Assembly: GCA_937929885.1 (NCBI GenBank)
Contig: CALFUQ010000262.1
Span: 1 to 40,100 of the forward strand
From: an uncultured Saprospiraceae bacterium
GTDB lineage: Bacteria; Bacteroidota; Bacteroidia; Chitinophagales; Saprospiraceae
Direction: 5' to 3'
DNA length: 40,100 nucleotides
Positions 1 to 40,100 of the stretch are shown piece by piece; the stretch's first letter is position 1, and every line of letters starts with the position of its first letter. The position numbers and the translations under genes are program-made. The notes beneath the pieces were generated by a model. It did no database searches. It was not told the DNA's origin and saw only the letters and a list, made by a program, of their open reading frames with translations.

Positions 1-306
1 ATAAGCACCTTCATGTTTTTCTATATCATCATACTTGCCACGTACTACATTTATCGCAGTACCAAACCTCCTGATATTAACGAATCCAAAATATATAGTG
101 AAAAAAGCTGCTGATAGTACTAATAAGATTAGCACGAATGGAACACCATCAGATACCTCAAAAAATATTAATTGAGAGAAAAAATCCGAAATGGGTTGGA
201 ATGCTTGATTAATCCGTTCATCGAGTCCCACTGATTCTTGACTGAATCCAGAATTAAAGAAAAATAAGCCTATGAATACTAGTAGTAGTCGTTGTAGTTT
301 GTTCAT
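1..306 (-). CDS. N-terminus of an alanine/sodium:cation symporter (AGCS family), truncated by window edge
   Basis: Manual translation from ATG at 306 (minus): MNKLQRLLLVFIGLFFFNSGFSQESVGLDERINQAFQPISDFFSQLIFFEV...FTIYFGFVNIRRFGTAINVVRGKYDD; open to window edge; AGCS-like N-terminus. Missing from the ORF track because it runs off the window. Confidence 0.7.
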   Translation of the reverse strand, partial: MNKLQRLLLVFIGLFFFNSGFSQESVGLDERINQAFQPISDFFSQLIFFEVSDGVPFVLILLVLSAAFFTIYFGFVNIRRFGTAINVVRGKYDDIEKHEGAY

Positions 307-361
307 ACTGTTGAAGTTATAACTAGCAAGTAAGGTATCGAAAAATATGAGAATATGGGAA

Positions 362-1429
362 TTAATTCATGATTTCACCCCCACATGAGCTACCAGCACC
401 GGCCGTACATCCATAGCAATGCTGGTTAAGGACGATGTCTCTTTGATAGAGCTCGTCCAAATCAAAGTTGTCTATATGTTGCGAGCTACTAGCCACTTTA
501 AGATCAAGCATCTGATTAAAATCGCAATCATAGATAAAACCATCCCAACTGATAGATAAAGTGTTACGGCACATAAGACCATCTATGGTGCCAGGATTAT
601 ATGCATCTACGAGTTGAGTCATGTAGTCTTCATAGTTACCACTTTCTATTAAGTAGTCTAGAAATCTGCTGACAGGTAAATTTGTTATTGCAAAGAGGTT
701 ATTAAATTCAATATTGAATTTTCTTTTAAGTTGTCTTTTAAATTCTGCTTCGAGTGTGCTTTGCTCTCCTGGCAGAAAAGCTCCAGATGGATTATAGATA
801 AGGTCTAAAATTAATCCTGTCCCTTCCTTACCGTATCCAACATTATTAAGTTTTTTAAGTGCTTCGATAGAATCTTCAAATACCCCGTCGCCGCGTTGAC
901 TATCTGTTCTAGATTTACTGAAGTAGGGTAGCGAAGATAAAACATGTACATCATTAGCAGCAAAGAACTCTGGCAACTCATAATACTTTGGGTTAGCCAT
1001 GATAACAGTTAGGTTACAGCGATTCATGACCTTAACTCCGATCTTATGACACGACTCTACGAACCATTTAAAGTGAGCATTTAATTCTGGTGCACCTCCA
1101 GTAATATCAACAGTTGGAATTTTGTGGTCCTCTATTATCTTAAGACACTTCTCGAGCGTGGCGCGATCCATGTTTTCTTCTTTCCTGTCTGGTCCTGCAT
1201 CTACATGGCAGTGAGCGCAAGTCTGATTACAGAGTTTGCCGATGTTAATCTGGAAAACCTCAACCTTAGAAGGCGTCAGGGTTTTATACCCTGCAGCTTT
1301 TACTTTATCTACAAATTTTGGAAATTCCTTTAGCTGATCCTTCCCAGATAATACTTCTAACTGGATAAGGGTATCTGCTAATTTATTTCCGCTTCTCTTA
1401 AGAGATGTACTTTTTTGTTTTACGCCCAT
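362..1429 (-). CDS. arsS: Radical SAM/Cys-rich protein, ArsS-like (arsenosugar biosynthesis)
   Basis: CX3CX2C radical SAM motif (CNQTCAHC), HVDAGPDRKEEN, C-terminal Cys-rich CYGCTAGAGSSCGG; next to an AhpD-like partner gene. Confidence 0.85.
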   Translation of the reverse strand: MGVKQKSTSLKRSGNKLADTLIQLEVLSGKDQLKEFPKFVDKVKAAGYKTLTPSKVEVFQINIGKLCNQTCAHCHVDAGPDRKEENMDRATLEKCLKIIEDHKIPTVDITGGAPELNAHFKWFVESCHKIGVKVMNRCNLTVIMANPKYYELPEFFAANDVHVLSSLPYFSKSRTDSQRGDGVFEDSIEALKKLNNVGYGKEGTGLILDLIYNPSGAFLPGEQSTLEAEFKRQLKRKFNIEFNNLFAITNLPVSRFLDYLIESGNYEDYMTQLVDAYNPGTIDGLMCRNTLSISWDGFIYDCDFNQMLDLKVASSSQHIDNFDLDELYQRDIVLNQHCYGCTAGAGSSCGGEIMN

Positions 1430-1435
1430 TCGGAT

Positions 1436-1771
1436 TTACATTGAAACTTTCTTCACGTGATTCATCATTTGTACGCTGTTGACTAAAGTCGCACCACTTT
1501 TGATTGCAGCAGCTACATGTACCGCCTCCATCATTTGTTCTTCATCTGCACCTTTCTGAAGGCACGTAGAAGAGTATGCATCGATGCAGTAAGGACATTG
1601 TACAGTATGAGCAACTGCAAGTGCGATAAGTGCTTTCTCCCTTTCTGTCAGTGCACCTTCTTTAAACACAGTACCGTAGTAATCAAAAAATTTCTCGCCC
1701 ATCTCTTTTTGAAACTCAGTGATATCTCCAAATTTCTTTAAGTCGGATGGTTTAAAATATGTTTCGCTCAT
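1436..1771 (-). CDS. Carboxymuconolactone decarboxylase/AhpD-like, arsenosugar-associated peroxidase-like protein
   Basis: AhpD CPYC motif (HTVQCPYCIDAYSSTCLQKGADEEQMMEAVHVAAAIKSG); 6 bp upstream of arsS on the same strand. Confidence 0.85.
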   Translation of the reverse strand: MSETYFKPSDLKKFGDITEFQKEMGEKFFDYYGTVFKEGALTEREKALIALAVAHTVQCPYCIDAYSSTCLQKGADEEQMMEAVHVAAAIKSGATLVNSVQMMNHVKKVSM

Positions 1772-1788
1772 GCTGCATTAATTTTGCT

Positions 1789-1807
1789 CAAATTTAAAAG
1801 CTTTTAA
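1789..1807 (-). promoter_or_regulatory. Predicted ars operon promoter: -7 TAAATTTG (1796..1789 on minus) overlapping palindrome TTAAAAGCTTTTAA (1794-1807)
   Basis: Exact TAnnTTTG match 18 nt upstream of the ATG; perfect 14-bp palindrome read directly. Confidence 0.45.
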
Positions 1808-1937
1808 GTATTTGTAACTGTATCTATAAGGACAATTAGAACTGCTAAAAAGTTTTATATATTTAAAAAATCATAATATGTAGTTTCTTAATTATTAGTG
1901 CTATTTTTAGATAAATTTACACCCAATTTAAAGCCAG

Positions 1938-2465
1938 TTGTCTCTAAACTCTCACATAGGTCTTTTATTCATCTTTCTGATTTTTATTGCTTGTGGTAAT
2001 AAAGACTCAGCTTCTAAAGTAACGTCAGAAGATGGGACTTTCGAAGTTAAAATCAATATTTCAGCAGGTGATGAATATTATGAAATAATCAATCAAGATA
2101 CTTTTTCATTCACACCATACCCTTATAATTTGGGTAGTGTTAAAAGTAATGGTGATAATCAATTGTCGGTCCTCGTACTTTCGAATCGATTATCAAGAAA
2201 TTCTAGAATTAAAATTCTACCTATAGGAATATTAAACTATAAGGAGTTTGACAAGGACAAGAAGTTAATAATCGGCGTTCCAAGGGATGAAAAAAGTAGG
2301 GTTATTAGTGCAACAGATCTTATAGATTTAGTTACTAAATATCCTTCCGTTAAAAACATAATACAAGAATGGACCTTAGGAAAGTGTGGGATAGGATGCT
2401 CTAAGTTTGTATCATGGGAAGATGGCAATGCTGCAGGATTATGGATACAACGAAACTTATCTTAG
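1938..2465 (+). CDS. Putative lipoprotein of unknown function
   Basis: Hydrophobic N-terminus with lipobox-like FLIFIAC-GN; earliest usable start is TTG (in-frame TAA just upstream). Confidence 0.6.
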   Translation: MSLNSHIGLLFIFLIFIACGNKDSASKVTSEDGTFEVKINISAGDEYYEIINQDTFSFTPYPYNLGSVKSNGDNQLSVLVLSNRLSRNSRIKILPIGILNYKEFDKDKKLIIGVPRDEKSRVISATDLIDLVTKYPSVKNIIQEWTLGKCGIGCSKFVSWEDGNAAGLWIQRNLS

Positions 2466-2512
2466 TTTAATTCGTTCGATAAAGGTTAGCAATTTACATA
2501 CAAAGTATCGCT

Positions 2513-3736
2513 TTGATTGATTCCAAAAGGCAGGCTATAGAAACACATAAAATAAATTCTACTGCTTACTCATTTTCGTTACACAAAAGCATCCTTGGCA
2601 TAAAGGAGGAGTGGACTTCTATTGTTCCTGATAAACTGTTTTATAGCCCAAAGTACCTAAGCTTTACTGAGCAGAATACGCCCAAAGGAATGCAGATGAG
2701 GTACGGTTTATTTCATCTTGATGGAAAGCCCGTAGGTACTTTGATTATGCAAGTAAAACATATTTCGCTGGGAGAGAGTCTGACCGTAGAGGCGAAAGAT
2801 AAATCATCAATCAGATCTAAGTTATTCAAAGGCATCAAGACTGGAATTGCTAATACGATAAGTTTTGACACTCTTGTTGTTGGCAACTTGCTGCTGACGG
2901 GACAGTATAGCTTTTATTTTAAAGATGAGTCGTTAGAGTTTTATAAGCAGTTTGAGCTAGTAGAAAACAGTTTGGACTTAGTTAAAGAATTGCTATCGCA
3001 GGATGGGATTAAGATAGGATCAGTATTAATGAAAGATTTCTATGAGACTAATGCCATTTCCAAATCTCCGATTGCTGCTGATTGTTCATTCCAAGAATGT
3101 AAAGTACAACCAGACATGGTGATGGCAATAAGAGAGGAGTGGAGCAACTTTGATGCTTATATGTCTTCACTAAAGTCTAAAGCAAGAACCAGAGTCAAGC
3201 GAGCATTAAAAAAGGCGGAAGCCATAGAAAGAAGAGTGCTGAGTATAGAAGAACTAGAGCAACACCAAGATAGAATACATGCACTTTATTTAGAAACGGC
3301 TCTTAAAGCTAGTTTCAATTTATTTATACTGCCACAAGATTATTTCTTGCAAATGAAGAAGGGTCTAGGTGAGCAGTTTGAACTAGTAGGCTATTTTCTT
3401 GATGAAAAATTAATAGGATACTATACAGTGATCTTTGATAATGATCACGTAGATGCTCACTTCCTTGGATACGATAAAGAAAAGAACGCAGCTCATCAGT
3501 CATATCTAAATATGCTATTAGATATTCTAAAACAAGGAATCAATTTTAAGGCAAAGTACATCCACTTCTCTAGAACAGCGCTGGAGATCAAAAGCTCAAT
3601 TGGTGCAGAACCTGAGGATATGGTCTTTTACCTAAGGAGTCAGCGACAATGGCAAAATAAATATCTCCTGCCTAAGATCTTAGAGATGATGATTCCTGTA
3701 GAAGAGTGGACTCCTAGATCACCGTTTAAATCATAG
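2513..3736 (+). CDS. GNAT/FemAB-like acyltransferase family protein
   Basis: C-terminal half resembles FemAB/GNAT fold (KARTRVKRALKKAE...LVGYFLDEKLIGYYTVIFDNDHVDAHFLGYDKE...); TTG start inferred. Confidence 0.6.
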   Translation: MIDSKRQAIETHKINSTAYSFSLHKSILGIKEEWTSIVPDKLFYSPKYLSFTEQNTPKGMQMRYGLFHLDGKPVGTLIMQVKHISLGESLTVEAKDKSSIRSKLFKGIKTGIANTISFDTLVVGNLLLTGQYSFYFKDESLEFYKQFELVENSLDLVKELLSQDGIKIGSVLMKDFYETNAISKSPIAADCSFQECKVQPDMVMAIREEWSNFDAYMSSLKSKARTRVKRALKKAEAIERRVLSIEELEQHQDRIHALYLETALKASFNLFILPQDYFLQMKKGLGEQFELVGYFLDEKLIGYYTVIFDNDHVDAHFLGYDKEKNAAHQSYLNMLLDILKQGINFKAKYIHFSRTALEIKSSIGAEPEDMVFYLRSQRQWQNKYLLPKILEMMIPVEEWTPRSPFKS

Positions 3737-3791
3737 CAGTGCCTTAGCATAGACTCCTACATAAATATTAGCAGTCATAATTAATGCAGAT

Positions 3792-4259
3792 ATGCTAGAA
3801 ACCTTTAATCCTGTTTTTTTGATATTTCTCTCTTACGGAATTGGGGCAATTGGAACTAGCATATTGAAATCAACGGGGAAGTTAGCTTGGTATTCAAATC
3901 ATAATTATATCAGTAATAAGCTTACTAAAACTTTAGGAGTATTAGTATTTGGGTGGCTGATTCGCAAATCATTCATGGGTAAGTTTAATCAGAAATTAAA
4001 GTTTAAAGGCAAGCTGGACGAAGCACGATTAGAACAATTAAAAGCGGAAATGACTTTGGCCGAAAATAGCCATCTAATTGGCTTCATTGTGTTGCAGATG
4101 TATGTGGTGTTTCTTTCTTTTTGGGGAATAGAATTATGGCAACTGATCCTGTATACCATATTCAATATTATATTCAATTTGTACCTTGTTTTTCTACAAC
4201 AATACAATAAAAGAAGAATCGATAAATTACTCTCGTTAAGTCAAAGTATTGGAAGTTAG
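3792..4259 (+). CDS. Putative membrane protein, unknown function
   Basis: Intact ORF with several hydrophobic segments. Confidence 0.55.
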   Translation: MLETFNPVFLIFLSYGIGAIGTSILKSTGKLAWYSNHNYISNKLTKTLGVLVFGWLIRKSFMGKFNQKLKFKGKLDEARLEQLKAEMTLAENSHLIGFIVLQMYVVFLSFWGIELWQLILYTIFNIIFNLYLVFLQQYNKRRIDKLLSLSQSIGS

Positions 4260-4267
4260 AAAACCTA

Positions 4268-4600
4268 TTAGCAAGAATACTTGTCACGCTTAATGGTGCA
4301 GTTTAGTAGATTGTCGTACCAAGTTTTTAAGACGGTTTCAGTGTCAGTAGACTGCCCTGTTTTATTCTGAGCATCTATAGAAAAGTCAGTAACTCTATAA
4401 TTTGGTCTGCTCTGGGTATTAGAATCTTGATGAAGAAACACTGCTGCTAATACTAAAACAGCACATGCAGCAATCCACTTGTAGTGATTAGACTTTGATC
4501 GGTATTTATTGACATCAAGTTTATCCTCTACTCTTTGCCAGAGTCGATCATTAAGTTCTACTCTTTTCTCAGTTTCTATGTTATCGAATATATTATTCAT
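4268..4600 (-). CDS. Small single-TM protein, candidate anti-sigma factor
   Basis: Starts 33 bp downstream of the ECF sigma gene on the same strand; hydrophilic N-terminus, one TM (WIAACAVLVLAAVFL), short C-terminal domain. Confidence 0.5.
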   Translation of the reverse strand: MNNIFDNIETEKRVELNDRLWQRVEDKLDVNKYRSKSNHYKWIAACAVLVLAAVFLHQDSNTQSRPNYRVTDFSIDAQNKTGQSTDTETVLKTWYDNLLNCTIKRDKYSC

Positions 4601-4633
4601 TACAGATTAATTCCTTTTGCACTATGATTCATG

Positions 4634-5197
4634 CTAAGCGCTAAATCTTTGTTTTTTTTTGATAATACTTTTCATCCTTTGCTTTGCGAGGATGAGTTGT
4701 GATTTAGAAGTGTTGATACTTATATCAAGTTGCTCTGCTATCTCCCTGTGCTTAAATCCTTCTATCACGTAGAGATTAAAAACAGTACGATAACCAGGAG
4801 GCAATTGATCAAGGCAAGCAATCAAATCTTCATACTGCAATTTATCAGTAATCGTAACCTCGTCCGCTGCTACAAAATGTGCATTCTCAATGGACAAGTG
4901 AAAATTATGTCGCTTTCTTAAAAACATCAAGCACTCATTGACCAATAATTTTTTCATCCATCCTTCAAAGCTACCTTTGCCGCTGTACTTATGAAGCTTG
5001 GATAATATTTTGTAAAAACTATGAACTAATACATCCTCAGCATCCTCTCGACTCTTGAGGTACCTCATGCAGATACTCATGAACAATGGGGCATACTGGT
5101 CATATAACCGCTTTTGTGATTTGCGGTCTCCCTGTTTACAAGCTTGTATGATTTGATTTAGATCCAAGTAAGCTAGTTTGTTATAAGATGCTACCAA
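4634..5197 (-). CDS. RNA polymerase sigma-70 factor, ECF subfamily
   Basis: Region 2 (AEDVLVHSFYKILSKLHKYSGKGSFEGWMKKLLVNECLMFLRK) and region 4 (LPPGYRTVFNLYVIEGFKHREIAEQLDISINTSKSQLILAKQRMK). Confidence 0.92.
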   Translation of the reverse strand: MVASYNKLAYLDLNQIIQACKQGDRKSQKRLYDQYAPLFMSICMRYLKSREDAEDVLVHSFYKILSKLHKYSGKGSFEGWMKKLLVNECLMFLRKRHNFHLSIENAHFVAADEVTITDKLQYEDLIACLDQLPPGYRTVFNLYVIEGFKHREIAEQLDISINTSKSQLILAKQRMKSIIKKKQRFSA

Positions 5198-5340
5198 TTA
5201 AGTTTATGGCGTACATCTTTTAATTTATTTTAAACCAAATAAATCTATCCCGCCGAAGCCTTCAAAGCTTCTTACTAAAAGATACAATAATTATAAGCTT
5301 ATTGATTAAGTTGGAAAGTTCTAAATAGCTGCGATTAATA

Positions 5341-5381
5341 TATAGTTTAAAGGCTTTAAACTATAGAAAACTCTATTTTTG
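5341..5381 (+). promoter_or_regulatory. lysA promoter region: 25-bp palindrome TATAGTTTAAAG-G-CTTTAAACTATA (5341-5365) plus -7 TATTTTTG (5374-5381)
   Basis: Perfect 12-bp arms with 1-nt centre; exact TAnnTTTG match 23 nt before the GTG start. Confidence 0.6.
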
Positions 5382-5404
5382 CATTCTGAAAAATAAATTT
5401 TAAG

Positions 5405-6736
5405 GTGAGGATAGAGAATAATCAATACGTGATGCAGGGAGATATCTCTGTGACAGAATTATGCGACAAGTATGGTTGTCCGCTTTATGTATATGACTAT
5501 GAGGTCATCAAGGGGCAGTATGATAAGTTGGTCAAGGCATTTAAGGTACCAAGTCTTAAGATAAATTATGCTTGCAAAGCACTTAGTAATATCAATGTAC
5601 TGAGGCTTATGAAAAAGATGGGAGCTGGTCTTGATACGGTATCTATCCAAGAACTTAAGATGGGTTTGTTAGCAGGATTTGCACCTCAAGATATTATCTA
5701 TACTCCTAACTGTGTAGGAATCGAGGAGATCGCAGAGGCAGTGCAACTTGGTGTAAAAGTGAATATTGATAACATCTCTATTCTAGAGCAGTTTGGTGAT
5801 CGTTTCCCTGACTATCCAGTTTGCATTAGGGTGAACCCTCACATAATGGCAGGGGGTAATAGCAAAATATCTGTGGGACACATCGATTCTAAGTTTGGAA
5901 TCTCATTTCATCAGATGCCGCATGTAATGAGAGTGATAGAGACAACTAATCTTAATGTCGAAGGACTACATATGCATACTGGATCAGACATACTTGATTC
6001 TGAAGTGTTCTTAAGAGGAGCAGAGATATTATTCAATATTGCAAGAGATCTACCAGACCTTAATTACATAGATTTCGGAAGTGGATTTAAAGTCTCTTAT
6101 AAAAATGATGGAATAGAAACTGACATCGAAGACCTGGGAGTGAGTATTACAGCAAGATTTAATGAATTCTGTAAAGAGTATGGGAAGGAACTCACGTTAA
6201 TGTTTGAACCTGGGAAATATTTGGTCAGCGAGTCTGGATGTTTTTTCGCTAAGGTGAATGTGATTAAGCAAACGACCTCTACAGTTTTTGCAGGACTAGA
6301 TACAGGCCTTAATCATCTCATAAGACCGATGCTTTATGATTCTTACCATAGGATCACCAACGTATCTAAGACCGAAGGTAGACAGAGGATATATACCATC
6401 GTTGGATACATTTGTGAGACCGATACTTTTGGGTCAAATAGAAAGTTGACGGAGATACAAGAGGGTGATATACTCTGTTTGCATAATGCAGGAGCATATT
6501 GCTTCTCGATGGCATCTAACTACAACTCCAGATACAGGCCTGCAGAAGTGCTACTTTATGAAGGCAAAGATTACCTAATCAGAGAGCGAGAAGATTTTGA
6601 TGATCTGCTAAAAAATCAAGTCGAAGTAGAAGTCCTTAAAGACAAGTACCTCGGAGAATCTCAACTATCAACACTCGACAGCCTTAAACAAGATGCAGAA
6701 AAAATTGACAAAAATATTTCTAAAGAAGGATTCTAG
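5405..6736 (+). CDS. lysA: Diaminopimelate decarboxylase
   Basis: PLP-dependent decarboxylase motifs (YACKALSN, GLHMHTGSDI, FEPGKYLV, CETDTFG, GAYCFSMASNYNSRYRPAEVL); GTG start. Confidence 0.93.
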   Translation: MRIENNQYVMQGDISVTELCDKYGCPLYVYDYEVIKGQYDKLVKAFKVPSLKINYACKALSNINVLRLMKKMGAGLDTVSIQELKMGLLAGFAPQDIIYTPNCVGIEEIAEAVQLGVKVNIDNISILEQFGDRFPDYPVCIRVNPHIMAGGNSKISVGHIDSKFGISFHQMPHVMRVIETTNLNVEGLHMHTGSDILDSEVFLRGAEILFNIARDLPDLNYIDFGSGFKVSYKNDGIETDIEDLGVSITARFNEFCKEYGKELTLMFEPGKYLVSESGCFFAKVNVIKQTTSTVFAGLDTGLNHLIRPMLYDSYHRITNVSKTEGRQRIYTIVGYICETDTFGSNRKLTEIQEGDILCLHNAGAYCFSMASNYNSRYRPAEVLLYEGKDYLIREREDFDDLLKNQVEVEVLKDKYLGESQLSTLDSLKQDAEKIDKNISKEGF

Positions 6737-7355
6737 GAATTTCGTTCCTATGACTGTTTTATGTGTCGGTTTGGTATTTTTGATATCAGCTTGTAAGGTT
6801 GACAAAGAAGTAGTATTAAGCTCTAATGTTTCCTTTGTCGATCATAAATCGATAATGCTTGATAATAGACATGGAATCGATATTGCACCCCATGACCGTA
6901 TATATTATCTAGTAAGACATGCTGAGAAAGATACCTCAGGTACTAATCCTGACTTAACACCTGCTGGATATGAAAGAGCACATGAACTTGCAAGGATATT
7001 CAGATCAGCAAGAATAGACGAAGTGTATAGTACAATCTATATGAGAACTCTGATGACAGGTGATAGTATCTCTAGGTCAAAAGGGATATCAATGAAACCT
7101 TATGAGCCTAAAGAACTTAAACAATTTGCAGAGCGAGTTAAAAACATAGAGGATCAGAAAAGATTTTTAATTATAGGACATTCTAATACAACGCCTGCCT
7201 TAGCAAATCATATTCATGGAGAGACGGTGTTAGAAGATTTTGATGAAAAAGACTACGATAATCTGATTGTAATCGTCCAAGGAAAAGATAAAGAATCACA
7301 ACTTCATCAACTTAAATTTAATCCACAACATAACACAACAACAGAAGATGAGTGA
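6693..7355 (+). CDS. Histidine phosphatase superfamily (SixA-like) lipoprotein
   Basis: YYLVRHAEKD (RH catalytic motif), LTPAGYERAHELA, FLIIGHSNTTP; lipobox FLISAC; overlaps lysA 3' end by 44 nt and valS 5' end by 8 nt (start could be 6750). Confidence 0.8.
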   Translation: MQKKLTKIFLKKDSRNFVPMTVLCVGLVFLISACKVDKEVVLSSNVSFVDHKSIMLDNRHGIDIAPHDRIYYLVRHAEKDTSGTNPDLTPAGYERAHELARIFRSARIDEVYSTIYMRTLMTGDSISRSKGISMKPYEPKELKQFAERVKNIEDQKRFLIIGHSNTTPALANHIHGETVLEDFDEKDYDNLIVIVQGKDKESQLHQLKFNPQHNTTTEDE

Positions 7356-9987
7356 AATTGCAAGTAGATATGATGCATCGCAAGTAGAGGATAAATGGTA
7401 TCAGCACTGGATGGAAAAGAACTATTTTCATTCTGAGCCAGATGATCGTGAAGCATACTCAATCGTAATCCCACCACCTAATGTAACTGGGATGTTGCAT
7501 ATGGGTCATATGCTTAACAATACGATTCAAGATGTATTGATTAGGAAGGCTCGGTTAGACGGTAAAAATGCTTGTTGGGTTCCTGGTACTGATCATGCGT
7601 CTATAGCAACGGAGGCTAAAGTGGTAAGGCTATTAAGGGAAGAAGGAATAAAAAAATCAGATTTAACAAGAGAAGAGTTTCTTAAGCACGCCTGGGAATG
7701 GAAAGAGAAGTATGGTGGAATCATTTTGCAACAACTTAAGAAGTTAGGAGCATCTTGTGACTGGGAGAGAACTGCATTCACTATGGATGAGACTAGGTCT
7801 GATGCGGTGATAAAAGTGTTTGTAGATCTATTTAATAAAGGAAAACTTTATCGTGGTCTTAGAATGGTCAATTGGGATCCTGAAGCAAAGACTGTGCTCT
7901 CTAACGAAGAAGTACTTTATAAGGAAGAACATGGCAGGTTACATTTTCTTAAGTATAAAGTTGTAGGTGAAGATGAGCACGTAACTATTGCTACTACACG
8001 ACCTGAAACGATTTTGGGAGATACTGCAGTGGCAGTAAATCCTAAAGATGAACGATATCAACACTTAAAAGGCAAGAAGGTAATTGTACCTCTGATAAAT
8101 CGAGAAGTACCAATCATCTTTGATAGCTATGTAGAGATGGAATTTGGAACTGGCGCACTTAAGGTCACCCCAGCTCACGATATCAATGATTATGAAATAG
8201 GAAAACGCCATGAACTTGAAGTAATAGACATCTTTAATGACGATGCGACTATCAGCGAAGCTGGGCAGTTATATATCGGCGAAGGAAGATTTAAAGTACG
8301 TACTGAGATTGTAAAAGAACTAGAAGAGAAAGGTTTTGTGCAAGAGATTAAAGACTACCCTCATAGTATCGGGCGATCAGAACGAACAAATGCAGTGGTA
8401 GAGCCCAAGCTCTCATTACAGTGGTATGTGGATATGAAGCAGATCACAAAGCCTGCTTTGGATGCTGTCATCACAGATGATGTAAAATTTTATCCTGAAA
8501 AATATAAGAACACCTATAAGCACTGGATGGAGAATATCCGCGACTGGTGTATCTCGAGACAGCTATGGTGGGGCCATAGGATTCCTGCCTGGTATATTGG
8601 AGAAGAGGTGTTTGTAGCCATAACGGCAGAGGAAGCACTTGATCAAGCAAAAGAAAAAACTGGAAATTCATCGCTCACAATATCTGACCTTAGACAAGAC
8701 GAGGATGTGCTAGATACATGGTTTTCTTCATGGTTATGGCCTATTACCTGCTTTGATGGGTTTAATGATCCTGAGCAACTTAAATACTACTATCCTACAG
8801 CAGCGCTAGTGACAGGTTGGGATATTATTTTCTTATGGGTAGCAAGAATGGTGATGTCAGGATTCGAATGGCAAGAGGAGAAGCCATTTAGAGATGTGTA
8901 TTTCACTGGGATGGTAAGAGATCAGAAGCGTAGGAAGATGAGTAAGTCTCTAGGTAATTCTCCTGATGCGCTTAAGCTTATCGAAGACTTTGGAGCTGAT
9001 GGTGTTAGGTATGGGATGTTATCTTGCTCACCTAAGGGAGGTGATTTGTTATTTGAAGAAAAGCACTGTGAGAATGGAAGAAACTTCTCCAATAAAATCT
9101 GGAATGCACTGCGACTTATTAAATCGTTCGAGATTGATGTAGCGAAGACTCAGCCAGATGATCATAAACTAGCCATAAGCTGGATCAATAATAAGCTAAA
9201 TCAAATCATAGCGACAACAGATAAGGATTACAAGGACTACAGATTATCAGAAGTAGTTAAGCAACTATATAGTTTTATATGGACAGATTTCTGCTCGTGG
9301 TATTTAGAGATGATAAAACCAGTTAAAGGAGAATCATTAAATCAAACGACATATACACAGACTATCGAAGTGTTTGAGAAGATGACATTAATGCTACATC
9401 CTTTCATGCCATTTATTACAGAGGAGATTTGGCATCAGCTGAAGGAGAGGGGAGAAGGAGAAGATTGTATTGTAAGTGAATATCCGAAAGCAGAAGCGCA
9501 CGATAAAGATCTTGTAGCTAATGTAGAGAAGCTAAAAGATGTAGTAGCCAAGATTAGAGATATCAGGAATAGTAATGGCATTAAAATGCAAGAAAGATTA
9601 GAGGTAAAGGTGGAGTCAGGGGAGAGTGCTCAAGCGCTTTATAAACTTGCTGGTGCTAAAGAAATTGTTGAAAAAATGGCGAACCTAAATAGCTTAGAGT
9701 TTGTAGCATCTGAGCAAGAGATAGAAGGAGGTAATATCTCCTTCCTCTCTGGTAACGAAAAGTACTTCGCACTAGTAGAGATAACAGTAGATGTAGAAGC
9801 AGAGAAAGAACGTATTACAAAAGAACTAGAATACGCTAAGGGCTTTGCAGCATCAATAGAAAAGAAATTGAGTAATGAGCGCTTTGTAAGTGGCGCTCCA
9901 GAAGCTGTAGTCAATAAAGAGAAAGCTAAGTTAGCAGATGGTCTAGAAAGAATTAGAATATTGGAGGAGAGTTTAGCGAGCCTTTAA
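7348..9987 (+). CDS. valS: Valyl-tRNA synthetase
   Basis: Class I signatures PPPNVTGMLHMGHMLNNT (HIGH) and KRRKMSKSLGN (KMSKS), DWERTAFTMDE, editing domain TTRPETILGDTAVAVNP, C-terminal coiled coil. Confidence 0.97.
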   Translation: MSEIASRYDASQVEDKWYQHWMEKNYFHSEPDDREAYSIVIPPPNVTGMLHMGHMLNNTIQDVLIRKARLDGKNACWVPGTDHASIATEAKVVRLLREEGIKKSDLTREEFLKHAWEWKEKYGGIILQQLKKLGASCDWERTAFTMDETRSDAVIKVFVDLFNKGKLYRGLRMVNWDPEAKTVLSNEEVLYKEEHGRLHFLKYKVVGEDEHVTIATTRPETILGDTAVAVNPKDERYQHLKGKKVIVPLINREVPIIFDSYVEMEFGTGALKVTPAHDINDYEIGKRHELEVIDIFNDDATISEAGQLYIGEGRFKVRTEIVKELEEKGFVQEIKDYPHSIGRSERTNAVVEPKLSLQWYVDMKQITKPALDAVITDDVKFYPEKYKNTYKHWMENIRDWCISRQLWWGHRIPAWYIGEEVFVAITAEEALDQAKEKTGNSSLTISDLRQDEDVLDTWFSSWLWPITCFDGFNDPEQLKYYYPTAALVTGWDIIFLWVARMVMSGFEWQEEKPFRDVYFTGMVRDQKRRKMSKSLGNSPDALKLIEDFGADGVRYGMLSCSPKGGDLLFEEKHCENGRNFSNKIWNALRLIKSFEIDVAKTQPDDHKLAISWINNKLNQIIATTDKDYKDYRLSEVVKQLYSFIWTDFCSWYLEMIKPVKGESLNQTTYTQTIEVFEKMTLMLHPFMPFITEEIWHQLKERGEGEDCIVSEYPKAEAHDKDLVANVEKLKDVVAKIRDIRNSNGIKMQERLEVKVESGESAQALYKLAGAKEIVEKMANLNSLEFVASEQEIEGGNISFLSGNEKYFALVEITVDVEAEKERITKELEYAKGFAASIEKKLSNERFVSGAPEAVVNKEKAKLADGLERIRILEESLASL

Positions 9988-9989
9988 AA

Positions 9990-10031
9990 AGCAAAAAAAA
10001 ACCTGCTGATCAAGAATCGCAGGCTTTTTTA
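9990..10031. terminator. Rho-independent terminator (valS, possibly bidirectional)
   Basis: Stem CCTGC(10002-10006)/GCAGG(10019-10023) flanked by A-run and T-run between convergent genes. Confidence 0.65.
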
Positions 10032-10053
10032 TTTATTGCTAAATGATATTTTC

Positions 10054-12351
10054 TTAATTCGTGATTACCACTTTATGCGTAGTACTTCCTTTATCAGTAT
10101 ATGCTTTTAGGATATATGTTCCAGAAGTTAGATTTGTAACATTTAATTCTAAACTTCTCTTTGATACATTGCTAAGTTCTTTTACCTGTAAAATTCTACC
10201 ATCAAGAGCTGCCATAACAATCGTTGCGTCAGTTGTTTCTTCAAAGTCTAACTCTACCTTTAAGTAATCATTTGCTGGATTTGGATAAACTAAAAATGAT
10301 CCTTCAGCTAGTGGTATATCGTCTACATCTGATTCGAGTTCTACTTCCATTCTGATTACTGGTGCAGGATCTCCAGCAAATCCAGAGAACCATTGGCTTT
10401 GATCAACGCTTACCACTAAGTCTGATATAAATCCAACATCATCAATGATATTAGCTACTCGAGGGTCACTATTGTATGCTAAGAATAATTCTTCATTAGG
10501 TACAGTTGCACTTCCTGCCTGAGTACCATCAAATCTTAATATCACCATATAACTTTCTCCTGGTTCTAAAGGCACACCTTGACCAGAAGAAGAGAAAGGT
10601 ACCGTTATCAATTCTCCATTTTCTTCTGTAGTGAATACATGGGTGTTTTGCGTAATGATGTCAAACGATGGATGACCTAGCAAATCAGTTTCTTGAAAAT
10701 CAAAGTTTGCAAAGTCAATACCTTCATTCAGTTTTACTAGGAATACATCTACAAAATTATCAGTCAATGTACCAGAGTTAGAGCTAATAGAAGTAACTGC
10801 ATTAGTAGCTACATACTCATCTACGCTACCACTCATTCTATATACAGCTGCAGCTGCCCATTCTCCTCCTGGTCTTGACCCACCATAGAATCCATTATCT
10901 AATGGTCCTGGTTCTTTACTAAATGTATTTTCCGTTACTTCAAATATTTTAGATGTTGAATTATCGGATTGATTTGTTTCTGCTGCATCTAATACAGAGA
11001 GATCATACTGGATTGTATACTTGCCTACTGGAAGAGTGTTTGGAACAAATAAATTATCAGAAGCAACTTGAACTACTTCACCAATTGCAACACTCGCTTG
11101 TGTCCCTGAATCAGAAAATACTTCTTCTCCCGAATCATTGTTTGTTATACTTACATCTAATTTAACATTGTTTAAAATGCTACCTCCAGAATTCCTCACA
11201 GTAGCAAAAAAGAAAAATGTATCGGCATCTGCATGCGTTTGCGGGAATCCATAAGAGATTGGTGTGTAAAACGCATCTGACATGGAAACGTTGTTACCAG
11301 TTAGTTTTACTATCTCTACATCATCTATTCCCCAGAAAAAGAAATCACCATCGATTGTAAATTTTATTCTTACATCTGATTCATTCCCAACTCCAGATAG
11401 TGGTAACCTTATAAGTTCTGTATTAATAACGTCACTATCTTGAGTGTTATCAGTATCTACTTCAAGAGGATCTGACCAGGTGGTACCTCCATCTATACTT
11501 GTAGAAACAAATGTTGAGCCATTAAGCTTAAGATTGTATTGGGCAAATTTTACTGCAACAGCTTCTGCTCCAGATAAATCTATAGAAGGCGAAATCAATT
11601 CGCTCATATACTGATTGTAAGGTGGAGGCGGCGGGTTATCTAAATCAAAACCATCTGCCACTTGATAATCTGAAAGCGCCATAATTGCTGAACCACAAGC
11701 TGACTTAGAAGTTATATTACCATTTTCTATCCAAGTCCATACATGGCTAGCATCTGACAACCCTTCTGTTTCCCAATCACCTAAACCATTTTCGAAGTTA
11801 CCCTCACCATTAGCTCCCCAAATCACTTCATCGTCATCATTGGGATCAGTGATGCCAACTCTTGATGCTACTACTTCTATATTGTTTCCTATTTCTGTTT
11901 TTAAAATCGAGCAGTCTGCCTGACTTATCAGCATGGACGGAATAGTTATATCATCATTTTCGCCGCTCATTGTTAATAATGCTGGCTCAGCTTCATTGTT
12001 ACATATAATTACTGCAATAGCACCAGCATCTTGAGCTGCCAGTGTTTTATCTGTGAACGCACAATTACCTCTGTCCATTATGGCTATTTTACCAGATACA
12101 TTGCTTATAGCAGATAGGTCTCCATTGGCATTACAGCCTGTAGCAGTACCGAAGTCATCTTCTCCTAAAGCAAGTGTACCAGATATTGATTCGAACTCGC
12201 ATGAAGCAAATTCAGCTAACTGCATATCATATTCTCCTTGCACACTTGATGGAGAGCTAACAGTGAGCTTTGCATTTTGTGCATTTAAAACTCCAACTGC
12301 AAAAAATGAGAGGATTAAAAGGAATGAATTTTTATTGTAAAAATACTTCAT
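10054..12351 (-). CDS. Secreted protein with PA (protease-associated) domain and T9SS type A sorting domain
   Basis: Signal peptide MKYFYNKNSFLLILSFFAVGVLNAQ (start more likely 12351 than 12384); PA-like GKIAIMDRGNCAFTDKTLAAQDAGAIAVIICNN; C-terminal FLVYPNPANDYLKVEL...LTSGTYILKAYTDKGSTTHKVVI. Confidence 0.85.
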   Translation of the reverse strand: MKYFYNKNSFLLILSFFAVGVLNAQNAKLTVSSPSSVQGEYDMQLAEFASCEFESISGTLALGEDDFGTATGCNANGDLSAISNVSGKIAIMDRGNCAFTDKTLAAQDAGAIAVIICNNEAEPALLTMSGENDDITIPSMLISQADCSILKTEIGNNIEVVASRVGITDPNDDDEVIWGANGEGNFENGLGDWETEGLSDASHVWTWIENGNITSKSACGSAIMALSDYQVADGFDLDNPPPPPYNQYMSELISPSIDLSGAEAVAVKFAQYNLKLNGSTFVSTSIDGGTTWSDPLEVDTDNTQDSDVINTELIRLPLSGVGNESDVRIKFTIDGDFFFWGIDDVEIVKLTGNNVSMSDAFYTPISYGFPQTHADADTFFFFATVRNSGGSILNNVKLDVSITNNDSGEEVFSDSGTQASVAIGEVVQVASDNLFVPNTLPVGKYTIQYDLSVLDAAETNQSDNSTSKIFEVTENTFSKEPGPLDNGFYGGSRPGGEWAAAAVYRMSGSVDEYVATNAVTSISSNSGTLTDNFVDVFLVKLNEGIDFANFDFQETDLLGHPSFDIITQNTHVFTTEENGELITVPFSSSGQGVPLEPGESYMVILRFDGTQAGSATVPNEELFLAYNSDPRVANIIDDVGFISDLVVSVDQSQWFSGFAGDPAPVIRMEVELESDVDDIPLAEGSFLVYPNPANDYLKVELDFEETTDATIVMAALDGRILQVKELSNVSKRSLELNVTNLTSGTYILKAYTDKGSTTHKVVITN

Positions 12352-12423
12352 ATGTAAAATTTGTCTATTTGAGAATTCTCGCATCTTAAAAGTAGGAAAT
12401 AATCAAAAATAACGCCCAACTAT

Positions 12424-13401
12424 TTAAGCGATATCGTATTTCTCCTTGTCTTGGTGATGACTCGTATATAATTCATCGAGTTTTTCGTAAACTATAGGGA
12501 TAACGCCTCTTGATTGACAAACGTTTGCTGCTGCTAGATTAGCCAGAATGCCCATTTGTTTCATATTGCATTTGCTGATATGTGAAAGACAAAGTACAGC
12601 TATTACAGTGTCTCCAGCACCACAAACATCTACTATGCTCTTTGATAATGCAGGAAAACTATACTCAGTACTCTGATCTTTGAAATGAATTCCTTTCTCA
12701 GATAGTGTGATTGCAATAATATCAGAGCCTAATCTTGTCATTATTATTTCTGCAGCTTCGTCGATTTCTGTATCTGGTAAGGCCCAATTAATCTCTCGAA
12801 GGTTCGGTTTAAAAATACTCACACCTTGGTATTCAAAGAAGTTTTCCTTTTTAGGATCTACGTAAACTGGAAGTTGATTTGTACTTGCAATAGTCAAAAT
12901 CCTTTTAATAGAAGATTTACTAAGTACTCCTTTGTTATAATCTTGTAATATAACTCCATCAATAGTTTTACTTGCAATTAGTTGTTCTAAGTAAGTTATT
13001 AGGTTGTCTTCTAATTCTATCGGTATAGGATTCACATCTTCTTGATCAAATCTAATAATCTGATCATCATCATATAATCTGGTTTTTGCAGTTGTCTTTC
13101 GTTCTTGATCTATAAAAATTCCTTCATTCGCAATGCTATATTTTTCACACATTAAACTAATTCTCTTACCTGCCACATCATCTCCAACTACTGCTATGAG
13201 GTGTGGTGTAGATTCTAAAGCTTTGATGTTCATAGCTACATTTCCTGCACCACCTAGATTATCACTTTGATTGTTAACTTTTAAAATTTTAGCAAGAGGA
13301 TCTTCTTTAGAAGTATCCTCTAAATTCCCGTAGTAGAATTGATCTAACATTACATCTCCTATGATGATAATATTTTTATTTTTTAAAATAGGGAGCGTCA
13401 T
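12424..13401 (-). CDS. rfaE1: D-glycero-beta-D-manno-heptose-7-phosphate kinase-like PfkB sugar kinase (HldE/RfaE kinase domain only)
   Basis: IIIIGDVMLDQFYYG, NLGGAGNVAMNI, VDVCGAGDTVIAVL; no cytidylyltransferase domain. Confidence 0.82.
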   Translation of the reverse strand: MTLPILKNKNIIIIGDVMLDQFYYGNLEDTSKEDPLAKILKVNNQSDNLGGAGNVAMNIKALESTPHLIAVVGDDVAGKRISLMCEKYSIANEGIFIDQERKTTAKTRLYDDDQIIRFDQEDVNPIPIELEDNLITYLEQLIASKTIDGVILQDYNKGVLSKSSIKRILTIASTNQLPVYVDPKKENFFEYQGVSIFKPNLREINWALPDTEIDEAAEIIMTRLGSDIIAITLSEKGIHFKDQSTEYSFPALSKSIVDVCGAGDTVIAVLCLSHISKCNMKQMGILANLAAANVCQSRGVIPIVYEKLDELYTSHHQDKEKYDIA

Positions 13402-14594
13402 GCAGTTAAGAAATTAGATTTGAGATGGTCATATATTTTATCGGTTGCACCATCATTTGTGCTTATGAAATGTTTACAAGCTGCTTCTGCTTTTGTATAT
13501 ACATCTTCATTCTCAAAATAATTGAGTACATCTAGAATTTGATTCGGCTGATCAATTGATTTTGCAGCATTTACATTAACTAATGCCTGAGCTTCAGGAA
13601 ACTTATTATGCTGCGGGCCAAAGATCATAGGTTTGTTTTCGATACATGACTCTAATATATTATGGACACCCTTATTAAATCCACCGCCTATATAACTCAC
13701 CCATGCAAATTGATACAAGGATGGAAGTAATCCAAATTTGTCAACATATATTATATCAGCTACTTCTTCATCAGCTTGACTATATTTCAATAGCTTTCCA
13801 TTCGAGAGGTTTTTAAAATAATGATAGACTTGATCTGTATGCTCATGAGGAACTAATATTATCGTTACAACGCCAAGATATTTTTCTAAAAGTATTTTAA
13901 CTACATCATGATCTCCTGGTTCTATGCTTGCAATTAAGATTACCTTTTTCTTTTCCGAATTGAAATTTATTTTTATCGGTTTTGGTGTCATACCTTTCAC
14001 ATGATCAACTTTGGTATCTCCTAGATTCGAGTGTTGAGTAAAACCACGGGATGATAGTAGTTTACCTGTAGAGTCGTTGATTGTATAGATGTATTGACTG
14101 CGTTTTATTTTCTCCAAGAACCAATTGCCATACCACTTAAATAAATATTGCTCTTCAGACAAAAAGCAATTTAAGAAAACAAGAGGCACATTATTTTCAT
14201 TTAAAACTCTCATATGATTGTACCAGTACTCAGATCTAACAAAAATGGCAAGCGCTGGATTTAACTGTTTGATAAATCGCTGTGCATTTTGGTAGGTGTC
14301 AATCGGTATGTAGAAAAACGGGTGAGGTGTTTTAACGTGTTGATAACCTGATGGAGAAAAGAAACTAAGAACAATATTATAACCATCATTTTCTAAACGT
14401 GAAATCAAAGGTTTAGCCTGATTATACTCACCTAAGGAAGCACAGTGAATCCAGATAGATTTGTTAATTAACTGAGGAATATCTTTGGACTGGCCTTCGA
14501 TCCATTTTTTCGTTTTTGGATTAATTGCACTTGATAACCACATCACTAAGTAAAATACCCTCACACCAATGTCATAAAGCACCTGCATCTTCAA
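13398..14594 (-). CDS. waaA: 3-deoxy-D-manno-octulosonic acid transferase
   Basis: IWIHCASLGEYNQAKPLI, FVRSEYWYN, SIEPGDHDVV, GGGFNKGVHNILE; 4-nt overlap with downstream kinase gene. Confidence 0.88.
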   Translation of the reverse strand: MKMQVLYDIGVRVFYLVMWLSSAINPKTKKWIEGQSKDIPQLINKSIWIHCASLGEYNQAKPLISRLENDGYNIVLSFFSPSGYQHVKTPHPFFYIPIDTYQNAQRFIKQLNPALAIFVRSEYWYNHMRVLNENNVPLVFLNCFLSEEQYLFKWYGNWFLEKIKRSQYIYTINDSTGKLLSSRGFTQHSNLGDTKVDHVKGMTPKPIKINFNSEKKKVILIASIEPGDHDVVKILLEKYLGVVTIILVPHEHTDQVYHYFKNLSNGKLLKYSQADEEVADIIYVDKFGLLPSLYQFAWVSYIGGGFNKGVHNILESCIENKPMIFGPQHNKFPEAQALVNVNAAKSIDQPNQILDVLNYFENEDVYTKAEAACKHFISTNDGATDKIYDHLKSNFLTA

Positions 14595-14599
14595 TACTA

Positions 14600-14632
14600 A
14601 TTAAAAATAAACACAAGATTAAAAATAAACAC
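14600..14632. repeat. 15-bp direct repeat ATTAAAAATAAACAC, two copies (14600-14614, 14618-14632)
   Basis: Exact match read directly, period 18, in waaA 5' region. Confidence 0.7.
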
Positions 14633-14901
14633 CAGGCAAAGTTGGTAATACTTGGTGAATCAAAGAGCAATATTTAAATACGTAGTCACTGGAGCATCAA
14701 TAAGTTATATATCTAGATATTAGAATATTAAATAGTCTTCATAAAGAGTGTAGTTAGACTGCCATAAAATGTGTCTTATTGTTGTCTAACAAGGATTAGT
14801 TAGGTAGTTAAAATATGATTTAAAACACGCTAAACGTTAGGTTTTATATTAAAAAGGCCTAAAAATGTGTTATTTACATATTATAAATTTCTTTAATATA
14901 T

Positions 14902-14909
14902 TATCTTTG
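14902..14909 (+). promoter_or_regulatory. Candidate -7 element TATCTTTG of rfbB
   Basis: Exact TAnnTTTG match ending 4 nt before the GTG start. Confidence 0.45.
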
Positions 14910-14913
14910 CTCA

Positions 14914-15966
14914 GTGACTAAGAGTATTTTAATAACGGGAGGAGCTGGATTCATAGGTTCCCATTGTGTCAGGCACTTTGTTAAGAAGTATCCTGATTAT
15001 CCTATTATTAATTTTGATGCTTTGACTTACGCTGGTAATATCGAAAGTTTATCAGATGTTGATAATCTTCCTAATTACGAATTTGTAAAAGGAGATATCA
15101 GAGATGCTGAATTAGTCTCTTCATTATTTGATAAGCATAATATCGATAGCGTCATTCATTTTGCTGCAGAATCTCATGTAGATCGCTCAATTACAAATCC
15201 AATTGACTTTGTAGAAACTAATGTGTTAGGGACTTGTACTTTGCTAAATGTAGCTAAGACTAAGTGGGGAGATAATTTAGATAATAAAATGTTTTATCAT
15301 ATCTCCACCGATGAGGTTTATGGCTCTCTTGGAACGACAGGTTATTTTGTCGAGGATACACCGTATGATCCTAGATCTCCATACTCAGCATCTAAGGCTT
15401 CATCAGATCATTTTGTGAGAGCTTATCACCATACTTATGGTTTGCCGATTTTAATTTCTAATTGCTCTAACAATTATGGCCCATATCAGTTTCCTGAGAA
15501 GCTGATACCCTTGATGATTAATAACATTATAAAAGAAGAACCATTACCCGTTTATGGTGATGGACTTAATATCAGAGACTGGTTGATGGTAACAGATCAT
15601 GTAGAGGCAATCGATGTGGTTTATCACCAAGGTAAGCAAGGAGAAACTTATAACATAGGAGGTAACAATGAGAGAACAAATCTAGACCTCGTCCATGCAC
15701 TATGTGATTTAGTAGATAAGAAACTTGGGAGGGAAGAAGGACATTCTCGATCGTTAGTAACGTTTGTAAAAGATCGTCCTGGACATGATAGAAGATACGC
15801 GATAGATGCAGAAAAAATAAAAAATGATCTGGGCTGGGAGCCTAGATATACCGTAGAGCAAGGATTAGAGGAAACAATCGCTTGGTATTTAGAAAATACG
15901 GAGTGGCTGGCTCACATCACTTCTGGAGAGTACCAGAAGTATTATGACAAACAATACAAATCATGA
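14914..15966 (+). CDS. rfbB: dTDP-glucose 4,6-dehydratase
   Basis: ILITGGAGFIGSH, HFAAESHVDRSI, YHISTDEVYGSLG, YSASKASSDHFVRAY, NCSNNYGPYQFPEKLIPL. Confidence 0.96.
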   Translation: MTKSILITGGAGFIGSHCVRHFVKKYPDYPIINFDALTYAGNIESLSDVDNLPNYEFVKGDIRDAELVSSLFDKHNIDSVIHFAAESHVDRSITNPIDFVETNVLGTCTLLNVAKTKWGDNLDNKMFYHISTDEVYGSLGTTGYFVEDTPYDPRSPYSASKASSDHFVRAYHHTYGLPILISNCSNNYGPYQFPEKLIPLMINNIIKEEPLPVYGDGLNIRDWLMVTDHVEAIDVVYHQGKQGETYNIGGNNERTNLDLVHALCDLVDKKLGREEGHSRSLVTFVKDRPGHDRRYAIDAEKIKNDLGWEPRYTVEQGLEETIAWYLENTEWLAHITSGEYQKYYDKQYKS

Positions 15967-18722
15967 GACTAAGAGTATATATAAAAATTTTACTTCTTCA
16001 TTTGTTCTTCATTGGGTTACTGACACCAGTGGTACAAGCACAAATTCCTGCTGTATTACCTACTGAAGCAGAGGCAAGAGCAGAGGCAGAAAAAAGAGGT
16101 TTGGACGAGCAAGTGGTTAGAGCTGCATTGCAAGCAGAAGGAATCGATGCAGACAATTACCAAAACTGGACGCCTGAGCAAATATTAAAAGCAGAGCAAA
16201 TAATTAAAAGATTAGAAGAAGAGAATGCTGCAATGAAGGAAGCTGAGAAGCCAGTTGTAGAAGAGGGTGTACTAGATACTTTACCAGAAGATATTATTGA
16301 TAACCTTCCCAAAGATCTTACAGAGGTAAAACTAGATTCTTTAATAGAGCTTGATCAGGATTCTATCTTGCTAGATAGTATCCGTGAAAAGATGATATAT
16401 GGTCATGATATATTTAAGATGGGGGATGTTAGAGTTTTTAGACAAAGTTCAGAGGTGAATGCTCCTGGTAGCTATATATTAGCAAGTGGAGACGAGATTA
16501 CGATTTCTATTTTCGGTAATTCACAATTAGAAGAAAAGCATGAGGTACGCGCAGATGGTTATATAAGAGCTCTTAATGGAAGGGAAAGGCTACTAATGCG
16601 AGGTATTAGCTTGGATCAAGCTAAGCAAAAGATAATGAGAAAATACTCGGAATCCTATAGATTTAAACCTAGTGAATTCGAAGTTACTTTGAACCAGAGT
16701 CGGACGGTAAGTGTAAATATTTTAGGAGAGGTAGAAAGCTCTGGTACAGTGACTATGTCTGCTTTAAACAGTGCATTCAATGCGCTCGTAAGTATAAAAG
16801 GTCCTACTGAAATCGGATCGGTCAGAAAAATAAAACTAATTAAAAACAAAGGTGGCGATGTCAAGGAACTTGATGTCTATAAGTACCTGACAAATCCGAG
16901 CTTTAAAGATGATTTTTTCTTGGAGGATAATGATGTAATTCATGTACCAGTACAAGGGAATATAATTACCATACTAGGAGAAGTTAAGAGACCAATGAGA
17001 TATGAATTGTTAGACAATGAAGGTCTCAAAGCATTATTAAAATACTCAGGGGGTCTTACTGATAAGGCATATAAGAAAACTTTTAGAGTCAAGAGGTATG
17101 AAGATGATGTTAAGAAAGTATCTGATATCCCTTACCTAGATCTTTTAAGGTCTAATAGCGACTTCGAGCTTTTTGATGGCGATGAGATAATGGTAGATAT
17201 AGTCCAGGAAGATCCACGAAACTTCGTGTCAGTAGTAGGTGAGGTAATTAACGAAGGAGAGTTTGAAAAAGTCGGAGGAATGAAACTTTATGACCTTCTT
17301 TTATTGGCTAGACTTAAGCCAGAGTCAAGGACTGACAGAGCATACCTAATTAGATCAAATCCTGATGGTACAAAATCCTACGAGATTGTAAATCTAGATG
17401 CGATACTTGGGGACAAACAATCTGCTGAGAATATCTTACTTGACGATAAGGATGAATTAATAATTTGGTCTAAGGATAGATTTGCCGATGCCATGTTTGT
17501 AACCATTGAAGGCGCAATTAGAGAAGAAGGGCAGATCCCATTTGACAGATCTCAGAACTTGAGAGTTTCTGACCTTTTAATATTCGGTGGTGGTCTAAGA
17601 AGAGATGCCGATAACATAGCAATCTTACATAGGTCTGATCCTCTCATACCAAATGAGATGCAGTATATAACAATTAGGATTGATGAGATATTGAATAATG
17701 AAAATAGCGATCAGAATGTAACATTAGATCCGTTCGATAAGCTATACATAGTTTCTAAAAATGTATTCGAAGAAGAGACTTTTATCAGAGTAGGAGGGGC
17801 AGTGAATAAGCCAGGGAAATTTGTCTATGGTCAGGGCATGGCAATTGAAGATGCCTTGACATTAGCTAATGGATTTCAATTGGCAGCAGCTACAAATAAT
17901 ATAGAAGTATCTAGAATTATTATCAAAGACAATGAACCTACAACAACAATCATTGCAAACTTAAGTGTAGATAGGAATTTCAATGTAGTAGATGGGGATG
18001 ATTCTAATTTTATGCTCCAGCCATTTGATAACTTGTTTGTGAGGTACGTACCTGAGTTTGAACTACAACAAAATGTAAGTGTCACAGGAGAGATAGTTTA
18101 TCCTGGTCCGTACAGTATCATTGACGATAATGAATCAATTACAAGTATCTTAAAAAGAGCAGGAGGATTAACTAAAGAAGCTTTTACGGCTGGTGCGACT
18201 TTATACAGAAGTCAAGATAGCCTAGGATATATCGTAATGAGATTAGATGAAGTGCTAAAAGACCCTAATAGTATTTATAACTATATCCTTAAAGATGGGG
18301 ATGAAATTAGAATACCTAAGCAAAAGGATTTTGTTACTATCAAAGGTGCAACTAGAGCGAAGGAAGTATTAGCTGATAAGATAATAGGTCGGGATAGTAC
18401 AGTTCGAGTTGCATATCACCCTGGTAAAAATGCGAGTTGGTATATAGATTATTACGCAGGTGGTATTTCTGATCAAGGTAAGAGAAATCGAATTTTCGTA
18501 GAACATCCTAATGGGGAGATCAAACAGACAGAACGATTTTTGTTCTGGCATAAATATCCTGAAGTCCGTAAAGGTTCAGTTATAAAAGTTGGAGTAGACC
18601 CTCCAAAAAACTTAGATGAGACTCAAAAAGAAGAAGTGAATTGGACAAAGATATTAGGGGATTCGGTCGCCCAGGTCACGTCTATATTGACACTGATTTT
18701 GCTGGTACAGCGGCTAGATTAA
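15963..18722 (+). CDS. Multi-SLBB-domain polysaccharide export (Wza-like/capsule) protein
   Basis: Signal peptide, Poly_export motif (YILASGDEITISIFGNSQLEEKHEVRADGYI), repeated SLBB blocks (VNILGEVESSGTV, VSVVGEVINEGEF, VTIEGAIREEGQ, IRVGGAVNKPGKF, VSVTGEIVYPGPY), C-terminal TM; 4-nt overlap with rfbB. Confidence 0.9.
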   Translation: MRLRVYIKILLLHLFFIGLLTPVVQAQIPAVLPTEAEARAEAEKRGLDEQVVRAALQAEGIDADNYQNWTPEQILKAEQIIKRLEEENAAMKEAEKPVVEEGVLDTLPEDIIDNLPKDLTEVKLDSLIELDQDSILLDSIREKMIYGHDIFKMGDVRVFRQSSEVNAPGSYILASGDEITISIFGNSQLEEKHEVRADGYIRALNGRERLLMRGISLDQAKQKIMRKYSESYRFKPSEFEVTLNQSRTVSVNILGEVESSGTVTMSALNSAFNALVSIKGPTEIGSVRKIKLIKNKGGDVKELDVYKYLTNPSFKDDFFLEDNDVIHVPVQGNIITILGEVKRPMRYELLDNEGLKALLKYSGGLTDKAYKKTFRVKRYEDDVKKVSDIPYLDLLRSNSDFELFDGDEIMVDIVQEDPRNFVSVVGEVINEGEFEKVGGMKLYDLLLLARLKPESRTDRAYLIRSNPDGTKSYEIVNLDAILGDKQSAENILLDDKDELIIWSKDRFADAMFVTIEGAIREEGQIPFDRSQNLRVSDLLIFGGGLRRDADNIAILHRSDPLIPNEMQYITIRIDEILNNENSDQNVTLDPFDKLYIVSKNVFEEETFIRVGGAVNKPGKFVYGQGMAIEDALTLANGFQLAAATNNIEVSRIIIKDNEPTTTIIANLSVDRNFNVVDGDDSNFMLQPFDNLFVRYVPEFELQQNVSVTGEIVYPGPYSIIDDNESITSILKRAGGLTKEAFTAGATLYRSQDSLGYIVMRLDEVLKDPNSIYNYILKDGDEIRIPKQKDFVTIKGATRAKEVLADKIIGRDSTVRVAYHPGKNASWYIDYYAGGISDQGKRNRIFVEHPNGEIKQTERFLFWHKYPEVRKGSVIKVGVDPPKNLDETQKEEVNWTKILGDSVAQVTSILTLILLVQRLD

Positions 18723-18820
18723 CAATTTCGTCGACAAGTCGAAGTGTCAATAGTCTATTGTCGATAGAATTATCTAGAGCAAATGCTCTATTGATCATTG
18801 ACTGACCACTATTGACTAAA

Positions 18821-20026
18821 CTACCCAGTAATTGCTTTAATCCCAGGAAGCTTTTTGCCTTCTAAGTACTCAAGCATAGCACCACCGCCTGTAGAAACGA
18901 AGCTTACTTTATCTGACAGCCCTGCCTTATTAACAGCAGCAACAGAATCACCTCCCCCGATTAAAGAGAAACTTCCATTAGAAGTAGCCTCTGCAACTAC
19001 TTTAGCTGTAGACATCGTGCCATTAGAAAAATTGGACATCTCAAAAACTCCTAGCGGGCCATTCCAAAGTATAGTCTTAGAATCCATAAGCACTTCACTA
19101 AATTTTTGTATTGCTTTAGGCCCTATATCAAGTCCCATCCAACCATCAGGTATTTCGTTGCTATTTACAGTTTGAGTTTTTGCATCATTATTAAAGTCAT
19201 CAGCAATTACAGAATCTTCTGGTAGGTAAATGTCAACATTGTTATTTGCAGCTTTCTCTAGTAACTCTTTAGCAAGATCAAGGTGACTATCCTCACATAG
19301 TGAGTTTCCAATCTGACCTCCTTTAGCTTTTACAAAAGTATAAGCCATACCTCCCCCGATAATAATATTCTGAGTAAGCTCCATTAGCCTTTCCAGTAGC
19401 TGAATCTTATCAGATACTTTCGCTCCGCCTACAATTGCAGTCAGAGGCCTCGCTGGGCTATTGAGAACCTTATCAGCATTCTTAATCTCTGCATTCATCA
19501 AGTATCCAAAAGACTTTTCATCATGCTTAAAGTGAGCTGCAACCGCAGAAGTAGAAGCATGTGCTCTATGTGCAGTTCCAAAAGCATCGTTGATATATAG
19601 ATCACCAAGATTAGATAGCCCTGCAGCAAAGATTTCGTCTCCTTTTGATTCTCCTTTATGAAATCTTGTATTCTCTAGAACTAATACCTGGCCTGGATTT
19701 AAAAGATATGATTTACTCAATGCCTCACTACCTACAGTATCTGGTGAGAAAAAAACTTCTGTCCCAAGTAATGACTTAAGGTGACTTACAACATGTCTAA
19801 GGGTAAATTTCTCCACATTAATAGATCCATCTTTATTAAGCTTTTTTTGAGGCCTACCTAGATGTGACATAAGTATAACTGCACCTCCTTGATCTAGTAC
19901 ATGTTTGATGGTTGGCAACGCCTTTTGGATTCGAGTATCATCAGTGATGTTATAATCTTTATCTAAAGGGACGTTAAAATCCACGCGCATCAATACTCGC
20001 TTAAGTCTAAAGTCTAAATCTTTCAT
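18821..20026 (-). CDS. pgk: Phosphoglycerate kinase
   Basis: [73 protein letters not shown]. Confidence 0.97.
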
Positions 20027-20052
20027 GTTGGAGATATTTAAATAGAATTCAT

Positions 20053-20086
20053 AAAAAAAACACCAACCGAAAAATCGATTGGTGTT
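20053..20086 (-). terminator. Rho-independent terminator-like hairpin in the gap-pgk intergenic region
   Basis: Minus strand AACACCAATCGA-TTTT-TCGGTTGGTGTT followed by TTTTTT; 12-bp stem with one mismatch. Confidence 0.75.
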
Positions 20087-20108
20087 ACTAAATTACTTTT
20101 TATTGCAA

Positions 20109-21101
20109 TTATACTTTACTTACTAAGTCTGCAAGTCTCGCAGAGTATCCTGCTTCGTTATCATACCACGCTACAATCTTCACCATCTTACCCATAACGT
20201 TTGTCATTTTAGAATCAAATATGCACGAGTGCTTGTTTCCTACGATATCAGATGACACTAAAGGATCTGTAGAGTATTCTATAATTCCTTTCATATCGCC
20301 TTTCTTGGCTGCTGCTTTAAATGCTGCATTGATTGATTCAATCGTTGCACTTTTCTTCACGATAGCATTTACTTCTATCATTGATCCAGTTATGACAGGC
20401 ACTCTCACTGCGATTGCAAATAACTTCCCTTTCACTTTAGGATATACTTTACCTACTGCAGTTGCTGCGCCAGTAGTTGTCGGTATGATGTTATAAGCAG
20501 CGGCTCTAGCTCTTCTAAGGTCAGCATGTGGAGCATCTTGTATTCTTTGATCAGATGTATAGGCGTGAGTAGTTGTTAAAGAGCCTTGTACAAATCCGAA
20601 GTTTTGATCTAATACTTTCATAGCTGGTGCTAGACAGTTAGTAGTGCAACTAGCATTTGAGAATATTTTCTTCTTTTTAGTAGCGTCTTTGCTATTAACT
20701 CCTAATACTACTGTAGTGATATCATCACTCTTTGCAGGTGCAGATAAAACTACTTTTTTAGCTCCAGCCTTGAGGTGCAATCCTGCACCTTCTGTTGTTC
20801 TAAAGATTCCAGTACATTCTAACACTACGTCTATCTTCATTTCTTTCCAAGGCAGCTTAGAAGGATCTCTCTCTGACGAAGCAGCTATTCTATTTCCATC
20901 TACAATTATATTCTTTGCAGTTGAACTTATTCTATGATTAAATTTTCCATGAGCACTATCATATTTTAATAAGTGCGCTAGGGTAGCGTTATCTGTTAGA
21001 TCATTTATTGCTACGACATCTATTCCTCTTTTTCCAAATAGATTTCTAAATGTAAGTCTTCCGATTCTTCCGAATCCATTGATTGCTACTCTTGTAGGCA
21101 T
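20109..21101 (-). CDS. gap: Glyceraldehyde-3-phosphate dehydrogenase, type I
   Basis: VAINGFGRIGRLTFRN, SNASCTTNCLAPAMKVL, RRARAAAYNIIPTTTGAA, WYDNEAGYSARLADL. Confidence 0.97.
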   Translation of the reverse strand: MPTRVAINGFGRIGRLTFRNLFGKRGIDVVAINDLTDNATLAHLLKYDSAHGKFNHRISSTAKNIIVDGNRIAASSERDPSKLPWKEMKIDVVLECTGIFRTTEGAGLHLKAGAKKVVLSAPAKSDDITTVVLGVNSKDATKKKKIFSNASCTTNCLAPAMKVLDQNFGFVQGSLTTTHAYTSDQRIQDAPHADLRRARAAAYNIIPTTTGAATAVGKVYPKVKGKLFAIAVRVPVITGSMIEVNAIVKKSATIESINAAFKAAAKKGDMKGIIEYSTDPLVSSDIVGNKHSCIFDSKMTNVMGKMVKIVAWYDNEAGYSARLADLVSKV

Positions 21102-21136
21102 GTTTTTAATTTTAGTTTAAACGTATAATTTGACTG

Positions 21137-21144
21137 CAAAGCTA
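21137..21144 (-). promoter_or_regulatory. Candidate -7 element TAGCTTTG of gap
   Basis: Exact TAnnTTTG on minus strand, 35 nt upstream of the ATG. Confidence 0.4.
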
Positions 21145-21247
21145 AATATTGTTTGCAATCTTTGCATAATAGTCAAGGCATTCAGAATATAATTCTTTTT
21201 TAACGTCTCAAAAAGAATATTGAACTTATTGCGAAAGCAGAACCTAC

Positions 21248-22837
21248 CTATTGTTTTACGAATTTTTGAGAAATACTTTGACTCTTCCCTTCTATCGTTA
21301 TCAGATACATTCCTGGCAATAGATTAGTACTGTCAAAGTGAACGATATGATTACCTGTATTATAAAATTCTTGCTTCTTAATAGACTTCACTTTTGCACC
21401 ACTTAGGTCTGTTATATTTATTGATAATGCCTCTCCATAACTTACATCAAATCCTACATTTACTAATCCTGTTGCAGGGTTAGGAGCAATTAGTTTTATA
21501 CTATTTGAAGATTCATTTATTTCTTCTGTAGGAGTTGTTGAGTCGACAAAGAATACATCTTCATCTCCTTCATTGTACGGAATGTATGCTATTGGCAGAT
21601 AGTACATTTCGTCTGTTGTATTTTCTCCCCACGAAACAGTTACTGGTGGATCACTAGGATTGTTTGGATTCTCTGAGGTGTTGTCATAGGTTGCGATTGC
21701 ATGTACTTTAGAACCTTTCTCTGCTACTATTAATCTATCAAAGAAATATCCACCTTGCCAGTTAAAATCCCATTCAGGTATTTTAATCAGATTGATACTA
21801 TCGCCACTTGGTGTTTCTAGATATACTTTCCAATCCTGTCCTAGTAGATGCATATGTGGAGAAATACCCATGATGCTTATATCTTCAGGTACTTCCCATA
21901 TTCCATGAAACTGCTCAACTCTATTGGCATCTATAATAAATAGATCATTTACAACACTTGGTAGTGGTACCATAATATGTGACACTACGCTTCTTTCAAT
22001 TTCTTCTTCTTCATCAGCAAAGAAAATATTTACTGTAGTTAAATCAGTCTCATCGGTCGGCCAAGGTGCATAATGCATTTGGATTACCAGATCAGAACCA
22101 GCTCCTAATGTCTGACCCAGACCTTCTGGATAGAATATTGGTTTTTGCCCTGGGACATAACCAGGATATTGTTTCTGCGTAAGTATACTTTCTAAATCAT
22201 CGCCCGCAAATCCTCCGAAACCATCAAAGCCATACTTTGAGGTTTTCGCATCATTTCTCGCCGCTTGTCCTGTTAAATCTTCAAAAAACAAAGCGTGATG
22301 TACTATCTGCGGATTACCCGGTCTAAGTTCTATTGCTTTTAATGTTTTGTCTTCTGTTAATCCTGTAGGAAGTACGAAATATCTGTACTCATCTTTATTA
22401 TTGCCTTTGTGTAAATACGATTCACTAAACTTCAAAACTAAATCTGGTTCTCCTAAGACAGACCCATCTGGAAAATCTGGAAATGGTGTAGGGTCCTCAG
22501 ATCCTTCTGGGCTGCCTGCATCTACCCAGTCAGCGATCATATCTATCTCATCATCTGTCAAAAAATTCTCCCCAAGAAAATGTCTATAATCAGGATCAGG
22601 TTGCCATGGCGGCATATACTTTATCCCAGTAGCATATTTAATCGAACTAGAAAAGTTTTTAACCTCTTCATAATTTGTAAATGACATAGGTCCTATCTCT
22701 CCTGGCCTGTGGCAGGTAGAGCATTTTTGATAGATAACAGGGGCAATGTCTTTGTTATACGTTTGACCAATGATAATATCAGGTATTATAAAGCATACCG
22801 CAAAAACGAAAATTACTAAGAGGGTTTTATTTTTCAT
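21248..22837 (-). CDS. Secreted c-heme / copper type II ascorbate-dependent monooxygenase-like protein with T9SS sorting domain
   Basis: Signal peptide; heme site CSTCHRPGEIGPMSF; His-rich PHM-like motifs (VHHALFFED, IQMHYAPWP, GISPHMHLLGQDWKVY); C-terminal APNPATGLVNVGF...LLPGMYLITIEG. Confidence 0.8.
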   Translation of the reverse strand: MKNKTLLVIFVFAVCFIIPDIIIGQTYNKDIAPVIYQKCSTCHRPGEIGPMSFTNYEEVKNFSSSIKYATGIKYMPPWQPDPDYRHFLGENFLTDDEIDMIADWVDAGSPEGSEDPTPFPDFPDGSVLGEPDLVLKFSESYLHKGNNKDEYRYFVLPTGLTEDKTLKAIELRPGNPQIVHHALFFEDLTGQAARNDAKTSKYGFDGFGGFAGDDLESILTQKQYPGYVPGQKPIFYPEGLGQTLGAGSDLVIQMHYAPWPTDETDLTTVNIFFADEEEEIERSVVSHIMVPLPSVVNDLFIIDANRVEQFHGIWEVPEDISIMGISPHMHLLGQDWKVYLETPSGDSINLIKIPEWDFNWQGGYFFDRLIVAEKGSKVHAIATYDNTSENPNNPSDPPVTVSWGENTTDEMYYLPIAYIPYNEGDEDVFFVDSTTPTEEINESSNSIKLIAPNPATGLVNVGFDVSYGEALSINITDLSGAKVKSIKKQEFYNTGNHIVHFDSTNLLPGMYLITIEGKSQSISQKFVKQ

Positions 22838-23368
22838 CTACAAATTATCATTGTAATTAATGAAGCAACCTACAGGTTGCGTGCGTGTTATTAAAATATC
22901 TTTTTGAGCAACTATATTGCTAAGCGTAGATTCTAAATCAAAATTTTTAATTACTCTTCTCCTTTGTCCTATAGAAACATACCTATCATCTATTCTACCA
23001 CTGTACACCACCTTGTCAAGGTTATGATCATAGACAAAAACCTCAGGGAGGATTTTAGCATCAAACTTGTGAGACAATTTTTTAAAATAATCTGTCTTTA
23101 GTTCAAACTTAATATTGAATTCTGATTTGAAGTTTTCTATGTTTTCTTTCTTAGAAGAGAAATTTGGAAAAACGCCTACGAATTCTATTTCGTCAGAGTG
23201 ATAGTTATCGTAAAGTGTATTTAATTCTGACGCATATTCTCTGCAAATTTTACACTCATCTAGCAAGAAAATATATACAGTAGTTTTTGGAGGTATTATA
23301 GTTTGTGGGTCAATATTATTTGTAGAGAAAAAAGATAAGAGGGTAGTTAATAGTAAAGCCAGATACAT
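22838..23368 (-). CDS. Thioredoxin-like/redoxin-domain protein
   Basis: CKIC motif after a predicted beta strand (TTVYIFLLDECKICREYASEL), ILPEVFVYD cis-Pro region, PVGCFI C-terminus; likely start ATG 23368 rather than TTG 23404. Confidence 0.75.
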   Translation of the reverse strand: MYLALLLTTLLSFFSTNNIDPQTIIPPKTTVYIFLLDECKICREYASELNTLYDNYHSDEIEFVGVFPNFSSKKENIENFKSEFNIKFELKTDYFKKLSHKFDAKILPEVFVYDHNLDKVVYSGRIDDRYVSIGQRRRVIKNFDLESTLSNIVAQKDILITRTQPVGCFINYNDNL

Positions 23369-23373
23369 TACTT

Positions 23374-23404
23374 CAAAGTTACTGATAAGTAAAATCAATG
23401 TCAA
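23374..23404 (-). promoter_or_regulatory. Promoter of the redoxin/monooxygenase operon: -33 TTG, 20-nt spacer, -7 TAACTTTG
   Basis: Minus strand TTG(23404-23402)-N20-TAACTTTG(23381-23374); ATG begins 5 nt later. Confidence 0.6.
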
Positions 23405-23643
23405 TTATCTCTCATGTTGTTATTGTCCATTTGGCGGCTCATAAGGCAGTAGTAAACTTATAACACATTACAATTTTTAATAATATGAAATCATAAAAAT
23501 TAACTCATTGAGGATGGAGTTAAGGAGACTATTCTCATTATTTATCACTATTAAACTTATGATTAACTTTGAATAAATTAATCAAGAGCCCATTTCATTT
23601 TCAATAGTATTGGTGCGCATAATTAGATAATTTCAAAAAGAGC

Positions 23644-24621
23644 ATGAGTATTGTGAGCGAACCAATAAGAATAGAATTGCCAACCCAGTTTGAAATGGGT
23701 ACTGTAAATGCATACCTGTTTAAGTCTCCAGTACCAACACTTATAGACTGTGGCGAAAAAACTGAAGATTGCTGGAGTGCATTAGTAGCAGGGTTAGAAA
23801 ATAACGGGCTTAAAATAACTGACTTAAAACGAGTAATTATCACTCATGCTCATGTAGATCACATGGGTATGGCTGCAAGGGTAGCAAAAGAATCTGGAGC
23901 TAAAGTGTGGGTTTCGGAGATGGTAAAACCATGGGCAATTGACCTTGCTGGTATGCAAGCAATAAGATGGGATACGATTACAGGATTATTAACTGAGATT
24001 ACAAATCAGAAAGACTCTCCATTACATCAAGGCTTTGCAAAGTTTTTTAACAACTATAAAGAGTATTGGGAAGTAATACCCCCAGAAAGTGTAACTACTT
24101 TTCAAGTAGGGGATTCACTTACGTTGGGCGATGGAAAGTGGGAAATTATGTATGCGCCAGGGCATTGTGTAAATCAAACATGTTTTTATAATCATGACAC
24201 TAAAGAACTAATAGCAGCAGACATGCTACTTAGAATTGCCTCTACACCAGTTATAGATGCAGATCTCAAGGATCCATCTAAGCGAGCAGGTGGATTAGAA
24301 GTGATGATCAAGACAATGAAAAAATACATGGCCTTAGAATTGTCTACAGTTTATCCAGGTCATTATGACCCGATCCAAAATGGGAATGAGTTACTACAAC
24401 ATCAATTAGATCGGATAAACGCGCGAATAGATCAAACTCATGATCTAATCAAAGGAGGCCCAATAGGATTTTTTGAAGTCTTGCAATCTATGTATAAAGG
24501 GAGAGTTAGTGGACCTGCTATTCCGATGATGATTGGGTATTTAGATGTCTTACAGACAAATAAAATGATAGTCAGCAGCCAAACTCCTGACGGCATTGTA
24601 TATTCTATTAATGCTAACTAA
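23644..24621 (+). CDS. MBL-fold metallo-hydrolase
   Basis: VIITHAHVDHMGMAARV (HxHxDH), YAPGHCVNQTCFY, VYPGHYDPI; candidate promoter TAACTTTG at 23564-23571. Confidence 0.9.
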   Translation: MSIVSEPIRIELPTQFEMGTVNAYLFKSPVPTLIDCGEKTEDCWSALVAGLENNGLKITDLKRVIITHAHVDHMGMAARVAKESGAKVWVSEMVKPWAIDLAGMQAIRWDTITGLLTEITNQKDSPLHQGFAKFFNNYKEYWEVIPPESVTTFQVGDSLTLGDGKWEIMYAPGHCVNQTCFYNHDTKELIAADMLLRIASTPVIDADLKDPSKRAGGLEVMIKTMKKYMALELSTVYPGHYDPIQNGNELLQHQLDRINARIDQTHDLIKGGPIGFFEVLQSMYKGRVSGPAIPMMIGYLDVLQTNKMIVSSQTPDGIVYSINAN

Positions 24622-24774
24622 TTGACAATCAAGACGTTTTAACCTGTATCTAATTTTAACATTTATATTTTACTGCGGGATAGGGGTAATGATCAGTTAG
24701 GAGTGTCTCCTTTCTGAGTTACGATATTCGATTTGTCGTCTATTGTACTTTTTTACACCAAACGAATTTTTACA

Positions 24775-25677
24775 ATGAAGTCATTAAACACCTTGCTTCC
24801 GCTACGGAAGTGGAGATCGTCCTTTATCAGGATTTTCGGTCTATCGCTTATATTTTTGACAACCTTCCCTTCTTTTTCTCAATGTGATATCAATATTTTT
24901 CAACGAGGTACTTCTGCTACTGGATCTGTAAGTCTTATGCCATGGCTATCATATACGAGTGGATGTGAGATTAGCAATGACTGTGGTCAGTTATCTGAAC
25001 TTGTAGTCTGGGATATGGAAGATGTAGATCCATGTAAAAATGGTATATCCAAACCCAACATATCTGAGTGTAAAGTTGATGTAGGCACATCCGCAGTTAT
25101 TTCGAAGAGTAAATTCTCTTATGGGAGTGATGATTCTGATTTTGCCTTAGCAATAGGGAAGGGCCAGGTGTCTAGATTTAAAACTGAGTTTAAGCCTATT
25201 CATGGGCAAAGTGGTGAAATTATTAATCTTATCTACAGCGTGAAAAGTTTGGGTAAAGATGATCTCATCTGCAAAGAAAATGTTAAGCTAAATGAAAGTT
25301 TAGACGTAGAATATTCTATTGCCATTTTATCCAGAGGTAAACAAATCTACATGGGACTCAAAAAAGTATCATCACTCTGGGAGGAAGAGATCATTGACTT
25401 AGATTATATATGTGATGGGGAGAATTTGTATTCAAATGAAGAGTCACTAGAACTGGAGATTATCATAACTAATTTTACCACTTTCGGTAATACGGTCCTA
25501 GGCCTAGATAATTTAATTCTCGAGGGTAAGGAATGTATGTTCAACGATAACTTAGCTTACGAGTGGAGTAATGGTGCAACTACAGAAAAAATATCATCAA
25601 TAGAAAAAGGTAATTACTGTGTGACTGTTACTGATTGTAATGGATGTCAGGCAGTTGATTGTATTAGTGTTAATTAG
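24775..25677 (+). CDS. Secreted protein of unknown function with a C-terminal SprB-like half-repeat
   Basis: Signal peptide from ATG 24775 (RIFGLSLIFLTTFPSFSQ); C-terminus YEWSNGATTEKISSIEKGNYCVTVTDCNGCQAVDCI resembles SprB/CHU_C-type repeats. Confidence 0.6.
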   Translation: MKSLNTLLPLRKWRSSFIRIFGLSLIFLTTFPSFSQCDINIFQRGTSATGSVSLMPWLSYTSGCEISNDCGQLSELVVWDMEDVDPCKNGISKPNISECKVDVGTSAVISKSKFSYGSDDSDFALAIGKGQVSRFKTEFKPIHGQSGEIINLIYSVKSLGKDDLICKENVKLNESLDVEYSIAILSRGKQIYMGLKKVSSLWEEEIIDLDYICDGENLYSNEESLELEIIITNFTTFGNTVLGLDNLILEGKECMFNDNLAYEWSNGATTEKISSIEKGNYCVTVTDCNGCQAVDCISVN

Positions 25678-26074
25678 GTACATTCGTTAACGAGATATAT
25701 TCGTCTTCCTGAAGTGCTTCTATGCTGGCTGTTGCATTATCCTTATTAATGAGAATGTAGTCTGTATCGAAAGTAGAAATGACGAAGATGGGTATGTCTC
25801 TACCTTTTAGAATTTCAGCTATTTTACTGATCACTCCTACCATATTAAAATCCAAAGGACCTAATACCTTAAAGCATTTGTAAGACTTACTTACTTGATC
25901 AGATTGGAGTTGTATAGTCTCACTGCAGACTATCGAGAGTTCATCCTCAGTCTTGCTGATATGAAAAACTTCTTCGTTATCAAGTAATTGCAGTGGGATA
26001 CTAGCTGCAGGTTTTAAGCGATGAATCGCAAACTCTTGAGACATTATAGATATGCTGATTTTAATTTGACTCAT
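25670..26074 (-). CDS. ACT-domain protein (aspartate kinase/CASTOR-like ACT fold)
   Basis: Double ACT-like segments; FNMVGVISKIAEILKGRDIPIFVISTFDTDYILI. Confidence 0.7.
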   Translation of the reverse strand: MSQIKISISIMSQEFAIHRLKPAASIPLQLLDNEEVFHISKTEDELSIVCSETIQLQSDQVSKSYKCFKVLGPLDFNMVGVISKIAEILKGRDIPIFVISTFDTDYILINKDNATASIEALQEDEYISLTNVPN

Positions 26075-26163
26075 AACTAGTTTTATGATGCGTAAAATAA
26101 ATTTAAAAACTGAAGCATTAGTAATCTTAAAATTATATTTTCGGAGATCTAAACGACTATAAA

Positions 26164-26619
26164 ATGCACAGATTATATTTTATCATTATACCAATATTAT
26201 TAATGCTTGTTGCATGCGGTGGAGATACTCCTGACAAAAAGCCAGTAAAAAAGGTAAAGAAAGCTACAAAGGAAGTAGCTGCTGCGAAATCAAGCCTTAA
26301 TGGTAAAAAGCTATATATGACTCATTGCTCAGTTTGCCATATGCCAAACGGACTAGGTATGAAAGGTGCATTCCCTCCTTTAGCAAATACAGAATGGACA
26401 AATGGCCCTGCTGAGGTTATGATAGATATAGTTCTCAATGGTTTTAATGAAGAGATAGAAATAAATGGTGATAAATATGTTACACCGATGGCGGCACTAC
26501 CGCATATTAAAGACGATGAATTAGCTGCTATCCTGACCTATGTTAGATCTAGTTTTGGTAATGAATCATCAGCAGTCACAGCAGAAGAAGTAGCAGTAGT
26601 GAGATCAAGAGGAAAATAA
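26164..26619 (+). CDS. c-type cytochrome lipoprotein
   Basis: Lipobox LLMLVACGG; heme motif CSVCHMPNGLGMKGAFPPLA; distal Met region TPMAALPHIKDDELAAILTYVRSSFGN. Confidence 0.9.
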   Translation: MHRLYFIIIPILLMLVACGGDTPDKKPVKKVKKATKEVAAAKSSLNGKKLYMTHCSVCHMPNGLGMKGAFPPLANTEWTNGPAEVMIDIVLNGFNEEIEINGDKYVTPMAALPHIKDDELAAILTYVRSSFGNESSAVTAEEVAVVRSRGK

Positions 26620-26692
26620 AAGCTATCAAAATAGAATAGTAAAGTTGATGAAGGTCAAATCTTAGTACTTAATAAATTATTACTTTCAGTTT

Positions 26693-27694
26693 ATGAAAGT
26701 AATCACAGTTAAAAGTCCAGGTGGGCTTGACAATCTAACAATAGTAGAAAAGTCTCATCCTACTCCCAAAGCCAATGAAGTACTGGTCAAGTGGCATGCA
26801 ACCTCTCTTAATTATCATGATTATTTAGTAGCAGTGGGTGGTATACCCGTGCAGGATGGGAGGATACCTATGTCTGATGGTGCAGGAGAAGTTGTCGAGG
26901 TAGGTGGAGATGTGATGGATTGGAAAGCTGGAGATAAAGTGATGTCTATGTTTTTCCCTGGTTGGGTAGAAGGAGAGCCAGCGCTTAGAAAAATTGCTGG
27001 TGTATCTGGAGAAACAATAGATGGATATATAGCGGAGATGTCATGTGTGAGTGCTGAGAGTATCACTAAAATTCCGAGTGGCTATACCTATGCAGAAGCA
27101 GCTACGCTACCTTGTGCTGGTCTCACAGCATGGAATGGACTTATGAACACTGGTAATCTACAAGCGGGTCAATCAGTTCTGATAGAAGGTACTGGAGGGA
27201 TGTCAATTTTGGGGTTACAACTTGCAAAAGCAGCTGGTGCTAAAGTATACGCAACAACCTCGTCAAATGATAAAGCAGAGCGTCTTAAAGAAATGGGATG
27301 CGAGGCTGTAGTTAACTACAAAGAAGACGAGAGATGGGGGAGGACGTTGTTCAAAATGACTGGAGGTATCGATCATGTACTTGATGTAGGAGGTGGCTCT
27401 ACAATGAAGCAATCAATCGAGGCAGCAAGGATCGGCGGATACATCACGGCTATAGGTATCTTAAGTGGTGGGAGAAAAGGAGAAATAACTTTTCCCAAGC
27501 TATTCTTCAAGTTCATAACTATGAAAGGAATCGCTGTAGGTAGTCGCAAGATGCAAGAGGCTATGGTGAATTCGATTAATATAAGTGGTATTAAACCTAT
27601 TATTGATAAAAGGTTTGCCTTTGATCAGTTAGCTGATGCATTTAGATATCAAGAGAGCGGCAAGCACTTTGGTAAGATCGTGTTAGAGTGGTAA
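26693..27694 (+). CDS. Zinc-type alcohol dehydrogenase / quinone oxidoreductase family (MDR superfamily)
   Basis: SDGAGEVVEVGGDVMDWKAGDKV, AATLPCAGLTAWNGL, VLIEGTGGMSILGLQLAKAAGAKVYATTSS. Confidence 0.9.
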   Translation: MKVITVKSPGGLDNLTIVEKSHPTPKANEVLVKWHATSLNYHDYLVAVGGIPVQDGRIPMSDGAGEVVEVGGDVMDWKAGDKVMSMFFPGWVEGEPALRKIAGVSGETIDGYIAEMSCVSAESITKIPSGYTYAEAATLPCAGLTAWNGLMNTGNLQAGQSVLIEGTGGMSILGLQLAKAAGAKVYATTSSNDKAERLKEMGCEAVVNYKEDERWGRTLFKMTGGIDHVLDVGGGSTMKQSIEAARIGGYITAIGILSGGRKGEITFPKLFFKFITMKGIAVGSRKMQEAMVNSINISGIKPIIDKRFAFDQLADAFRYQESGKHFGKIVLEW

Positions 27695-27727
27695 CAACGT
27701 TTTTATTATTCAACTGAAGAATTATTA

Positions 27728-29272
27728 TTACCCTTCTTTTGGAGAATAATCCAAGTTCCAGCGAGTGGTCTGTTCGTAAGCATACGCAATTTGTAATACA
27801 GCAAAATCTTTATGTCTTGGCCCTATAATTTGCAAACCCTGTGGTAACCCGTTATCTCCAAATCCAGCAGGCACATTCACTACAGGGCAGCCAGACAAGG
27901 TGCCAGGTATTACGACTTCCATCCAGCGATGATAAGTGTCCATAGTCTTACCAGTGATAGATTTAGGCCAGTGAACAGTAGCATCAAACGGAAATACCTG
28001 AGCCGTAGGTAATACCAAATAATCATATTGCTCAAAAGCATCATTCACAGTCTTATACCATTCTGCTCTTTTCATGGATGCGTTATAAACATCATTAGCT
28101 GATTGATCCTTTCCTCCTTCAATTTCCCATACTGCTTCTGGCTTCAGTAAAGAACGTGTTGCAGGATTATTATATAGTGGTAGTAATCGTCCTCTTACTA
28201 ACCAGTGACGAAATGTAAGCCAAGTTTGCCATAGACTCTCCATGGAATAACCTAAGTCAAGCGCCTCTACCTCGCAACCAATCTTGCGAAATCCATCTAG
28301 CGCTTTTTCGCACAATGGCATTACACCCTCTTGCATTGATAGGTAACCATTGAAATCACCCAACCAACCAATTCGAGAACCTTTAAAATCTGATTTTAGG
28401 GAATTTAAAAATTCATTATGATCGCTACTGTAAGAAGATGGAAAGCGAGCATCATATCCTGCCTGAGTCGAAAGTAACATGGCTGTATCTTGTACATTCC
28501 TAGCCATAGGCCCAGTACAAGGTAGCTCCTCTACATAAGATTGAGATTGTGGTACTCGACCTGGTGTTGGCCTAAATCCAATTACATTATTAAAAGCTGC
28601 TGGGTTGCGCAGAGAACCCATTAGATCACTACCATCAGCTACGGGCAAAAGTTTCAACGCAAGAGCTGCTGCTGCTCCTCCACTACTTCCACCCGCAGTG
28701 CTAAGACCATCATAGGCATTTAGTGTAGCACCGAATACAGGGTTATATGATTGAGATCCGAGTCCCCATTCTGGTACATTGGTCTTACCAATAAAAATTG
28801 ATCCCGCCTTTCTCATTCGTTCTATATGAATAGAGTCTTGGGTAACCATATTATTTTTAAAAATCGGAGAACCGTAAGTTGTGATCATTCCATTAGCATC
28901 AGCTAAGTCTTTGGGAGCTTGTGGGAAACCATGCATCCATCCTCGATAATTGCCTTTGGTTAAATCAGCATCTGCTTCCTTTGCTTCAGCAATCAATTGA
29001 TCATGATCTCTTAATGAAACAATGGCATTATATCTAGGGTTAAGTTGATAAATGCGGGCGAGATATGCCTCCATGACTTCAGCGCATGATATCTCTTTTA
29101 TTCGAATTGCCTCAGATAGTGATTTAGCATCTAAGTCAACAATTTCTGAAGTTGCAAATTCCTTTTTCATTGATAGGGCTTTTATGTTATCTTTTGATAA
29201 AGCTAAGAGGGCTGCACCTGATAATTTTTTTCCGAACTGTCGACGTGTTAATTCGTTCTTATTTAAATTCAT
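27728..29272 (-). CDS. Amidase (amidase signature family) with Tat-like signal
   Basis: GKTNVPEWG, TAGGSSGGAAAALA, GSDLMGSLRNPAAFNNVIGFRPTPGRVP; N-terminal TRRQFGKKL twin-Arg motif. Confidence 0.93.
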   Translation of the reverse strand: MNLNKNELTRRQFGKKLSGAALLALSKDNIKALSMKKEFATSEIVDLDAKSLSEAIRIKEISCAEVMEAYLARIYQLNPRYNAIVSLRDHDQLIAEAKEADADLTKGNYRGWMHGFPQAPKDLADANGMITTYGSPIFKNNMVTQDSIHIERMRKAGSIFIGKTNVPEWGLGSQSYNPVFGATLNAYDGLSTAGGSSGGAAAALALKLLPVADGSDLMGSLRNPAAFNNVIGFRPTPGRVPQSQSYVEELPCTGPMARNVQDTAMLLSTQAGYDARFPSSYSSDHNEFLNSLKSDFKGSRIGWLGDFNGYLSMQEGVMPLCEKALDGFRKIGCEVEALDLGYSMESLWQTWLTFRHWLVRGRLLPLYNNPATRSLLKPEAVWEIEGGKDQSANDVYNASMKRAEWYKTVNDAFEQYDYLVLPTAQVFPFDATVHWPKSITGKTMDTYHRWMEVVIPGTLSGCPVVNVPAGFGDNGLPQGLQIIGPRHKDFAVLQIAYAYEQTTRWNLDYSPKEG

Positions 29273-29582
29273 GATTCAAGGCTGGTCATATTTGTATTCT
29301 ATAATACCATTTATGTTTGAGAATGTTGCTTTAGACTTTACAAAACTCAAATTCATCCAGCGATTATTACTTGCTTCTTTATTTCTGCCTGATTCTGCTA
29401 GCTTTTAAAAGTCATACGAACACAACATCCGTGTTATATAAAAAATGAAACCATGGAAGCAGTAGAAATCTGGACATCATTCAATTTGATTCTTTTCTAC
29501 TACCTCTTAAAAAATTGTTTTGTACTTGGAAACTGTGTTTTTGTCTTGTAAGATTATCGCACCATTTTTGTTTCTTTACAAT

Positions 29583-30026
29583 ATGAAGAAAACCATTGTC
29601 TTATATGGTTTAGCAATAGCGTTAATCTTACTTGTAATTCAAGTGTTTCAGTATCAGTTATTTGTCAAGTATATTTCTTTCGAGGTATTCATTGGGATAT
29701 TAGCGATGATATTCACAGTAATCGGGGTTTGGTTTGGGATAAGGTGGACGAGTCCTAAAAAAACGACAATTGCAAAATCTTCAACCAAAGTTTTAGTTTT
29801 TGGAGACCAATTGGGTTCATATGGATTAAGCAAAAGGGAAACCGAAATACTTGAACAGATCAACTTAGGTAAGACCAATCAAGAGATAGCGGACGAGTTG
29901 TTCATATCTCTTAGTACGGTAAAAAGTCATGTCTCAAATTTGTTTTCGAAGTTGGATGTCAAGAATAGGGTGCAAGCCATCCAAAAAGCAAAAGAACTAA
30001 CAAATACGGCTAGTACTAAAGTATGA
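29583..30026 (+). CDS. Membrane-anchored LuxR-type HTH transcriptional regulator
   Basis: Two N-terminal TM segments; GerE/LuxR HTH LSKRETEILEQINLGKTNQEIADELFISLSTVKSHVSNLFSKLDVKNRVQAI; ATG at 29583 preferred over 29520. Confidence 0.85.
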   Translation: MKKTIVLYGLAIALILLVIQVFQYQLFVKYISFEVFIGILAMIFTVIGVWFGIRWTSPKKTTIAKSSTKVLVFGDQLGSYGLSKRETEILEQINLGKTNQEIADELFISLSTVKSHVSNLFSKLDVKNRVQAIQKAKELTNTASTKV

Positions 30027-30096
30027 ATTGCAATAATTGGCACTTTAGGATGAGCAGATATTGAGATCTTGAGCATTACATTTGAAATAAAAAAAG

Positions 30097-30621
30097 ATGA
30101 AAAAGATTATTCTAATTTTCGGTCTGATATCAGGTGTCATTTGTGGTTCTATGTTTTTTATATTTCATCCGTCAGACGGTCAGATGGATTTCGAAAATGG
30201 AATGCTCAAAGGTTATATCACTATGAGCATAGCACTATCATCAATATTTTTTGCTGTCAAACAATATAGAGACAAATACAATGGTGGAAGTATAAAGTTT
30301 CTCAAGGCACTCTTGATGGGCTTGGCGATCACTTTAGTTGCGGGTATTGTGTATGTTATACTATGGGAAATTTATTATCAGAATTATGCTTCAGATTTTG
30401 CAGATCAGTATCTGGCTTATATCAAAGCACAGTGGGTTTCGCAAGGGATGGCTGCAGATGAAATAGCAAAACAAACAATAGCTATGGAACAAACTTTCGA
30501 ATCCTATACTAAGAACGCTATGGTTAGATTTGCGTTGACTCTTTTAGAGATTTTACCCGTTGGCTTACTTATCTCGATAATCTCTGCTGTCTATTGGGCT
30601 ATAATAAAGAAGAAGGCATGA
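30097..30621 (+). CDS. DUF4199-family membrane protein
   Basis: Four hydrophobic segments; pattern F(G)LISGVICGSMFFI...NGMLKGYITMSIALSSIFFAVKQYRDKYNGGSIKFLKALLMGL. Confidence 0.75.
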   Translation: MKKIILIFGLISGVICGSMFFIFHPSDGQMDFENGMLKGYITMSIALSSIFFAVKQYRDKYNGGSIKFLKALLMGLAITLVAGIVYVILWEIYYQNYASDFADQYLAYIKAQWVSQGMAADEIAKQTIAMEQTFESYTKNAMVRFALTLLEILPVGLLISIISAVYWAIIKKKA

Positions 30622-30740
30622 TTCCTAAATGTTGAACCTTTCAAAATTATAAATGCTTATTAGAAAAGGTTGGCTTAACCGTAACTAACCTATAAACTGC
30701 ACGAAAATACAATCTTCTTGCAGGGATAATCTAGCTACAT

Positions 30741-31868
30741 TTACATTTTAGCAATCCACTCCTTAATCAATTCAACCCCTTCATGATGCACTAGCTTTCG
30801 TCCTACCTCTGGCATCATTTCACCTGGGCTAGTCGCTTGCATTCTGTAAAGCATAATGGAGTTTTCTGGCTCTCCCTTCACGATATCATAAGGTCTACCT
30901 CCTGTACCTTTGCCTGCTGCGATGGGATGTTTGTTAATCCCTAGATGAAATTCATCAGTTTCTAGTTCTGTTAGGTGGAGTGCAGAGGTATTTCCTGGGC
31001 CTCCTTCTCGATGGCAGTGTGCACAATTCATATCCAAGTAGGCTAATGCTCTGCCGTGTAGGCTTCCGGTAGATGGATCATTCCAAACTGGTGATTTTCT
31101 AATGCTTGCTATATCAGGTAATCCTTTCAGTAGGCCCAAACCAGAATAGTGTGTGAGTTGATTCTTAGTACCACTTTCAAAAGCAAAATCTCTATTAAGT
31201 TGTCTTGCCTTTGGGCCTATAGGGGTTAGTATATTATTATTTACATGACAACTTTTACAGAGTACTTGAGAAGGAACACTGTAAGCTAGTTCCATTTGCT
31301 TGCCTTCCTTATTTACCCATGATATATCTTTAGTTGCTCCTTCGACAGTAAGGATGGCTTCTGTTTGCTCATCATTCCATACATAAGAGGGTAGTGTTTT
31401 CCAACCATCATCTTCTCTTAGTAGTAATCGAGTTTCCATGATGCGCCTTCCAGCATCCAAGTTCGTTTCATCATTATGATAGTAGAAGTTCTTAATGATG
31501 TAAGTCCCCACAGGAAAAGTTAAAACATCTTCCTCTCGATAAGTAATCGTTTCTCCTTCTGGTAATTTAAAGAACCTCATCTTATGAGAGTAGTCAGAAA
31601 ACAATGGAGTATTTAATTCATAAGGAATTACATCTGCTGAGGGTATCAGATCCTTTAGCGCACCAGCAAAGAACCCATACTCTGATAATTTTTCTAATCC
31701 AATATCTACGGTCTTACCTGCCGATTGTTGCTGCATCATTTTTCTTGCAGCTTCCATATCAGTAGTTACAGCTGTGACATCAACATCTTTTTTAGCTGGT
31801 GCACAACTTGACATACCCTTTAAAAAAGCAAACAAGAGAATTAAATATACGATAGACCTTATATTCAT
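30741..31868 (-). CDS. Diheme c-type cytochrome (SO2930-family type) lipoprotein
   Basis: Two CXXCH motifs (CKSCHVNNN, CAHCHREGG); LSEYGFFAGALKDLIPSADVIPYELNTPLFSDYSHKMRFFKLPEG; paired with a beta-helix gene. Confidence 0.82.
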   Translation of the reverse strand: MNIRSIVYLILLFAFLKGMSSCAPAKKDVDVTAVTTDMEAARKMMQQQSAGKTVDIGLEKLSEYGFFAGALKDLIPSADVIPYELNTPLFSDYSHKMRFFKLPEGETITYREEDVLTFPVGTYIIKNFYYHNDETNLDAGRRIMETRLLLREDDGWKTLPSYVWNDEQTEAILTVEGATKDISWVNKEGKQMELAYSVPSQVLCKSCHVNNNILTPIGPKARQLNRDFAFESGTKNQLTHYSGLGLLKGLPDIASIRKSPVWNDPSTGSLHGRALAYLDMNCAHCHREGGPGNTSALHLTELETDEFHLGINKHPIAAGKGTGGRPYDIVKGEPENSIMLYRMQATSPGEMMPEVGRKLVHHEGVELIKEWIAKM

Positions 31869-31874
31869 GTTGAT

Positions 31875-33212
31875 CTAGTTAGTAGAAAGAGAAAGTCCTT
31901 CTGCTTGTTTACACTGATTAGTAGACTTTGTTAGTTCAATATTTTTTGAGTCGTTGAGAATATCCAAGTTAGCTATCAAAAAATCGCTATCACTATTTAC
32001 GCAGATCGTATTACCGTCTGGGTTCGGTACTCCATCATACCATAGATGAGCATTTTTGCCCATTGTTGCTGCGGTGAATAAAGCACCATCTTTGCTTTGA
32101 AGCTTTTTCCTCAAACTTCCAAAGGACCATTCGTTATTCCTAATAGAAATATCTACGTTGTAAGGATTGTATTCTTTGTCCTTTGCATATGCTTCATTGA
32201 TATGATCTTCTCTTAGGCTTGCCTCTTCATCTGACCCAACTTCCATTCTTGCAAGTTCAGTTTCAGCAATAGGAACAAATTCTTTGTCTTTGGTCATATG
32301 GTAAGATGCTATGAAGCTAAACATAGCTACTGGGAATGGGTTGCCAGTGATCTGATTATCATAAATGTCAATATTCTTTCCAGCCCAAACTGTTATCCCA
32401 GTTCCAGGTACGGTAGATGCAGCAACATTACCAGCTGGAGCAAAATTATATAGTACATTGTTGTAAATCTTATTATCATGAATACGGACATTATCCATAT
32501 AGCGAGTAAGTCCAGGTATGTCCAAAGTCGTTATGCCTGATGTATTATTATAACATTCATTTCCATAGATATCAACATTGGCAGAATTCTCCACATTGAT
32601 ACCGCAAACATTTTCATGAGCGATATTGTTTCTGATCACAATATTTTCTGATTGACCTATATATAATCCAGAGTCAGAGCCTCTCATTGCTTCACAGTTT
32701 TCTATTAATACATTTTTACAGATCACAGGATATATTCCATAAGCTCCTAGTGATTCATTGGGCACATCTGTCCACTCAGTTTTGATGTGTCTGAATGTAA
32801 GTGTATCAATATATATTGCCTTTACATTATCACCAATGGCATCTTGAATCGTAAACCCTTCCAAGGTGATATTATGACCATTGGCAACTCTGATACCTTC
32901 TGCCCCCTCTGTCTGACCTCTGAAAGAGAGTACGGTTTTATCTAATCCTGCTCCTTTGATAGTAATATTGTTTTTACCGTCCAAGATGAGCGCTTTAGTA
33001 AACTTGAAATGCCCTGCAGGTAATTCTATCGTTTCACCATCTTTGGCTAACTGAAATAGTTTCTGAAAATCTGATTCTAGATCAACATATTCTGCTAGAG
33101 ATTTTTGTGGCCTGTCCTCATAAACTTGATAGTCTGCAACAAACCACCAGATCAGTCCAGCAATTAAAAATATAGCCAACGCAAAACCTATATATTTTAG
33201 AATCTTCATCAT
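31875..33212 (-). CDS. Right-handed parallel beta-helix repeat protein (SO2929-type partner)
   Basis: Signal anchor; pectate-lyase-like repeats (GIRVANGHNITLEGFTIQDAIGDNVKAIYI..., NIVIRNNIAHENVCGINVENSANVDIYGNECYNNTSGI). Confidence 0.82.
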   Translation of the reverse strand: MMKILKYIGFALAIFLIAGLIWWFVADYQVYEDRPQKSLAEYVDLESDFQKLFQLAKDGETIELPAGHFKFTKALILDGKNNITIKGAGLDKTVLSFRGQTEGAEGIRVANGHNITLEGFTIQDAIGDNVKAIYIDTLTFRHIKTEWTDVPNESLGAYGIYPVICKNVLIENCEAMRGSDSGLYIGQSENIVIRNNIAHENVCGINVENSANVDIYGNECYNNTSGITTLDIPGLTRYMDNVRIHDNKIYNNVLYNFAPAGNVAASTVPGTGITVWAGKNIDIYDNQITGNPFPVAMFSFIASYHMTKDKEFVPIAETELARMEVGSDEEASLREDHINEAYAKDKEYNPYNVDISIRNNEWSFGSLRKKLQSKDGALFTAATMGKNAHLWYDGVPNPDGNTICVNSDSDFLIANLDILNDSKNIELTKSTNQCKQAEGLSLSTN

Positions 33213-33232
33213 GTCTGATTTTTTTGATTATC

Positions 33233-33290
33233 CTAAAATATGAATAATTGCTCATTATTCAATTATTAAAATGAGTAAAAGCTCATTTTA
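33233..33290. promoter_or_regulatory. Divergent control region: IR1 TGAATAAT-TGCTC-ATTATTCA (33241-33261), IR2 TAAAATGAG-TAAAAG-CTCATTTTA (33267-33290); minus-strand promoter TTG(33262-33260)-N19-TATTTTAG(33240-33233)
   Basis: Two perfect inverted repeats read directly between the beta-helix gene and the tetR gene; IR1 fills the promoter spacer. Confidence 0.6.
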
Positions 33291-33355
33291 CTTAAAAAAA
33301 TCATACTTTGATAGTAAGTTTATTATGTCTACGTGAAAAAATTACATATTATTTT

Positions 33356-33988
33356 ATGGTGAAGGGAAAAAATGTATTGCAGCCAAAGCAGAAAAGAAGC
33401 ATAGCTACTAAACAGAAGATCAAGAAAGTAGCAATGAAATTATTTTCAAAATCAGGATATTATTCAGTGACCTCAAATATGATCGCTGCAGAAGCAAATG
33501 TGCCTATCGGAAGTTTTTATAATTACTTTAAAAACAAGAAAACCTTGATGCTAGAGTTAACCAAGGACTTTAATGCAGGATATCATGATGATACTTTTCA
33601 AAAATATCTTGATATTATAGATTCGACAGAAAGAAGTGAAAATCTATTGAGTGGAGTTGAGAAATCAGTAGAGTTATTTTTATCATCTAAATATTTATCT
33701 AACCCTATTTATAAAATTATTCACTCTTTACAATTTACAGAACCAGATATCCTTGAACTTTCAGAAGAAGTTAGAAAGGTGGAACTTGAATTGATTGACC
33801 AATTTCTTAAGCAGGTGAATACTTTTCATCCGATAAAGAATATTAGGTTAAAAGCCAAACTCATACATAGTTCCGTTGAAAATGTAGGGTTATATATTCA
33901 CCATTTAGGCACTTCATTCAATCAGAAACAATTGATAAAGGAAACTGCAAAGATGTTATATGGATACCTCATATTAGATAATAATTGA
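33356..33988 (+). CDS. TetR/AcrR-family transcriptional regulator
   Basis: KQKIKKVAMKLFSKSGYYSVTSNMIAAEANVPIGSFYNYFKNKKTLMLELTKDF; ATG 33356 preferred over TTG 33308. Confidence 0.9.
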   Translation: MVKGKNVLQPKQKRSIATKQKIKKVAMKLFSKSGYYSVTSNMIAAEANVPIGSFYNYFKNKKTLMLELTKDFNAGYHDDTFQKYLDIIDSTERSENLLSGVEKSVELFLSSKYLSNPIYKIIHSLQFTEPDILELSEEVRKVELELIDQFLKQVNTFHPIKNIRLKAKLIHSSVENVGLYIHHLGTSFNQKQLIKETAKMLYGYLILDNN

Positions 33989-34290
33989 GAAAACTGATTG
34001 CATAATTTCCATCCATTCCATATGGAAGGATACTAAAAAGCTACTAAATCTAGCTGGAAAATCAGATATGCAGTAGGGAGTGTAGAACAATCTAGTTCGT
34101 TATTCTTAAAAAGACTTTTAGGGCAGAAGACTTTCGAAAAAATATTAATGAGCTCTTTTAAGATTAAGTAGAAGTTAGTATTCCCCATTGGGTCATAACC
34201 TATTGAAAGTTTGATCAACTATATATTGCTAGGGAAAAAGCGTGGGCTTAATAGTCTGCACCAGATTATAAACTGCTTCGAAATAAGCAA

Positions 34291-34319
34291 AAAAAAGGCT
34301 GCTCAAATGAGCAGCCTTT
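34291..34319 (-). terminator. Rho-independent terminator of the TonB receptor gene
   Basis: Perfect 11-bp stem AAAGGCTGCTC/GAGCAGCCTTT with ATTT loop; U-run on minus strand. Confidence 0.9.
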
Positions 34320-34350
34320 AAAGTTGATTTAACGGGTTAGGTTAAATTAT

Positions 34351-37300
34351 TTAATATTTTCCTGTTAATTCTACTCTTCTATTTTGTTGTCTTCCTTCTC
34401 TTGTAGAGTTATCAGCTACTGGTCTGTATTCTCCTTGACCAGAAGATGTCAGTCTAGTTGCGCTAATTCCTTTTGACTCCAAGTACGTTTTAACAGCCAT
34501 TGCTCTATTGATAGATAGATCAAGATTTCTGTTTTCATCACCTACATTATCAGTATGTCCTGTGATTGTAACCTTAAGTCCTGGATCAGCCTGCATGATA
34601 CTCACTACCTCATCAAGTATTGCATAAGAATCACTTCTTAATACTGCTTGACCAGTTTCATACTGGATACCTCTTAATGCTCTAGTAAATACTGATGTTG
34701 TTGCAGCAGAAACTGTTTTCACTTTCGGGCAACCGTTAGAATCAATATCACCACCTCTCTTAGGACACTTATCATCTTTATCCGCAATACCATCATTATC
34801 GCCATCAGGGCAACCATTTACTTTACCAGCAGTATCAGGGCAAGCATCTCTGTCATTAGGTACTCCATCTCCATCACTATCAGATGGACAACCATCAGCA
34901 CCATCACCAGCAGTAGTAGGACACTTATCATCTCCATCAGCTACACCATCGCCGTCACCATCGGGACAACCAGATACCTTACCAGCTGCATTAGGACACT
35001 TATCATCTCTATCTGCTACACCATCACCATCTGCATCTGGGCAACCACTTAGTGTTCCCGCAGCATTAGGACATCTATCATCTTTGTCTGCTACACCGTC
35101 ACCATCACCATCAGGACAACCCATGAGCGTACCGGCTACATTAGGACAATTATCATCATTGTCTATTACACCATCACCATCGCTGTCTGGGCATCCACCA
35201 TTCATTGCATCACCTGCTGCCATTGGGCAATTGTCATCACTATCTTTTATACCATCACCATCGCTATCAGGACAGCCATTAAACGCTTTAAGTCCTGCAA
35301 TGTTAGGACACATATCCTTAGAATCTTTAACACCATCTCCATCTGCATCTGCAGGTCCGTCTGCGCCAAATGTATAAGTCAATTTACCGATTACCCTTCT
35401 ACCTAGTTTAGGCATGTTAGGATAGTATCTGTATTCTGAATCAAATAAGTTCTGAGCTGTAACGTCTAGTGCTAATCCATTGTCAAATCTATATCCAACC
35501 CCCGCATCTACAAGATTACGCTCTTCTGTATCTCCAGAAAATTGACCTAAGAATACCTCATAGGTAGGATCATGCTGGAATGCCGCATTACCTCTCCATC
35601 CAAATTCTGGAGCATAAGTAAATCCTGCTCGTACCTTATTAAGAGGCGCACTATTAGAAGTTCTTTCTGTAGCTCCATCACTTCCTGAAATTACAGGATT
35701 AAAAACATTGTCTGATAGGTATGAATAATTAGTAAATAGAGATAAATCTTGATTTACATAGTACTCAAGCCCTGCATCTATACCAGTATAACTAAAATCT
35801 TCAAATGTTCTATAACCTGCTGATAAGTGAGTTACTCCATTCTGAGGCACCCCATCTGCAGGAACCGTAGCTAGGATATTACCAGCACTTAAAGGTCCTA
35901 TCGCACCTGCAAATCCATCTCCACCTGCAGTATATGCACCTGCAATGGCTGCAAGTAAGGCATCCGCCGTCGGTCCTGCAGCGGGACTAGCTGCACCACC
36001 GAAAAGATTAAACATAAAGTCTCTAAGGCCAGGTGATGCTACTTGTCCAGCTAGCCCAGCTCCTAAGCCTTCTATACCAGCAAGTGAATATCCTGGACTA
36101 ATCGCTGTGAATAATGTCGCACCAGTTGTTTTCTTGTTATAGATATCAATCATCACACCCAACTTATCTGCAATCAAACCTTTATAACCTATTTCCCAAG
36201 TATCTTCTGTTCTAAGCTGAGCTGCAGGTGCATCTTGTATACCTAATGGTTGGCCATTAAATAAATTTGTACCTACGAATGTACCTGTAGTTCCGCCTGG
36301 AGTATTTGCAGGATCGTTAATGTATCCTTGGATCGCTCCAGCTATCTGAGTTGCTTGACCTTGTGCAGTTGCAGCTGCTGTAGCAGGATCAAGGCCAGCA
36401 GCCAATAATTGTTGTTCAATTCCTGGTGCTAAGCTTCCTATCAATCCTGGTACTAATTGAGCTTGGACTGCTCCATTTACCGCACCGAAAGTATAAGCAT
36501 TAGGCATTCCTGGTGTACCTATAGGCAAAGATGGCAGACCCAATAAACCATTAAATACAATCTGCGTATTATTAAACGTCTGTGCTCTTTTATTTCCAGT
36601 CAACCAAATATCTCCACCTGGGAAACCAGCTACTGGGAAATCAATATTAATCTGTAGTTGTGAAGGTGATGCAACTGCTCGGTTAAAACCACCTCTAAAA
36701 GTATGTCTAGGTGATGGCTTGAATACAGCAACTGCTCTTGGCTGAAATGCAGTCTCATCTATAAAACTGAATTGATCAACTCTACCTGCTAAGACGATAT
36801 CTAACTTTGGCCCTAACGCAAATTTACCTTGTAGGTAAGCTCCGACGATTCCAAAATCATCGTCGTCTTCTTCTCGTCCATAAACACTATTACCAGTATC
36901 TGCACTCGAGTTTCTGTAATCTACACCAGCAGTAAAGTTAGAATTCAACAAACTAGGTAAATCAAAATTATATTGAACTTGTGCTTCAGTTTGTGTTCTG
37001 CTAATCCCAGTAGTATTTCCAGTTTGATATAACCAAGTCGGAGCATCATCCGTTCCCCCATTATTAGTTAAAACAAACGCTTGAGCGAAAAGCCCTCCTT
37101 TTTGCATTCTTAACTGTCCATAGAATTCTCTTGCCTGACTTAATCCTTCGCCTTGAGAATTATAAAATACTGAACTTGCTGCGTTTGTTCCACCCGTTGC
37201 TATTATGGATAAGTCATCCTGTGGTCTAAATTCAAGAGTAGCATTAATTAGATTATTAGTCCAAAAGTCTTGCATAACATTACCATCACCATCGGGATCT

Positions 37301-38286
37301 AGGTCTGCCTCGCCGAGTAATTGAGTACCTGCTGCTGATCCATCAACTATTCCTCCCACAATTGCAGGGTTTGAAACGGTCTTACTAAATCTTGCAATCT
37401 GTATTGCGTCAGCTGTATCATTAGGGTCTAATGTGAATTCTCCCCCTTTCTTGTATGAAGCATTAATCTTAAATCCGAACTTATCGGATACTTTTGTTGC
37501 ATGTCTTATAGTTCCACCGAAAGTAGATAATTCTCCACCCATCAGTTCTACCGTAGTTCCTGGATTATCAATAGCTGATTTAGTGATGAAGTGAACAACT
37601 CCTGATGTTACCCCTGGCCCATAAAGTGCAGAACCTGGTCCTCTTACCACCTCTATTCTTTGCATGTCAATGTTACTTAATGGAGAGTTAATAGCATCAA
37701 ATGTTCCTAATCCAGGACCTGATAAAGATCGATAATCAATAATAGGGAATGAAGCTGATCCAAAAAGACCACCATCACCTCTCAATTGAATATTAATCCT
37801 TTCTGCAGATTGCTGCTGGATAGTTACACCTGGCATACTTAATAGTTGCCTAGCAGGGTTTGTCGCTGCTGGTGTTGCTGCCATTTTTCGAGCACTTATC
37901 ACCGATATCGATGCAGGTGCTTCTTGTACTTTCTCCCTTCTTCTAGATGCAGATATTACTACATCATCAGTAAGTAGAAGTCCTTCCATCAGGTTAATGT
38001 TACCTACATTACTAGAGGTCGCCGACATAGTTTTTGTAGCGTATCCTGTATAACTAATCTCCAAATCCACAGGAAGTGATCTAGATGTATTGATCTCAAA
38101 CGTACCGTCAAAATCAGTTATAGTTCCTTCAGAAGTTCCTGCTACCAATACATTGGCACCAATGAGAGCTTCTCCTGTAGCATCATCTGTAATGACACCA
38201 CGAATAGTAGTCTGAGCAGATAGCCCAAAACAAACAATTGTTAATAGTAGTACAAGACTACTTTTAATAGTTTTTCCAATAATCAT
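34351..38286 (-). CDS. TonB-dependent receptor fused to thrombospondin type-3 repeats and a C-terminal OmpA domain
   Basis: Signal peptide from ATG 38286; CarboxypepD_reg (GVITDDATGEALIGANVLVAGTSEGTITDFDGTFEI), plug (RRREKVQEAPASISVIS...RIEVVRGPGSALYGPGVTSGVVHFITK), barrel end (LFDSEYRYYPNMPKLGRRVIGKLTYTF), eight D(x)DGDGV...CP repeats, OmpA motif (VTITGHTDNVGDENRNLDLSINRAMAVKTYLESKGI...NRRVEL). Confidence 0.93.
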   Translation of the reverse strand: MIIGKTIKSSLVLLLTIVCFGLSAQTTIRGVITDDATGEALIGANVLVAGTSEGTITDFDGTFEINTSRSLPVDLEISYTGYATKTMSATSSNVGNINLMEGLLLTDDVVISASRRREKVQEAPASISVISARKMAATPAATNPARQLLSMPGVTIQQQSAERINIQLRGDGGLFGSASFPIIDYRSLSGPGLGTFDAINSPLSNIDMQRIEVVRGPGSALYGPGVTSGVVHFITKSAIDNPGTTVELMGGELSTFGGTIRHATKVSDKFGFKINASYKKGGEFTLDPNDTADAIQIARFSKTVSNPAIVGGIVDGSAAGTQLLGEADLDPDGDGNVMQDFWTNNLINATLEFRPQDDLSIIATGGTNAASSVFYNSQGEGLSQAREFYGQLRMQKGGLFAQAFVLTNNGGTDDAPTWLYQTGNTTGISRTQTEAQVQYNFDLPSLLNSNFTAGVDYRNSSADTGNSVYGREEDDDDFGIVGAYLQGKFALGPKLDIVLAGRVDQFSFIDETAFQPRAVAVFKPSPRHTFRGGFNRAVASPSQLQINIDFPVAGFPGGDIWLTGNKRAQTFNNTQIVFNGLLGLPSLPIGTPGMPNAYTFGAVNGAVQAQLVPGLIGSLAPGIEQQLLAAGLDPATAAATAQGQATQIAGAIQGYINDPANTPGGTTGTFVGTNLFNGQPLGIQDAPAAQLRTEDTWEIGYKGLIADKLGVMIDIYNKKTTGATLFTAISPGYSLAGIEGLGAGLAGQVASPGLRDFMFNLFGGAASPAAGPTADALLAAIAGAYTAGGDGFAGAIGPLSAGNILATVPADGVPQNGVTHLSAGYRTFEDFSYTGIDAGLEYYVNQDLSLFTNYSYLSDNVFNPVISGSDGATERTSNSAPLNKVRAGFTYAPEFGWRGNAAFQHDPTYEVFLGQFSGDTEERNLVDAGVGYRFDNGLALDVTAQNLFDSEYRYYPNMPKLGRRVIGKLTYTFGADGPADADGDGVKDSKDMCPNIAGLKAFNGCPDSDGDGIKDSDDNCPMAAGDAMNGGCPDSDGDGVIDNDDNCPNVAGTLMGCPDGDGDGVADKDDRCPNAAGTLSGCPDADGDGVADRDDKCPNAAGKVSGCPDGDGDGVADGDDKCPTTAGDGADGCPSDSDGDGVPNDRDACPDTAGKVNGCPDGDNDGIADKDDKCPKRGGDIDSNGCPKVKTVSAATTSVFTRALRGIQYETGQAVLRSDSYAILDEVVSIMQADPGLKVTITGHTDNVGDENRNLDLSINRAMAVKTYLESKGISATRLTSSGQGEYRPVADNSTREGRQQNRRVELTGKY
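34730..35355 (-). repeat. Eight tandem TSP3-type coding repeats (about 25-27 codons each)
   Basis: Repeated translation D-x-D-G-D-G-V-x-D-x-x-D-x-CP...GCP within the TonB receptor ORF. Confidence 0.9.
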
Positions 38287-38565
38287 TTTAGTAAATTTTG
38301 ATTGATTCCAAAGGCAAAATATCATTTTATTTGGGCAAACTGTACTTTATCAATAACAAAAACTTAACTCCAAGTAAAAATTAGAATTTATCCATTGTTT
38401 GTGTTTACAATCATATCCTATCTATAAGAAATGAATAGCGGAATAGATAAGCTTTAAATCAAAGTATTCTGCTCATATGCAAAATAGGATTCTGTTTTAA
38501 CCCTATAATTTCTGTTAAACAGAAGATTATTTTAACATAATGATTGTTAATAGCTATACTGATAA

Positions 38566-39549
38566 TTACAGTTTTGTCTCAGAAGGATAGGCTAAATTAA
38601 TATGAGATCTTACCGTGTCCAGCGTTTCTATCAAGTCAACAGAAAACTGCAATGGTAAAAGTTCACTTTCCGTCTTATTATTATTTAGACATTTATTTAC
38701 TTCCATGATTTCATAAGCATAACCTCTATAGTCGTCTTCAAACTTAAATTCTTCTATTCTTCCCATTTTATTATTCAAAGACATAGATTTAGATTCGTGC
38801 CATCTGCTATTTATTTCTACATACGCTTTGTCACCATATATTTTTGCAACTGTCTTAGTGTCTGTTAGAATGGTACAATTGAGGCTGGCCAAAGCTCCTG
38901 ATTGCCATTTTAAATTTACTACTGTTGATTCATCCACACCAGTGGAACCTATAACTGCATTTGCACTAATCTCATCTGGTTTGCCCAATAGACTGTGACA
39001 GAGAAATATAGGGTAGATACCAATATCCAGTAAAGCACCTCCACCTAAGTGTGGGTTATACAGTCGACCGCATAGATCGACATCTGCCTTAAAACCAAAA
39101 TCTGCCTCAATCATCTTAATCTTACCTAACTGTCCTTCGTTTACGAGTTCTCTGATCTTATGCATAAATGGGAAAAACTGTGTCCATATGGCTTCCATTA
39201 AAAACCTTTCATTTTTTTTCGCAGCGTTAACCATTTCTTTTACTTCGTGGATATTCATAGCAAATGGTTTTTCACATAAGACATGTTTCCCATTTTGTAA
39301 ACAAAGGATAGTGTTGTCTTTATGAAAAGGGTGAGGAGTGGCGATATAAACTACATCAATCTGATCATTTTGCGCAAGTTCTTCATAAGAGCCAAATGCT
39401 TTTTGCGCATTATTAACTTTTGCAAAAGTGATTGCTTTATCAATTGATCTTGAAGCAACTCCATATAATGCACAGCCTTCAATTTTATTTAGATCCTCTG
39501 CAAATTTTCCAGCTATTTTGCCGCAGCCTATTATTCCCCATCTAACCAT
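38566..39549 (-). CDS. Gfo/Idh/MocA-family oxidoreductase
   Basis: WGIIGCGKIAGKFAEDL, DVVYIATPHPFHKDNTILCLQNGKHVLCEKPFAMN, GGGALLDIGIYPIFL. Confidence 0.93.
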   Translation of the reverse strand: MVRWGIIGCGKIAGKFAEDLNKIEGCALYGVASRSIDKAITFAKVNNAQKAFGSYEELAQNDQIDVVYIATPHPFHKDNTILCLQNGKHVLCEKPFAMNIHEVKEMVNAAKKNERFLMEAIWTQFFPFMHKIRELVNEGQLGKIKMIEADFGFKADVDLCGRLYNPHLGGGALLDIGIYPIFLCHSLLGKPDEISANAVIGSTGVDESTVVNLKWQSGALASLNCTILTDTKTVAKIYGDKAYVEINSRWHESKSMSLNNKMGRIEEFKFEDDYRGYAYEIMEVNKCLNNNKTESELLPLQFSVDLIETLDTVRSHINLAYPSETKL

Positions 39550-39690
39550 TAGGATTTAATTTTTGATTTACAAAGTAATTTACAAAAGGTATGTAAGGTT
39601 GGTAATGCAGAGAGTTACTATTTTGATACTAATGTCTAGACTTATTATGATTATATGATTCACTTTGATAATACCACAAGAACCCGTTTG

Positions 39691-39736
39691 GTTTCTAGAT
39701 AGAACTAATCTAGAAACTTTTATATTTCTAAATTTG
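39691..39736 (+). promoter_or_regulatory. tRNA-Pro upstream region: inverted repeat GTTTCTAGAT-AGAACTA-ATCTAGAAAC (39691-39717) and -7 TAAATTTG (39729-39736)
   Basis: Perfect 10-bp arms; exact TAnnTTTG 5 nt before tRNA position 1. Confidence 0.5.
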
Positions 39737-39741
39737 TAAGA

Positions 39742-39815
39742 CGGGATGTGGCGCAGTCCGGTAGCGCACACGGCTGGGGGTCGTGTGGTCGCAGGTTCGA
39801 ATCCTGTCTTCCCGA
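39742..39815 (+). tRNA. tRNA-Pro(GGG)
   Basis: Cloverleaf read manually: acceptor CGGGATG/CTTCCCG (one U-U mismatch), D-arm GCGCAGTCCGGTAGCGC, anticodon arm CACGG-CTGGGGG-TCGTG (anticodon GGG at 39776-39778), T-arm GCAGG-TTCGAAT-CCTGT; CCA not encoded. Confidence 0.93.
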
Positions 39816-39836
39816 CTACTTTTTTATTCCTCCTCC

Positions 39837-40100
39837 TCAATCCTTAAAAGTCGCCTCCCGCTTCATCATACTCGCCTGAAACGCTTCCATTAAATCTTCA
39901 GAGATCAACATTCCTGTATTGTAATTGGCCATATTATCTAAACTATCTCTCACACTATGATCCCTTTTGTACAACAGCATCTCTTTCGTCCCTCTAATAC
40001 ATAATGGAGATTTTGAGGCAATCATACTTGCTATTTTTCGCACTTCTTGCATCATCTCTTCCTTATCCGACCAATGATTATTCACCAAGCCGATGGCTTT
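39837..40100 (-). CDS. Enoyl-CoA hydratase/isomerase (crotonase) family, C-terminal fragment cut by window edge
   Basis: Reading frame continues to window edge: KAIGLVNNHWSDKEEMMQEVRKIASMIASKSPLCIRGTKEMLLYKRDHSVRDSLDNMANYNTGMLISEDLMEAFQASMMKREATFKD. Confidence 0.8.
   Translation of the reverse strand, partial: KAIGLVNNHWSDKEEMMQEVRKIASMIASKSPLCIRGTKEMLLYKRDHSVRDSLDNMANYNTGMLISEDLMEAFQASMMKREATFKD

Follow-up and report, generated by a model that had tools for sequence, protein, structure and literature searches.

Why should a receptor for TonB-dependent transport carry, within the same polypeptide, a domain predicted to bind peptidoglycan? This question is raised by a gene located on the reverse strand (34351..38286) of the window, the stretch of 40,100 nucleotides from an uncultured Saprospiraceae bacterium that was analysed here, in which a TonB-dependent receptor (TBDR), eight TSP3 repeats and an OmpA domain are encoded in 1311 residues. 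Force exerted across the periplasm drives TonB-dependent transport, and a fused receptor of this kind bears on the question of how receptors in the outer membrane withstand the pull of TonB. The reading favoured here, and considered fairly probable, is that of an active TonB-dependent importer with a built-in, non-covalent tether to the peptidoglycan; it is preferred to a mainly structural tether and to a near-neutral fusion.

As the first-pass annotation had proposed, the reading frame is uninterrupted, running from the ATG at 38286 to the TAA at 34351-34353, with a second possible in-frame ATG at 38325. The Pfam domains of the protein all reach or exceed their curated cut-offs and, together with the remaining elements, follow the order signal peptide, CarboxypepD_reg-like extension, TonB box, plug, barrel, TSP3 array and OmpA domain, all on the reverse strand. 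The signal peptide, assigned from the sequence, comprises approximately residues 1-24 (38215..38286) and is probably cut before Q25, which is invariant in the family alignment. It is followed by the CarboxypepD_reg-like N-terminal extension (residues 28-110; 37957..38205; CarbopepD_reg_2, PF13715, 1e-16), by the TonB box DDVVISASRR (residues 107-116; 37939..37968), which precedes the plug and has a counterpart in all 18 full-length fused proteins, by the Plug domain (residues 120-230; 37597..37929; PF07715, 6e-12, 46.4 bits against a cut-off of 23.9) and by the transmembrane barrel (approximately residues 240-973; 35368..37569; PF00593). Residue 973 closes the last barrel strand, RVIGKLTYTF, directly after which the eight TSP3 repeats start (residues 980-1187; 34726..35349; PF02412), leading to the predicted peptidoglycan-binding OmpA domain (residues 1209-1303; 34378..34662; PF00691, 1.7e-22). 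At the level of domains, both the receptor part and the tail that had been described at first, including the number of repeats, are therefore borne out. On the same strand, 32 nt past the stop codon, lies a terminator-like hairpin of 11 pairs followed by a T-run (34294..34319), which suggests that transcription of the fused gene ends there; the argument is one of placement rather than of count, as the hairpin scan found 2 against 2.4 expected in shuffled sequences. Given this position, the gene probably forms a transcript of its own or closes a longer unit.

The source assembly is fragmented (421 contigs, 89.5% complete), as would suit an assembly or sequencing artefact that joined two genes. 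This explanation, whose probability is negligible, is already refuted by independent relatives, since full-length fused members are present in 18 separate assemblies, one of which is 99% complete in about 30 contigs. Of 398 Saprospiraceae genomes drawn evenly, 20 have a tailed member of the barrel family; these genomes belong to seven genera, and the tailed member is complete in 18 and cut by contig ends in 2 (L031/G276 and L032/G343, the contigs of which agree in length, are each treated as one record). The full-length fused relatives in other genomes show 56-70% identity. Many members of the barrel family, at 50-66% identity, extend only 0-8 residues beyond the final strand of the alignment, and more distant relatives in other families of the order likewise end at that strand. 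The tail is thus an addition at the natural C-terminus of the barrel, RVIGKLTYTF is the closing strand that it had been taken for, and, since most members of the barrel family lack a tail, the core function does not depend on one. Tailed and tail-less copies stand in tandem in four genomes (G041, G310, G340 and G391).

A second TBDR subfamily with a TSP3-OmpA tail is represented in two genomes of genus g50 (G049 and G261). Its receptor is 31% identical to the window protein in the N-terminal part and about 60% in the tail, and its own relatives at 46-51% identity are tail-less. No other ORF of more than 1000 aa was recovered in a tail search of 396 Bacteroidota genomes (E <= 1e-38), a search that would miss tails with the Ala/Glu/Lys-rich spacer described below. 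Each of the domains is already known, and it is their combination that is probably new: a TBDR with a C-terminal OmpA domain was not found described in the literature accessible to the search.

With regard to the barrel, the PF00593 match of the window protein covers residues 334-556 and part of the model (53.8 bits against a cut-off of 27). Among the relatives the match reaches the barrel-tail junction, and the model is covered nearly whole in L155 (residues 378-970, profile positions 50-436 of 436) and in L116. The family profile matched TBDTs of the PDB over the N-terminal extension and plug only (SusC homologs and the Colicin I receptor), an AlphaFold2 model of residues 112-1311 with an input of just three sequences had a pLDDT of 29.5, which leaves the 22-strand fold a presumption, and further barrel homologs were sought in viral contigs with none being found. 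Two Ala/Gly/Pro-rich stretches, at residues 601-680 (36247..36486; conservation 0.31-0.45, Ala+Gly+Pro fraction 0.40-0.47) and residues 721-800 (35887..36126; conservation 0.53, Ala+Gly+Pro fraction 0.40-0.62), show the lowest conservation in the family except for the signal peptide, most other parts having values of about 0.6-0.8. They are probably extracellular loops, as the first-pass annotation had supposed, but the peculiarity it saw in them does not belong to the fusion: being the most variable segments of a mostly tail-less barrel family, they are not tied to the tail.

The tail itself combines a replaceable spacer with a constant end domain. In the window protein the spacer contains eight D-x-D-x-D-G repeats and the tail 16 Cys. 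A TSP3 array is present in 14 of the 20 tails, with 8-9 repeats in complete genes and 6 in a gene truncated at the 5' end, while the other six tails have one TSP3 repeat, a long Ala/Glu/Lys-rich stretch and then the OmpA domain. Judged by its composition, this stretch looks helical and akin to TolA-type spacers. Two of these six tails also have His-rich segments; such segments (e.g. HSHNGVTHSHANGGEHVH) are seen in the tailed receptors L159:5506-9336 and L160:824-4636, and a His-rich stretch between barrel and OmpA domain might possibly bind metal. The replacement of the spacer with retention of the end domain fits a tether, and the second spacer would favour a tether whose reach matters. It also bears on the calcium-stiffened linker proposed at first: the TSP3 array, with its predicted calcium binding, is there, but since six relatives use another spacer, neither the array nor calcium is likely to be indispensable.

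The end domain carries the motif G-H-T-D-x14-R-A in 20 of 20 tails. In OmpA from Acinetobacter baumannii (AbOmpA), diaminopimelate is bound by Asp271 and Arg286 (PMC12108004), and D1246 and R1261 of the window protein fit the D-x14-R spacing of this pair, the match being one of spacing. A model of the tail, obtained from an alignment of 27 sequences, has a mean pLDDT of 85.9, with the TSP3 blocks mostly at 81-93, and a pTM of 0.44, so that the relative placement of the modelled repeats is uncertain. In Foldseek the model comes closest to 5wtl, the periplasmic part of Capnocytophaga gingivalis OmpA (E 1e-31); its end domain matches 5wtp, 5u1h and the peptide complex 3td5, the matches including domains of OprF, Pal and AbOmpA. 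In another protein of the source genome (contig C188; L207:1598-5470), of more than 1290 aa and running off the contig, two OmpA-like domains are embedded in an array of dozens of VPATYETVTEQVLVKDAYTTLRP-like repeats.

Barrel and tail do not share a single history. On a quick maximum-likelihood tree of the barrels, seven switches between the tailed and the tail-less state are required, of which well-supported branches enforce six, and tail similarity tracks genus while barrel similarity does not. In genus g63, the tails of G310 and G340 are 90% identical and their barrels 61%, those of G266 and G391 are 91% and 57% identical, respectively, and G310 and G266 have barrels at 94% and tails at only 78%; DNA alignments agree with this mismatch at the protein level. 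The informative sites of a quartet support one grouping by 97:5 up to residue 977 (numbering of the G310 protein, with the junction at 970) and the other grouping by 33:1 from residue 988 on, the chi-square of the breakpoint being 107.6 against a permutation maximum of 16.7 (0 of 2000 permutations). The history of the quartet thus switches at the barrel-tail junction and, as the tails group by genus, one barrel cassette has replaced another while the tail was conserved, an exchange for which the tandem tailed and tail-less copies are obvious partners. Collinearity between G343 and G315 of genus g119 extends beyond 12 kb, with 75-81% DNA identity, and is interrupted by a gap inside the barrel. 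Their fused proteins are 96% identical in the tail and 92% in the first 80 residues, but 40-60% in the variable barrel segments, which in G343 are 79-84% identical to those of a tail-less receptor from another genus (G256, genus g42). The mosaic genomes are largely fragmented assemblies, and the same pattern recurs in separate genomes. Independent gain of each tail was considered and rejected: although the tree needs seven changes, the tails group by genus, which recombination explains better. A tail tree with just seven porin tails places one of them among the fused tails and cannot separate one origin from several.

Such frequent switching, with six or more changes on the barrel tree, together with the restriction of the tailed form to about 5% of the sampled Saprospiraceae genomes, could also be read as the outcome of a chance, near-neutral fusion by recombination of a porin tail to a TBDR, with the tail having little effect. 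A neutral tail, however, would be expected to decay, whereas these tails are intact over seven genera, two spacers are retained and the D-x14-R pair is never lost in the 20 tails, which leaves near-neutrality quite improbable. Unlikely too, although less so, is that the protein is mainly a structural link between outer membrane and peptidoglycan, in which the TBDR barrel serves as a borrowed anchor and transport is secondary or lost. The constancy of the tails by genus while the barrels change, as if the tail held the constant function, agrees with this explanation, as does the OmpA/OprF-porin type of the tail, abundant in Saprospiraceae; against it, the TonB box and plug are retained in all complete copies, the diversity of the barrel is concentrated in loop-like segments, which points to selection acting on contacts with ligand or phage, and the source genome also has an ordinary-sized TSP3-OmpA ORF (C136, 526 aa).

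The conservation of TonB box and plug would argue for an active importer, and in the preferred reading, that of a tethered importer, these elements would couple the receptor to TonB-ExbBD. The chain would exit the last barrel strand into the periplasm, where the TSP3 rod, or the Ala/Glu/Lys-rich spacer in relatives, would span the gap to the wall and the terminal OmpA domain would grip the diaminopimelate of the peptidoglycan. The tether may thereby fix how far the receptor lies from the wall, counteract the force that TonB exerts on the plug and add a link between outer membrane and wall. The barrel is a replaceable module, in that cassettes with different loops have recombined while the anchor tail has stayed with the lineage. 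The anchored transporter first proposed for this gene survives as an interpretation, consistent with the retained plug and TonB box, the match of the tail to C. gingivalis OmpA and the residue pair in 20 of 20 tails. Its companion ideas were that the anchor may help TonB to engage or may fix the position of the receptor; the latter is plausible but does not follow automatically, since removing the peptidoglycan-binding domain of E. coli OmpA does not increase its lateral mobility (PMC3637615). A more specific proposal, rather doubtful as a whole, is that of a receptor-cassette system, in which the N-terminal extension and the TSP3/OmpA tail form an anchored chassis, the plug-barrel is swapped with tail-less paralogs, sometimes in tandem, and the tether has a mechanical function, in that it sets the distance over which TonB can draw the receptor or plug. 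If true, ligand specificity and exposure to phages or bacteriocins could change without rebuilding the anchored importer.

The gene neighbourhoods differ from locus to locus, as is expected if barrels are exchanged, and no conserved neighbourhood naming a substrate was found for the fused genes. A SusD partner, suggested at first as worth seeking, was absent among the neighbours scanned. Acyl-CoA dehydrogenases, ligases, short-chain dehydrogenases and enoyl-CoA hydratases recur near loci of the barrel family, with acyl-CoA genes within 5 kb at 10 of 30 such loci against 0 of 78 porin loci, a comparison biased by probes drawn from barrel loci and by the different taxa of the two sets. That part of the barrel family takes up a hydrophobic substrate feeding acyl-CoA catabolism is a tentative possibility. 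Within the window, a beta-helix protein (TIGR03805) and an SO2930-family diheme cytochrome (TIGR03806) are encoded at 30741-33988, downstream of a divergent TetR gene, and the pair also adjoins two distant tail-less paralogs. As a clue to the substrate it was rejected, because the closest orthologs in a sample of 20 TIGR03806 loci form a unit with the TetR gene and no TBDR of the family is near; conservation of the TetR-beta-helix-cytochrome unit is seen in G003 and G049, and TIGR03806 is present in about half of 101 related genomes. Several ORFs of 1100-2200 aa with a diverged TIGR03806-like region in another genome (G044; contigs C634, C192, C625, C202 and C42) suggest a family of large multidomain diheme proteins. 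At 29520-30621 of the window, a LuxR-type regulator with an N-terminal membrane-like segment lies beside a DUF4199 membrane protein gene, possibly as a two-gene unit.

Tethered receptors with similar tail-less relatives and two spacers provide matched pairs for testing tethering, in terms of its effect on import, receptor mobility and envelope stability, and barrel exchange at the anchor junction means that receptor specificity evolves apart from envelope attachment. Among known systems, the CarboxypepD_reg TBDTs of Bacteroidota (Oar/SusC-like) have the same signal peptide, N-terminal extension, TonB box, plug and barrel, but usually stop at the last barrel strand, where the window protein goes on into its tail. 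A Pfam survey of 34,893 TBDTs sorts them by N-terminal architecture only and, in the available part of that paper, names no C-terminal anchor (PMC6434023). The window protein falls outside SusC/RagA, with 95 bits on TIGR04056 against a cut-off of 368.25 and without a SusD partner. With OmpA/OprF-type porins such as C. gingivalis OmpA (5wtl, 5wtp), the periplasmic part of which is 36% identical to the window tail, it shares the TSP3 array and periplasmic OmpA domain; these porins, however, have a small N-terminal barrel (ORFs of about 500 aa in Saprospiraceae) in place of a plugged TBDR of about 970 aa. TraB, from myxobacterial outer-membrane exchange (NF033763), is alike in its TSP3-like/OmpA C-terminal region, but the match of 182.8 bits is confined to the tail and far under the 700-bit cut-off. 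Finally, recombining TBDRs with variable loops are known from the pyoverdine receptor fpvA and from RagA, in which segments are swapped between lineages; here, the swap crosses tailed and tail-less receptors and its breakpoint lies at the anchor junction.
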